A stretch of 64,000 nucleotides of DNA from Neofusicoccum parvum (taxonomy: Eukaryota; Ascomycota; Dothideomycetes; Botryosphaeriales; Botryosphaeriaceae): NCBI GenBank assembly GCA_020912385.1, contig CP087213.1, positions 2,294,001 through 2,358,000 on the forward strand, read 5' to 3'. Below are positions 1 to 64,000 of the stretch, one piece after another. Position 1 is the first letter of the stretch, and every line of letters starts with the position of its first letter. The translations under genes and the position numbers were made by a program. The notes beneath the pieces were generated by a model. It saw nothing but the letters and a program-made list of their open reading frames with translations. It had not been told where the DNA came from and searched no databases.

Positions 1-200
1 TGTCCCACGTGTTTGGCCTGCGGAAAGCATTCGACGAGGAGGGCATCAAGTCCAACAACGAGGCCGATATTCCCGGCGGTCGCTGGCTGGCCAGCGAAGA
101 GGGTAACTTCTGGATCCTCAAGACGGTAGACGATATTGTCAATGAGATCAGCGTCGGTGAAGGAACCACGTTCGCACCTGGATTGAGGGCGAAGCTGTAG
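1..200 (+). CDS. 3' end of an unassigned gene (partial)
   Basis: An open frame enters from the left edge and stops at 198-200. About 65 residues are visible, ending in TFAPGLRAKL. The segment is charged, with an aromatic stretch (RWLASEEGNFWILK) followed by an acidic helix. I do not recognise the family. The gene ends about 105 nt from the stop codon of the converging CoA-transferase gene, so the two are tail to tail. It could be the last exon of a larger protein, because in-frame coding reaches the window edge. Confidence 0.5.
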   Translation, partial: SHVFGLRKAFDEEGIKSNNEADIPGGRWLASEEGNFWILKTVDDIVNEISVGEGTTFAPGLRAKL

Positions 201-304
201 GCAACGGCTGAGACCAGATACTTACATATTATTTCTGATCTATATCATGGCTTGCAACTCGAAAATATATCTGCTCATATACAAGTCTCTCTCATCCTCT
301 ATGT

Positions 305-2102
305 CTACTCCATCGATTTCAGGTCTTTCGCCACCGTAAACTTTGCAGCTGTTTTGCTCTTGATCTCCTCCACATCTACACCAGGGGCAATCTCGGTAAG
401 CTCCAATCCTCCGTTTACTCTATCCACTTCAAACACGCACTACAAGCAATTAGCGTTTCCCGGATCAGGAGGTAAATCCAGACTAAAGCTTACCAGATCT
501 GTAATAATGGTGCTGACAACCCGTGCGCCAGTCAACGGAAGTTTGCACTCCTGCACAATCTTTGGAGAGCCGTCCTTGGCCACGTGCTCTGTTGCGACGA
601 CGATCTTCGTGATATCAGGGTTCGACACGAGATCAATAGCTCCACCCATGCCTTTGAATGTCTTGCCAGGGATCATATAGTTGGCCAGATCTCCGGCCGC
701 GCTTACTTGCAGAGCCTACCATGCGTGTTAGCTTGTTGACTGTTAATTGTAGAAAAAATGTGAAGCTTACTCCGAGAACGGACACATCCACATGGCCGCC
801 GCGAATCATAGCAAATGACTCGGCGCTGTCGAAAGTGGAGGCACCAGGAACCACCGTGACCGTCTCCTTTCCGGCATTGATGAGATCCGGGTCAACTTCA
901 TCCTCAGTCGGATAGGGGCCCATGCCAAGAAGCCCGTTCTCTGACTGAATCCAAACGTTGACATTTGGATCCAAGAACGAAGGCGCCAGCGTGGGAATGC
1001 CAACACCCAGGTTGACATAGTACCCGCTCTTCAACTCCTTCGCAGTCCTCTTCGCGATCCTCGTCCTCTTCTCATCCATCTTCACTCCCCCACCACCCTC
1101 TTGCCTCACCTTCCGCACCTCCACCGCCTTCTCCGCCTTCGCCGGGACGATGCGATCTATAAAGATGCCCGGCAAGTGCACATTATCCGGATGAATCGTC
1201 CCCACCGGCACAATCTCCTCAGCCTCCACAATCGCCACCGTCGCCGCCTTCGCCATCATCGGCGCAAACGTCTTCGTCGTGAACCTAAACTGGCAGTTCC
1301 CCGCCTCATCCACGCGCCAGGCACGCAGGATAGCCACATCGCCCTTCAGCGCCTCCTCCAAGATATACTCCCTGCCCCCAAACGCCCTCGTCTCGCGCGC
1401 ACGCCCGTGCTCCAGCACCGCAGCCCCGCCCTCCCCCAGCCGCACAGGAATACCGCCGCTCTGCACCAACGTGTCGACGCCAGTCGCGGTGTAGAACGCA
1501 GGTATGCCCGCGCCGCCCGCGCGCAGCCGCTCGGCGATGGTGCCCTGCGGGCACAGCTCGACCGCCACGTCGCCGGCCAGGTACGCCTTCTCGAGCTGCT
1601 TGTTCGCGCCCAGGAACGACAGCACCAGCCGCGACACCTGCCCCGTGCGCGCCAGCAGCGCCAGCCCGTACTCGCCCGCGCCCGCGTTGTTGGACACGGC
1701 GGTCAGCGAGTGCAGCGACGCGCTGCCTCGCCGCGCGATCGCTTCGATCAGGGTTTCTGGGGGGCGTTAGTGTGGGGGCGTTTCTGGGGGGGAGGGGCCC
1801 GTACGCGCGACGCCGCAGACGCCGAAGCCGGCGCTGAGGAGCGTCGAGCCGCTTTGGAGGTCGGCGATGGCGGCGTCGGCGCTGGCGTATAGCTTGGAGC
1901 CGCCGCGCTTGACGGCGGGGGCTTTGGTGGGGGGTGGCCCGGCGTCTTTCTTGAAGCCTCGTCGTTGGCTGCGGGCGGGGCGGATGGTTATGGGGAGCGG
2001 TGCTGCGAGCGGTCGGGAGGATGCTAATGCGGCGCGTGGGACGGTTTGGAGGGCGGGGATGCCGCTGCGGGCGATGCGGAGGGAGCGCTGGGAGAGCGCC
2101 AT
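305..2102 (-). CDS. Succinyl-CoA:3-ketoacid CoA transferase, mitochondrial
   Basis: Transfers CoA from succinyl-CoA to acetoacetate (or another 3-ketoacid) in the mitochondrial matrix. Exons by minus-strand reading: 2102-1805, 1756-771, 715-494, 439-305, giving 546 aa. The first ~50 residues are rich in Arg, Ser and Ala with no acid, as in a mitochondrial presequence. Subunit A follows (GFGVCGVA, then [10 protein letters not shown] across intron 1), then subunit B after a linker near residue 310. The family's active-site glutamate lies in [12 protein letters not shown] (about E372). The C-terminus [14 protein letters not shown] is typical. Length matches fungal SCOT. In intron 1 the junction gives GVA-Q-TLIEA, where many homologues have E; a nearby alternative donor could change one residue. 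The ATG at 2102 is the only sensible start ahead of the presequence. Confidence 0.93.
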
Positions 2103-3125
2103 GGTTGATGGAGGAGGACTAGGAAAGGGGGATGGAGGGAGAATAGATGGGCGACGCCAGCAGGAAGTCCTGGTATCTAGGAAGATGGGTGAAGCTGGAT
2201 TGGCCCTGCGGCTCTTGGGAGATTGCTTGAGGCGCGCTGCGGCGCAATGGCGAGAAATAAGGCTCTCTTTCTCGAAACTCTGGAGGCCAATTCTGGATCC
2301 GCGACCCTCTTTTCCTCTTCCTTCTCGCTTGCCTCGGGACCGGCCGAAGGAGGCGACGTAATATCTGGAAATGTGTACGTCCGGCGGAGCTTTGGCTGCA
2401 CCGCAGGCGCCGCGGCGCAAGCTGGTGTTTGGGCTCGTCGGCGTCTACATCTGCCTCCGACACGCGTTCCCCGCATTGGCGTTTGGCTACAGAGTCGATG
2501 ACGTATGAAATTTCCTGGTCTTCTCCGCCGCATCTCCGAGCACGAGGCGGGCGTGTTGCCTGGTCTGGTCTTGGAGACCGAGTTTCGGGGCAGGGGGTGG
2601 GGTGCTATGAATCATGCTTCCCTGGATTTCTTTGGTGTTGACTCAAACTGCTTTTAAGAGTTGTGCAGCTCTGGGTTACCCACGGCGTCGCTACCCGGAG
2701 ACCTGGGGTAGATATCATCTTTTGGGAATTACCAGGTGCTCAAGCTATGCACTCCTGAATCAAGGTCTTCTAAGAGCGCTATATCTAAAGCCCCTTGGGG
2801 GCCTCATTTTTCTAACGTGCTATTGTATTCAGACTCGTGGCTCTCTCTACTGCTAGCTAATTCTTTATTGCGATCAGGCAATAACAAGAGCCGGAGGCCC
2901 AGACGTGTCTCGTTGATCGAAAATATCAACGTAGTCTTCAGCTTTACCTTCAACATTTGCAACCACCACATGAACAACCTTCAAATCCGTTCCATATCTC
3001 CACACAATTATTGTGCAATTGATCCATGCAGCAAGTCTGAGGTAATAACTACCAAACTGCGTAGGAGCTCTCTCAATCCCTTCATTCCTTCACCTCCCCA
3101 CCTCACCCAACTCCTCGCCTTCCTC
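2103..3125. other. Intergenic; 5' flank of the CoA transferase
   Basis: About 1 kb between the CoA-transferase start (2102, minus) and the last exon of the cyclase gene. GC-rich up to about 2600, then more AT-rich. I see no convincing gene, tRNA or repeat. Open frames on both strands here lack family features and overlap the presequence-coding strand. Confidence 0.5.
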
Positions 3126-4322
3126 TCAAAAGATCGCAACCGCATTCGGCGGACTCGCCACCCCACCAGGAACCTATATGTTGCACCTCTGTCAACTTCT
3201 CTCCATCTATTTTTCTCTCAACACCAGCAACGAAAAAAAAGAGAAGAAAAAAAAAAGGAGCTCCAAACCACCCACCTTCAACGGCACGCTACTAAAGAAA
3301 AAACTCCACCGCCCCACGCGCGCACACTCCGCCGCCAACCCCTCGAGGTCGAACAGCTCGCCGATGGGCATGCCCCAGCCGGCCAGCAGCCACTCGTGCA
3401 GCACGTGCGCCGGGTCGTGGTGCGGGCCCATGACCGGCCCCCGCTCGAAGCTGGGCGCGTCGCCCGCCACCGCCGCGAACCCGCTGCTCCACAGCCACCG
3501 CAGCACCTCGCGCGACGCCTCCAGCCCGACGAAGTCCGGCGAGGCCCGCGTCGCGATGGCGCGCGTGTCGGCGGCGGAGAGCGTCTTGAGCGCTGTGTCG
3601 ACGCCCGTGCGGAGCAGGAGGATGTCGCCGCGGCGGGGGGTGAGGTTTGTGGAGGCGAGGATGGCGAGGATGTCGGACAGGGGGATGGGGGTTGAGGTGA
3701 AGGGGGAGGGTGGGGTGCGGCCCTGTGCGAGGGACCAGGTGTGGTGGTCGATGAGGATGCCGCGGCCTTGGATGCCGCCGTGGGCGAGCCAGGCTGGGGA
3801 CGGGGGTTAGTTGGGTGGGTTGGAGGGGGTGGGGGGAATGTACCGTCGGTGCCGAGGACGGTGGAGGTCTGGATGGCGGGTTGCTTGTGGCCCATGTAGT
3901 AGCATTTTGCCTTTTGGTTTCCTGGTCGGGGAGTGTCAACGCGGGTGGTTGTTCGGGTGGGAGGGAGGACACGCACCGTAATGGCGGAAGCCGTCCCACT
4001 GCGAGCTGGACTGGGTGTTGAAGTGGACAATGTCGTCGTTCACGCAACGGTCTGCACCTCGCTGCCGGATCTCGTGGTGGAAGGGCTGGCGGTCGAAGCT
4101 GGGGAACGCCGGCTGGTTTAGCGGTAGGTCGAGGGAAATGCGCACGCCGGTCTGGATCTCTTTCGCTGCGGCGGCGACGGTTTCGGGGGTAAGTAAGTTC
4201 AACATGCCCAGCTCGTCCTTATCGCCGAATAGACCCCACGCGTTGCCCGGAGGTCCGTTGGGGTCCAGCGTGAGGGAGTCGAAGTCGGGCAGCTTCGGGA
4301 GGGTGGAATCGGTAAATGCCAT
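3126..4322 (-). CDS. Cyclase-family protein (kynurenine-formamidase-like fold)
   Basis: Member of the cyclase family (PF04199), metal-dependent hydrolases related to bacterial kynurenine formamidase; the substrate of the fungal group is not known to me. Exons 4322-3977, 3921-3844, 3793-3276, 3173-3126; 329 aa. The signature DDIVHFNTQSSSQWDGFRHY (about residues 96-115) matches the fungal group's metal/active-site loop. FVGLEASREVLRWLW and GDAPSFERGP are further family blocks. The end is easy to mis-call: reading through gives a Phe-rich tail encoded by a poly-purine run. However, a GTGGGT donor at 3275 and a TATAG acceptor at 3174 join PLK to VPGGVASPPNAVAIF-stop, the usual ending of these proteins. 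It faces the 2OG oxygenase across a shared promoter. No signal peptide. Confidence 0.85.
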
Positions 4323-4998
4323 GATTGCTGCAGTGTTTCTGGGCGTTGAGTAGTGGCGGCGAAGCTGGGCAGCAGTGATTTAAATGTGACGATGGTCGGG
4401 CGATGCTTCACCGAGCAAAGATGCCCCGCGGTCCCCGCACTGTGACCTCATGTGCACGGTGTGCGTTGTTGAAGACTCGACGGATACTTTTCCGACAGGA
4501 ACGCGTCTTCGCCACGCGCATGTGTAGCTTGCAGTGTGTTGAGCTCGGCGGACATGCATGCATGGAGCATTGGACAGTCCGCGCGGAGTAGCTGCCCGAC
4601 GCCAGGCTGTCGCGTCATCACGTGTGGCGACATGGTGTCTGGAGAGGCCGACGAGGGACGCAAGAGGGCTGCGGTGGTCGAGAGAGTGGGAGGGCGTTTG
4701 ACAGGGTCGGGCCCCTCGCGTACGATTGCCGTGCGGAGCTCTCGCCGGGGCCGACCAATGGCGTCCGGCGGCATCAGTGATAACCACCACTTTTGACCGC
4801 AAGCCGTCTTTTTTCAACCGTCTTGCTTTCATTGACAATGCCATGCCAGCTTTTGAAGTAGATCCAGGCGAGCTCCGACCCGGCACATCTAGGCAGCTGC
4901 ATTCTGGTCAGGCTGAGTGAGTGTATAAAAGGGCGGCATCTGGCGTCGCTGAAGAGTCCATCACATCACGTCTTCTGAAGACATCAACGGCAGCAAGC
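4323..4998. promoter_or_regulatory. Divergent promoter, cyclase / 2OG oxygenase
   Basis: A 676-nt gap between two divergently transcribed start codons. It carries a TATA-like TTTAAAT about 55 nt upstream of the cyclase ATG on the minus strand, and a clear TATA box upstream of the oxygenase. Joint regulation is an inference from the arrangement. Confidence 0.6.
4924..4930 (+). promoter_or_regulatory. TATA box of the 2OG oxygenase gene
   Basis: TATAAAA lies 75 nt upstream of the ATG at 4999. This placement argues that translation starts at 4999 and not at an upstream in-frame codon near 4921, which would lie at the TATA box itself. Confidence 0.6.
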
Positions 4999-6355
4999 AT
5001 GGCTACAGTCACAGTTGAAGCTCCGTCCACCTCCAAGCTCGAGCTGCGCACGGCATTGGGGCCCGTCTACCGCACCGTGCTCAACAAGCCTCCCAGAGAC
5101 TGCACGAACGAGGAGATCCCCATCATCGACCTCTCCCGCCTCTTCTCCGACAGCCTCGAAGACCGCAAGGATCTGGCGAAGGAGGTCTACGCCGCTGCAG
5201 TCGCCAATGGGTTTTTCTACATCAAGAACCACGGCATCCCGGACGAGACCATCGCAGCCGCCAGGGAGCAGGGCCTGAAGTAAGCTCAACCCAATTCGTG
5301 GACAACACGCCGGCAGGGCTAACCCCCACCAGCTTCTTCCACCAGCCGCCAGAGGCCAAAGCCAAAGCCTCGCTCGAGCGGTCCAAGTACTTCAACGGCT
5401 GGCGCAGCGCCTACGGCACGCGCGTCAACGTGGCCGAGTCGTGGGACACGCGCGAGTCCTTCACCTGGCGCTACCGGCCCGAGTACGACCCGTCGCCGAA
5501 GCCACCGCTGGCGCAGGTGCCGGACGAGGTCAAGCCGTTCATCCGCGGCGAGGACTTCGTCTGGGACGAGACGGCGCACCTGGCCGGGTTCAGGGAGGCC
5601 GTGCTGGCGTACTGGTCGGCGTGCATCACGCTGGCCCGCCGGCTGGTCCGCGTGTTCGCGCTGGCCCTCGACCTGCCCGAGGACTACTTCGACACCAGGA
5701 CGACGTATCCGGGCGCCGACGGCGTGCTCAACTGGTACCCGCCGTCGACCGAGGAGGAGGTCAGGAATGATGCCGTGGGGCTGGGGTCGCATACGGACTT
5801 GCAGCTGTTCACCCTCCTCTGGCAGGACCACATTGGCGGGCTTCAGGTGTTGACCAAGGAGGGGCAGTGGATCAAGGCTAAGCCGGTGGAGGGGACCATC
5901 ATCGTCAATATTGGTAAGGGCGGCGCGGTCTCGGACGGCGCGCTGGAGCTGACGTCGGTGCAGGGGACTTTCTCATGAGACTGAGCAACGACATCTTCAA
6001 GTCTAACGTCCATCGGGTGTACAACAGGTCCCGGGAGGAGCGGGTGTCGATGCCATTCTTCTTCGGTAAGCGGATGGCTGTTTTGTGCTCCGATCAGCAG
6101 CTGACAGGCGCGACAGGGCTGAACTTCAACTGCGTCGAGGGTGTCATTCCAACATGCACCAGCGCGGAGAATCCGGCCAAGTACGAGCCAATAAGCTGTG
6201 GAGATGTAAGTCTGATTCTGCAGGACTCCCACCGAGCTCCAACTGACACGGGAGACCAGTGGTGCCAGCTGCGGTTCAAGCAAGAGCGCGACGACTCGAA
6301 CAAGGTGCAGGCCGCGCGGGAAAAGGCACCCAGCGCGGTCGTGGTGCCCATGTGA
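4999..6355 (+). CDS. 2-oxoglutarate/Fe(II)-dependent oxygenase (isopenicillin-N-synthase-like)
   Basis: Soluble non-haem iron oxygenase; substrate unknown. Exons 4999-5279, 5333-5913, 5964-6065, 6117-6205, 6260-6355; 382 aa, normal for the family. The N-terminal DIOX_N part holds IPIIDLSRLF and NGFFYIKNHGIP. The C-terminal catalytic barrel has the iron ligands H247 and D249 (SHTDLQLFTLLWQD), H304 (NVHRVYN) and the 2-oxoglutarate-binding RVS (R314-S316). The conserved NWYPP precedes the first ligand. Homologues occur both in primary metabolism and in secondary-metabolite clusters. The divergent cyclase gene shares the promoter, so the two may act in one small pathway (inference). Confidence 0.9.
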
Positions 6356-6601
6356 GCATGTGAACACGGCGTCCGGTAGCAGCAAGAATGCCAGTGATTT
6401 GTAACGCGGTGGTGTTAAGGCGGGCGGCAGACCCGAGCTGCCCCGCGTTTTGTCAGTCGCTGACGCCATCTCCATCGTCCCCTCCCCTCACCTTCCCGCT
6501 GCCTCCGCGCCCTCGATAAAACACCCAACGCCCTCGCCATGCCCACCGCCCCCCGCCACCGCACGCCCTCACCGGCCCCAGAACCCCCCACCCCGTGAAC
6601 C

Positions 6602-7387
6602 ATGCCGCTCCAACCCACCGACCTCGCCACCCTGGCGCAGCAGCTCCTCGACCACGGCCCCGTCCGCACCCTGCCCACCACCAAGCGCCTGCGCATCCAA
6701 CTAGGCGGCGCCTTCGTCGCCGACACCACGCGCGGCCTCTACGTGTGGGAGCACCCACACTACCCGACGTACTACGTGCCGCTGGCCTCGCTCGCCCCGT
6801 CCTCCCACACCACCCTCCAGACGCTGCACGCCGGCCGCGCCGCGCTGCTGCGCCTGGCCGCCGGCGCGCGCTCCACCGACCGCGTGCTCGCCTTCGCGGC
6901 CGACCTGCCCGACAAGCTGAAGCCCCTGAGCGGCATGGTGCGCGTCGAGTTTGCGGCCGTGGATGCTTGGTTCGAGGAGGATGCGCCGGTGTTCGTGCAC
7001 CCGAAGGACCCGTTTAAGCGTGTTGATATTGTGCTGTCTACGCGCCCGATCCGCGTGAGTGTCGCGGGCAAGGAGGTTGCGGTTGCGCCGGCGGCGCAGC
7101 ATCTGTTCGAGACGGGGCTGCCGACGAGGTACTACTTGCCGCCAACGGCGGTCGATCCGGCGGTGTTGAGGAAGAGCGAGACGAGGACGAGGTGTCCGTA
7201 TAAGGGGGAGGCGGAGTATTATGATCTGGTGGTGGGTGAGGAGGTGTTTAAGGATGTGGTGTGGTACTACACGACGCCGACGCATGAGAGTGCGGCGGTG
7301 GCGGGGTTGTTGTGCTTTTACAATGAGAAGGTTGATATTGAGTTAGATGGGGAGATGTTGGAGAGGCCTAAGACGCATTTTGCGTGA
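6602..7387 (+). CDS. DUF427 domain protein (two tandem copies)
   Basis: Single-exon 261-aa protein of unknown role. It resembles fungal DUF427 proteins, with two related halves at about residues 25-115 and 150-250. Recognisable family blocks are VADTTRGLYVWEHPHYPTYY in the first half, and CPYKGEAEYYDL followed by DVVWYYTTP in the second. No signal peptide or membrane segment is seen; the protein is probably cytosolic. The ATG lies in a C-rich leader and the next Met would remove much of domain one, so 6602 is the natural start. Codon use is strongly GC3-biased in the first half and less so after about 7000. Confidence 0.85.
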   Translation: MPLQPTDLATLAQQLLDHGPVRTLPTTKRLRIQLGGAFVADTTRGLYVWEHPHYPTYYVPLASLAPSSHTTLQTLHAGRAALLRLAAGARSTDRVLAFAADLPDKLKPLSGMVRVEFAAVDAWFEEDAPVFVHPKDPFKRVDIVLSTRPIRVSVAGKEVAVAPAAQHLFETGLPTRYYLPPTAVDPAVLRKSETRTRCPYKGEAEYYDLVVGEEVFKDVVWYYTTPTHESAAVAGLLCFYNEKVDIELDGEMLERPKTHFA

Positions 7388-8240
7388 GACGGGACTGGAT
7401 GCTGCCGGGGGTGACAGAGATGTAATGCTTCGGGTTGAATTGCATGAGTAATAGGTCCGCCTGGCAGGAATCATTTGGTCTTGGTGGGCTGCTGCTTGCA
7501 TCAACTCGCTACGCGAATCAGAGCATTCCTTATTGGTTCTATTCAATTCCCACATATTGCCATGGAGACGAAGCCAACAGGAAAACTCCAGTCTAGATCC
7601 CGCAAGTGTCCCTTGTCCCAGGCCTCTCAGAACCCCTCAGTCCAAGATGATACATGTTGTACCTAACGGTCGACACTGAGCTGCCCAAGTTGCAGATCCG
7701 TCTACTAAGCATCCTTTCGGTAACGGTTGGGCTTCGAGATGACCTGGCGCTAGTGAACTTATTTGACATACACCCGGCATCAGACTTTGCTAAGCCTGCC
7801 GTATAGAAGACGATTGGCTTACGCCTTGCAGGCTGCGCAGCGGTCGATCACCTCCACTCGCTCTAAGTCGCTAGCTTACTCGTGGAAAATCACGTATCAT
7901 GTCAAGACGAATCTAGTCATTCCCGGTGGTTTGGAGAACCCATGAAGATGATAAACTCACAACGTTAATGATACACCTGATGTTTTCCCCGACAGATTAA
8001 TCTCCACGTAATTATATCGATCTTTACCTATCTTTTCGATCCTTTTGCAAGCACAAGCTAGCTCAAAGCTTGAGCTTGTTCAGTCGCAGGAAGCTGAACT
8101 CGTTCATCTAAGATCAGACCCCCTCATTCAAGCACATTCATCTTTGTGACTCAACATTCTCGTTGCTTTTTCAATACTCTTATCGTGCTCCATTCACTCC
8201 CACCGAAAGTTGCCACATTTTTACCTATGAGATATCCATT
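7388..8240 (+). other. Intergenic, no gene seen
   Basis: About 850 nt, less GC-rich than the flanking genes. Short open frames only, none with a family pattern. The last ~150 nt are pyrimidine-rich and may be promoter or leader of the next gene. Confidence 0.5.
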
Positions 8241-9480
8241 ATGTTTTCCAATTTCCAATGGAGGATGCGAAACGTAACACTACTACACAAACAGTGTCGA
8301 CCACGGGGACAACTTGTCGGGCAGCACGAATCAATTACTCGACTCAAGAGTCAATCGCCAGTACAGAATGCTCCGATCTACTCCGCAAACGTGGCTTATT
8401 TTTGGCTTTTAACAAAATTTCATCTTCGTAAGTGTACTTGAAGTGTCTCATTACTCTCGGCTATCGATAAAAACTGAGAGCCACCTTGTTAAAGGCGATG
8501 ATATAAAATTTCACCACGGAAGAAGGCCATACAGGAGACTCCACCGGAGATCTTTCTCCACGGCCTACACAAGCGCCCTATCTCGACACCTCCCAGACGC
8601 TGATGACGTCGAAGATTTCTACAAGCAATTCAAGCGCAAGTTCAAGACTGTGGAGACTCTCCCGGAGCATCTTCGCGGTTCACCAGACCACGCTAGTTCA
8701 TTTCACGTCTGCTCTGCCTGCTCCCAGTCCTTCGGGAGCGCCTCCGCACTAGCAAGTCACATCTGCATCAAGCATGCTTGGATCGAACCACCATACGAGG
8801 ACACGCCCATCGACACCTCTTCACAATCGTTTGAGAGCTACTTCGCATCAACAAGCAACAAGGATATCCGGAGCAAGCTACAGCGCAAGAAAAAGCCCCT
8901 CAACACCGTCTCGCAGCCCTTCCATAGCACCTCCGCACCAGCAAGCGGCAAGAATACCAAAAGCAAACCACCGCCCAAAGAAACGCCCCTCGACGCCTTC
9001 TTTCGAGCTTACGAGAAGGATTCAGGGTTCAAGTACGACCGAACGCACAGCCCCTCCGCCTCTTTCGCCGCGCTGCGCGAACACATGGGTTGGCAAAGAG
9101 GCGATCCAGAAGGATATCAAGCGCAGAAGCGATACCGCTACGCACTAATGCGGGAGCTCGAAGTCTGGTTCGGTAACGAAGATGATCTTACAAACTGGCA
9201 TGCTCTGTGCCGGGCTGTTGGAATTTTACCATTGCCTAAGACATGTAACAAGTGTCAAGATGCGTTGCGGGAGAGGCATGTCAATCTTGTAGATTTAATT
9301 GAGTGGGCACGATCGGAGGGCAAAGAAGGGCAGGAAAAGGTGAGAGTTTTTAAGAGTGTGTTGGAGTTGGCACAATACTGTAGAAAGACGGAGAAGTGGT
9401 TTCCGCTAGGGGACATATCACATGCTGGGGAAAAGGGGGATGGCAGAGTAGTTATCAGGCATTTGTTACGAAAGTTATAG
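8241..9480 (+). CDS. C2H2 zinc-finger protein, unknown function (start provisional)
   Basis: The certain part is the open frame up to the stop at 9480. It holds one C2H2 finger, CSACSQSFGSASALASHICIKH (C-x2-C-x12-H-x4-H). It also holds a C-terminal block I associate with a widespread uncharacterised fungal family: FF-x-Y...GFKYD...SFAALREHMGW...WFGNEDDLTNWHALC...GILPLPKTCNKCQ...HVNLVDLIEW. The frame has no ATG before the finger, so a 5' exon is needed. The best option is exon 8241-8427 starting MFSNFQWRMRN, then a GTAAGT donor at 8428 and an acceptor ending AAAG at 8494. This keeps frame (about 390 aa) but rests on one strong donor only. A decayed gene that has lost its start is the alternative. 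Confidence 0.5.
8722..9000 (+). repeat. Intragenic degenerate repeat, about 99 + 90 + 90 nt
   Basis: Three successive segments starting at 8722, 8821 and 8911 align in the reading frame of the zinc-finger protein. They begin SQSFGSASALAS, SQSFESYFASTS and SQPFHSTSAPAS and run on to TPIDT, KPLNT and TPLDA. The first copy contains the second half of the C2H2 finger; the later two have lost the zinc ligands. Confidence 0.6.
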
Positions 9481-9738
9481 ACATAGTAATAGGAAGAGGC
9501 ATTTGCTGAGAGGGACTATGCAACATCAGTTGACACAGCGGCTGTTGAGAGACCGTGATATAAGTTTATAGCATACAAACACAAAGCCATCCTCTTATGT
9601 TTTAAGGCTAGCGAACCAAATTTAGTCTATGCCGAGCTAGGAAGGACGCTGTAAAATGGTGCTCAGAGTGGATCATTAAAGATTGTTCTTGAATTGGCTA
9701 ATACAGGGAAACCCCAAGCATTACTTGGTACAGACGTC

Positions 9739-11504
9739 TCATGCTGTCAAGCCCTTGACAGAACCCTTCAGTCCAAACGCGACATGCTCTGAGGTCTGAC
9801 CGACATTGAGCTGCCCAAACTGCAGCTCCGTTTGTCTGATATCCTTCGCCAGCGGCTGGGTTCCGAGATGATGACCGTCCGCAAGCCTGTCCAGATCCGA
9901 ATTCCTGGTGGTCAACAGGAACGACGAGAACGACGCGCTGCTCGCAACTCCATTACTCCGCAGCGCGCAAAAACCCACAACAAGGCAGCCCAGCGTGGCA
10001 AATATGCTGACCGCGTACGCCGTCAGAAGCTTCGGAGCGTCGTAGCTGTAGAAGTTGCGCGGTTCGAACGTCAAGGCTCGCACGCTCGTGTTGTATTTCC
10101 CGGCCCACCCGGAGAACGTAAGCAGGCTGTACGTGAAGTTGCGGGAGAGGTCTTCGATTGCAGACGCCACCGAGCCGTTGCGACACATCCAAGGTTGCAT
10201 GGTGCCGTTGCCCAGGTTCGTGATGTTGGCCAGCTCCGGGCACGCGAACAGGGCCGAGTCAAGAACTGGCTGGTCCGCTTGATAGGACTCGTACGAACTA
10301 CCGTAAGTGCTCTCGGAGACATTGGCCACGAGCAGCTCGGAGAACAGGAGGTGGGTGATGAAGAATGTCGGAAGAACGCCGGGTCGGCGCTGTGTGTCTG
10401 AGTATCTGCCGACGTCTCCAGGAAAAGCGGCGGCCTGAATGTATGTCAGGGAGACGGGGACAATATTTTGGATGCCTTTCTCAAAGTGGACTTCGATGTT
10501 GTAAGATGTGTTCCATAGCTGGCAGACAATGTCGGCTCCGAATGCGTGAACGAAGATGATGTTGTTGAGGGTTTGGTTGGCTCTGCCGCGGTAGATCTCC
10601 GTACTCAAGGGACCCATTTGCTCGTCGTAAACATCTTGTAGAGAGGAATAGTTGAACCGTGTATGATTCCACATTGCATATTCCTCTGAAGTCCCAGTTA
10701 CAGCGCTTACGTTCTGGCACTTGTAGGATGGCCCCCAGAATTCAAGTGTGTAAGAATAGTCCCGAAAAACGGGCGTTTGGGGTACGACATCGAACGTGTA
10801 CCGGGTCAAGGCGAAAATGTAATTGGTACTAGTTCCCCAACCTATGTGATCGGCAAAATTAACAGTCTGAACGAGCATGTCCTGTGTGAGGCTCAACACT
10901 CCCGCGCGGACGGATAGGGTCGAAGGTGTTATAATCGCAATAATAGGCATAAACCTGTATTACCTTAATGCAAAACGATCATTGAGAACGGAATGTACTA
11001 TGATTCTTACCAGTAGACAAATGCTAGAATGACCAGAACCTTGGCCCGCAGGAGAAGGTCTTTGTTGAAGAGCGACGTTGGATCATGCATCAACGAGAAC
11101 ATCCCATCTATACAGCCAATGGTTAGGCTCTTTCGGCGCAGATTCATCCAGATCTGCTGTACTGATATGAGCACAACGGTGCTTCCGAGGCAAGTCTTCG
11201 TCAAAACCGCGAGCCCTGTGCCAATGCGGAGAGACCATGCTTGATGAGAACTGGATCGAACGACGTCATCTTCAAGCAAGAGATAGTAAAAATGATGACC
11301 AGTTGCGAAAACAATGCCACCGATGAAAAACAAGAGCATCAGAAATGGGCACCTCCAGTCAACATCTAACTTATTTGCTCCGGGTAGATCCTCGGTTGTC
11401 GATAATTGCGATGACACTAGAGGGGAAAGCTTTTGGTCGAGAGGTGGATTCCGATCGTTGAGGGGCACGGTTTCCGAGAATGTCGAACGCTGGTCTTGCT
11501 GCAT
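9739..11504 (-). CDS. Fungal multi-pass membrane protein, unknown function
   Basis: Exons 11504-11011 and 10954-9739, 569 aa. The intron junction rebuilds LAFVYWFMPIIAIITPSTLSV. Predicted helices: CPFLMLLFFIGGIVFATG, GTGLAVLTKTCLGSTVVLI, LVILAFVYWFMPIIAII, then a long loop of about 300 residues, and a last helix at TAYAVSIFATLGCLVVGFCAL. The loop is rich in N-x-S/T sequons and carries several Cys, so it is probably extracytoplasmic. A polar C-terminal tail follows. The pattern fits a common ascomycete family often database-labelled 'formylmethionine deformylase-like', a label with no enzymatic basis visible here. The start is the ATG before QQDQRSTFSE. The gene shares a 0.8-kb divergent promoter with the PLP enzyme at 12331. 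Confidence 0.8.
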
Positions 11505-12330
11505 GGCAATTGCTGAAGGTAAGTCAAAGAACGTAGTTGAGTATTTTAGAGCCCCTTCTAAGCTTGATATTTGTACACAGCTGGGCCGGTAATACAATGC
11601 TGACACTTGAGATTTGGCCCCGACAGCTGAGCAAAATCGGGTAGCTTGGCACGAGCCTATGCAGCTGCGACAGCTGCGTGGAGAGCCCGGGTGGTTCTTG
11701 GCCACTCTGTATTTAGAAGATCAGGGTTGTTGCGGATGGAGGGGAAACCCGAACGGTACCGGTCGGGAAATCTACAGCCCACTCAACCATTTCCCCGACG
11801 CGCGGGTAAGCACACTATGATGGGGAAAGAATCTTGGAGTCGGAGCATCCCTACAGGTCAAAGGTCAACGAGTCAACTAGCCATCTTGAGTGAAGTACAA
11901 AGCAGTAAACGAGTGAAAGGTGTATAATTAGTCACTGGCCCGACTTCGGCGGTTGTGATCGGCTGCAGATGCAGAAGCCGACCCGGAGTGCAACACCACC
12001 AAACACATCGCAGGCCTCATCAATCGCCCGCATCGGCGTGATGCACACTTTTGAATTGGGTTATTTGCGGTGCCTTGCCCGGCATCTTCAACGAGCACCA
12101 GCCCGTTGCCACCGCAGAGAATGGAGCTGCCCCGCCTTGATGACGATGCACGGCGGCGAGCGGGGAAGCAGCACGCTTTTCGCCGGCCGGGCAGCACGCC
12201 GGCGGCCGAAGCCAGTGCCCCCCACGCTCTGCTGCTAACACCACTAGCCATCTGCTGCGACTCTTAAATACACCGCCCCCCACGCCCAGAAAGCTTCCAC
12301 AGACTCCAGGTCACAGGAAAATCAGCAACA
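11505..12330. promoter_or_regulatory. Divergent promoter, membrane protein / D-serine dehydratase-like gene
   Basis: An 826-nt gap between two divergent starts. A TTAAATA element about 70 nt upstream of 12331 could serve as a TATA box for the plus-strand gene. No gene of its own was recognised. Confidence 0.45.
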
Positions 12331-13692
12331 ATGGTCGACGTCGCCCAGGATTATCTCAAGAGCTTCATCGGCCGCCCGGCCATCGACCTGCCGACCCCCG
12401 CCCTGGTTCTTAGCAAGCCCGTCATCGAGAAGAACTGCCAGAAACTGCACGACGATGTAAAGAGCTTGGGGATTGGCTTCAGGCCGCATGTCAAGACGCT
12501 GAAGGTCCGTCAGAAGAACACCGGGGAGTGGCAAATGCTGACAGGAACATCCACCGCAGTCTGAAGAAGTCACGAGACTAATGCTCGGCGGCGTGTCCAA
12601 GGGATGTGTGGCATCCACCCTGAGAGAAATCCGCGGCCTGATCCCTCTGGCCAAGGAAGGGCTTGTAGAAGACGTACGTCCACCCTCAAAGCACACCACC
12701 GCCCCATTGCCATCATCATAGCATCCACACACCAGATCCCATAGAACCAGCACCAACATCCATCTCAACAGGTCCTCTACGGCCTCCCAATCCGGCCCTC
12801 TGCCCTCCCCGAGCTCGTCACCCTCTCCCAGCACATGAAGATCCTCCTCATGCTGGACCACCCCTCCCAAATCACCGCCCTCGAAGCCTACGCCGCCAGC
12901 TACGCCGCCAGCGCCGCCGCCGCGCCCCCGCCCTGGCGCGTCTTCATCAAGATCGACATGGGCACGCACCGGGCAGGCATCCCGCTCACCTCGCCGACGC
13001 TGCGCGCGCTGATCCGCGCCGCCGAGGCGTCGCCCGCCACGCAGATCCACGGCTTCTACTGCCACGCGGGGCACTCGTACGCGGCGCGCACGCCGGACGC
13101 GGCCGCCGCCGTGCTGCGCGACGAGGTGGGCGCCGCCGCCGCCGCCGCCCGCCTGCTGTCGTCGACGGACGACGACGAACCGCTCGTCGTCTCCTTCGGC
13201 TCTACCCCCACCGCCCACGTCGTCGCCGCCCTCGCGGGCGAGCTGCCTCCGCGCCTGCGTCTCGAGCTGCATGCAGGCAACTTCCCGGCGAATGACCTGC
13301 AGCAGCTGGCGACTGGCTGCGTTGCTGAGACCGACCAGGCCGTGCGCGTGCTGGCGGAGGTGTGCAGCGTGTACGCCGAGCGCAACGAGGCGCTGGTGAA
13401 CGCGGGTGTGATCGCGTTGGCGAGGGAGCCTGGGCCGCTGCCGGGGTTTGGGAGGGTGATGGGGAGGCCGGAGTGGAATGTCGGGAGGTTGAGCCAGGAG
13501 CATGGGATTCTGGTGAGCGAGAAGGAGGCGCAGGGCGGGGCGGGGAAGGTGGAGGATGTGTTTGAGGTGGGCGAGAAGGTGTGGTTGTGGATTCAGCACG
13601 CGTGCATCACGGCGGCGGCGCATCATTATTATTTCGTGGTTGATGAGGAGGATGTGGTGAGGGATGTGTGGGTGCCGTGGAAGGGATGGTGA
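12331..13692 (+). CDS. D-serine dehydratase-like PLP enzyme (alanine-racemase fold)
   Basis: PLP- and probably Zn-dependent enzyme of the D-serine dehydratase / D-threonine aldolase group; expected to deaminate D-serine or cleave a D-3-hydroxyamino acid in the cytosol. Exons 12331-12504, 12560-12673, 12772-13692; 402 aa. DLPTPALVLSK and RPHVKTLK near residues 50-58 mark the N-terminal barrel with the PLP lysine. VFIKIDMGTHRAGI and IHGFYCHAGHSY are later barrel strands. The C-terminal D-ser_dehydrat domain ends with QHACITAAAHHYYFVVD, where H and C match the family's zinc-site motif. An Ala-rich stretch after TALEAYAASY is low complexity. The substrate cannot be decided from sequence. Confidence 0.88.
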
Positions 13693-15334
13693 TTTTTGGT
13701 GTTGGAGGAGTGGTGACCGGGTGCTGAGACTGACCGGATGGAAAGCTCTTCCCGGTAGCCCCAGGATGTACTTGGCATCCTAAGTTGTTGCACGAGACCA
13801 CCTTTGCATGTGTGAAAATACAGATAACAGCAGCATTGAAAACAGATGATATTTCTTGTATGAGTTTTGCAGCATCACCAAGCCAATGTAAAAGGGTGCT
13901 GCAGCCAGCAGCCAGAACAAAAAGAGCGGTAATTTAAGTAGAAATGCTTAGGTGGAGCTGAGTTGTTCTTCCAGAAGCAGCCTTGTTTACATTTATATCT
14001 TAAAGTTGTCTGGACGAAAGCTTGAAATCCCTCTATTAAACGTGTTGTCGATCAAGCCTGTCTGAGACGATTCGCACTTACCACCGACTGTAGCATCTTC
14101 TCCAAGAATCTAGTAAATCGATGAGTACCTTGAATTTCTCGTGTTCTCTCTGCTGTTATTGGGCTCATTCCTCCATCAACTCAACTACGCTTGCTCCTTC
14201 CGCCGCGCCCCATCCGAACGCGCCGGAAATACCTGATCAGGAAATGCCGATGATCGCAGATGAGGAGGCTCCGTGCCTCAACACCACACCGGCATTTCTG
14301 CCGTGTCTGGTGACAGTCGGCTGGCTGAATGTCGAAGCCCAGCCCGAATTCTTTTTCTCGTCCTTAGAGCAGCTCATGGTTGCAGATGCGGTGTTCCCCT
14401 CATGCTTTCGGTTGACATTCCCGACTCGACTCTTGGCCTACCGCAGAACAAAGACATGTCGTCGCAGGTGGAGCAACCAACCAGTCTTGCTGAATATGAC
14501 AAAACAAAGGCAGCCGAAATTCGACAGTCGACAATATATCGCTGATGACTAGTGATGCTACGGTGGAGCGGATCAAATCATCGCCGAGTGAAAATGCTCA
14601 GATGCCTGGACCAGGGTTGACTTAAGCTTGAAACCTTATCGGTTATTGTCTTTCTCCATTGTCTTCGTTATTTAGTCTAATAGGGGTGGGACAAGACAGC
14701 GTCCTACGTGGTCAAGCCTCTATTTCCCGTTCCGTGGCAAGCATTCCCGCGGCCAACCACCTCACTTCACCACATCGGCGCTGGATGGCAAAGATGTTCG
14801 CAGACAGAACAGCAGACCGATAGGTGAGGTGGTGCAAGCGCCTGTGGTCGATTCGCGGCCAAGTGGGCGCTTGGCCAGCCGAAAACAGCGCCTGGCGGCA
14901 GCGCCTGCGCAACCCTCCGGGCACGGCGCGCCCGTGTGAGCTCCTGGACGCGCCGCTCTTGAAACACCACATCGCACGAAACGCGGAGACTACAAGATGT
15001 AAGTCAAAGGCAATGGCGATGAGGAAGATGGCGCCGTCGATGGCACTGTCTCAGACAGAGACATGGTGATGGAGGGCCCAAGGTGGGCGCGTCGTGAAAG
15101 TGGTGGCCGCCGCGTGCACCTGCGCTCGCCTACACCATCCTCACTTTGCAACACCACGCTTTCTTTGTCCGTCAATGCAGCCGGTCTGCTTGCATTCTTT
15201 TCTGCTCGCAGTCAGGCACTGTCGGTATCTCTTACCGCTTATCTTCTGTCAATACTCTCAGGGCCCCTCTACAGCATTCGGCTCGCTCTTTTCCCTCACC
15301 TTCACTAGTTCCTTACTCGGCCTCGACCGTCACT
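13693..15334 (+). other. Intergenic, no confident gene
   Basis: About 1.6 kb. An ATG-started frame of 143 codons at 14121-14552 shows no family feature, and a second frame overlaps it on the same strand. I do not call either. From 15100 onward the DNA is pyrimidine-rich and is probably promoter and leader of the DUF1996 gene. Confidence 0.45.
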
Positions 15335-16915
15335 ATGCCTTTTTCTTTGATCCAGTCGCTCGTTATTGGACTGGCCGTCCTGCTGCGCGTTCAGGCCACA
15401 TGGGTTGTCCAGTGCAATGGCCGCCTCTACGACCAGCGCTCCGACCCCATCGTCCAGCCGGGCCGAGTCTCGCACCATGTCCACGTCCTCTGCGGTGGAA
15501 ATGGCTTCAACTTCACCATGGACTTCAACGATGCCCGCAACTCGGTCTGCAGCTCTTGCAACATCAAGCAGGACATGTCTGCCTACTGGACACCCAAGCT
15601 TTACTACCGCAACCAGGACGGCACGTTCCAGCACGTGCCTATTGAGGGAGATGATGGCAAGGGTAACACTGGCGGCATGGCCATCTACTATCTGTGAGAT
15701 CTCCAACTTATCTACGAGAAACTTGCCTTACTGATGCTGTTAGCCACCGTCCTGGGCCCGACAACGACAAGATATGGCCTTTCCCGCCCGAGTTTCGGAT
15801 GGTTGCCGGAAATCCCTTCAAGCGCACCCCCGGATCCGACTTTAATAGCAAAGCTGTTAGCACTCGCTGTCTCGGCAGGATGGTTGAAGGCACCGACCAA
15901 GATCTCGAGACCCTGGGCTTTCCCGACGTGCCCTGTCCTAATGGGGTTCGCCTCCAAGTCACCTTCCCGGGCTGCTGGAATGGCAAAGACGCCGACGCCC
16001 CCGATCATGTCTCTCACGTAGCCTACCCTATTGATGGCTCTTTCGACAATGGACGGTGCCCGAGCACCCATCCCAAACACATCATGACTTTGTTCTTCGA
16101 AGTCACTTACAGGACCGACAAATTTGCGAACATGTGGTGGGATAGTAAGCAGCCATTTGTCCTGGCAACTGGCGACCCCACCGGCTATGGCATGCATGGA
16201 GACTTCCTGAACGGATGGGATCCTACCACATTGGACAAGGCCATCAGTGACTGCACCGATGGTCAGACAGACTGCCCCGACAAGACCTTCACTTACTGGA
16301 GTGGTCCGCAGCAGCAACGATGCAAGCTTCCTCTCTCGGTCAACGAGGTGGTGCAAGCACCCAATCTGCCCTCGCTTCCTGGCTGCAATCCGGTGTCGTA
16401 CGACATGCCCATGGCCATCAAGAACAACAAGAACTGCAACAACAAGGCTGTGTTCAACCCGAGCAAGGACCGACCGCTCCCTCCGATCAACGGCTGGGAG
16501 TACGTTGGCTGCGGTAACGACGACCCGGAAAACGGTCGCACGTTTCCAGACGAGCGCTGGGTGGACAACAGCATGACGCACCAGAAGTGTGTCGATCACT
16601 GCAACGCGGGCGGCTACACTTACGCGGGGCTGGAGTACAGGAATGAGTAGGTGGCAACTCTCCATGAGATGGGACAGCAAGCTGACACTGTTCAATCACA
16701 GGTGCTACTGTGGCAATGGCCTCGCATCCGATCGCATGCCCTGGCCTGGGGTTTGGGGCAACTGCATCTTGCCTTGCCCGGGTGACCCAACAGTGGAGTG
16801 TGGAGGCTACAATGCGATCACGATCTACAAGAAGTCGACAACGACAGCGGCCCTGACGAAGAGGCGTCGCTTTGTTGATCGGATTTCGGATTACCTGATG
16901 TCAGAGGTTGAGTGA
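15335..16915 (+). CDS. Secreted DUF1996 / WSC-domain protein
   Basis: Predicted extracellular, carbohydrate-associated protein. Exons 15335-15693, 15744-16646, 16702-16915; 491 aa. A signal peptide (MPFSLIQSLVIGLAVLLRVQA) is followed by DUF1996: CNGRLYDQRSDPIVQPGRVS-HHVHVLCGGNGF, then RCPSTHPKHIMTLFFEV and a YGMHGDFLNGWD motif. A C-terminal WSC domain starts at GWEYVGCGNDD and contains YTYAGLEYRNECYCGN across intron 2, then LPCPGDPTVECGGYNAITIY; its Cys spacing is normal. There is no C-terminal membrane helix or GPI signal, so it is probably released or wall-bound by the WSC domain. Family members are common in plant-associated fungi; the activity of DUF1996 is unknown. Confidence 0.9.
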
Positions 16916-18124
16916 TGACGATGGGCACAAGCTTTCGCGTCGTGGAGGCGCAGGCAGAAAGATCAGCTAGCCTCTGCTGGTTTTAAGCTTCTCTGTACAA
17001 ATAGGCGAGACGGTGCTGAGGTTAAGGGTACGGGAAAGGGCCTATTGGCTCACTTTGGCACGCTGCTGGATAGATGCGGAGAACAATGAAGGATGATTGG
17101 CAGGCTTGCAGCGATCGAACCAAGGTCGAGAGGCTCACGACCACGCGTACGATCAAACATGCAGTCCATTTTAAGAGTCCACGTAAAGTCTTATAGCATG
17201 ACACGGTGCGGCCGACGCTTGGTCGTGGTCTAAATATAGCGGTAAGCTGACAAAAACGGAAAGGCACGTGCGCGGGGCCAAGCGAGGTGGAAATTGAGAG
17301 GAGAGCGGACGGCCAACCTCGCAGTCTCTCTCGTCGCCGCACACATGTCTCGGCGCGGCATGCAGCTGCCACCGGCGGCAGTCAGCGCGAGGGTTGTGCA
17401 ACACGCGCATCTCGCAGCGGTCGAGCCTCTATCTTCACAGGCCGGCAGTGCGTCGCAGCGGTCAGACATCCATCTTCACACGCCGGCAGTACCTCGCAGC
17501 GGGCGGCGGCAGCGAGCCCCGCACTGCAAGGCTGGCAGGCAGCACCGCCGCACAACAACCCACAAGTCCCACGAATGACGGCCCGCGCGCGGATTCAGAC
17601 GTCGTATTTAAGCGTACCACTCTCGGCAGCCCCCACGATCTCGTCCATCCGCCCAGTCGTGGCGGGCGCCGAAGGATTGGAGGTGCCCACCCCGGCGCCG
17701 CCTCGCCAGTCACCGGCAGCGCTGGGCTGGCCTCAGGATGAACCTTCGCAGTGTCCCGTCTGACATGCATGAGCCAGCCTGGCGTGCGGCCGCGCCACCG
17801 CCTTCTTGCCCGCGGCCACGGTGAGGATTACGATAGCGGACGCGACCGCATCTGGGCCACCAACACGCCACGGCGCCGCTCGGTTCGCGGGTGCGTGGTG
17901 TTTGCTACATGGGGACCCGGCAGGAGGGCTGAGCCGGCTCGTGGTAGGCGTAAAAGGAATGCCATTCCCATCGCCCGGGTTCGCCTGCATTTGCGTCAAC
18001 ACACCCCGCTCTGCCCTGCCGTCAGCTGTCAATCTGCCGCCGGCTTCATGTAGCCGCGCCTCCCCTTCTCCACTGCGCGCCTTCCGATCGGTTTGCGCCC
18101 ACGCTGCTCTCCCCACCGCCCGCC
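16916..18124 (+). other. Intergenic with a short tandem repeat
   Basis: About 1.2 kb. Contains the 41-bp repeat described separately. Beyond that I see only GC-rich DNA with unconvincing open frames. A possible leader of the cupredoxin gene begins near 18050. Confidence 0.5.
17412..17503 (+). repeat. 41-bp tandem repeat, about 2.2 copies
   Basis: TCGCAGCGG recurs at 17412, 17453 and, as TCGCAGCGGG, at 17494. TATCTTCACAGGCCGGCAGT / CATCTTCACACGCCGGCAGT is conserved inside each unit. Period is 41 nt with a few mismatches. It is intergenic, in no recognisable gene. Confidence 0.75.
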
Positions 18125-19563
18125 ATGACACGACTCCTCGCCGCCATTGGCGTGCTGCAGCTGGCGACGGGCCTTCTCGCGCAGACAACGACGTCGTCGA
18201 GCTCGCCGTCCGTCTACACCGTCGCCGTCGGCGCCAATGGCCACAAGTTCACCCCCAACACCACCGTCGCAAAGCCCGGCGACATAATAGTCTTCGACTT
18301 CTACCCCACAAACCACTCGGTCATCCGCGGGGAGTACAACAAAGCCTCGGTGTGCGGCACTCCTGGCTGCAATCCATGCGTGCCCTGGGAGTTATATCAC
18401 ACCGACGAGCCCTACCAAGGCTTCTTCTCAGACAACCGCATCATCGACTCCTTCACCCAGGTGCGTTAAATTAGTTCAATGCCTTGGCTTCCATGCCAAT
18501 CGACGCCGTCTTCAGGATCCTGCGTGGTACAAGTAGTCATCCGCATGAGTAGAGAAGCCTAGATGATGCTCTTCTGGATGGCTGCGTGAAACCCGCACGG
18601 ACACTGTGCTCGATTGGGACATGGCTGCTTGCCGGCCAAGCGCAGATCTCCCTGAATCTCAATTGAAGCTAACTCTTCAACAGAGGGAGACATGGAACCT
18701 CACAGTCAACAGCACCGACCCCATCTGGTTCTACTGCGACGCGCTGGAATCATGTTCTCCAAACGGCATGGTTGGGGTCATCAACCCGGTTCGTCGCCGC
18801 AAAAGAAATGTGGTTCGTGCCACGCGCTGACATCACCCAGACCAACGACACATCCATCGATCTCCAACACCAGCAAGCCGTGGACTCAGCCTACCAGCTC
18901 GCGCCCGGCCAGACGTGGCCAGCCGAGGGAACACAGTCGACGTCATCCGGCTCCAGCCACCACAGCTCCAAGCTCTCGGGCGGCGCCATCGCGGGCATCG
19001 TCGTCGGCGGCGTGGCCTTCGTCGCCATGGCGGCCGCGCTGACCTTCTACATCGGCCGCAACAACGCCTACAGCAAGTTCTTCAAGCACGCGCACTCGCA
19101 GCCGCCCATGTCGGAGATCGGCGGCGAGGCGGGCGCGGCAGGTCACGGTGGCGGCTCGTCGGCGCCGCCGTGGTCGGACCACACGCCGTCGCGCATGGGC
19201 AGCCCGCCGCCGACCATGCCCGGCAGCCCGCCGCTGGGCTCGGAGAAGCCGCCCAACCAGGCCCGCTGGAGCGACAGCACCGCTTTCTCCCACCAGCGCC
19301 TGGGCTCCCCGCCCCCCCAGGACCACATGACCTTCGTCGGCTACAACAGGCAGACCGGCGCCCCGGAGTTCTCGTCAGAGCTGCCCGGCGACCACGAGAT
19401 TCATCAGGTGGGGTCGCCGGGCACGCCGGGGCTGCCGCCGCAGCAGTATCCGCCGGCGGTGAGGGAGGAGGCGAGGGTGCTGGGTGGCAGTCCGGTCGAG
19501 ATGGAGGCGCCGGCGGAGGCGAGGATGCAGAGAGGGTCGAAAGGGGCGCCGCCGCCGGTGTGA
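18125..19563 (+). CDS. Membrane-anchored cupredoxin-domain (serine-rich) protein
   Basis: Extracellular cupredoxin fold on a single-pass anchor. Exons 18125-18460, 18684-18788, 18841-19563; 387 aa. The signal peptide ends near residue 20 (LQLATGLLAQ). The cupredoxin runs from about 29 to 148, with PGDIIVFDFYPTNHSV (H64), DPIWFYC (C130) and GMVGVINP (M141). A Thr/Ser linker leads to the helix GGAIAGIVVGGVAFVAMAAAL, then a Pro/Gly-rich cytosolic tail. Intron 2 is only 52 nt (18789-18840); without it the frame appears broken. The usual blue-copper set is H, C, H, M, but the second His, expected just before C136, is Ser here (ESCSPNGM). Copper binding may therefore be altered or absent. Role unknown. 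Confidence 0.85.
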
Positions 19564-21284
19564 GAGGGGTCGTTGGTGGCGTTGGGTGCTGCGGGATGGA
19601 TTTTTACTGTGTAAGGGGAAAACATGGCAGAGGCGGCATTCGCTAATGCTCGTGGAAGCGTCTTGGGACTGAGATACCAACAATAGAAGCTATGTTGAAT
19701 TCATCGCGGGCGTCATGCGGCAGGCTTTCCGGTTGTTCGGCATTTGTACAGAGGGATGTTGGTCGCTGAGAGCAAATGCCAAGAGAATACAGTCAACGCG
19801 AGCAAGGATTGCTCTTGAAGAACCCGTGCGGACGTAGAAGTGCTCTGGAATACACCCAGAAGCATTCTGGACCGACATGTCAACCGGGACGGCAATTCAC
19901 GCTAACCGTCGGCTGCATCAGCCAGGCGTAGCCGCTGCAGTCTGCGCACGTCGGCTGGCGACGCGGAACATTAGACTGGGATTCGAGGCTCAAAAGTGAA
20001 GTATGCCAACACTCCGGCAGCGATTGCCGACGTGCTTACTTATCTCGCAGGCCACACTATTGGCCTGGGGAGCGGGTGTGATTTGGCGATTCATACGGCG
20101 ATAGCCTTATCATCCCAAAGCGGCAGGTCTGGCATGCTAAGCGTCGCGTGACAAGCCACGCCGCAACGACATCCCAAGCCCAACTTCTTCTTTGCCCCGT
20201 GGACGGCCTCAACACCTGCTGCTGCACGCCTGCCAAGCCCGTCCCTCGAGCGGGATGCCAACGCAAGCGCTGACAAGACACGCCCGCGATTCTTGGCTCT
20301 CTGGATGCCAAGCATAACGCCTTTGGATCCAGGAATCACTTGCCCCTGCACACCTGCCTGATTGGCGCCGTGCACCGAGACACAGCGGCACCCCAAGCCT
20401 TTGCTCCCGCCGTTATCAGAGTGCCGCCGATGCGTGCAGGACGTCCATACCGCTGCTCAACGCTGGGTGACGGCCGTCTCACAGCGACCTGCTCCACCAC
20501 GTTTGGGGGCATCCTCCGTAGCACGCCTGAGGGAACCCCGTCAGAGGACGCGTCATCAGGAATCCGCCGATCCACCGATGACAGAGATATAAATGTTTGC
20601 TTTGTTCTCTGTCTCGCGCGTGGACAGTCCTGCTTCCTGAGGATTCGCGGGGTTGGCGTTAGGCGCTCCCTCCCTCTTAGTCACGCCTGAAGACTTATGG
20701 CCGCCTTGCACACATCCGGACCGCTCCCTTCCTTTGCCGCCTTCCGTTTCCAGACGCCTTGTCCCGCAGCAAGGCACGAGGAGAGCCGCTTCCATGCGTA
20801 TACGGACCGCACCCGCGCGAGGGTTTTCCAGGTGTGGCGCGCCTTTAGGCCCTGGGCCCCCGCGACGCCCGCCGATCCGAAGAGGCAACTTGTCGGGCAT
20901 TATAGGGCCTGACCATGACACGTACCTGCGGGAGCCGCTCTTGGCCTTCTAGAAAGACCGCATCATTTGATCGCCCGGGGCTTGGACAAGTCTTGGGTGC
21001 TTTGCTTCAACGCCTGGCTCCGGTGCTACCACTGATATCACGACATGGCCGGCCGGGCCAAGCCAATACTGCCCTGCACTTTGCTTTGCCTCTTTCCCAG
21101 ATGATCTTAGCAGAGGAGCACACCAAGGTGCTTACTCCACGCGAGATGGGCGAGATGGTCCAGCGTGATCAGGTATAAAAGGGCTCGACGAGCACCGCGT
21201 TGGGGAGAGCATCAGTCCAGCAGCAGCATCTCTCAGGATCTTCTCCAGACACCGGACAGACCAAACTCTTCTCCTCGTTTCAAG
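19564..21284 (+). other. Intergenic, 5' region of the subtilase
   Basis: About 1.7 kb with no recognisable gene; short frames on both strands show no family pattern. A TATA box (TATAAAA, 21174-21180) lies about 105 nt upstream of the subtilase ATG. Confidence 0.5.
21174..21180 (+). promoter_or_regulatory. TATA box of the subtilase gene
   Basis: TATAAAA followed by GGGC, 105 nt upstream of the ATG at 21285; typical of a strongly regulated secreted-protease promoter. Confidence 0.6.
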
Positions 21285-22725
21285 ATGAAGGCCTCTCTCT
21301 TCCTTGCCTTCCAGGCCGCTCTCGCGGTCCTGGCTGCCCCCGCCCCGCGTCGCCGCGATACCAAGGAGTTCGACATTGTCGCCTCTGCGGAGATTGACGT
21401 GACCGCTCTCCTGGCTGAGATCAACCTGAACCCGGATATGGTACAGACCAGAATCTCCAGAGTCCCGAAGTAAGATACTAATGCAATTGCAGGAGGACGT
21501 GTTCACCACGTTCAACAACACCCTGTTCAAGGGTTTCTCTGGTGCCATTACCCAGGAGGAGGCCGATTTCCTGAACGCCAAGAGCGAGGTCATCGCTGTC
21601 GAGCCCGTCATTGGCGTCGGCATCGCCGCCACCCGCGGCAGCGCTCCGTGGGGCCTGCAGCGCATCTCTCAGCGCGGCCGTGTCAGCGGCACCGCGTCTG
21701 CCCGGACCTTCACTTACACCTACTCCGACACCAAGCTCGGCCAGGGCGTTGATGTCTACGTCGTCGACACGGGCATCTACACCTCCCACCAGGAGTTCGG
21801 CGGCCGCGCCCGCACTGGCTACAGCTACTACTCGCCGTCCACCGACGGCAACGGCCACGGTGAGCTTTATCACTCCCCTCCCCCGGTCAATCCAACTGCC
21901 CCATTCGGAACCCCGCGGCTAACCCGATCCAGGAACCCACTGCGCCGGAACCATTGCCGGATCGACCGTCGGCGTCGCCTCCAACGCCAACCTGATTGCC
22001 GTCAAGGTCCTGGCCAACGACGGCCGCGGCACCTCCGCAGGCGTAAGCACCACCACCCCCCACAAGTCCAGAAACCCCGACTGACACTTCCCCCCTGCCA
22101 GTTCATCGCCGGCCTCGACTACGTCGCCTCGCAGCACTCCTCCCGCCAGAGCGCCAGCAACTTCGTCGCCTCCGTCGCCTCCATGTCCCTCGGCTTCGAC
22201 AGCCGCTCCACCGCCGTCGAAACCGCAGTCCGCAACCTCGCCGCCGCCGGCGTGCACGTCGTCGTACGGCCTCCCCTCCCCTCCCCCACCCCCCAACCCC
22301 ACTAACCGCCCCGCCCCCAGGTCGCCGCCGGCAACTCCAACACCAACGCGTGCAACTCGTCCCCCTCGGCCCTCGGCGGCACCGGCAGCACCACCGTCCT
22401 CGCCATCGGCGCCTCCAACATCAACGACGCCGTCGCCTCCTTCTCGAACACCGGGCCCTGCGTCGACGTCTTCGCGCCCGGCGAGGGCGTCGTGTCCGCC
22501 GGCTACACGTCGGCCACCTCCTACCGCTCGCTGTCAGGCACCAGCATGGCGTGTCCCCACGTCGCCGGGCTGGTCGCGTACAACGCGGCTGCGAACGCGA
22601 ATCTGAGGACGCCGGCGGCGATGAAGAGCGCGGTGAAGAGTGGCGCGATTAGTGGGGTTTTGACGCAGAATAGCGGGTATGTGAGCGGTGGGGCGTTGGT
22701 GTTGGCGAATAATGGGAATGCTTAG
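21285..22725 (+). CDS. Secreted subtilisin-like serine protease (S8, proteinase-K type)
   Basis: Extracellular endopeptidase made as a zymogen. Exons 21285-21440, 21493-21859, 21933-22042, 22102-22263, 22321-22725; 399 aa. The signal peptide is [18 protein letters not shown]. An inhibitor-I9 propeptide follows ([18 protein letters not shown]...[12 protein letters not shown]...EVIAVEPV). The mature enzyme begins near [11 protein letters not shown]. The triad is D144 ([11 protein letters not shown]), H174 (GNGHGTHCAGT, split by intron 2) and S340 ([12 protein letters not shown]), with oxyanion N270 (AAGNSN). The D-H spacing of 30 matches proteinase K. All catalytic residues are intact and length is normal. 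The four introns fall at in-frame GT/AG sites. It likely serves nutrient acquisition or host/substrate protein degradation. Confidence 0.95.
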
Positions 22726-23968
22726 GTTTGGGGATGAGGGAGTGAGGGGGGTGGAGGGGGTTGAAGGGGTGGAGGGGGTGAGAGGGTTGGGGAGAGGTGG
22801 TGAGGGAAGAGATTTGATGGCTATTTCGCTCGTTGTAGAGTAGGAGAAAGAAAAATTAAGGTGCACCGTTTTGTGGATCTACGAGAGGGAATTTGATCGG
22901 TGTGAATGTGCTTGTGTGATTGGAATGAGGGAATGTGTGTTTTGGGAAAGAACACCCTCCTGAGAGAGGGCATTGTGATGGTGAGATTCGATTTTCTTTC
23001 GCTCTTTGTCTCCCTTGTAGGATATGAGATCGAGCGAGGCATCTGAATAACCTGGTCTTGACGGCTTCACTAAATTGAGTAGAACAGTATCAGCAGTAGT
23101 GTATCTGATTACTGGAATTATTCTGCCCTAGTAATAGCCAATAAGCTTTTAAGCAGGACTCTAGAGCTGTGGCCGACGTTGCATGTGATTTGACTGGTCC
23201 TTCTATTGATGGCAAATCAAGTGCTCGGATTACCAGCTAAGCCTAGTGCGGCTCTTGCACCTGCATAGCATTACGAAGCGGGGGTAAACATGGCGTACTG
23301 CGCCCTAAAATCAGAGCCCTCAAAAAATTAAGAGCCTTGTCTTACTCAGCAGATTTTGCGCGTCAACAATGGAGCAACCAAAAAAAAAAAAAAACAAACA
23401 AGGTCCCTTAGTCGGTGTGATCTTTGAAGTTTCCAAATTCGGCCCTGGAAAACTTTCTTCGGAAATGGCAAATCTTAACTTACACGAAATAGTTCGAAAA
23501 TTACTCTGCACATTTGCATCCAGGCGGATGCTTCAACTACCCATCTGTGAGCAGAATGACCTGCTGAAATACTTCATGGACTGACCACATAATCCCACAC
23601 TCCTAGAACGCTGCTGCAGATGCTGGCTGCCGAGAAAAAAAGAAACTGGCCAAATGCGAATCACGCCTTAAAGCGGGCTGAAGTACTCGTCTGAATGCAA
23701 AAGTACCTCACAATGCATGCCAAAGGCATCCGGACGACTGCCTCAGCCCCTATGTAATTCTGTTTCCTGAGTGTGTGAGAGGATTATTTACATGCACGAG
23801 GAGAACATGGAGAAATACAAAAACTTTTCACAGAGTAGTTGCAGAATCCACGTAAGGTATAGTGCCGCACCCATACGCCTCTCTCCCTTACATCTTTACC
23901 GTACTCGTACATTTTATTCGACAGAGTCGAGATTCCCATATGACACCCAATCCGCCCATCTGATCGAA
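22726..23968 (+). other. Intergenic between convergent genes
   Basis: About 1.24 kb between the subtilase stop and the TyrRS stop, which converge. The first ~100 nt are G-rich (repeated GGAGGGGGT-like runs). From about 22850 the DNA is more AT-rich, with a 14-A homopolymer near 23380-23394. A small 71-codon frame at 23369 begins at that region but shows no family pattern. Probably 3'UTRs and spacer. Confidence 0.5.
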
Positions 23969-25964
23969 TTATTTTTGCTCCTCCGTTGGACGCCCCAACT
24001 CACCATCCCATCCCGGCACAGAGAGGCCCTTCGCAGCAAATTCCTCATCCGGGATGATCGTGATGACTTTTACCTTCCACTTGCCGATCCTGATCATCAG
24101 CTGATTCTCGTCGAAGATGTATTTCTCCGGCATTCCCACAGCCGTGTGCTTGATGGGCGTAAATTTCACCTCGTCGCCCATGCCGCCAATCTGTCCGGGT
24201 CTGCTGCCGACGTAGGCGCCTTGATTGGTGACGAGACGGTGGGCCTCGCTCCTGGAGGCGGTAAGTCCGGCAGAGTGAAGAACCTTGGGGAATGTGGCGT
24301 TGTAGACGAGGGATTTCGGCAGGAACATGTTGACAGACGGAGCACTCTCCCAGCTTACTATCGGCGCGGACTTGTTTCCGCTCGACATGTTGATGAAGTT
24401 TCTCTTGTCGCTCGCGTGGAGAGGCTCTTGATTCTCATCCGTGGCAGTCCCCTCGGGGTTAGCGGGTGTCTCTTGCCGCTGCGAAGGCCTTCCAAAGATT
24501 TGCTTGTGTTCTTGGGCGGTTTTGTCTGCTGCGATCGGGCCATGAGCTAGCTCGATGAACTCTCGGGCAAGAAGGTGCTGGGCCAGCCGTTTCGATGGAT
24601 CGATCTTGTGCTCTTCGATGACGGTGGCGATGGTAGAGAGGGGGAGGAAAGTAAACAGTTTCAGGTAACGCTCAACATCAGCATCGGAGGTCCTCACCCA
24701 GAACTAGATGCCGGTGTCAGTCGTCGAATGTATTGAAGGTTCGAGGAGATGACTTACGCCGTACAAATCGAAGCTTGGCGTTAGTTCCGGGCTTAACCAG
24801 ACAGCGTTGCCAGCACTCTTGCCAAACTTCTCGCCAGACGAGGTGGTCAGAAGCGGAACGGTCAGGCCGTAAGGAGCTTTGAGGTAGTCATTTTGGGGCT
24901 TCTTAAGATCGAGGACTCTTTCTTGAACTTCAGGGTCCGGAATGGTGTTCCGAATGTAGTTGATGGCGTCGATACCCGCAACGATGTTGCCATACTGGTC
25001 AGAGCCGCCCACCTGCAGCTGAACGCGGTTTCTGTTGAACAGGTGCCACCAGTCCCAGGCTTGTAGGATGGGATAGCTGAATTCGGCGAACGACATGCCC
25101 TCGCCATTCGCCTGCCGTAGCTTCACGCTGCAATCGATCAGCAAAGTGCGAGTTGTTACCAGACAAGATTGACCCACGTGTCGCGACTCAGCATAGGGCC
25201 CAGCCTGAAACCAGTACCAATGGTCTTCATAAACTCGATGACATCCAGGCCTTGCAGCCAAGTATTGTTGTTCACCAATGCCCTCTTCCAGGCCCATTCA
25301 CGGACGTAGCCATGCTTGCGGCCCATGCGCTCAACGCTCATCCAGAGCTTCTTCAGCTGCATGTGCATCAGAACCATGTTGGTCTTGCGTGTGGAAGTGG
25401 CCACCTCCTCGCGAGCGGTGGCGCGGCCGATGGGGTCCCCGATCTTGGCTGTTGCACCGCCGAGCTTTGAAGGGAGATGTCAGAAAGAGGGTGTCTCTGG
25501 GCTAGACTGCGGCGTGCTTACGAGGGTATAGGCAGAAAATCCGTGCAAGTACATCCAGAAGATGACCATGAACGGCAGCAGGTGGCCGACATGCAGCGAG
25601 GGCGCAGTCGGGTCGACGCCGCAGTAAGCGCCGATGCGCTTGTTGGTCATGACCTTGTCGAGGACCTTGCGGTCTCTGTGCCCGAGTTAGCTGCTGCGCG
25701 GGCGCAGTGGAGGAGGGCTGCGCACCCTGCGATCTGCTTGATGTATCCCCGCTCCTCGAGCATGCTCAGGAAGGCCTGCTTGCGGCCGGCCTCGATCTCC
25801 TTCGCCTGCTCCTTCCACTGCCACTCGGCCTCGATGGTCTTGCGGATGGTGCCCTGGGAAATGGAGCGGACGGGGGTGCGGGGCGCCGCCTGCCGCAGCT
25901 GGCACTGGCGGCAGACGTAGGCGCGCGGGCGCACGGCATGGCGGACGAGCGCTGAGGGAGCCAT
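23969..25964 (-). CDS. MSY1: Tyrosyl-tRNA synthetase, mitochondrial
   Basis: Class I synthetase that charges mitochondrial tRNA-Tyr. Exons 25964-25726, 25675-25522, 25464-25178, 25127-24758, 24703-23969; 594 aa. An Arg-rich presequence ([14 protein letters not shown]...) starts the protein. The HIGH-type motif is SLHVGHLLP (H108-H111), the KMSKS-type motif is KFGKS (327-331). [26 protein letters not shown] and [10 protein letters not shown] are standard Tyr-site blocks. The C-terminal S4-like RNA-binding part ([22 protein letters not shown]) is present, with an acidic fungal-type insertion before it (residues near 400). The splice at [18 protein letters not shown] uses a GTGGGT donor. The ATG at 25964 is the only ATG ahead of the presequence. 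It is divergent from the GH36 gene. Confidence 0.93.
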
Positions 25965-26382
25965 TGACGCGCTGGACAAACTTTTGGCAGCGGCGGCGAC
26001 GCGCCAGAGATGACCCGCGCGGCGACGACGGGCGGTGAGAAGCGGCAGTTTGTACCCCGGTCAGGGCCCGCCCGCCGCCGCCGTCTCCGCATCGATGTCA
26101 TCATCCGTGCAGCTGCTGAACACCGTACAGCTCACAGCTCACACTCTAGCTCCTGTGCTCTCACCGCTCCCGGCCGTTCCACCATCTCCCCTCGGACGAC
26201 GCGGCTCGCTGCAATTCCCTCGCCGCCGCGCCTCCTCGCGCCGAGCTCTTCCCCGCACCTCCATTCCGTAACTTTGTATCACCAAGCGCCGCTGATCCAT
26301 TGAGCCTAATTCAATCCATTGCCCGTCCATTTCTGCCGCCGTCGTCCCTTTGCAAAAGTGCCTGCTCCATCTCTGCCTCACA
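25965..26382. promoter_or_regulatory. Divergent promoter, mitochondrial TyrRS / GH36
   Basis: A 418-nt gap with no TATA box that I can see. GC-rich near the TyrRS start, pyrimidine-rich near the GH36 start, as in housekeeping promoters. Confidence 0.45.
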
Positions 26383-29056
26383 ATGTACGCCAATCTCGTC
26401 TGCTCGCCGCCGTTGGGTCAGACCACGGTGGTCCCGGCCGACCTGGCCTCCGTGAGTTCCTCGTGCGTCATGAGAGTGCCTGTTTGCTGAGAATGCCAGG
26501 TGCGCTTCACTGCTCTCATCGAAACAGATCCATCGTCAGCCAGGACCTGGGAAGTCGCCCTGTGGCACAACCATGCCGGCCCTGAGCAATGGGAGAAGCT
26601 TATCCTTGGCGAGGAAGATTTAGACCCGTCGCTGGTATGACCAGTGCCACTTCGTCGTGAAGCCTGATTTTGACCTGTGCCAGCTTGTTGTCAACCGCGA
26701 GGACTCGACACCCTGCCGTCGCCGATGGTTCTCTGGAGAGCTGCCTGGCCGACCCAACCGCCCGGTGTCTTTTACCATCACCTTCCGAGCCGGCCAGGAC
26801 GAGCCGTGGAAATGGGCCAACGAGCAGTTCTCCTACTCTGACGGCCACCTGCACTACCAGCCCGACCAGATCACAAAATCGCCCCTGTCCGACTATCTCA
26901 CCAACATCAGCAAGGACCTCCGCATTGATCAAGAAGCAAGTCAGACTTCCAACACGCTCTTGTGGACTGCGTCGGGAAAGGTCCAGTCTGCTTTTGGGAG
27001 CGAGTCTGGGAGGGCGAACCACACTTTGGGCCTTCCAACTGACCAGAGCAAGTGGTTTGCACTCGTCCGTTTGTGGAGTCCTTGGCTAGCCCCTCGTCAA
27101 GGTAAAGCAACATTCAATCCCGACAAGGAGGCCGTTCTGGCTTCCTTCTTGCGGAAGGATGGCTCTCACCTGGTAATCCTCGCTGTAAGCGGCATCAACG
27201 ATGTTCTTTCTGAGCTCGTCCATGACGACAAAGGCAACGTTGTGATCCGGGCCCGCAATGACGGCACCGAGGAGCAAGACTCTACTGTCATCATTGCTGT
27301 AGGGAAGTCGTTTGAAGATGCAAATGCCGCAGCCATGTACCATGCTCGACGGCTGGTAATGAAGTGGGATGCAGCCAGCGGTCAGATTGAGGCCGAGATA
27401 GCGGCCATGGAGAAGAATGAGCTTCATTCCCAGTGGCTCGAGGAGTGGTATGATGGTCTGACCTATTGCACCTGGAACGGTCTCGGCCAGCATCTCACAG
27501 AACAGGCTATATTCGATGCTCTCGAATCCCTTGAGAAGAACAACATCACAATCACGAACCTCATCATTGACGACAATTGGCAGTCGTTGGATCATGAAGG
27601 AGAAGATCAATTCAAGCGCGGCTGGCTGGAGTTCGAAGCGAACAAGGAAGGATTCCCGCACGGCCTTGCTCACACTACGTCCGAAATTCGCCAGAGACAC
27701 AAAAACGTGTCTCACATTGCCGTCTGGCACGCAATTCTTGGGTACTGGGGAGGAATCTCTCCCGACGGGAAGATCGCTAAGGAGTACAAGACGGTCGAAG
27801 TGCTCAAAAAAGATGGAGTCTCCGGTGGTACTATGCTGGCAGTTGATGAGGAGGATGTTCCAAGACTGTACCAGGATTTCTACTCATTCCTCTCGAGGGC
27901 TGGCATCGACTCGGTCAAGACTGATGCTCAGTTCTTCCTTGATGAGCTTGACGACGCGACTGACAGAAGGCGCCTGATCAAGACTTACCAAGACGCCTGG
28001 ACCATCAGTATCCTCCGGTATTTCTCCGCCAAAGCCATCTCCTGCATGTCGCAGACACCGCAAATCCTGTTCCATTCTCAGCTTCCGTCCAACAAGCCCC
28101 GACTAATGGTACGCAACTCTGATGATTTCTTCCCGGAAGTGCCTGCTTCCCACCCATGGCATATTTTCTGCAACGCCCACAACTCGCTCCTGACCCAGCA
28201 TCTCAATGTTCTTCCCGATTGGGACATGTTCCAAACGTCACACCCGTGGGCTTCCTTCCACGCTGCTGCTCGCTGCGTTTCCGGCGGTCCCATATACATC
28301 ACCGATGTCCCCGGCAAGCACGACATCGACCTCATCAATCAAATGACGGCCAAGACCCCCCGTGGCTCAACCGTCATCCTCAGACCGCACACCCTAGGCA
28401 AGACCATCGACGCGTACACCAGCTACGACGACCCCGCCCTCCTCAAAATCGGCACCTACGTCGGCCGGCAGCGCACCGGCACCGGCATCCTCGGCATCTT
28501 CAACACCACGAACCGGCGGCTCACCGAGCTCATCCCGCTCGACCGCTTCCCCGGCACCGAGCACGGCACCTATATCGTCCGCGCGCACACGACAGGCCAG
28601 ACGTCGGCGCCCGCCTCGCGCGGCAGCAGCACGGCCGCCGTGCACCTCGACCTCCCCGTCCAGGCCTGGGAGATCCTCTCCGCGTCGCCGGTGCACACCC
28701 ACTCGACCCGCTTCAACAAGAACATTAGCGTGTCCGTTCTCGGCCTCGTCGGCAAGATGACCGGCGCCGCCGCCGTCGTCAATCAAGACGTGTACGTCGA
28801 GCGCGAGGGCACGCAGCGCCTGCGCGTGTGGGCCAGCCTCAAGGCGCTGGGCACGTACGGGCTGTGGGTCGAGCGGCTGGAGGACATGGATCTGGAGGAG
28901 GATTTCATGGCGCTGCTGTTCGGGAAGGCGGTGCCGAGGGATTGCGTGGCGAGGAAGGGGAGCGTGCTGGAGATTGATTTGGTGAGGGCGTGGGAGGCGA
29001 GCGATCAGAGGGCGGGGTGGAGCAATGAGGTTGCGATTGAGGTGTTTGTTCGTTGA
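26383..29056 (+). CDS. GH36 raffinose-synthase (Sip1)-type alpha-galactosidase
   Basis: Putative intracellular alkaline alpha-galactosidase / galactosyl hydrolase. Exons 26383-26451, 26500-26634, 26684-29056; 858 aa. The N-terminal beta domain starts MYANLVCSPPLGQTT and continues TWEVALWHNHAG. The frame seems to break at 26636 (GTA TGA), but a 49-nt intron (26635-26683, GTATGA...GTGCCAG) joins DLDPSL to LVVNREDSTP and restores it. The catalytic barrel shows NLIIDDNWQSLDHE, the nucleophile motif SVKTDAQ (D482) and the acid/base motif RNSDDFFP (D548/D549), plus GGPIYITDVPGKHD. There is no signal peptide. Stachyose or raffinose synthase activity is unlikely in a fungus; hydrolysis of alpha-galactosides is the best guess. 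Confidence 0.9.
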
Positions 29057-29781
29057 GGGGAGGGCGGGAGGTGGTGGTGAGCTCGTGACTGCTTTGAATT
29101 ATTCGTCTCGCGCGGTCTCGTATCATTTGTGACTGGGATGAAATGCTCGTGGCCGTTGTTATTTTTAAAAGTCTGTTCCTGTTCGCGTTGTGTGGTCGGT
29201 TCGGGGATCGGTGCGGCGTTCTTTACTGGATGAATTCGACAGTTTTCCCTAAGCCAAATTTGCGTTCAAATGCTGTCTGAAAACACCCCAGAAATCAAAC
29301 TAGTTGACGGTCTTGTTCCTTCTTAGTAAACTTCGCATTGGGAGTTGGAGCATTCGTCCGGTCGCGAATGTGCAGTCATAGAAAGGAAAAGCTCATCCGT
29401 GAGCACTTCGACTACCCATGACGATATTCAGGTGCTACGATATTTTCAGAACCAGCCTTGCACATTAATATTCCACGAGGACCACGGTAAGAGCAAACGA
29501 GCGCAACAAGATTCCAAGTCAGCCGAGAAAGTCCATAAATTCTGCTATAAGCCAGCACCACCACCTAGAGCAGCGCAGCAGCAGCATCAGCCCAGCCGCA
29601 GACGCATCGAATTCAGGCACCCAGCCCCTCTACGGGAACCCCATCTCCCAGGCCGCCCGCCAGCAGTCTCCGACCCGCCAGAGAGGAAAAAAGGAAAAAG
29701 GCCACCCAGAACAATCCACCCATCCATCCAGAACCCGCTCCGTTTCCCCAACCAAGAAACGCCGACACCAGCGCAACACGC
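29057..29781 (+). other. Intergenic between convergent genes
   Basis: About 0.7 kb between the GH36 stop and the stop of the small charged protein. Purine-rich from about 29500. No gene seen. Confidence 0.5.
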
Positions 29782-30468
29782 CTAGGCGGCGTATGGCTCA
29801 CTCGGGTCGAATGCAGCCAAGAACGCGAAACCATCCAGCGCCTCATCATCGCCCGCGTCGCCGCCAGGCTCCTCCTTCTTGACAGCCGGGGCGGCGCGCT
29901 CCTCGTCATCGTCGGCGTCGGCAACCGGAGTCATGGAAGCGGTCTTCTTGCCGCGGGCGGACGAGTACGCGGCCTTCTTGCGTGCCTTCGGGGCCGGCGT
30001 GGCCTTGTCGTCGTCGTCGGCGTCGTCGGTCGAGGGGGCGTTCTTGCGCTTGCGGCCGCCGGTGGCGGGCGTGGAGGGCGCCGAGGAGGCGTTGTTGGCG
30101 TCCGCGCCGCCGGCGTTCGACATCAGCTTCTTCTTGATCGGGTTCCAGCACGCGCTGGCCGAGGCTGGGTTCTTGAACTTGGCCAGCTGGGCGAGCTTCT
30201 CGAAGTCGATCTGGGTGGGTGGGGGTTAGTGGGGAGTTTGTGGTGAGCTGGGATGCATGGCGGGGGATTTTGGGGAGGGGGGCTTTTTTTTTGTGGTGGA
30301 TGTATGCAGGATGTTTCGTCTGTAGAATGAGTTCGGGGGTGAGGATGAAAAGTGAGGCTGCACTTAAGTCGATGAGCTTACCTGCGGCTCCGTCTTGAAG
30401 CAGCGCCAAACGAGTGCGGCGACCTCCAAGTCACGCGGGGTGAGAGTGTTACTCTTCGGGGCTCCCAT
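29782..30468 (-). CDS. Small charged, probably nuclear protein
   Basis: Exons 30468-30382 and 30210-29782; 171 aa. The N-terminus is a compact region spanning the splice: MGAPKSNTLTPRDLEVAALV, then WRCFKTEPQ-IDFEKLAQLAKF and SASACWNPIKKKL. It looks like a small helical domain found at the start of many fungal proteins. The rest is low complexity: Ala/Pro/Asp/Lys-rich with basic clusters (GGRKRKN, KARKKAAY, ARGKK) that could act as nuclear-localisation signals, and an acidic, aromatic end (ALDGFAFLAAFDPSEPYAA). Function unknown. The intron has standard GTAAGC...CCCAG ends. Confidence 0.75.
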
Positions 30469-30905
30469 TGTGCTGGAATACGATAGAAGCGGTGAAAGGA
30501 TACTGTTTGAGAGAGACAAAAGGTCAGAAAGCGAGGTAGGATGGGTCGTCATGGAGTCGAAGTGAAGTGAATTCTTCATAGCAAGGTAGAGTAGAGCAGG
30601 GTAGAAGGACTTACTTGAAGATGTGCTGGCTGCTTGGGCTGTTGTGGCCCAAGGAAGATCTCGAGCGACGATCGTGTTTGTGTTGTGGTTAGGTTGAGGG
30701 AGCAGCGGAAAGAGTAGGCATTTTAAGCTTGGGGTTGCGAGAGCAGCTGGACCCTTGGACCCTGAGCACCGCTCTGGTTGGTTCCGTCGACAGCCACTTG
30801 AGCCCAGCCTGCACCCACGCTGGCGCCCAAAAAGCATCACGGCAGGCAGACGTGACAGGTTAAACATATCAAAGCTTACATTCCACTCAGTTCTGCGTTA
30901 AGCTT
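30469..30905 (-). other. Intergenic, 5' flank of the small charged protein
   Basis: About 440 nt. A GTAAGT sequence on the minus strand near 30614 could be the donor of a leader intron, but I cannot fix its acceptor. No other feature seen. Confidence 0.35.
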
Positions 30906-32433
30906 CTATATTTGCCGGACCTCTCTTCCCTTCATCTCAGGTCTTTCGGCTTCCCATTCGTCTCTGAGCACCGCGAATATCGTGTCTGCCACCACCAGGG
31001 TCAGACCCAAGCTCCACACCAGCGTGATTGCGTAAAAGAAATTGGCGTTGCCAGAACCTGCGTAAATCCACAGGTGGTAGAAAGCTGGTCCCAGGAAGCT
31101 GGCATAGAGCAGCGTCGCGCTTGCGAGGAAGACATATCGAGTGACTACAAGTATGTCTGTCAGAGCCTGCTCTCATCACGCTTATACAACCGTTGGTGTA
31201 CTTACGAGGGAAAACATGGAGGTACAGAGGAACCAGACTCAGGAACAGTCCTGTCTCGGCTATGCTGGGATAGGGCATGAATACGGCAAAGATGCCGAGT
31301 AGCGCAACAATGACAAACAGCGGCTGCTTGCGGAGTCTGAATGTCAGCCCGCCGACGTAGGCTGACATGTGGAGCCAGAAAACGCCCAAGAAGAACTCTC
31401 GGAACGAGTCAAACATCTCGATAAAAAAGTACCACCACAACCCCACATTCGGTGTCAGATCTGGAAGCAGCAGATGGACACCGTATGTGGAGGGAATAAA
31501 TTCCCAGCTGCCCATGAGCAGCCGTGACAGGAACAACAGCAGCCCAACCGTGAAGACCAGATCTATGGTGTGGAAAAGCGCAAAGGTCACCAGCTTGGGT
31601 GCATTGTTCGGCTTCGCGCGGCGTGATTCGGCATCGTAGCACAGCAGGAGGAGCGGCGGGAATAGGAGGAGCGGATATAGCGAGAGGTACGAGGCAAGCG
31701 ATAGGGCGAGAACGAAGGTAATAGGCCGGCCACGTGCAGCACTTGCTATCGACGTCAAGAGGAGCAGCGAGGTAATGGCAGACGTCGGACGGCCGAGCAT
31801 AGTGGCAATGATGAAGGGATTGAAGAGGTAGCTATGGAATATCAGTACGTCTAATTGAAGGTTTTTGTTGGCGGAGCCACGCACCCAGCAGCAACGGCTA
31901 GACTGCTCCAGCGCAGGTCTTTCCGCGGCGACGTGAACAGGCGCGACGACACATTCTCGCCGGTCTCAGCAATGCGCATCATAGCATTGGCGCTGAGCAG
32001 GTCGACGGCTATGTAAACCAGGTTGGTAGCGAGCGGGAACGAGTATATGTCGGGCAGGAGCGAGAACAGTGGGAGCAATAGCGGCGCCTGGGGAGGTCAG
32101 CGGAGAGCAAGGGCTGGAGGCAGGCTGAGGAGCCGCACCTGGTGGAAGACTCCACCGTCGTAGGGCGACACATTGTGGTTGTAGAGAAAGAGACCCTCCT
32201 GCACTGCTCCGTGTCAGCGAGACGCGCGCCGTCTAGTGGCAGAGCATGGGCGTGCACATACGCCTCTTGAAGCTGGTGACGGGAGTGGAGATCTCGACGC
32301 GGTCGGTGAGCAGGTTGGGGAGCGAGGGGAAAGCGACGAAGAGAAACAGGCGCAGAGCTGCGGCGGCGCCAAACAACAGGGCCTTCTGCTTGTCGAGAGC
32401 CATTGCGGGCTTGGTTTGGGCTGCGGACGTCAT
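30906..32433 (-). CDS. GAB1: GPI transamidase subunit PIG-U
   Basis: Multi-pass ER membrane subunit of the GPI-transamidase complex that attaches GPI anchors to proteins. Exons 32433-32262, 32203-32139, 32087-31885, 31831-31206, 31144-30906; 434 aa, normal for the family. Recognisable blocks: LRLFLFVAFPSLPNLLTDRVEISTP; LQEGLFLYNHNVSPYDGGVFHQAPLLLPLF; YLFNPFIIATMLGRPTSAI; the central TYGVHLLLPDLTPNVGLWWYFFIEMFDSFREFF. About ten hydrophobic helices. The last exon ends VVADTIFAVLRDEWEAERPE. An in-frame ATG at 32403 is an alternative start ten codons downstream; 32433 is taken as first. Divergent from NOP7. Confidence 0.93.
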
Positions 32434-32977
32434 ATCATGGCGGGATCTGGCGCGGGCAGCTGCGGGAGAGAAGGGCGCGCTCGAGCTCCCCGTGGTGTTT
32501 TCGGCGCCGAAGGGCCCAAACGGCGCTTGCAGGGGTGCGCGGGCGGTGGCAGAAAAAGTTGCGGAGCGCGGAAACTGCGTCGCGCGCGCAGAGCAGAAAC
32601 ACCGACTGCCTCTCGACAACCTGCGCTTTCCTCTCAATCCGCGTCCACCCTGCTCGAACCCGTAAGTCTTGCTGTCTCTGCTATCGCTATGCGTCACCCG
32701 TCACCGTCCGCGTATTTTGCCCCGCATTGCTACCATGGCTGTCGAGCGCCTACGCTTGCCCATGCGCACACTCAAAACCCTCATCTGCTACTACTCCCAC
32801 GTCCTTGTCATTTTTGCTGGGCTTAACCTTGTCTACCACTGCTGCGTGTTGCTCTGCACTGATCCCGTCTTTCGTTCCGTTGTCATCGACGAAATCATCT
32901 ATCATATCGTGTTTCTTATTTTCTTCCCGCTGATGCACCTCTAGCAACAGGACCTCAATCCGAGGTAGAGCAACACC
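32434..32977. promoter_or_regulatory. Divergent promoter GAB1 / NOP7 with probable leader intron
   Basis: A 544-nt gap. On the plus strand a GTAAGT donor at 32662 and a CTAGCAACAG acceptor ending 32950 would define a 289-nt intron in the NOP7 5' leader, 27 nt before the ATG. The interval is T/C-rich, which explains a hydrophobic open frame (32735-32944) that I do not call as a gene. Confidence 0.45.
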
Positions 32978-34975
32978 ATGACGAAAAGAAAGGAAAAGAA
33001 GGGCCAGTCTGGCGCCGCCAAGAACTACATCACCCGCACCCAGGCTGTCCGCAAGCTGCAGATCTCGCTGCCCGACTTCCGTCGCCTATGCATCTTCAAG
33101 GGCATCTACCCCCGCGAGCCGCGCAACCGCAAGAAGGCGAACAAGAGCGCCTCGCATTCGACTACCTTCTACTACACGAGAGACATCCAGTACCTTCTCC
33201 ATGAGCCGCTGCTCAACAAATTCCGCGACCACAAGGCACTGGCCAAGAAGATCAGCCGCGCTCTCGGTCGTGGCGAGGTTGGCGATGCTGCGCGTCTGGA
33301 GAAGAACTTGACGCCGCGCATGACCCTGGACCATATCATCAAAGAGCGCTATCCCACCTTTGTCGACGCTCTGCGCGACCTGGACGATTGCTTGTCCATG
33401 CTGTTCCTCTTCGCCAACCTGCCCTCCACCACTGCCGTACCTGCCAAGACCATCGCTCTCTGCAAGCGCCTGACGCTCGAGTTCGAGCACTACCTGATCA
33501 CCTCGCACTCGCTCCGCAAGTCGTTCCTTTCCATCAAGGGTATCTACTACCAGGCCACCATCCAGGGCCAGGACATTCTTTGGCTGGTGCCCTACAAGTT
33601 CGTCCAGCGCGTCACCAACGATGTCGATTTCCGCATCATGGGCACCTTTGTCGAGTTCTATACCACCCTGCTCGGTTTTGTCAACTTCCGTCTTTACAAC
33701 TCCCTTGGCCTCGTTTACCCGCCCAAGTTCAACAAGGAGAGCGACGACCAGGGTGGAGAGCTGGGTGCTTTTACGCTGCAGGGCAAGGGCATTGGAGAAC
33801 AGCCCGCTATTGAGGCGGCGCCCGCAACAAATGGCGATACTAAGGCCTCCAAGGCAGCACAAGCAGCTGCTGACAAGGTTGCGAAACTGGCCGAGCCCGA
33901 CGCGGAGATGGCGGATGCTGAGGAAGTCGACGAGGAGAGCAAGCCTAGCGACGCCATTGACAAGTTTGAGGCCACTGGCGAGGATGCAGACGAGTTGCCG
34001 CAGCCGCAGGCAAGCAGCAGTGAGGCTGCAGCACTGTTTGAGAAATTCACCTTCTACCTCTCCCGTGAGACGCCTAGAGAGCCTTTGGAGTTCATTCTCA
34101 AGGCTTTTGGCTGCAAGCGTGTGGGCTGGGACCCCGTCCTCGGAGATGGCGCTTTCACCACCAATGAGGCCGACCCTGCCATCACCCACCAGATTGTCGA
34201 CCGGCCGAACATTCCCGTCCCAACCCTTCCCGAATCCGAACAGACTGGCAGTGAAGCAAACGCGTCACAACGGTTAAGACCCGGCACTCGTGTCCCTGGT
34301 CGTACGTATGTCCAGCCTCAGTGGGTGTGGGATTGTGCCAACCAGGGAAAGCTACTGAGGCCCGATCTCTATGCTCCTGGCGCAACCCTGCCGCCTCATT
34401 TGAGCCCTTGGGTCAAGGCCAAGAAGGGCGAGTACGATCCTACGAAGTCTTTGGAGGAGCAGGAGCGCGAGGGCGAGGCCGAAGAGGCGGAGGAAGAATC
34501 TGAGGAGGAGTCAGAGGAAGCTGCACCGAAGAAGGTCAAGGAGAACCTGCTTCTCGACATGTCGGACGAGGTCGAGGCCGGCGAGGGCATGGATGTGGCA
34601 GGCTCCGAGGACGACGATTCGGAGGAAGATGAGGACGAGAACGAGGAAGAAGAGGATGCTGGCGAGGAGGAAGTTGATTCGGACTTGTCTGACTCCGAAG
34701 CCGCCCGTATCCAGCACCAGCGTGAGCTGGAAGCTGAAGCCAAGGGCAAGCCTTTCACTTCCGGTGAAGCCAACCAGAAGAAGAAGGGCGAGGCAAGGAA
34801 ACGTAAGGCCAAGAAGGACAAGGCGGAGGAAGAGGAGCTCGAGAGACAGAAGATGATGATGTCGAGGAGCAAGAGAAAGCTGCTCGAGAAGATGACGTAC
34901 AGCAACAAGAAGAAGGACGAGCAGGCCGAGAAGCTGAGGTCGAAGAGGAGGAAGATTGAGAAGAACAAGGCATGA
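32978..34975 (+). CDS. NOP7: Pescadillo homologue, ribosome biogenesis (PeBoW complex)
   Basis: Nucleolar protein needed for 27S pre-rRNA processing and 60S assembly, acting with the Erb1 and Ytm1 homologues. Intronless, 665 aa. The N-terminal pescadillo domain starts [20 protein letters not shown], then [21 protein letters not shown], and [20 protein letters not shown] near residue 200. A BRCT domain spans about 345-475, with [19 protein letters not shown] and the closing [17 protein letters not shown]. The C-terminal third is acidic Glu/Asp repeats followed by Lys-rich coiled coil ([30 protein letters not shown]), with several probable nuclear signals. A long antisense open frame across this gene is a codon-bias shadow. 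Confidence 0.97.
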
Positions 34976-35703
34976 GCGGTCGCAGAGATATGTTGGCTGT
35001 ACAGAGAAGTGTTTGGGAAAAGTACTCGGTCTTTTGGCACATTCTTCATTATCGCTGCGAGGACACGGCTTGCCAGCGGTTTTGCATTCATCGGTCAAGG
35101 AGTTATAGGAGAAAATTACGGCAGTCAAAAAGATTTCTTCCGACCAGCTCTCGCACAACTCCCACTTCAACACACGAATGATTCGTCCGGACAGAGGCTG
35201 CCAAGAGTCCATCGCATTCGGACGAATGCTTCAACTCCATATGTGAAATCGAATGTTGAAGTGCATCGCGCTATCCACCGGCTACCTGTCTGGCGTGGAT
35301 TAATCAGCCTCGGGAGCTGCAACCAAGACATCCGAAAGGATGCACAACTCTTGCACAAAGCTTATGTAGTGCTGACAGCGCTAGCACAAAGCCATGCCTC
35401 CCGCGCTGTTCTAGGAAGTGTGCAGAGGAATTGTGATACCATTCACTCTACATTGATCCCGGATCTTCTTTCCATCCGCAAGGGCTTACATGATGACGAC
35501 AACCCCATAGACTTCTGTCTCCAAATGGCCCCGCGGATTTCTAAGACTCAGGCTTTGCTCACGCCTCCAGCAGTATTTAAATGAAGATGTAGACGTTCCT
35601 AGTTTCATTCTCCAGTCCACACCATTTTTTAAGTGCTCCATCTTCCCGTCTTCTCCAACATTTAGCTACAAAGAAAATATCAAGCCTTTTGCCCCCCACA
35701 AAA
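34976..35703 (+). other. Intergenic, no confident gene
   Basis: About 0.73 kb. A frame open from 35009 to 35584 has no ATG until near its end and no family feature, so it is not called. The last ~100 nt are A/C/T-rich leader of the SDR gene. Confidence 0.45.
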
Positions 35704-36620
35704 ATGGCCACCGAAGCACCCCAAGCCTTCAACCTCCCACCCTCTCTCTCCCTCGCCAACAAAACTGCCATCGTCACCGGTGCCTCCCGCGGCATCGGCG
35801 CCCACCTCGCCTTCTCCCTCGCCCAGCGCGGCGCCAACGTCGCCCTTATCTACACGTCCGACTCCTCCCAGCCGCTCGCCGAGAAGGTCGCAGCCGACAT
35901 CCGCGCCCTGCCCGGCCGCAAGGCCTGCCTCGTCCAGGCCGACATGTCCGCGCCTGACTGCGGAGAAAAGATCGTGCAGGGCACCTTATCCGGCCTCGCC
36001 ACGCAAACGATCGAGCTCGTCGTCCTCAACGCCGCCATCGGCGAGCGCACGCCTCTCGACAGCGAGACCAGCGCCGTCGAGCAAGCCGCGGCTTTCGACC
36101 GGTAAGCCCGCAGCCAACAGCCCTCCCCCCCGCACCATCCTTCCAGGAAACCCGAATCCTCCGTGCTGACCGCGTCCCGCCCCCCAGCACCTTCCACACC
36201 AACGTCCGCGGCCCGGCCCTCCTGGTGCGCGCCCTCCTCCCATTTCTCCCGACCGCCCCCACCGCCGCAAACCGCATCGTCGCCGTCAGCAGCCTCAACG
36301 CCCGCCTGCACTTTGCGGGGTGGGCCGACTACTCGGCGTCCAAGGCCGCGCTCGAGAGCCTGACGCGCACGTGGGCCCGCGAGCTGGCCGCGCCCTACCG
36401 CCTCACCGCCAACGCGGTCGTGGTCGGCCCGACGGTGACGGAGCGCGCGCCCCCGGATCCGGTCGCCAGGGAGAGGGCGAAGGGGTTGGCGACGGCGGAG
36501 GCGAGGTTGGGGAGCGTGAGGGATGTCGCGGAGTGTGTGGGGTGGCTGCTGGCGCCCGGGAGCGCGTGGGTTAATGGGGATTGCGTGGGGTGTCATGGGG
36601 GCGCGGTGTTTGGGGCTTGA
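35704..36620 (+). CDS. Short-chain dehydrogenase/reductase (classical SDR)
   Basis: NAD(P)(H)-dependent oxidoreductase; substrate unknown. Exons 35704-36101 and 36188-36620; 276 aa. The Rossmann motif TGASRGIGAHLAF, the NAA of VVLNAAIGER, catalytic S168 (IVAVSSLNAR), Y181 and K185 (YSASK) are all present. After the beta-4/NAA segment an 86-nt intron interrupts AFDR-TFHTNVRGPALL. The C-terminus ends SAWVNGDCVGCHGGAVFGA, like the beta-ketoacyl-reductase-type SDRs. It converges on the Zn2Cys6 regulator with only 53 nt between stops, so it could belong to the nitrilase / aldoxime dehydratase module or simply border it. Confidence 0.88.
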
Positions 36621-36673
36621 GGGGCGTGGGGGTTTGGAGGGAAGGGAGGTTGTCGGCGAAAGGATGGATTTCC

Positions 36674-38965
36674 TCATTGAAAGCAGATGTCGGGTGGAGC
36701 GAATAGGTCACACCATTGCTCGTTAATGTCGGGCCAATAAACGCCACCCATTCCAGTGTCGTTGATTGAAGCCGGCTCAGGTGCTCCGTTCGACATGGTG
36801 TTGTAGTCCACGAACGACCACAGCATGTCCTCCTCCTCGGGCGAGAGAGACACGCCACCCTCCTTACTCACCAGCGGGTGGAAGCTGTAGCCGACCTCGG
36901 CCAGCTGCTTCAGCGCGGTAGCCTGTATTGCAAACACGTCAGCCAGTGGGGTATCCTGGCGAGCGCGAAGGGATCTTGCCAGCGAAGAGGCATTCTTCCA
37001 TCTCTGACCGAGGTTCTCAAGGTAGGTAATGTTCGCGCAGAGCAGGCTGCACGCTTCCGCCTGCGCCTTCTCGTCCCCGGACCCGGTGTACAGGCTGACG
37101 ATGTAGCCGGCGACCATGGCGCAGTAGCCGTAGAATGAGGCCTGGACGAGGCACCCCGCTTCCGTTGCCGCCGTGATGAGCGCCGTCAGCTCTTTGGCGT
37201 GGGTGAACGAGGTGTCGAGGCTGCGGGAAAGGAGGCTGGACGGGTACTCCATCTTGCACTTGCTGGCCCGCTTGCGGAGCAGGAAAGGGTGGTAGAGGAT
37301 GCAGTAGCACAGGTGGAACAGCGCCCGCGAGAAGATGACCGGGCCGATGCGTTGCTGGTCGATCTGGCCGTCCGCTGCAGAATGCTCGGCCACGATGTCG
37401 GGCAGCGGCGTTCGAAGCCGCAGGCATGTCTCGAGATGGATGAGGTCGGATTCGATGACGGCGAGATCCGAACGCGGGTCCCAGGGAGGAATGCCGTTGA
37501 ACGAGTCGGATTGCTGGATCATGTACTGCGCCGCTCTGCTCAGCATGTGCGCCATGACGACGACTTTGGAGAGCGCTGACTGCGGTGCGTCCGCGTCGCC
37601 CGGACGCAGGTGCATGAACTCTTCCAAAGTGATGGTTTTCTCGTGCAATCCGTCTCTCCAAGCAGCCTCACTTTGCGGTAGCTGCAATCGGCAGGAGGAT
37701 TCCAGGATCGAGCATGGCAGATCTCGACCACAGGACGCGAGGCGGTCGAGAAGGAATATTGACCAAAAGACCCGACGACGTTCTTCCTGTAGCTCGGGCG
37801 GTAGGTCTGCTGGTGGAGGTAGCATTAATCGCAAATCTTGGGCTATCCGGATCGCCACTCCGATCTTGACCCATGCTGAGCCATGACGGCTTCTTCCAGC
37901 TGCAGGAAAGCGTTAGAATCCAGTGAACACAACAGCAGTCTTGACGGGAAACACACCAGTGTAGTCAAATATGGCCAGTAGAGTTATGCTTTGAACGGTG
38001 TAGAGGTCGGCAACTTCATGGGATGAGAACTCGGTCGAGACAATAAAGCTCCACGCTAGACTTGCGAATCTTGCTGCAGCCTCGTCCCTATCGTCGCCCC
38101 AAAATGGATCATTTGTGAACCGAATAGTGCTGGCGATGACGGCACACAGTAGGTGATGCGGGATCTCGCCGCTAAGCAATTTCTGTCGGAACGTCTTCTC
38201 GTGGAAAAACGAGTATGGCTGGTTGTGGCAGAATGAGAAATAGGTGTCCACGGCTGCTTGGATGACGGAGGGTGGTAATGAGTTGGCCGGGTTGATGTGC
38301 TCGTCAGATATGTGGGATGCGGTTGGGCTGGGGCCGCTCCGGTGACTGACAGCGGTGTCTGAAGGCGGAAACGTTGTCTGGCTATTCGTCTGGTCCAAAC
38401 TATCCCTCCGGACTGAGACTCCTTGCATCTGAGATATAGGCAGCGAAGCGAGAATTTGCTCCTGCCTTGCGGCAACGCTTCGACACTATCAGTAGTTTGC
38501 TTATTGGTGTTACTTGATTGAAGACGTACAGCTGAGCTTGTTTTTGCAAATCTTGTAGTTTCTCCCCTAGGCTACTGACGATATGGAGGATATTTTCCTG
38601 TGCATTGTAAGCAGCGTGCCAGTCTCGAATGTCGGGCTAGTCCACGAACAATATCAGACTTGGTAGCACACGGATCCGGAGCTGGAGGCGCGGCCGTGGA
38701 CGAGGGATCTTCATATTTGCAGTCTGCTCAATCGTGGTTCAGCGGCACCGGTCTCATTGCAGTGCTGCTCTTCCGGAATTTGCGCACCAATTGAAAGACG
38801 ATGGCAGTTGTTGCATTGAGGCCTTTGGCCACTGCAACGAGCCTTCTTGCGCCTGTGTGGAGAAATCAGAGCTGCACATGTCCGTACAAACGCGGCAACT
38901 CACCTGCAGGATATGCAAGCCTGGCTGATGCGACGGATCGGTCTGTATGATGCGTACGGATCCAT
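36674..38965 (-). CDS. Zn2Cys6 fungal-specific transcription factor
   Basis: Six exons read on the minus strand: 38965-38904, 38852-38788, 38723-38650, 38597-38530, 38477-37957, 37899-36674; 671 aa. The zinc cluster is split by two introns but reassembles perfectly: C17-x2-C20-x6-C27-x6-C34-x2-C37-x6-C44 (ACISCRRKKARCSGQRPQC, NNCHRLSIDCKY). A linker and a heptad-like coiled coil (ILHIVSSLGEKLQDLQKQ) follow. The Fungal_trans domain (PF04082) runs from about 150, with TYFSFCHNQPYSFFHEKTF, HGSAWVKIGVAIRIAQDL and RRRVFWSIFLLDRLASC. Its position beside the nitrilase suggests it regulates the nitrilase / aldoxime dehydratase pair, but this is inferred from context only. Confidence 0.9.
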
Positions 38966-39401
38966 TTTTGCGCTCGAACATGGATATGGTGGAGACTTCG
39001 CTTTTGAAAGGCTGAACAGGCCAGACAAGCCCGGTATCCGGAACGACAACTTCCCTTATCATTGGCACAGGGCGCCGTCAGAGCATTCTTACGCAAGTGT
39101 ATTGCGGCGGGGCTGGTGCAAGAGTCAGCTTCCCTGGAGCGTTCAAATACAGAGATAACGATCCTTCCGATCATTCGGTTCCGCAGCGTGGATCTGCGCA
39201 AAGCCTATTAGGACGCCCGGCCACCACGTGTCTACCCCACCCGCTGGCTGGGCGGAGAAAAGGATCGCGGGGCCCTGCACGCGGAACACTTCCGTAGGAG
39301 CCAATCGTCTGCCAATTATTTATTATTCGATCTGGACAAACACCACCAAACCCTCTTGATCCTACAGAACTCCGCCCCGACGATATCCGAACCTATTCGA
39401 C
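38966..39401 (-). other. Intergenic, promoter of the regulator and 3' end of the nitrilase
   Basis: About 435 nt between the regulator's start and the nitrilase stop. No gene or repeat seen. Confidence 0.45.
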
Positions 39402-40502
39402 TCACTGGGGCTGCCCGGCAGGCTTCTCGCGGAAGTGCACCTGCGTGCCGCCCTCGGTCGTCACGCGGAGGCTGAGCAGGTCGGGCCGGGAGTAGTGGCC
39501 GACGATGTCCAGGTTCTGCTTGCACAGGTCCTTCTCGTGCAGGTCGACGTCGGCGTACAGGATGCCCTCCTCGCCGGGGCCCAGCGGCTTGACCAGCTCG
39601 CGGCCGTCGGGGGCGTAGATCATGCTGAAGCCGCCGCCGGGCGTCTGCGCGTACACGAAGTCCTTGAGGCGGCAGCGGTCGCGGTTCTTCTCGGTCAGGA
39701 TTTGCGACGCGATCATCACGAAGCAGGCGCCCTCGATGGCCATGACCTGCGACAGCCGCTGCGACGCGTCGGGCGTGATGTGCCACGGCCACTTCGCCCA
39801 CCCCTCGTCCGCCGGCACGCCCCAGATCAGCGGCCAGCTCGCCACGTGGATGTCGACGTCCTGCGAGTACTCGTAGTAGCGCAGCAGCGTCTGCGAGTGC
39901 TCCCAGCAGTTGAGCCCGCCCACCTTGCCGAACGGCGTCGGCACCACCGTCTTGAGCGACTCGGCCTGCCCGTCGCCGTAGTACGCGCGCTCCACGTGCG
40001 TGGGCTTGATCTTGCGCCGGTGGTGCACGATGGTGCCGGTCTGGTCGATGAAGGACTGCAGCGCGTCAGCCTGTGTCAGCGTGATCCCGGCTCGCAGGGG
40101 CCCGGCCTACCTGGGCGATGAACAGCGTGCCCCGGTAGCGCTCGCTGTACCCCAGCACCACGAAGATGCCAGCCTCGCGGACCGCGGCGCGGATGCGGTC
40201 CATCTCGTCGGACTCGCGGGCCATGGAGTTCTGGAAGTACTCGTCCATGAACTCCACGTTGGAGACTACCGAATTGGCCCAGATACTCCTGATCCATACT
40301 TAGAGATCCCTTTCCCAGCCCTTCGTCTCGGGGAAACATACCATGGATAGCCGGGAATAAAGACCTCGGGGAAGCCGAGCACGTTCGTGCCGTTGGCAGC
40401 TGCCTCCTGGATGTAGGCAATTGCCTTGTCGACTCCGCCCTGCAGATCATTCCACACTGGTTCGGCCTGGATGGCGGCGATCTTGACGGTCTTGCCAGCC
40501 AT
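39402..40502 (-). CDS. Nitrilase (fungal nitrilase / cyanide-hydratase family)
   Basis: C-N hydrolase expected to convert nitriles to carboxylic acids plus ammonia. Exons 40502-40342, 40288-40111, 40055-39402; 330 aa. The triad is intact: E46 ([13 protein letters not shown]), K128 ([13 protein letters not shown]) and C163 ([20 protein letters not shown]). [13 protein letters not shown] is a further family block. Length fits the short fungal forms. Cyanide hydratases are close relatives, so cyanide as a substrate cannot be excluded. However, the divergent aldoxime dehydratase gene, which makes nitriles, points to an organic nitrile. A TATAAA on the minus strand (40626-40621) is 119 nt upstream of the ATG. 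Confidence 0.92.
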
Positions 40503-40989
40503 TTCGACGGTTCAAGCGGCTTGATCGAAAATTGAAAAGGCTTTTGTGCGAATGAGAGCTCTTGGAGTTGGAGTTGATGGCTGGTGATGGCCTCAGTCAT
40601 GCAGCTCGCTTCGGTCCTGCTTTATACCCATCCTCTTCTATCGTCTCCACGTTCAGGCCGGACCACACCCGGCGGTGCGGTCTCCGCATCCGTGTTCTTT
40701 TCAGGGTTCAGCCTTGACTGCTGCGAGCTGCGGTTCCGATGGTCTGGAAACTGAGGGGTTGCTGACCACTAGTGTAGAGGCCAAGGCCGGTCCGGACGGT
40801 CCGCCAGTAACGTTCACGGACCGCAGCTTTCCTATCACAACACACGAGCGGATGGCGGACCGGCATGATAGAAGAATGTAAGATGACGTTGGTAATACTG
40901 CTGAGTTGGTTTAATTGAAGGGAACTTCCATTTCTGCTCACCTCCACTGCTCCACTTCTCGTTGCGTCTCTTCGCGCTTTGATCCCATC
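40503..40989. promoter_or_regulatory. Divergent promoter, nitrilase / aldoxime dehydratase
   Basis: A 487-nt gap between divergent starts. TATAAA for the nitrilase lies at 40626-40621 (minus). CGG triplets near inverted CCG (for example around 40660-40680 and 40785-40865: CCGGTCCGGACGGTCCG, GCGGATGGCGGACCGG) are the kind of sites Zn2Cys6 regulators bind. That one of them is bound by the neighbouring regulator is speculation. Confidence 0.5.
40621..40626 (-). promoter_or_regulatory. TATA box of the nitrilase gene
   Basis: TATAAA read on the minus strand, 119 nt before the nitrilase ATG. Confidence 0.5.
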
Positions 40990-42099
40990 ATGTTCGCTGC
41001 GTCGATTGCCAAAGAACACCCGGTCGTCTTGTCCATTTTTGGATGCCAGTACCACGGCCCTTCCCCCAGCCCAGCAAAGAAACAACTCATAGACACCTTT
41101 GACAATCTACTCAAGCCATCCGCAGTCCGCGTTGAGACTCTCGAGCACGACAATGCCTCGCCGGCTCCAGGGTCTTCCCGGGTGTGGATGAGCTACTGGA
41201 AGAGCCCCAACGACTACCAGCAGTGGTGGGACGGCGAAAAGGTGTCTCAATTCTGGGCCTCGCTGCCGGCAGACGCAGGGTTCTGGCGCGAGAAGCTCAG
41301 CCTGGCGTCGACGCGGGCCATGTTCGAGACGAACAAGAACACGCCGAACGGCTTCGCGCACGCCGGCTCGCTCGTCGACCTGACCGAGAAGACGGGCTAC
41401 TGGGGCGCCTACCGCGACCGCCTCGACGACGCCACCCCGCAGGACAGGCTCACGTCCCCGCTGAGGGCCGTCCCGCCCCCGACGCCGCGCTCCGCGCGCG
41501 TCAGGAGCGGCAGGGTCGTGATCGACCGCTTCCCGGATAATATGTGCTTCGTCGTCGAGGGCCAGGACCACGCCGCCATGGGCCCCGGCGAGCGCGACCA
41601 CTGGGCCGAGAACTTCGACCTCCTCACCAAGAGCTGGGTCTCGCACGTCGTGAACGCGGGCCCCGAGGCGGGCATGGTGTCGGCGCGGCTGTGCCATGCC
41701 CCGCAGAGCGGGAGGGTGGAAGGCGGGTCCGGCGGCACCGCAGAGGACCAGGGGTGGGCGCAGGCTTTCGACTTCAACAGGAAGGTGCAGATCCTTTACT
41801 TCCTGGACATGTCGTACATGGAGCGCATCGGCAAATCGACAAAGACCCACGTTGATCTGAGGAGGAAGTTTATGCAGTCGTACGCGCCGACCGGGCCAAT
41901 GGCGAACGGCGACTTGCTTTTGTGGGTGGAGTTGGCCGTGTTGAAGGCGCAGGATGTCGAGGCTGAGTATATTGGCTGCTATGAGGGCACTGGCTTCATG
42001 GCTTACGAAGAGCATCCCTCCTTCCAGAAAGAAGCAGTTGGAGGATTCTGGTCTCCTTGGAGCATGATTACAAGAGCCTCTCAGTACGTGTTTGGCTAA
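40990..42099 (+). CDS. Haem-containing aldoxime dehydratase (Oxd family); 5' end may be incomplete
   Basis: Haem lyase that dehydrates aldoximes to nitriles. The single visible exon from the ATG at 40990 gives 369 aa. Family blocks: VVLSIFGCQYHGP, SYWKSPNDYQQWW, the GYWGAYRDR motif, VVIDRFPDNMCFVVEGQD, LYFLDMSYMERIGK followed by TKTHVDLRRKFM (H287, likely the catalytic distal His), and EAEYIGCYEGTGFMAYEE. The in-frame codons just upstream of the ATG read ISAHLHCSTSRCVSSRFDPI, resembling the family's N-terminus (AxxEHLxCPR-type). No ATG precedes them before a stop, so an upstream exon may exist that I cannot place. The divergent nitrilase would use its product. Confidence 0.85.
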   Translation: MFAASIAKEHPVVLSIFGCQYHGPSPSPAKKQLIDTFDNLLKPSAVRVETLEHDNASPAPGSSRVWMSYWKSPNDYQQWWDGEKVSQFWASLPADAGFWREKLSLASTRAMFETNKNTPNGFAHAGSLVDLTEKTGYWGAYRDRLDDATPQDRLTSPLRAVPPPTPRSARVRSGRVVIDRFPDNMCFVVEGQDHAAMGPGERDHWAENFDLLTKSWVSHVVNAGPEAGMVSARLCHAPQSGRVEGGSGGTAEDQGWAQAFDFNRKVQILYFLDMSYMERIGKSTKTHVDLRRKFMQSYAPTGPMANGDLLLWVELAVLKAQDVEAEYIGCYEGTGFMAYEEHPSFQKEAVGGFWSPWSMITRASQYVFG

Positions 42100-42991
42100 G
42101 GGGACCAATGAGCGCATATGATGAGGTTATTGTTGCATTTGCGTTTATCTTGAGTCCTTCTTCCAATGTTATGAGCCAAGCTAGCTTGACGATGCTTTGT
42201 ACACCAAGCTGATCGGCGGTGATGATTGCCCATGTTGTTATTTTTTTTGCTTCTTGTGCGATAGGTTGATGTATCTTGTGTGGTAGATTCTTATGACATC
42301 ACTGGATGTAATGTGACTGGAACGTAAAGAAAAATCAAACAAAGGGAACGAAGAATGATCTCGACATAAACAAGTATGTGAATACCCCCACGGTGGGTGG
42401 CAAATGCATTGGATGCTCCGCAATCAGAATAGTCATGCGGATGCGAAAGTTCTTTATCTATGTACTGAAGTGATCTAGATGAGCTATCCGACTGAATGTT
42501 CGAGGAAATGACCTGTTATATAGAGCAGCTCTTTTACATTCCCAAGTCTTTTGCAACTGCGTCCCGGAAGGCCACATCATAAACACGAGTTGATGACCAG
42601 GACTCGATCAAAATGATGACTGTCTCCATTGAGAAATCAGAACTTCGGGCTGACCCGCAATGGTAGTCTTGACACAGGTTCCTTAGTTCCTCTTGACTGA
42701 CCGTCTTTTTTACGCCCTTTGCCTGGTACCTTCTTTGTCCGTGAACTGCTGGTTTCGTCTAGTGGCTTTTGACTGCCTCCAAGAAGCTTGCGTAGTTGAA
42801 TGGGAAATGCCTTTGTGCGGCACGACCAAACTTGAACTTTGCATCGACAAACAGGCGGGGTTGAGCCGGATGCGGAACACGAAGAGACATTTAAACTCCA
42901 AGATCTGCAGCTCATTCGCGCATGTTGTCGTGCAATACCGGTCAACTGAGTCCTCACCCTTCTCAATCGAATCTATCCAGACCACAGCCAA
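42100..42991 (+). other. Intergenic, no gene seen
   Basis: About 0.9 kb, AT-richer than the flanks around 42100-42500. Short frames on both strands without family features. No TATA box near the DUF3632 start is obvious. Confidence 0.5.
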
Positions 42992-43950
42992 ATGTCGACC
43001 TTCAACTTCGATCGTATCCGTAGTCTTGTGACGATAGGAACCTTCATAAGCCACGAAAACACCCTCTCGCCTGCGGCTTACGAAAGGATCTTTCGGTACC
43101 TCGAAGACTACCTTGCGGGGTTCGTCACTGCGGAGCAGACGGCAGAGACTCTGTCCGAGGTGATCTTGAGTTACGGGAACAGGCTGGAGGAATCGCACTG
43201 GGAGTTTGTCGAGCTTTTTCTCGCAGCCATCCGGCGAATCCGCGACGAGACAGTGTTGAGGCAGCTTGCAGAGCTCGTTGCGGCGTTTGCGAGTCTACCG
43301 GACGCCATAAACACCGGGAGCGAACCGCTGAGATTACGTCACAACCTGATTCAGCCAGGAGAAGTAATCCAGTCGCAGGGCTGGCGATGGTGGTCGGATG
43401 TCCCTATGCTTGGGATGGAGCTACGAGAAGAACTGGACTGTAAGAAAGAATCTCGCATTGCAAGCTAAGACTGACGGCGGGTGCAGGGCCACCTGAAACA
43501 GGGACATATAGGCACATGGGAATGAGCAGGAAAGAAGCGCGTGATCGGTGGGCCAACGTCATAGCATTCGTGGCGCATCTCCTCAAACTGCACGAGGAGA
43601 CGGGAATTGCTTGGTTGGGGGGTTTTGAGATTTACCCGTTGTGGGTGCTCAGGTCGGTGCTGGAGGGGGAGTTCGAGGACGGCGACTATAGGCGCGAGCG
43701 ATTCGACCCCGAGCTTGTCGTCGCCGCTGCAGCCAGGATGGTCTGCGTCTTGGGGCCGTCGATGCGCCGGTGGTCGAACGACTTTGGCTACGACGGGGCG
43801 GCCAGGGGCGGGCCTTTGTTCAGTGGACAAGGGTACTCGCGTGCGCGGACAGCCTTCTGGGCGCGCAGACTCGAGCAGTTCTCGACCGACCGGCGGCTGA
43901 CCGCGTACTCGCGGGCTCTGGCGAGAGAGGCGGCATGGACGCTCATGTAG
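42992..43950 (+). CDS. DUF3632 protein, unknown function
   Basis: Exons 42992-43439 and 43487-43950 (intron GTAAGA...GTGCAG, 47 nt), 303 aa. An all-helical, soluble-looking protein with patterns of the fungal DUF3632 family: an N-terminal ERIFRYLEDYLAGFVTAEQTAE block, WRWWSDVPMLGMELREELD before the splice, and WANVIAFVAHLLKLHEETG after it, closing with MVCVLGPSMRRWS. Molecular role unknown; such genes are numerous and often variable in ascomycetes. It lies alone between the Oxd gene and MSH6. Confidence 0.8.
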
Positions 43951-44149
43951 CAGTGCAGTATCAATGGAGAATGGACGGCGGTGTTGCGTGCCCGAAAGTG
44001 AAAGTGACACGGTTTGGAGCTTGGGCCCCGGACGCGACGCGCGCGCGTACCCCGGTCGCGTCACCCACTCACGCCGTCGCCGCGCAACCGCGTCCTGCGC
44101 TCCATCACCATCCGAGTCGGACATCCAGTGCGCCCCATTGAGCGCCGCC

Positions 44150-47100
44150 ATGTCGACTCCAAAGCCCGCCAAGGGCAAGAAGAGCACCCCCGCCTCCAAC
44201 CAGAAGTCCATCCTTGGCTTCTTCCAGCGCAAACCCGATTCCTCGCAGACGCCCACCCAGGCGCCCAAGTCGTCTCCCACGCCGCTGCCGGCACACTCGG
44301 CCCAGAAGTCGGCCAAGGCGAAGAAGAGCTCGCCCAATGCCTTGACGCCCGCACCCAGCAGCGATGCCATTGAGCCGTCCAGCCCCGTCCGCAGCGACGC
44401 CTCCGACAGCGGCAGGAACAAGGAGAACGGTCTGCCGTCCCCCAGCTCCTCTCCAAGTGTGGGCGCTGACGCGAGACCAGAAGGCACCGCCGACCCTCAA
44501 GAGAACAGCCCCTCCCGCAAGGTATGTTGATCTCTGCCGACTTTCGCGTCTTTCGCTGACCCGGCCCAGGGAAAGAAGCAGGTCAACTACGCCGAGTCCG
44601 ACGCCTGTAGCGATGACGAGGACGACGTCTTCAAGCCTGTCTCGGCCAATGGAACGAACAAGCGTGCGGTGAAGCGGAGGAAGGTAGCCGCCTTGGATGA
44701 CTCGGACAGCGACGAGTTTGGTCCCAACGCCTTCGACGATGAAGACGACGGTACGCAGCACTACTTCTCACTCTTCATATACGCGCCCCGCTGACACCGA
44801 GCAGATGTGGATGACTTCATAGTTCCAGACGACTCCGACGAGGAGCCCGTCTCAAAGAAGCGGAAGCGGCCCTCTGCTGCGTCCTCCCGCAAGGCCTCGA
44901 AGCCTTCTTCGCCACCTGCTCCCGAATCCCCTCTGGCCGATGACGACGATGTAATTATGGAGGGCAACTCTTCTTCGACCGCTCAGCAGTGGCGCTTCGA
45001 CCCGGAAAACCCCAGTGCTGTGGGCGTCCGCCCACCGCCTCAAGCAACAAAGAAGAAAGAAGGCAATCAGAAGGAAAAGGCCTACAAGACGGAGCCCGAG
45101 AACCGCTACCCGTGGCTGGCTCATGTCTTGGATGCCGACAGGAATCCTCAGGGTCATCCTGACTACGACCCTCGCACTCTCTACATCCCGCCTGGCGCTT
45201 GGAACAAGTTTTCCCCCTTCGAGAAACAGTACTGGGAAATCAAGAGCAAGTTCTGGGACACCATTGTGTTCTTCAAGAAGGGCAAGTTCTACGAGCTATA
45301 CGAAAACGATGCCACTGTTGGTCACCAACTGTTTGACCTCAAACTCACCGACCGTGTCAATATGCGCATGGTTGGTGTCCCCGAGTCGTCCCTCGACATG
45401 TGGGCCAACCAGTTCGTCGCAAAAGGCTACAAGATCGCCAAGGTCGACCAGATGGAGTCCGCTCTCGGAAAGGAAATGCGTGAACGTGGTGGGCCCGCCA
45501 AGAAAGAAGACAAAATCATCCGCCGCGAGCTATCGTCTGTGCTCACTTCCGGTACTCTTGTTGACGGTGCCATGCTGCAAGACGATATGTCTACCTACTG
45601 CGTAGCCATCAAGGAGGTTGACAGAGACAACCTGCCCGTATTCGGTATTGCATTCGTCGATACTGCGACTGCTCAGTTCCAGCTCTGTGAATTCGTGGAT
45701 GACGCGGACATGACCAAGTTTGAGACTTTTGTCGCCCAAACTCGTCCCGGCGAGCTTCTTCTCGAAAAATCCTGCATTTCCGCAAAGGCGCTTCGAATCC
45801 TCAAGAATAATACCAGCCCCACCACCATCTGGAATTATCTCAAGCCGGGTAAAGAGTTCTGGTCTGCCGACACTACCTCGCGTGAGGTCGAAGCCAGCGA
45901 CTTCTTCGTTTCCCCCGACCAAGACAACATTGAGGTCTGGCCCAAGGTCCTGCGGGATGCCAAGGAGAACCATGAGTCGGCGATGTCTGCCTTTGGCGCT
46001 CTATTCCAATACCTTCGACTGCTCAAGATTGAGAAGGATCTCGTCACGCTCGGCAACTTTGCGTGGTACGACCCGATCCGGAAAGCCACCAGCCTGGTCT
46101 TGGATGGTCAAAGTCTCATCAACCTCGAGATCTTCGCCAACAGCTTCGATGGCGGTACCGAGGGTACTCTGTTCGCTATGCTCAACAGGTGCATTACTCC
46201 CTTCGGCAAGCGCATGCTCAAGCAATGGGTTTGCCACCCTCTCGCCGACGCTCGCAAGATCAACCAACGTCTTGATGCTGTTGATGCGCTCAATGCTGAT
46301 ACTACCGTCATGGACCGCTTCACCGCTTCCTTGAGCAAGCTTCCAGACCTTGAGCGGCTTTTGTCCAGAGTCCACGCTGGAAGGATTAAGGCGCAGGACT
46401 TTGTGAAGGTTCTCGAGGGCTTCGAGCAAATTGAGTACACCATGAGCCTCCTCAGCGAGTTTGGCGAGGGTGAGGGTGTCATCGGTCAGCTCATCTCTCA
46501 AATGCCGGACCTTGCAAAGTCTCTCAAGGACTGGAGAGATGCTTTTGACCGCAAGGCAGCCAAGAACGACGGAATTCTCGTTCCCGAGGAAGGTGTCGAG
46601 GAAGACTTTGACCAGAGCAAGCAAGAAATTGACGAGGTGCTTGCTGATCTGGACAAGTTGTTGAAGCAGTACCGACGAGAACTCGGTTCTACCACTATCT
46701 GCTACAAGGACAATGGTAAAGAAATCTACCAGCTCGAAGTCCCCGTCAAGATCAAGAACGTTCCCAAGAACTGGGATCAAATGTCCGCCACTGCCAAGGT
46801 CAAACGCTACTACAGCCCAGAGCTTCGTAAGCTGGTCCGAAGACTCCAAGAAGCTCAGGAAACGCACGGCCAGATCATCAAGGAGGTTGCTGGAAGGTTT
46901 TACGCCAGGTTTGACGAGAACTACACTACCTGGCTGGCTGCTGTCAAGATTGTTGCTCAGCTTGACTGTCTCATCAGCTTGGCAAAGGCTTCTGCTTCGT
47001 TGGGCGAGCCCAGCTGCCGACCAAAGTTTGTCGACAGTGAGCGGGCTGTCCTCGAGTTTGAGGAACTCCGTCACCCCTGTATGCTTACGAACGTCACCGA

Positions 47101-47930
47101 TTTCATCCCGAACGACATCAAGCTTGGTGGCCAGGTTCCGAATATTGATCTCCTCACCGGTGCCAACGCTGCCGGTAAATCAACTGTCTTGCGCATGGTA
47201 AGTGCCTGCCACCTTGTATCTAGGAGACTCTTGCTGACTACCTCAGACTTGTATTGCTGTCATCCTCGCACAGGTCGGAGTTTATCTCCCTTGCACGTCA
47301 GCCACGCTCACACCTGTCGACCGTATCATGTCGCGTTTGGGTGCGCAGGACAACATCTTTGCTGCCCAGTCCACCTTCTTTGTTGAGCTGTCAGAAACAA
47401 AGAAGATACTGTCCGAGGCCACCCCTCGTTCCCTCGTCATTTTGGATGAGCTGGGCCGTGGCACCTCATCTTATGACGGTGTGGCCGTTGCTCAGGCTGT
47501 CCTCCATCACGTTGCCACTCACATCGGCTGTCTCGGATTCTTCGCGACGCATTACCACTCTCTAGCCACCGAATTCTCCGGTCACCCCGAGATCGCGGCC
47601 AAGCGCATGGCCATCCACGTCGACGAGGAGGAGCGCCGCGTGACGTTCCTGTACCGTCTCGAGGACGGCGTCGCGGAGGGCTCTTTCGGCATGCACTGCG
47701 CGGCCATGTGCGGCATCAACCCGAAGGTCATCGAGCGCGCCGAAGTTGCGGCCAAGGAGTGGGAGCACACGAGCAGGCTCAAGGAGAGCTTGGAGAAGGC
47801 TCGCGAATCTTGTTACGTGCCTTTGGGCGTGCAGAGCGATGTTGCGTGGTTGTTGAGGGAGAATGTGGGCGAGGATGCCGTCGAGGAGCGCGGTCTGGAC
47901 GTGCTGATGAGGGCCATTGAGGCGTTGTAA
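44150..47930 (+). CDS. MSH6: DNA mismatch repair protein MSH6
   Basis: Partner of MSH2 in MutS-alpha; recognises base mismatches and small loops in the nucleus. Exons 44150-44521, 44570-44750, 44805-47197, 47247-47930; 1209 aa. The N-terminal PCNA-binding PIP box is Q18-KSILGFF (Q-x2-I-x2-F-F). A long acidic/basic disordered region follows. The mismatch-reading Phe-x-Glu is F346-Y347-E348 in KKGKFYELYENDA. The lever/clamp region spans about 600-900. The ATPase has Walker A TGANAAGKSTVLRM (G970-T978), Walker B VILDELGRGTSS and the HY motif FFATHYHSLATEF. Intron 3 falls inside the ATPase between LRM and TCIAVILAQ. All catalytic residues are intact. Confidence 0.97.
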
Positions 47931-48139
47931 AGACGGTGTTTCTTGTTACGATTACTGTTTCCTACTCCGGATGGTACTTGGCGTTATGGAAAGGGGGAAC
48001 TGTGGTCTAATAGCTGCGGGTCAGTGGATTGCTGTAAAAGCGTAGAAAAGAATCATGCGAATCAAGGCTTTCATGACGGAGTCGAATCCATGAAATCTTG
48101 GTCTCGGGCGATATCCACATAGTGGGATAGAGTTGTGAT

Positions 48140-48180
48140 GGGATACCGGTGGTGGGATGCCGGTGGTGGGATGCCAAAGC
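48140..48180 (+). repeat. 14-nt minisatellite, three units
   Basis: Two near-identical units (one substitution) and a third diverged unit of 13 nt, followed by another GGGAT. Intergenic. Confidence 0.7.
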
Positions 48181-48726
48181 GGGATCTCGGAGATAACGCC
48201 ACGGACTTCTACAAGCATTCTGACGCAGTGAGATCAGCAACACCTTCGATCTCGGCCCATCCCGCCCACTTCATGGTAACTCCGAATACGAAGTCAGCGA
48301 GCGGACACGCTTGTGGACGCATCAGCCTCGTCACCAGGCATGCTAGCCGGCGTATGTGCTTGCCAATGAGCAATGCCCGCTAGATTGATTCAAGAATCAT
48401 TTTTACCGGTTTGGGTTGTAGGCTAATCAGCCTGCTTTTATGATATATTATTATGCATCTTGACTTCTAAACTCAGGAGAAAATTCATCATCCGAGAGCT
48501 CTTCAAGCGTGCTTGTTGAGTAAACGCTGAATTCAGTGCATTGACTTACTCTTGCTTGATTAGTTACTTTCGTGGAGCACGTCGAAATGGTGGCTTAACG
48601 ACCACTGTCTTGAAAGCTTCATAAGCTCTATTCATTGCTGGAGGCTTTGATGTCAGCACATCTGGACTTATCTACGTGCTTTCAATCAGTCATTACTGAT
48701 CACCCCGAAGGTTGTTCAGGTCATAC

Positions 48727-48733
48727 TATATAA
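48727..48733 (+). promoter_or_regulatory. TATA box of the MBL-fold gene
   Basis: TATATAA lies 107 nt upstream of the ATG at 48834, with an A/C-rich leader in between. Confidence 0.55.
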
Positions 48734-48833
48734 GGCATCAAGATATTCATCACAGCCTCTAAAAAACTCAACAACTCACACAAACTCATTATCTCCCACA
48801 TCCAGCACTTACTCTACACGATCAAGGTCCAAT

Positions 48834-49667
48834 ATGGCCGCTTCATCAAAGTCTTCCTCACCCTTCACCCTCACCATCACCCACATCCACACGGCCACCG
48901 CCCTCCTCACCATCAAAAACACCACCACCCTCCTCACCGACCCCTTCTTCTCCCCGGCCGGCACCTCCTTCCCGCTCTCCTCCGCCCCCGACCACGCCCT
49001 GACCACCACCGCCGACCCAGCCCTCACCCTCGCCCAACTGCCCCCCATCGACGCCATCCTGCTCTCGCACGAGGACCACCCGGACAACCTCGACCCGCTC
49101 GGCCGCCGCCTGCTCGACGCCCGCGCCGTCCTGACCACCCCCGCCGCCGCCGCCGCCCTCGCGCCCCGCCCCGGCGTGCGCGCCCTCCGCCCGTGGGAAG
49201 CCGCGTCCCTGCCGCTGCGCGGCGAGTACTACACCGTCACCGCCACCCCCTGCGTCCACCTGCCCGGCGGCCAGGCTACCGGCTTCGTCGTCACGCACCC
49301 GGATTTCGGCGTCGATGCCGCCGGCCGCCCGCGCGGCGTCTTCTTCTCCGGCGACACCGTCTACACGCGCGAGCTGGCTGAGGGGCTGCGCGAGCGGTTT
49401 GGCGTGGTGGTCGCGCTGCTGAATGTGGGGGCTGCGCGGCCGCCGCTGCCGGGTGGGGGGAGGGGCGAGGAGTTGATCACGATGGATGGGGCGCAGGCGG
49501 CGAGGTTGGCGAGGGAGGTGGGGGTGGAGGTGGTGGTGCCGATGCATTTCGAGGCGTGGGGGCATTTTACGGAGGGGAGGGCGGAGCTGGAGAGGGTGTT
49601 TGCGGAGGAGGGCGTTGCGGAGAGGGTGGTTTGGTTGGAGAGCGGTGTGCCGAGGAGGGTGGTTTGA
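48834..49667 (+). CDS. Metallo-beta-lactamase-fold hydrolase-like protein
   Basis: Single-exon protein of 277 aa in the UlaG/RomA-like branch of the MBL superfamily. TLTITHIHTATALLTIKNTTTLLTDPFF is the usual opening strand pair. The metal motif is weak: where H-x-H-x-D-H is expected, the sequence has LLSHEDHPDNLD (H-x-x-x-H). A later His is in TPCVHLPGG, the Asp in FFSGDTVYTREL and the last His in VVPMHFEAWGHF. The ligand set is therefore close to complete but the first motif reads SHEDHPDN, as in a common fungal subfamily. Function unknown. Codon use is extremely GC3-rich in the first 550 nt and drops later. Confidence 0.85.
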   Translation: MAASSKSSSPFTLTITHIHTATALLTIKNTTTLLTDPFFSPAGTSFPLSSAPDHALTTTADPALTLAQLPPIDAILLSHEDHPDNLDPLGRRLLDARAVLTTPAAAAALAPRPGVRALRPWEAASLPLRGEYYTVTATPCVHLPGGQATGFVVTHPDFGVDAAGRPRGVFFSGDTVYTRELAEGLRERFGVVVALLNVGAARPPLPGGGRGEELITMDGAQAARLAREVGVEVVVPMHFEAWGHFTEGRAELERVFAEEGVAERVVWLESGVPRRVV

Positions 49668-50095
49668 GGGGGTGGTTGGAGGGTGTCGTTGCAGGTGGCT
49701 AGGTGAATGGGAGGGCGAAGCAAGACCTACACGTTCCTTCATATGTTGCTGCTCGTATGAGCTTTGGATGATGAATTAAAGTAGCAGTGCAATTTCTTGG
49801 ACTGTTTCAATATTAAGTCAAGCTCATGTTAGAAGTCATCCATCCCAGTCAATCATGAGCTTCTCTGGTGACACATTAGTGGGCCGAGCAGAGCAGCGGA
49901 GTGAGAATAGATCGGTCTGGCAGTGTACCCCAGCATTGTTACAGGAGACAGAAGGCAAAAAAGCTCACAGCTGTGCAATTTCATAAGTTATGTAACGAAT
50001 GCCTAACTAATGTTCGTTTTAGAGATCGTCAACCGAGATCATATCACAACGAATGGTTACAGCCCATCACTCCCCGCATGTTCGTGACCCACCCC
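49668..50095. other. Intergenic between convergent genes
   Basis: About 430 nt between the MBL-fold stop and the dehydratase stop; AT-rich in the middle. Likely 3'UTRs. Confidence 0.5.
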
Positions 50096-53000
50096 TCATT
50101 GCTCTGGGTACAAATTCGGATTGAGCTCGACCGCCATCCACACATCGACGTCCGGCCCATCGCCTGCCTGCCACTTGTGCCACGGATAGGCAATGACCTT
50201 GTTCGGGCGCCTGATCGGACGGCCGTAGCTGTCGCGCTCCCACATGCCGCCATGCTCCTGCAACGGCTGCAGCTCGAGGCGGTCAAACGCGTCATCCGGA
50301 AGCTTGAGAATCTCCTCTTCCGGGAGCTCGGAGTACTCGGCCTTCAGCTGGGCCATGCCGCCGGTTTTCGTGCCGGCTGAGAGCGAGACGTGCAGTTCCG
50401 CAAAGATGTCGTGGCTGTGGTTGTGGACGCCGCAGTTGACACCAGTGCCTGAAGTTGTTAGCAGGAACATTTAAGTGGACGGGATAGGGTGTCTCAGGTA
50501 CCTGCAGTCCAGAATTGAATGTGGCCGATTGGGACTTTGTCCTCCAGGAAGCGGAAATGGAACCCGGAAAGGTTGGTGAAATCAACTCCCTTGAAACTCT
50601 GTCCCCAGGACAAATCTTCGACTTTGACGAATTCCAGGGGCTTGAGCGAAAGACCTTGACGAGAGACGTCAAATGTCGCCTCGACAGGAACGTCTGCAGC
50701 TGTTCGCCAGGTCTCAGCGCCAGCCTTGCCGGGCGTGGGCTTGAGACGCAGAAAGATTGCCCCTTTCGCTTTGTCGGCGTTGGCTTGGGTGAGAGCTGAG
50801 GCCGTGTTGAATGATGTAAATGGTTTGACTGAGAATGGCTGCCTCACGTCCTGCGCTTGGCCACTGGCATCATTGAATGTGAGTGAGCCGTACAGAACCT
50901 TAATGCCCTCTCCGGCTGCGACGTCAATATTCTGGTAACCCTTCGGTGCGATCTCCACGCTTATCTCGAAATTGGCCACGTTGATCAGTTTCATGGATTC
51001 GGGCTGCAAGACATGTCGATCGGCATCTATGCCGGGCTTCAATGTGTCTTTGTTGGAGTACAGTGCAGGGTTGCGGAGGTAGACAATGCCCTCATTCTCC
51101 CACAGGCTGGGCACGATGGAGTTGAGGGTTTCGATGTTGTCCCTCGGGGCAAACTCGTTCAAGTGAAGAGTGACAACTGGGCTTGGTTCGGTGTAGTAGA
51201 GCGGCACGTTGTACCAAATGGACACAAAGTCCAGGCGACCGGTATTCGAAAAGTCTCTGGTCGTTGCGTCAGCATCCACCGTGAATACGATCCGAGTCGG
51301 AGACAAACCCAACGGCAATGCGTGCAGACGATTCCGGCGACACTCGCCACCGGGCGAAGATGCCGTTCTCCAAGTCGACAGCCTTGTAGTACATGATTCC
51401 CTACGAAGGGTGTTAGCAGATGGATGATGCTAGAAGTTGGCTGTTTCATCTGACCTTGTTTGGATCTGGTCCAGCGGGTGGCTGTGACAGCTGTCAGTGT
51501 GCGCACGCACGTCTCATGTCATTGGTACGAACATCAATCGGCTTTCCGTCTTTGTCATATTCGGCTGGACCGAAGATGGATACGAGGAATTCATCCTCGC
51601 CATCACCTACGTAGAGTTTTAGCTTGTCGTAGTGGGCTGTGGGGGAACGGAGCTCTATCACCCACCGTCGAAGTCTCCGCACACCACATAATGCAACGGG
51701 CCATCGCCGTACTTCATCTGTTGAGTCGGAGTGCCGAAGACATCGAGTACATGTCTCTTCCACTGGTTGCTGCCAAGTCCCCGGCCAACTTTGGTGTAAA
51801 CACAAACCGTGGTGCCGTGGAATGGATCGACTGTGGCGATGTATGCGAACGGGTCTCCGCCAACGGAGCCTGCATCAGCACCACCGGTACCCCAGTGATC
51901 TCCCGATCCAGGGCTCAGGCTGTTCGTCAGTTGTCTTGGCTCTCTTGGTTCTCCAATACCAATGAGTTCCCTCTTCCACACGCCGTCTTGGTGGTAGAGA
52001 TGAGTGAGGCCCTCTCGGGACGACACAAGCATCGAATCGAGGCCGTCCGGACCCCCGAATCTTCTGAGGTTAGCTCAGTTCACCATTCGTGGTTGAGTTA
52101 GACTTTACTTTTTCTGAGTCACTTCATGGATGATTGTGAAGTGCTCGTCGTCAATGATATCGCGAGGCCACTCGGCGCTGACGGACTATCAGAGAATACT
52201 TAACGATATTTCCAGGAATACCTACGCGTCAAGGACTTTCTCCGGGGCCTGGAATCGGATGATTGGAATTGGGGTCGCCTATGCATTTGGATTAGTAAAA
52301 AGGGTGCGCCAACCATCCCATCCCTGCTCTTACCTTGTCTTCAGGTGCGCAGACAACGGACGCAGCAACGACCTCGAGATAAGATCTGTAAACGGTGAGC
52401 GAGGTGTTGTCTTGGATTGTGTGTACTAACTTCTGAGTGAAGTGGCCTGCCTTCAGCCTGTGCATTGCAGGCCACCTGCCGATGAACCTCTCCTTCCAAT
52501 GGCGTGTCGTTCCATCCTGGTTCTTGAGGTCGTCCCTCCCTGGGTTCTCCAGCCAGCTGATTGTGCCTCCAATTGGGTTGCAGTGCAGCATGTGTGGACC
52601 GTAGTCGTGACAGATGATAACATCATTCAAGCCGTTTCCAGTGATATCGGCTGAAACAATGGCTACAGGGGAGTCGAACTTTGCGATTTCGTGTTTCTCC
52701 CATGGCACTGTGGCAGTTAGAGACTGTTTGACGATAAACTGGTAATGCTCCACCGGACGTACCGTCTTTCAGGGCCTCATTTCCGCTCTTGCCCTTGTAC
52801 GCGGCAGTCGCAAGAGGGTTCTCGAGGAAGGAAATGACCCCAGAGGCGAGCCCAGAGCTTGAAAGACCTGTAGTGTCAGAGCCGAGGCAAACTTGAGCAT
52901 GGCAAGGCTTTCACAGACGTTATGATACCAGGGACAGGGTCATCGGTGTGGAACTTGAAGCGCTCTACCCAATACCCATCACTTCGATTGCCCTCAATGA

Positions 53001-53118
53001 CAGAAGAGGAGAATGACGGCTCCAGTATAGGAACGTGCTTGGAGGGACTGCTGCTGTTTTTCCCGGTCATGATTGAGGTTCGGTTTGTGGACATCGTTTG
53101 GGTTGCAGAGTAGGACAT
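50096..53118 (-). CDS. Aldos-2-ulose dehydratase / anhydrofructose dehydratase
   Basis: Bifunctional lyase/isomerase family known from Phanerochaete; converts 1,5-anhydrofructose or glucosone into pyrones such as microthecin or cortalcerone. Twelve exons: 53118-52929, 52867-52763, 52707-52431, 52385-52334, 52278-52226, 52177-52109, 52063-51666, 51606-51533, 51481-51455, 51400-51309, 51256-50502, 50448-50096; 814 aa. An N-terminal FG-GAP/propeller part has SDGYWVERFKFHTDD, SADITGNGLNDVIICHDYG, GGTISWLENPGR, MHRLKAGHFTQ and CGDFDGDGEDEFLVS. The C-terminal half is cupin-like (HIQFWTAGTGVNCGVHNHSHD, metal-type His cluster). No signal peptide. Exon 9 is a 27-nt microexon (PPAGPDPNK). The least certain junction is intron 1. 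Divergent from the glucan lyase, the enzyme that makes anhydrofructose. Confidence 0.88.
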
Positions 53119-54426
53119 CAGTTAAATTCAATTTCAGGAGTCATCTTCCGGCCTAATCATTCCAATAACACCCCCAAGCCCCTAGGGTGTGCGATCTCGT
53201 TCCCAACGACATGTGGATTGAGCTGCATCACTGCGTCAATTTCGACCCCGTTCCCTTCTTTCGACCGTTTGCAGACGGTCCGCAGGTTTGACAGCTCTCC
53301 CAAGGATTGGGAAAACTCCTGTAGTTGAGTGCATACTCTGGTTCCGATGATAGCTCATGCATAATACGAGGCTTTAGCGACTGGCACCGTGGGTGTGGCA
53401 CGTCCGTGGCGCGTTTCGCTCGCAACTCTGTAGGTGTTGTACGGCCTTGGCGTGCGGGGAACTGGTGGTGCCCGTGATACAAAGGCAGAAAACTAGGTTG
53501 CTTGCATCTTCAACAATACCACGGGTAGGAGCAGATAGATGTTCAGCTGGCAGTGGGCTGGTGGCGCAGGGAGACGGGCTTGCGCATTCCAGCTCCCTGC
53601 ATGAACCCCGCACTTTTTTGGCTTAGTAAATACGGACCATTTCTCTGCCATCACGGCCAGAACTGCCCGCAGGATCGATCGGCTGCATGTGCATCTCCGG
53701 AGCTGCACGTAATATCTTAGGTCGCCCCTTGGCTCGCCGTCTCGTTCTTGACGGCGGCCTTGGAATTCCGGCGATCCTTGATTGCTGCTGCGCGCTAGTC
53801 CTATACTCATGTGGCATACGCGCACTAGTGGAACTAGTAGGTGCATTGTACGATTTGGACAGAATGTGCGGGCCGTCCCGCTCGATGCGGTGCTGCTGAA
53901 GATCAGAGGAGTTGAGCTCCGCACGGCTGCCGCTCATATCAATGACACGCCACATGCGCCCTGTCCGACCCTCCCTTGTCCCCCCCAATCCGCGAGCGGA
54001 CATGTAGGCTGACGCCTGTGCCAAGACGGCTGCTTGTGGGAAAGTCCGTAGCTGCATCCATTCCTCAGACTAAAGCGCAAAGCCGCTTTCCGTCCGTGCA
54101 TGAGTGCGACCATCACCACTAACTGCATATATTGATCTCTCCTTCGTTCCCCATTGTGAGGCGCAGGATTCCCCGCTTCGTGTCTCCTTCCCCGCTACTC
54201 CTCTTTCTCAACGCCTCCTTGTGAGTTATTTTTCCGAGTTGATTGACGGAATAAGCTGCTTGCAGCTTCATCACGCATGGTACTCGTATCCGTTGCATAT
54301 CGAGATATCCAAATTAACGGGCTTTGCCACCGGCTGAGGAGCCACGGTGGATATATATCAATGAGCGCTTAGACCGTCCGACGTGATTTTCAACAAACAT
54401 CTTTTTCTCTTGCGCTTTCACTCAAC
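53119..54426. promoter_or_regulatory. Divergent promoter, aldos-2-ulose dehydratase / glucan lyase
   Basis: A 1.3-kb gap, long for this window. A TATATAT box at 54352-54358 lies about 75 nt before the lyase ATG. No convincing gene in between; several small frames lack family features. Confidence 0.5.
54352..54358 (+). promoter_or_regulatory. TATA box of the glucan lyase gene
   Basis: TATATAT, about 75 nt upstream of the ATG at 54427, followed by a short leader. Confidence 0.5.
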
Positions 54427-57400
54427 ATGCCTTGGACAGGGACTGACAAGACGTGGGAGACTGGTGATGGGGACCACCCCAAACACCGTGATCCCTACCG
54501 ATTCATTCCTGCCGATGACTTCTTCGAGTCTCTTTCTAATCCTGCCTCTGGAACCAAGCAGCCAGACTCCATCGCGTTCGATCCTGAAGACCAGCTCGAT
54601 GTGAATAGAAAGCCGAACAAAGCTTGCGATCATGGTCGGATCTTCCGTCTCAACACTGGCGGTGTTCTCCTCATCCAGTTCATGCGGCCGCTTGTGTGGA
54701 GAATCAGATTCAACCCGCATTATGCTGCAGGCCATCAATTCACCGACTTCAATACGTAAACACAGAGCTCCCCCCTGCTCAATCCAAAGAGATCTGTAAC
54801 CTAATTTCATTGCAGGAGAACCATCATTCAAGGCAGGCTCCAGAAGATGATCTCGATCCTGGACAAAGCAGAGGGTATCAACTGGTCTGTCAAGTTTGAC
54901 GATAAGAACCCGCGCTACTTCACCCTTGACTCGGTGATCAAGCGTCCAGATGGTTCAGAGACTCTCGGAGTACGGCTGTGGATCCAACGCAACCCATTCC
55001 GGATCACAGCCACGCGGAAGATCAGGACTGCCGACGCTCTGAACATTTCCGAGAAAGATGAGGAGGATCTTCCAATTCCAGTCGGTGCGCCGGCACCGTC
55101 TGGGGATGCGATCATCTGGCAGACCAAGAAGAAACCATTGCAGTACCAGACCGACGCCACTGTCCTTGCGGTGGAGAAGCCAGATCCAGCCAAGTTCCTG
55201 GGCTTTGGCGAGCAAGGCGGAAAGCATCTTTTCAAAGAGAGCACCTACATGAACTACTTCAGTGTGTCACACCATGCTGGGAGCCCCATCGGTGGCCGTG
55301 CTGATTACCTTCTTTTAAGATTTCGACAACATGCGTTACAACAACGTTTACGGCAGAGGCCCCAATGAAGATGCGGAGCCGCTGTACCATTCTGGTACGC
55401 GTGTATACATCCCCCGTGACGTCGCTTTGCTGAAATTTCAAAGAGCCGTACTGGATCGAGGTCAATGCGCATCCCGGATACATGTCCCAGCTGGCAACAT
55501 TCATCGACAACTACTCGCACGTCTGCGTCGACCTCGGCAAGACAAACACCACTCAAGTTCGTATGGCCACACGCTTCAACAGCTTCCAAGGGATATTTAT
55601 CGCCGGAAATGATATCGCGGAAGTCATCAGGCTGTACTCATCGCTGATTGGGCGCCCACGGCTAATGCCGCGATATGTTCTTGGCAACCATCAAGGCTGC
55701 TACGGCTATGATACTCAAGGCCGAGTTGAGCAGGCAGTGCAGAAGTACCGTGACTACGACTTTCCCTTGGACGGCATGCACATTGATGTTGATATGCAAC
55801 GGGACTACCGCACCTTCACCATCGACAAGAGTGACTGGAAGTTCCCGAACCCCGAGAAGATGTTCTTGGAGCTGAGGAAGAAGGGTGTTAAGTGCAGCAC
55901 CAACATCACCCCTGTCATCAACTCGAGGGCCGACAGCGAGTACACTACCCTCAACGACGGCCTGGCCAAGAATCACTTCGTCCTCGACCGTCGTAACATT
56001 GACCCGTCTGCTCCGAACCCGTGGGACCAGCGCTACATGCAATTCGGTGGTTCTGTTCTGTATTACACAAGGCCATTTGACGTCAACGCTCGCCAATACT
56101 ACCCAGAGCGGGATCTGCATGACTTCAACCAAGTCTTCAATCAAGCTAACCGTGGTGAACCTTTCCACGGGGGTGTGTCTTACGGTAACGGGCAGGGCGC
56201 CCCAGGGTACTACCCAAACCTCAACAACAAAGAAACTCGAACGTGGTGGGGAGAACAGTACAAGTATCTCTTTGAGACCGGACTGGAATTCGTGTGGCAG
56301 GACATGACCTCGCCATGCATGGCCGAGCAGTACGGAGACATGAAATCGTAAGTCATCACAAGCCCATACCGCTTGGTCTCACTAATGATAACCGATGATT
56401 TTAGATGGCCTTTCCGGCTCTTGATCGATTCCGACGGCTGGCCTGGCGAGTCCAGAGATCTGACTGCAGCAGCCGAAGCCTCGGGAGGGCAATTCCTCTA
56501 CGACCCGGAGAAGAACAAGTACAAGATGGCCATTGAGATCTGGTCCTTGTACAGCTACAACCTGCACAAAGCAACTTTCAAGGGCCTAAAGGAGCTGGAG
56601 TGCCGCAAGGGCAAGCGCAACTTCATCATCGGCCGCGGCAGCTACGCTGGTGCTCAACGGTATGCTGGTCTCTGGACTGGCGACAATGCATCAACCTGGG
56701 ACTTCTTGGGCATCTCGGTCTCCCAAGTCATTGGCCTTGGCCTTGCTGGGGTTACGGTTGCTGGAGCTGATGTCGGAGGCTTCGAGCCTCCTGAGGGTGA
56801 TCTCACAGCTTTTGCCGACCCAGAGCTACTCATCCGCTGGTACTGCGCATACAGTCTTCTACCGTGGTTCCGGTGAGTCATTCTGTCTTCGATTCTGTAA
56901 TTCAACTCTAACAGGTCACAGAAATCACTACAGCGGAAAGCACAGTGGTCAGGAACAGCGCGACAAGAGCAAAAAGGACTTCCAGGTTGGTCTTTGCCAC
57001 CTCCGTAAAGGATTCCACATGCTGACTTTTACAGGAACCATACCGATACCACGAATGGTACCAGGGAAATGCACACATCGTTCAAGGCGACAACGATCAC
57101 AGGATGTACCAGTCTGTCTTGCCAGTTACTCGATACTTCATCCGGCTCCGATACAGTCTTCTACAACTGATGTACGATGCTATGTTTGATAACATGCTGA
57201 CTGGGTTGCCCATTGCGAGGTCTCTTGTAGGTTCAAAGCTCTACTGAAGATTTGACCCATATTAACATTCTACCAGGTCATCACCGACCCCTTGGATGGT
57301 TCTCTCTTCTCTAGGGTAAGAGAACAGTCTCACTTCTTCTTGACCTTGTCTGACCACATCTGCAGCACGAATGGGCCAATCAAAGTCAATACATGGTTCG

Positions 57401-58500
57401 AAATGACTTGCTGGTTGCCCCGTCCTTGAGCAGGGAACGTGATTACGCTCGGCGTGAGGTATACCTCCCTGCAACCAGCTCTTGGTATCCGATGAATCTC
57501 CGCCCGTACGCCGACGATACCTTGGGAGAACCTTTGGCGCCTAGTGCCAGTGGAGGCTCAAACATCTCATATGACTGTCACATTGACCCCCAGGAGAGTC
57601 ACATTCCGTACATTTGTCCAATGTACATTCGCGAGGGTAAGCATCATAGCCACGGTCTGTCTGGATACCTCATGCTGACGTAGTTTTTTTCTTTCAGGAG
57701 CAATCATTCCGCAAATCCAGGTGCGAAACTTCGTACCGGATCGCACACGCCCAGATCTTCCATCAGAGCCCGCGAACCCCATCACCATCAACATCTACCC
57801 CGGAAAGCCATCCGTTAGTCTCCCAAATAACATTGTAAAAGATTCGAAGCTAATATTCATGCGCAGTTCAAGCCCAAGACCTACAAGATGTATCTCGATG
57901 ACGGCGTCTCTCGCAGCAGCGCTCCTGACGGCTTGTACTTATCAAGCCAGCCGCTTGATACGGTTGGCGAGGTACAAACAACACTGAACAACGAATACGG
58001 TGACAAAAAGGCCAAGAGCAACTTCCGACGTGTCGACATCACTCAGGTATGTAGCGCATCATGCTCAGAACAGCACCAATCCGGCATCCCCAAACACAGC
58101 CCAGCATCGTCTCCACGACATTCTCATCTAGAAGCTAATCTCTTCTCTCTTTTCACTGTAGGCCATCTCCGACGAGGACGCCACCGACGGCGTCATCACC
58201 GAGGTCTTCCACCGCAAGATCACCATCTCTACCCCGTGGAAGGGGACGGAGCACGATGACGTGCCGCCCGAGGAGCGGTATGACGACGAGAAAGTGAAGC
58301 GCGACATTGGTGACTCGTACCGCCTCGTCATCTGGCACGAGGCCAACACTGAGCTGTCTCGCGTGTCTGTTGATGTCTCCCCCAAGGGATGCTCGAAGGA
58401 CAGCATCCGCGTGGAGCACGATGGACGCAGGAAGGCGTCAATTGTGTGGGTTCCAACTGGGAAGGATGTCGAGGCTGAGATTGAAGTGAAATATGATTAG
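54427..58500 (+). CDS. Alpha-1,4-glucan lyase (GH31)
   Basis: Cleaves terminal glucose from starch, glycogen or maltosaccharides by elimination, giving 1,5-anhydro-D-fructose. Twelve exons: 54427-54755, 54816-55261, 55320-55394, 55444-56347, 56405-56872, 56922-56985, 57035-57226, 57277-57315, 57366-57636, 57698-57813, 57867-58046, 58162-58500; 1140 aa, slightly longer than known lyases. N-terminal beta domain with YRFIPADDFFESL; barrel with YHSEPYWIEVNAHP, PLDGMHIDVDMQRDYRTF and NITPVINSRADSEY. The nucleophile is D570 in GLEFVWQDMTSP; hydrolytic GH31 enzymes have WxDMNE there, and WQDMT-P is the lyase pattern. The acid/base candidate is D678 (GLWTGDNASTWDF). No signal peptide, as expected for an enzyme acting on glycogen. 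Its divergent neighbour would consume the product. Confidence 0.92.
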
Positions 58501-58805
58501 GAAATCGGGTCTGAAAAACAGGTTTGGACGTCCTTTTCGTAGCTTTGTGCATTTGGCAAGCATTTCTACTCAGTAATGATGATATGAGCTTTCGGCAAGG
58601 GAAGTCAAGCTTAATATTCAAAGCTTCAACGCTCTAGAGCGTATGGCAACCTTTGTATGCTACTTTACTTACGGCAAGGGGTGTTCATCGCAAACTAGCA
58701 ATTATCCAAAAGTGACTCATCAGAAAGGAGCGTCCAAAAACCAGAGTTCAGATAACCGTCGAATGTGTTATTGAACAGGACTGTTAAAGGCGGAGCCGTG
58801 ACAAC
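58501..58805. other. Intergenic between convergent genes
   Basis: About 305 nt between the glucan-lyase stop and the P450 stop. No feature seen. Confidence 0.5.
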
Positions 58806-60782
58806 TTACGGCTTTGGACCCTTCCGCTCATTGAAGCATAAACGCAAAGATGGCACCGTCATTGTGAAGGTATCCAAGAAGCCCTCATCAAATGCCTTAC
58901 CGTCTTCTCCCGGGGCAAGAGTCACATCAAAGCGAGCTGCCACCCGTCCCAAAACACTCTTCATCTCCCAGTAGGCGAGCTGCTTCCCAACGCACATAAA
59001 CGTCCCTGCCACAACTGCATCAGTCACACTCAAACATCAGCGGCGCCCTCCAAACAACTCACCAATCTGAAACGGAAACCAGGCGCGCCTGTCCTTCAAC
59101 ATGCCCGCCTTGTCGCTGCCGGCGACCCACCGCTCCGGAACGAACTCGTTCGGCCGCTCGAAGTACCTCTCGTCCCGGTGCACGACCCACTGCGGAACGA
59201 CGACGTCAACGCCGCCAGGCAGGTACAGGTCGTCGTCGATGCGCAGCCCCTCGGGCGGCGTCTGCCGCGGATTGCCGGACAGGACCGGAGGCTTGAGGCG
59301 CAGCGTCTCGTTGATGACGGCCTCCAGCAGCGGCACGTCTTTGATCTTGTTGTACTCGAACTCGCCGTCCGGCATGGCGTCGTCGACCGCGCGCTGGAGC
59401 TGCGCCTGGGCGTCGGGGTGCGTGGCGAGGTAGTACAGGGCGTTGATCATCGTGCTTGCGGCGGTGTCGCTGGGGAGAGGTCAGCATGGGCGCGGTCACT
59501 TGCAGGGTCGGGGCTGGAGGCAACGTACGCGCCTCCGGTGACGAGCGCGCGCGAGTCCTCGTCTAGGGCGTCTTTGGTCTGCGCTGCTGCGGGGCTCTTC
59601 TCCTCGTACGCTTTCAGGAGCCATGACATGACGTCCTGGGGCGCTTCTGTCTTTTCCTTTCGAAGGGCCTGTGATGTGGAAATTCAGCGCTTGAGATTTG
59701 CTGTGGGATGTCGGGTGGCTCCGAACCTTTTGTCTGTCCAAAACGAGCTGGCTGCAGTACTCGTTGAATGGGGCGATGGCCCCCGAAGCACCTGGCAAAC
59801 TCATCATTATGTTGATGAGCCATGGCACAGGTTTGAGATAGCCAAGCATGACCTGTGCCTGGCGTAGGTTTTGAACGGCAGCGTGCTCCTGCGACGATTT
59901 GAGGTTGCCAAAGTCTCGGCTGTAGCCGATCACGCCCATGAGGTCGTATGACAGCCAATACACCCGCTCCGACACGTCGAATGGCTTGCCCACCTTCGCA
60001 GGCTGGCCAATTTGGTTGAGGAAGACGTCAACAATGGACTGGATATTTGCATTGTATCTGGAGAGCTCTGACGGGAGAGGGATTAGCGGTAGACCCAGAA
60101 TTGCAAAACAGCATTGATTTGAGTGCACCTTTCATGCCCATGGCCTGCTCCCAGGGCCGCCGTCGCTTGCGGTGGTCGTCAAGGTTCCGGGTCGCCACCA
60201 TGCTGACTTTTCTGTAGTCCCGATTTGACTGCTGATAGAATACCGTCTTCGGACACTGCGCCAATGGCTGAAGCGCAGAGACTCGGGCAACGGACAGGTC
60301 GCGTGGGCCTTGTTCGTGGATCAGAACGTTGAAACCACCATATCACTACCCGACATACCTATGCGGACAACATCGCCATGCTTCTCGTGAAGCTGCTGCA
60401 GTTCACGGTGAAACTGTAAGTGCTTGATAGACTTGTACACGGAGTGGAGCCTAGAGACGCGTGCCGCAAAGGGGCCTGGGAATCTGCTCAGCCGATGAAA
60501 GAACGCGCGGTATACGACAATCGATGTAGTGAGGCTGAGCGCAAAGATAGCGGTCGAGGCTGCGAGATCCGACGTGGCACGTGAAAGTGGCTTAGAAAAC
60601 ATTTCAACGTCGACATAGAGGATTCCGGCTCCCGCTGCAACAAAAGCGCCAGCCAAGTACGGAACGACCAAGTCAATCTCAACCATCTGGGCTGCCGCGT
60701 GGAACGCGATGGCCGCAAGAGCTGGTCCGAGCCATTCCGGGGAAGGAATGAGTTTTTGGCTTTCGCGGAGTAGACTCTCCAT
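58806..60782 (-). CDS. Cytochrome P450 monooxygenase
   Basis: ER-bound haem monooxygenase. Exons 60782-60359, 60308-60129, 60067-59727, 59668-59529, 59469-59063, 59005-58806; 563 aa. The N-terminus carries at least two hydrophobic segments (GPALAAIAFHAAAQMV; VVPYLAGAFVAAGAGILY; TAIFALSLTTSIVVYRAFF), then the proline hinge RFPGPFAARV. The I-helix oxygen-binding motif ALVTGGADTAAST spans intron 4. The K-helix ExxR is ETLR in INETLRLKPP, with PERW after it. The haem loop is FQIGTFMCVGKQLA (C502), where the usual Arg of FxxGxRxCxG is Phe. The fold elements are complete. It converges on the glucan lyase with 305 nt between stops, so it may tailor the pyrone or be an accidental neighbour. Confidence 0.9.
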
Positions 60783-62629
60783 GGTGCGAGGACGTGGTTG
60801 GGGTTGATGAGAAGCTCCAGATGGACCACGAAGCGCAAAATGTTGGTACGGGGGATGGGAGTTATGTTGCTGTTATCGCCTGTCAGCAGCCACATGTTTC
60901 CCCGCTTTCTGACCCTTTTTTGTGGGCATTCAGGCTCAATGCCAAGAATCCATCTGACCTGTCGCAACGATGTGATTACTTGTAAGAATTTAGCACCGCC
61001 GCTCCATAGGCAAGCGCGAAACACAATCCGCCAAGCGCGCCCACCAACAATAGAACTCCTATTTCCTCCAATACTTCGGCGGTTGCTTTATTGATGTTCT
61101 TGTTTCGTGGAAAATCCCTATCTTGATACCCGCTGAGCTCGCGCCGTCACTCGTGTACATCTTGGTATTTGTCAAATCCTTCCGGGCTTCCAAATCCTGT
61201 CCTTATCTCGACCACAGATATGGCATATCTCCCTTGTGCGATATTCGCATTCGCAATTCGTTGTCGGTGACTTTTGCCATGTGATACAAGAAGCAAACAT
61301 GCAGGCAAACCAGGTCGCTTTGTTCTGATATACTGTGATGAACAGTAAGGAAGAATAACTTCATGTGTAATTTCACTGTCCGTTCACCCAGAAATAGGAG
61401 TGTATCTCAGCTCGGCAACCGATGCTCGTGATTAAACCAGACATAGTCAGCTATAAAACTGCCTTGAAGATGTGAATTCTGGCGACCTTGAGAGTTGGAA
61501 TCTCAGTGTGATTACAGTGTTTCTTTCCACCGGCAATCCGGCATGCCACGTGCTCGCCTTGATCCTACAAGACGTCAGCAAGGATTCACTAGTAAGTTAG
61601 ATCTGCACGCCTTTTGACTGCAAAATGTCAGCAAGGATTCCACAGTCAAGCTGGGCCAGCACGCCGGTTGATCGCGCAGTATTTTCCCCTCAAATTGGCC
61701 TGCTCAGGTGGCTACAAGCTCAAACCGAGCGCAAAAGAGGCCAATACCAGTCCAATTAATCTTTATGGTGATTCAAATTTTTTGAAAATGCGAATGGACA
61801 TCTTCTTCAAGACAAAGCATGCACGCTTCTATCTATAAAATATCCCATTTCGTCTGCCCAGAATACCTGAGCTGAGAAGTGGACTCATCCAATTAATCTT
61901 GCCCAAAACGTACTTTTTCTACAAGGTCGGTTCAGAAGTATTGCAACGAGTTCGCACACAGGCAGTTGAAACATTCACTTGGAGAGGCTTGGTACATCTT
62001 TCACCGTACATCTACGTCTAGACGAATGCTTCAGTCTTGTAATACCTATTTAAATTATCTCATATTCCTCTGATATTCCAAAGCAACCTTGATTATGTCC
62101 TTTCTCCCTAATACTCTGCAAGATAGCTGAATCATTTCCCGCTAGATCAATAGGTTGGTCTGTGAGCAGCTGAAATATTTTTGGGAACTTCGGAATTTGG
62201 CGAGGTCGATAGCGCATTGGAATCCAGCAGCAGAGTAGAATCACGAGGCCACCAAACACTGGCGAAGTATGCTAGTAAAGAAATCGAACCGATCGCGGTC
62301 TGCCAAGAGGTGGGAGCCATCCCCAGAAGTCCTCCGTTTTTCCTGTGGGCTAAAAGCAAGCGATGCCACTGCCGACAGCTGCATTGAGATTAATGATTGA
62401 AGGTGAGGATGGTTTCGAAGTAGTAGGCTTACGGCGGCGAGGATGGGTGGTGATGAAGTGGTGTTTCTGTGGCTGGCCCAGCAGATTGGGAAGGTAGAGA
62501 GGGAGGTGGTGAAGGAATGGACAGCTAAGCTTGTTCAGGTAGTGGAGAGAAGTAATATGGGGCCGGATAGGAAGGCAGTGGGATCGAAAAAGTCCAACAG
62601 GCAGAGAGTGGGCGGTCACATGAAGAGAC
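60783..62629. other. Gene-poor region
   Basis: About 1.85 kb, AT-richer than the rest of the window, with short frames only. It contains a decayed 53-bp tandem duplication (61574-61680). Nothing else supported. Confidence 0.5.
61574..61680 (+). repeat. Decayed 53-54-bp tandem duplication
   Basis: GTCAGCAAGGATTC occurs at 61574-61587 and 61627-61640. GCACGCC recurs at the corresponding place in each copy (61605 and 61659). The remainder is diverged. Confidence 0.55.
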
Positions 62630-63330
62630 GAGGCTCGAAGAAATTGCTGCTATGAGCACACCCGGAGAAGTGCACGGCCAGCGACATCAGAATCGCGGGG
62701 CCACGCCGAGAAGACTGCCGATAGTTGGAGTCACGATGCAACGCGAGGGCCATATGTATCCCACCGCTTCCCTTTCGATGCTTATGACTCCGTTCTTTGT
62801 GTTGTTGGTGGCACAGGAATCACTAGTGCCCTCTCATTGGCCGAGAGCTTTTCGCTCTTTAGTTAGTCTACGAGGGAGTCCCCCGCCCAATGGGTCGGAA
62901 TGTAACATGTCAGAGCGGCTTGAAATCGTTTGAAGCATCTGATTGACTTTAAGGGTAGGTTTTAGCCGACTCCTGCATTGAAGGCGGCCACAACTGACGT
63001 CACCGCAGCCGGTCTGGCCCGAGCTGCCACAGCGAATGTCGCCATCTCGTTCGCCAAACATCTCACCGGGCCACAGAGACAGCGTCTGGAATTAATTGTG
63101 ATTGCTGAGAATTTCCTGGCGGGCTGCGGGGAGGCCGATAAGACCGAAGCGCACGCAAGCGGCGGTCCGACGTGGGTCTACTTCTCCGGCCCGACGAGCA
63201 TCATGGCCTTCGGAGAGAGTGCTTGCGTGTGCTTACACCAAGGCCGTCCGAGATCGCCTTACTGCGCGCTGGATTGGCATTGCGCCAAGGGGGATGTGCG
63301 ACGCGCGCCTCGGCATGTCCGAAGTCGTCC
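62630..63330 (+). pseudogene. Ferric-reductase-like NAD-binding domain fragment, interrupted
   Basis: Translated in one frame, the segment up to 62863 contains RGPYVSHRFPFDAYDSVLCV followed by VGGTGITSALSLAESFSLF. This is the EGPYG...YDSVLLVAGGTGIT...LSLAE pattern of the FRE/NOX NAD-binding domain. Four in-frame stops follow (62864-62960). The same frame reopens from 62978 and includes VYFSGPTSIMAFGESACV and later ALDWHCAKG, like the SGP...CV and LDWxxARW ends of ferric reductases. No N-terminal haem-binding membrane part was found upstream. It is most simply a truncated, inactivated copy; an intron over the stops is possible, but I found no junction that keeps frame. Confidence 0.45.
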
Positions 63331-63536
63331 TCTCGGATATGGTGAGCGAGGCTCGGTGAACGGTCTTTTCGGACATAAGTGCTCCCTCTAGTGCCTCCTG
63401 GCTACGGAACGTTGCCCCACCATCCGATTGCTATATAGCTGGTTGCGTCAGCCGCAAATTTTAAATTCTGCTTGCTGTAGACGTTGCTATCCTTGATACT
63501 TAGAGTATCTTTTTCCAATGCTCGTTCGGCGGCAAA

Positions 63537-64000
63537 ATGGGATCCAATGCTAATGTCAACCCTCGGGAATCGCCCGAGATCACGGGGCAGCCCGAAATCG
63601 GCAGTCAGGATGTACAACATGAAGATGCCGACCTTGAGAAGAATGCCGCTGGCGCAGAAGATCCCGTTGGGTCTCGCGCAAGAGATCAACCAGAAATTGT
63701 AAGTGATTTGACGGCTAATACATGTGCCGCGCTTCTCTTCAAGCCATTTCCATGTCCGCCTTCCATTGCATCATCTATTGTCCTGAAATGTGACACTTGC
63801 CAAGTATGCCGCCTTACCATCGGCACACTGGTTTTACGTGGCGTTCAAGAGTTTGGTTCCCACCTGTCAGTGCTACGGACTAGATATTTACTTGAGGTCG
63901 CATTTGCAACCCAGCAATTGCTGCGATTGTGTACCTAATGTCTCGATGGATGAGCTGGAAATCTGTACTGGAAGGTCAATCTTGCCTCCAAAATCATATG
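63537..64000 (+). CDS. Possible 5' exon of a gene running off the right edge
   Basis: An ATG at 63537 opens 54 hydrophilic codons (MGSNANVNPRESPEITG...) ending exactly at a GTAAGT donor (63699). A GCTAAT branch-like site and a CTTCAAG acceptor-like site follow near 63740. I do not recognise the protein and cannot trace the next exon with confidence. Could equally be chance. Confidence 0.25.

Follow-up and report, generated by a model that had tools for sequence, protein, structure and literature searches.

Genes at the locus

Three neighboring genes are found where the original prediction had placed them (Table 1) in the window, that is, the whole 64,000-nucleotide stretch of the Neofusicoccum parvum genome that was analyzed. 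The gene for an aldos-2-ulose dehydratase/isomerase (AUD) and a lyase-type GH31 gene are divergent (head-to-head), and the GH31 gene and a cytochrome P450 gene are convergent (tail-to-tail), with 305 bp between them. The splice model of the GH31 gene, with 11 GT-AG introns of 49-115 nt, and the model of the AUD gene are both free of internal stop codons, and both genes are intact. A frameshift (or, alternatively, a 73-nt intron) in the AUD gene near position 51,300 was considered and dismissed, the alignment of homologues pointing to a 52-nt intron and to a different first intron. The PDB search and the homologue listing for AUD employed an earlier model, with two splice sites off, and the Pfam search and the conservation alignment employed the corrected one. 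Together with the Pfam and PDB matches described below, the intact splice models bear out the proposal of a lyase-type GH31 protein (VWQDMTSP, D570) encoded head-to-head with a complete AUD in an ascomycete.

Table 1. Features of the locus, numbered from the first nucleotide of the window
Feature	Positions	Strand	Description
AUD (aldos-2-ulose dehydratase/isomerase) gene	50096..53094	-	12 exons, 806 aa; beta-propeller and cupin domains
AUD-GH31 divergent intergenic region	53095..54426	.	1,332 bp between start codons, from which a candidate shared promoter is proposed
Alpha-1,4-glucan lyase-type GH31 gene	54427..58500	+	12 exons, 1,140 aa; D570/D678
Cytochrome P450 gene	58806..60782	-	6 exons, 563 aa; neighbor, probably outside the unit

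The two encoded enzymes

The AUDH_Cupin (PF18637, E 4.9e-111) and AUDH_beta_propeller (PF22301, E 4.8e-72) domains, both matched well above the cut-off, are joined in one protein. The comparison with the AUD of Phanerochaete, originally put forward as a check, identified this enzyme (4a7k, E 1.9e-104) as the sole PDB sequence matched at E 0.001, the identity being 33-35% to AUD_PHACH (35% over 711 residues) and 70% to the Macrophomina protein. The metal-type cupin residues are kept in the homologue alignment (H698, H700, and E707 each in 62 of 63 sequences, H709 in all 63), and D371, D373, D375, and E379 are likewise conserved. H173, in the motif MHRLKAGHFT, aligns with the catalytic H155 of the Phanerochaete enzyme, which also has zinc sites, and the respective column is conserved at more than 90%, below the 97% cut of the alignment. 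Matches to AUDH_Cupin in the N. parvum genome are only those beside the lyase gene, and the genome possesses a single AUD. A search of this genome with the PF13517 profile produced no match, missing the AUD of the window as well, and is therefore uninformative. The AUD homologue listing contains no row for N. parvum.

As to the GH31 protein, both its nucleophile, D570 in VWQDMTSP, and its acid/base candidate, D678 in LWTGDN, align with the alpha-1,4-glucan lyase 2x2h, which is also the best PDB match (E 5.7e-48), and with the Morchella lyase. The [VI]WQDMT signature is present in 116 of 120 relatives (the best 120 of 578), in addition to the algal 2x2h and the Morchella vulgaris lyase, whereas four other aligned GH31 proteins of the same genome possess DMNE, DMSE, or DNNE in the nucleophile motif. 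In trees of 24 sequences, the window protein is found not among hydrolytic alpha-glucosidases but with Morchella and other lyases, apart from the hydrolase-type sequences, labeled as such by motif and not by assay (94/95 for the split, 100/99 when own_L005 and 3nuk are removed). The crystallized algal lyase is distant and forms a very long branch, and the clade assignment leans on the fungal relatives. The N. parvum row among the GH31 relatives shares 88% identity with the window protein, over a shorter sequence.

Linkage of the two genes across ascomycetes

At least 20 of 75 AUD rows, from 19 species, share a contig with a lyase-type GH31 row, and 10 of these contigs are shorter than 200 kb; this is a lower bound, as the rows are 90% clusters, each named for one member, and the GH31 list is the best 120 of 578. 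The rows that came with a contig numbered 75 for AUD, 119 for GH31, and 106 for P450. When species are counted by eye, some of the names being incomplete, 19 of the 22 with both proteins listed have them on one contig. If genes were placed at random in a 40-Mb genome, about 0.03 cases of contig sharing would be expected in all for the ten contigs shorter than 200 kb, and 0.66 for all 20. Linkage was judged from contigs of equal size, taken to be the same contig, and from locus tags, rather than from the sequence, gene order, or orientation in the relatives. In all four pairs tagged on both sides, the tags fall within two genes of each other (OQA88_11656/11655, DL765_009768/009769, Q9195_005162/005161, SLS58_009886/009884), provided that tags follow the order along the contig.

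Exceptions are also apparent. Elsinoe australis, Colletotrichum tofieldiae, and Peziza echinospora have the two proteins on different contigs, and different assemblies may be the cause. Jackrogersella and Thelonectria possess an additional AUD away from the lyase contig, and 39 of 59 named AUD rows lack a matching contig among the GH31 matches listed (the best 120 of 578). Overall, and leaving expression aside, these data contradict the possibility, raised along with the original prediction, that the pair is unlinked across relatives, and the arrangement is better described as two genes kept together in a conserved unit, with the P450 as a local neighbor.

A proposed route from glucan to pyrone

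The AUD of Phanerochaete converts anhydrofructose into microthecin via ascopyrone M. We consider it probable that the AUD and lyase genes form a conserved pair serving the anhydrofructose pathway, in which the GH31 enzyme would cleave the end of a glycogen- or starch-type glucan by elimination rather than hydrolysis, producing 1,5-anhydro-D-fructose, and AUD would remove water from this sugar to form ascopyrone M, with isomerization leading to microthecin, a small antimicrobial pyrone. Formation of ascopyrone and microthecin from anhydrofructose in fungi is described in the literature (PMC12441222), and the route from glucan lyase to AUD, as originally suggested, is supported as a reading of the sequence. 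The glucan is likely internal glycogen, as inspection by eye reveals no signal peptide in either protein and no hydrophobic N-terminus in the GH31 protein. In the Morchella secretome, three GH31 proteins are annotated as glucan lyase (PMC8185036, available part), which argues against all such lyases being internal. The head-to-head layout would allow one promoter region to switch on both genes, and the reactive intermediate would thus be consumed as it is made. Another point against this reading is a second lyase-type GH31 gene in the same genome (contig C1, 2926435-2930236), away from the single AUD, and thus a lyase does not require AUD.

Alternative readings

Could the GH31 protein instead be an alpha-glucosidase of the hydrolytic kind, its lyase-like motif being a coincidence? 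The fold is common to all GH31 enzymes, many of the relatives are named alpha-glucosidase in the source databases, and the best non-lyase match in PDB, a maltase-glucoamylase, scores 136 bits, where the lyase scores 166.6. However, the nucleophile motif reads DMT and not DMN or DMS, the tree sets the protein apart from the hydrolase-type sequences, and in the catalytic region the protein shares 55% identity with the Morchella lyase but only 24-27% with the four hydrolase-type GH31 proteins of the same genome, making this reading highly improbable. A role for the P450 (PF00067, E 2.4e-60) in tailoring the pyrone, in a three-gene cluster specific to Neofusicoccum, is suggested by its closeness to the lyase gene, and the second lyase likewise has a P450 nearby (L038:4678-6147). 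These two P450 proteins are only 24% identical, however, and the P450 family includes seven rows named N. parvum; the nearest relatives of the window P450 are from two Neofusicoccum species (99%, N. parvum, and 82%), followed by proteins of 55% identity and less. As none of the 106 P450 rows shares a contig with any of the 75 AUD or 119 listed GH31 rows, in a comparison that left out other Neofusicoccum assemblies, membership of the P450 in the pathway is unsupported. Thus, of the three-gene arrangement originally proposed, the presence of the P450 next to the lyase stands, but its part as a tailoring step does not; such a cluster is unlikely, and most probably the P450 is a neighbor unrelated to the pair.

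A different source of substrate for AUD must also be considered. The N. parvum genome also has a pyranose-2-oxidase-like gene (G000:C2:1862898-1864964), with one exon that matches pyranose 2-oxidase at E 1e-31, and thus AUD could act on glucosone: an unlinked oxidase-like enzyme would convert glucose into glucosone, AUD would convert glucosone into cortalcerone, and the lyase would serve elsewhere, for example in glycogen turnover. The pyranosone dehydratase of wood-decay fungi presumably belongs to the AUD family. In these fungi, according to the available part of one report, the pyranose 2-oxidase gene adjoins that of the dehydratase, with a pyrone antibiotic as the suggested product (PMC4256170), and this, along with the location of the second lyase away from AUD, favors the glucosone route. 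Against it, the oxidase-like gene of N. parvum does not adjoin AUD but lies on another contig (C2 versus C8), none of its exons reaches the TIGR02462 cut-off, and the companion gene of AUD in ascomycetes is the lyase. That AUD mainly serves glucosone is therefore quite improbable, and the two-gene unit acting on anhydrofructose is the reading we prefer.

Relatives of AUD in bacteria

At least five bacterial AUD loci were recognized in a scan of genome contigs, the weakest (L044) at E 1e-5. In one cyanobacterium, an AUD propeller, an AUD-like cupin, and a lyase-type GH31 are encoded by consecutive ORFs, while the other bacterial loci examined have partners other than a lyase; the cyanobacterial lyase, used as a query against six AUD-bearing bacterial genomes, finds a close match only in its own. 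In surveys of three phyla with PF22301, the genomes with matches above the cut-off numbered 2 of 386, 2 of 396, and 1 of 398, the genome on which the survey was centered being counted every time; the first two surveys each gave one more match, below the cut-off. One AUD match (G783) sits on a contig of 4.1 kb. Four plasmid records match the AUD propeller, including NBC_01022 and a partial match in Sinorhizobium, a plasmid search with the lyase produced distant GH31 matches among the best 15 of 193 records, and a search of viral contigs for AUD found no relative.

The partners vary with lineage. Glucan lyase accompanies AUD in Pezizomycotina and one cyanobacterium, and pyranose oxidase or its like does so in Nocardiopsis and in wood-decay fungi (PMC4256170 for the latter). 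In a genome of the cyanobacterial phylum and in Persicobacter, the partners are a GMC enzyme resembling glucose/fructose dehydrogenase and a protein resembling inosose dehydratase. In Streptomyces and Paraburkholderia, they are a UDP-GlcNAc 2-epimerase, a FAD enzyme of the berberine type, and an acyltransferase. Tentatively, and with more doubt than confidence, AUD may be viewed as an old, portable pyrone-forming module, independently paired with different suppliers of keto-sugars (glucan lyase, pyranose oxidase, GMC-type, and epimerase sets). If so, the epimerase/FAD/acyltransferase set would represent an undescribed natural-product pathway, perhaps to an amino-sugar-derived pyrone.

Comparison with known systems

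To our knowledge, most of what is understood about the anhydrofructose pathway comes from enzymes purified from a small number of fungi and algae, and genetic work on it is scarce. The AUD-lyase pair, which stays linked in many ascomycetes, provides named genes, so that a role in defense, stress, or glycogen turnover becomes testable, and the cyanobacterial gene set, along with the contrast to the wood-decay oxidase-dehydratase pair, suggests one pyrone-making family with interchangeable partners.

The closest counterpart of the window AUD in structure is the Phanerochaete chrysosporium enzyme (PDB 4a7k, 4a7y, 4a7z), with the same propeller and cupin and the conserved cupin H/H/E/H; the window protein, however, stops at the position corresponding to residue 739, and the last 161 Phanerochaete residues, which we take to be a lectin domain, have no counterpart. 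The Gracilariopsis (2x2h) and Morchella vulgaris (Q9UVZ1, which we take to be a characterized glucan lyase) enzymes share with the window GH31 protein, whose own lyase activity is predicted, the WQDMT motif, the GDN acid region, and the side of the tree, at catalytic-region identities of 33% (alga) and 55% (Morchella). In the oxidase-dehydratase pair of wood-decay fungi, as far as the available part of its description goes, the dehydratase is likewise linked to the supplier of its keto-sugar (PMC4256170). There, however, an oxidase forms the keto-sugar from glucose, toward cortalcerone, and here a lyase would form it from glucan, toward microthecin-type pyrones. While that pair is known, no published description of a lyase-dehydratase gene pair was found in searches of the open-access literature. 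Glucan lyase, anhydrofructose dehydratase, and ascopyrone tautomerase are named, as purified from Anthracobia melaloma, in a title cited by PMC12441222. This anhydrofructose pathway of glycogen breakdown shares with the window both enzyme classes and the route proposed here, which leads from glycogen to an antimicrobial pyrone; there it is known from purified enzymes, and in the window the genes predicted for the two enzymes form one linked unit.

Gene Models and Identity of the Two Enzymes

The three genes of the proposed anhydrofructose cluster, encoding the aldos-2-ulose dehydratase (AUD), the lyase-type GH31 protein and a P450, were all recovered where the original prediction had placed them, as intact splice models with GT-AG introns throughout and free of internal stops. 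The AUD and GH31 genes are arranged head-to-head, and the P450 gene is convergent with the latter; the P450 itself shares 99% identity with a protein from N. parvum. The genome comprises 18 contigs (43,992,428 bases); this identity, together with the tree placement of a second lyase gene given below, puts it in Neofusicoccum or close by.

Positions of the genes, frames and loci discussed (G000, the window's own genome, with contigs C1, C2 and C8, the AUD gene being on C8; L-numbers, loci examined)
Feature	Position	Strand	Details	Source
AUD gene	window 50096-53094	-	12 exons, 806 aa	N. parvum
GH31 gene	window 54427-58500	+	12 exons, 1,140 aa	N. parvum
P450 gene	window 58806-60782	-	6 exons, 563 aa	N. 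parvum
MFS transporter	L034:4017-5559 = G000:C8:2358017-2359559		Pfam MFS_1, E 8.9e-29	N. parvum
Nitrilase-family and haem aldoxime-dehydratase-family frames	window 39402-42099	-, +	divergent	N. parvum
Fungal transcription-factor domain	window 36674-37912			N. parvum
Second lyase-type GH31 gene	G000:C1:2926435-2930236 (L038)			N. parvum
Pyranose-2-oxidase-like gene	G000:C2:1862898-1864964 (L036)			N. parvum
AUD propeller ORF	L040 907-2292			V. minhoensis
AUD-like cupin, separate ORF	L040 2299-3036			V. minhoensis
Lyase-type GH31 ORF	L040 3125-6154		1,009 aa, VWQDMTTP	V. minhoensis
AUD propeller near GMC oxidoreductase and inosose-dehydratase-like protein	L043:3043-7365			Nocardiopsis
Same	L053:160-8513			G364 (cyanobacterial phylum)
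Same	L067:4426-14848			Persicobacter

As to the GH31 protein, its proposed lyase nature is supported by both database searches and phylogeny. In PDB it matches best the alpha-1,4-glucan lyase of Gracilariopsis (2x2h, E 5.7e-48), ahead of a maltase-glucoamylase (E 9.9e-39). The nucleophile is D570, within VWQDMTSP, and the acid candidate is D678, within LWTGDN. A listing of 120 of the 578 relatives contains 116 with [VI]WQDMT.P, one with VWQDMASP and three that do not match the pattern, and the four other GH31 proteins aligned from the window genome, a part of its GH31 places, possess DMNE, DMSE or DNNE at the nucleophile site. Over the catalytic region, the window protein is 54.6% identical to the Morchella vulgaris lyase and 33.4% to 2x2h, versus 23.9-27.3% to the four hydrolase-type proteins of its own genome. 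In a tree of 24 rows, a branch supported at 100/99 separates the window protein, the Morchella and algal lyases and a cyanobacterial protein from the hydrolase-type GH31s; the split was at 94/95 in an earlier tree, from which two divergent rows (own_L005 and 3nuk) were then removed and to which two cyanobacterial rows were added. The exact position of the algal lyase is unsure because of its very long branch. Judged by sequence, the window GH31 protein is a lyase. A second lyase-type gene (46-71% identity by exon) is found on a different contig from AUD; it sits on a short branch (0.016) in the earlier tree, beside an N. parvum protein with a zero-length end branch, and a P450-like frame near it belongs to another family, being 24% identical to the window P450.

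The prediction of a complete AUD has likewise held. The protein carries both AUDH propeller and AUDH cupin domains (Pfam), and its sole PDB relative is the Phanerochaete enzyme (35% identity across 711 residues), whose final 161 residues, however, have no counterpart in the window protein. The catalytic features of the Phanerochaete enzyme are H155 and two zinc sites; H155 aligns with H173 of the window protein. In 64 aligned homologues, cupin residues H698, H700 and E707 are each conserved in 62 of the 63 having a letter there, and H709 in all 63. These domains and residues identify the dehydratase, at the level of sequence, as an AUD, and a profile search of the window genome matched AUDH_Cupin to this gene only. 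An AUD relative (P0068; 35%, 96% coverage) is listed on 8 contigs of the bdelloid rotifer Rotaria, possibly reflecting horizontal transfer into an animal.

Linkage in Other Fungi

For linkage, AUD rows (90% protein clusters) with a contig (75 of 77) were compared with GH31 rows with a contig (119 of the 120 listed out of 578), identical size of the two contig records being taken to mean the same contig. At least 20 AUD rows, from 19 species, share a contig with a lyase-type GH31 row. Ten of these 20 contigs are shorter than 200 kb, with a chance expectation of about 0.03 altogether (random placement, 40-Mb genome); the other ten, up to 5.9 Mb, present weaker evidence, the chance figure for all 20 being 0.66. 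In all four species with locus tags for both, the two genes are within two genes of each other, and Tricladium varicosporioides possesses two pairs. Counting against linkage, among the listed rows the two proteins are on different contigs in three species, and an additional AUD is off the lyase contig in two. Of the 59 named AUD rows, 39 lack a contig match among the 120 of 578 GH31 rows listed, in most cases because the species has no GH31 row among them. Overall, the AUD and lyase genes travel together. The proposed linkage is supported for this pair but not for the P450: none of 106 P450 rows shares a contig with the 75 AUD or 119 GH31 rows.

Other neighbors can be noted. An MFS transporter is encoded about 3 kb past the P450. 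Elsewhere in the window, the nitrilase and aldoxime-dehydratase frames, accompanied by the transcription-factor domain, possibly represent an aldoxime-to-acid cluster.

Bacterial Counterparts

Across the bacterial and archaeal genomes scanned, at least five AUD-like loci were detected. One example is the cyanobacterium Vasconcelosia minhoensis LEGE 07310 (L040:907-6154, NZ_JADEXG010000111.1), in which propeller, cupin and lyase-type GH31 are consecutive ORFs. This lyase shares 39% identity with the GH31 protein of the window and 42% with the lyase of Morchella. The cupin has no Pfam match, and a profile built from fungal AUDs did not pick it up; BLAST (E 6e-4 with the window AUD, 4e-7 with the best fungal protein) and resemblance of its end motifs suggest a weak tie to fungal AUD. 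In six AUD-bearing bacterial genomes searched, a close match to the cyanobacterial lyase was found in its own genome only, and so the AUD-lyase pairing is not general in bacteria. Other loci present different neighbors. Near the Nocardiopsis AUD-like gene are encoded an enzyme of pyranose-oxidase type, which scores 492 bits against a cut-off of 545, and an inosose-dehydratase-like protein, at 229 bits against a cut-off of 290. In G364 and Persicobacter the neighbors are a GMC enzyme and an inosose-dehydratase-like protein similar to that of Nocardiopsis; PDB matches of the GMC enzyme from G364 include glucose and fructose dehydrogenases. In Streptomyces and Paraburkholderia (L041, L042, L066), AUD-like cupin and AUD propeller ORFs recur with a BBE-type FAD enzyme, UDP-GlcNAc 2-epimerase (WecB) and an acyltransferase, a set possibly representing an undescribed natural-product pathway.

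Proposed Pathway and Comparison with Known Systems

The identity, orientation and linkage of the two genes are read from the sequence and contig data. For the pair we infer enzyme activities, shared regulation, cell location and product: the GH31 lyase would cleave glucan by elimination to 1,5-anhydrofructose, which AUD would dehydrate and isomerize to ascopyrone M and microthecin. One paper describes a fungal lyase yielding the enol form of anhydrofructose and the conversion of anhydrofructose to ascopyrone and microthecin in fungi, with antibacterial activity, its references including the purification of Anthracobia melaloma enzymes (PMC12441222). Such lyases may also work outside the cell, as a Morchella secretome table has three GH31 entries with a glucan-lyase annotation (PMC8185036).

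A glucosone route is also possible in the window genome, which encodes a pyranose-2-oxidase-like protein, a candidate second substrate supplier; its gene, however, is on another contig, without a link to AUD. Both supplier types can be expressed in one ascomycete, as suggested by a listing for Morchella importuna (FPKM >1000) in which pyranose oxidase and glucan lyase are lower in the sclerotial-initiation sample (PMC8093252).

Both enzyme types joined in the lyase-dehydratase pair are already known. No description of the pair was found in titles and passages of the open-access literature, within which its linkage, in ascomycetes and one cyanobacterium, appears undescribed. The arrangement described for Phlebiopsis gigantea and several wood-decay fungi is that of a putative pyranosone dehydratase adjoining pyranose 2-oxidase, on a route to cortalcerone (PMC4256170).
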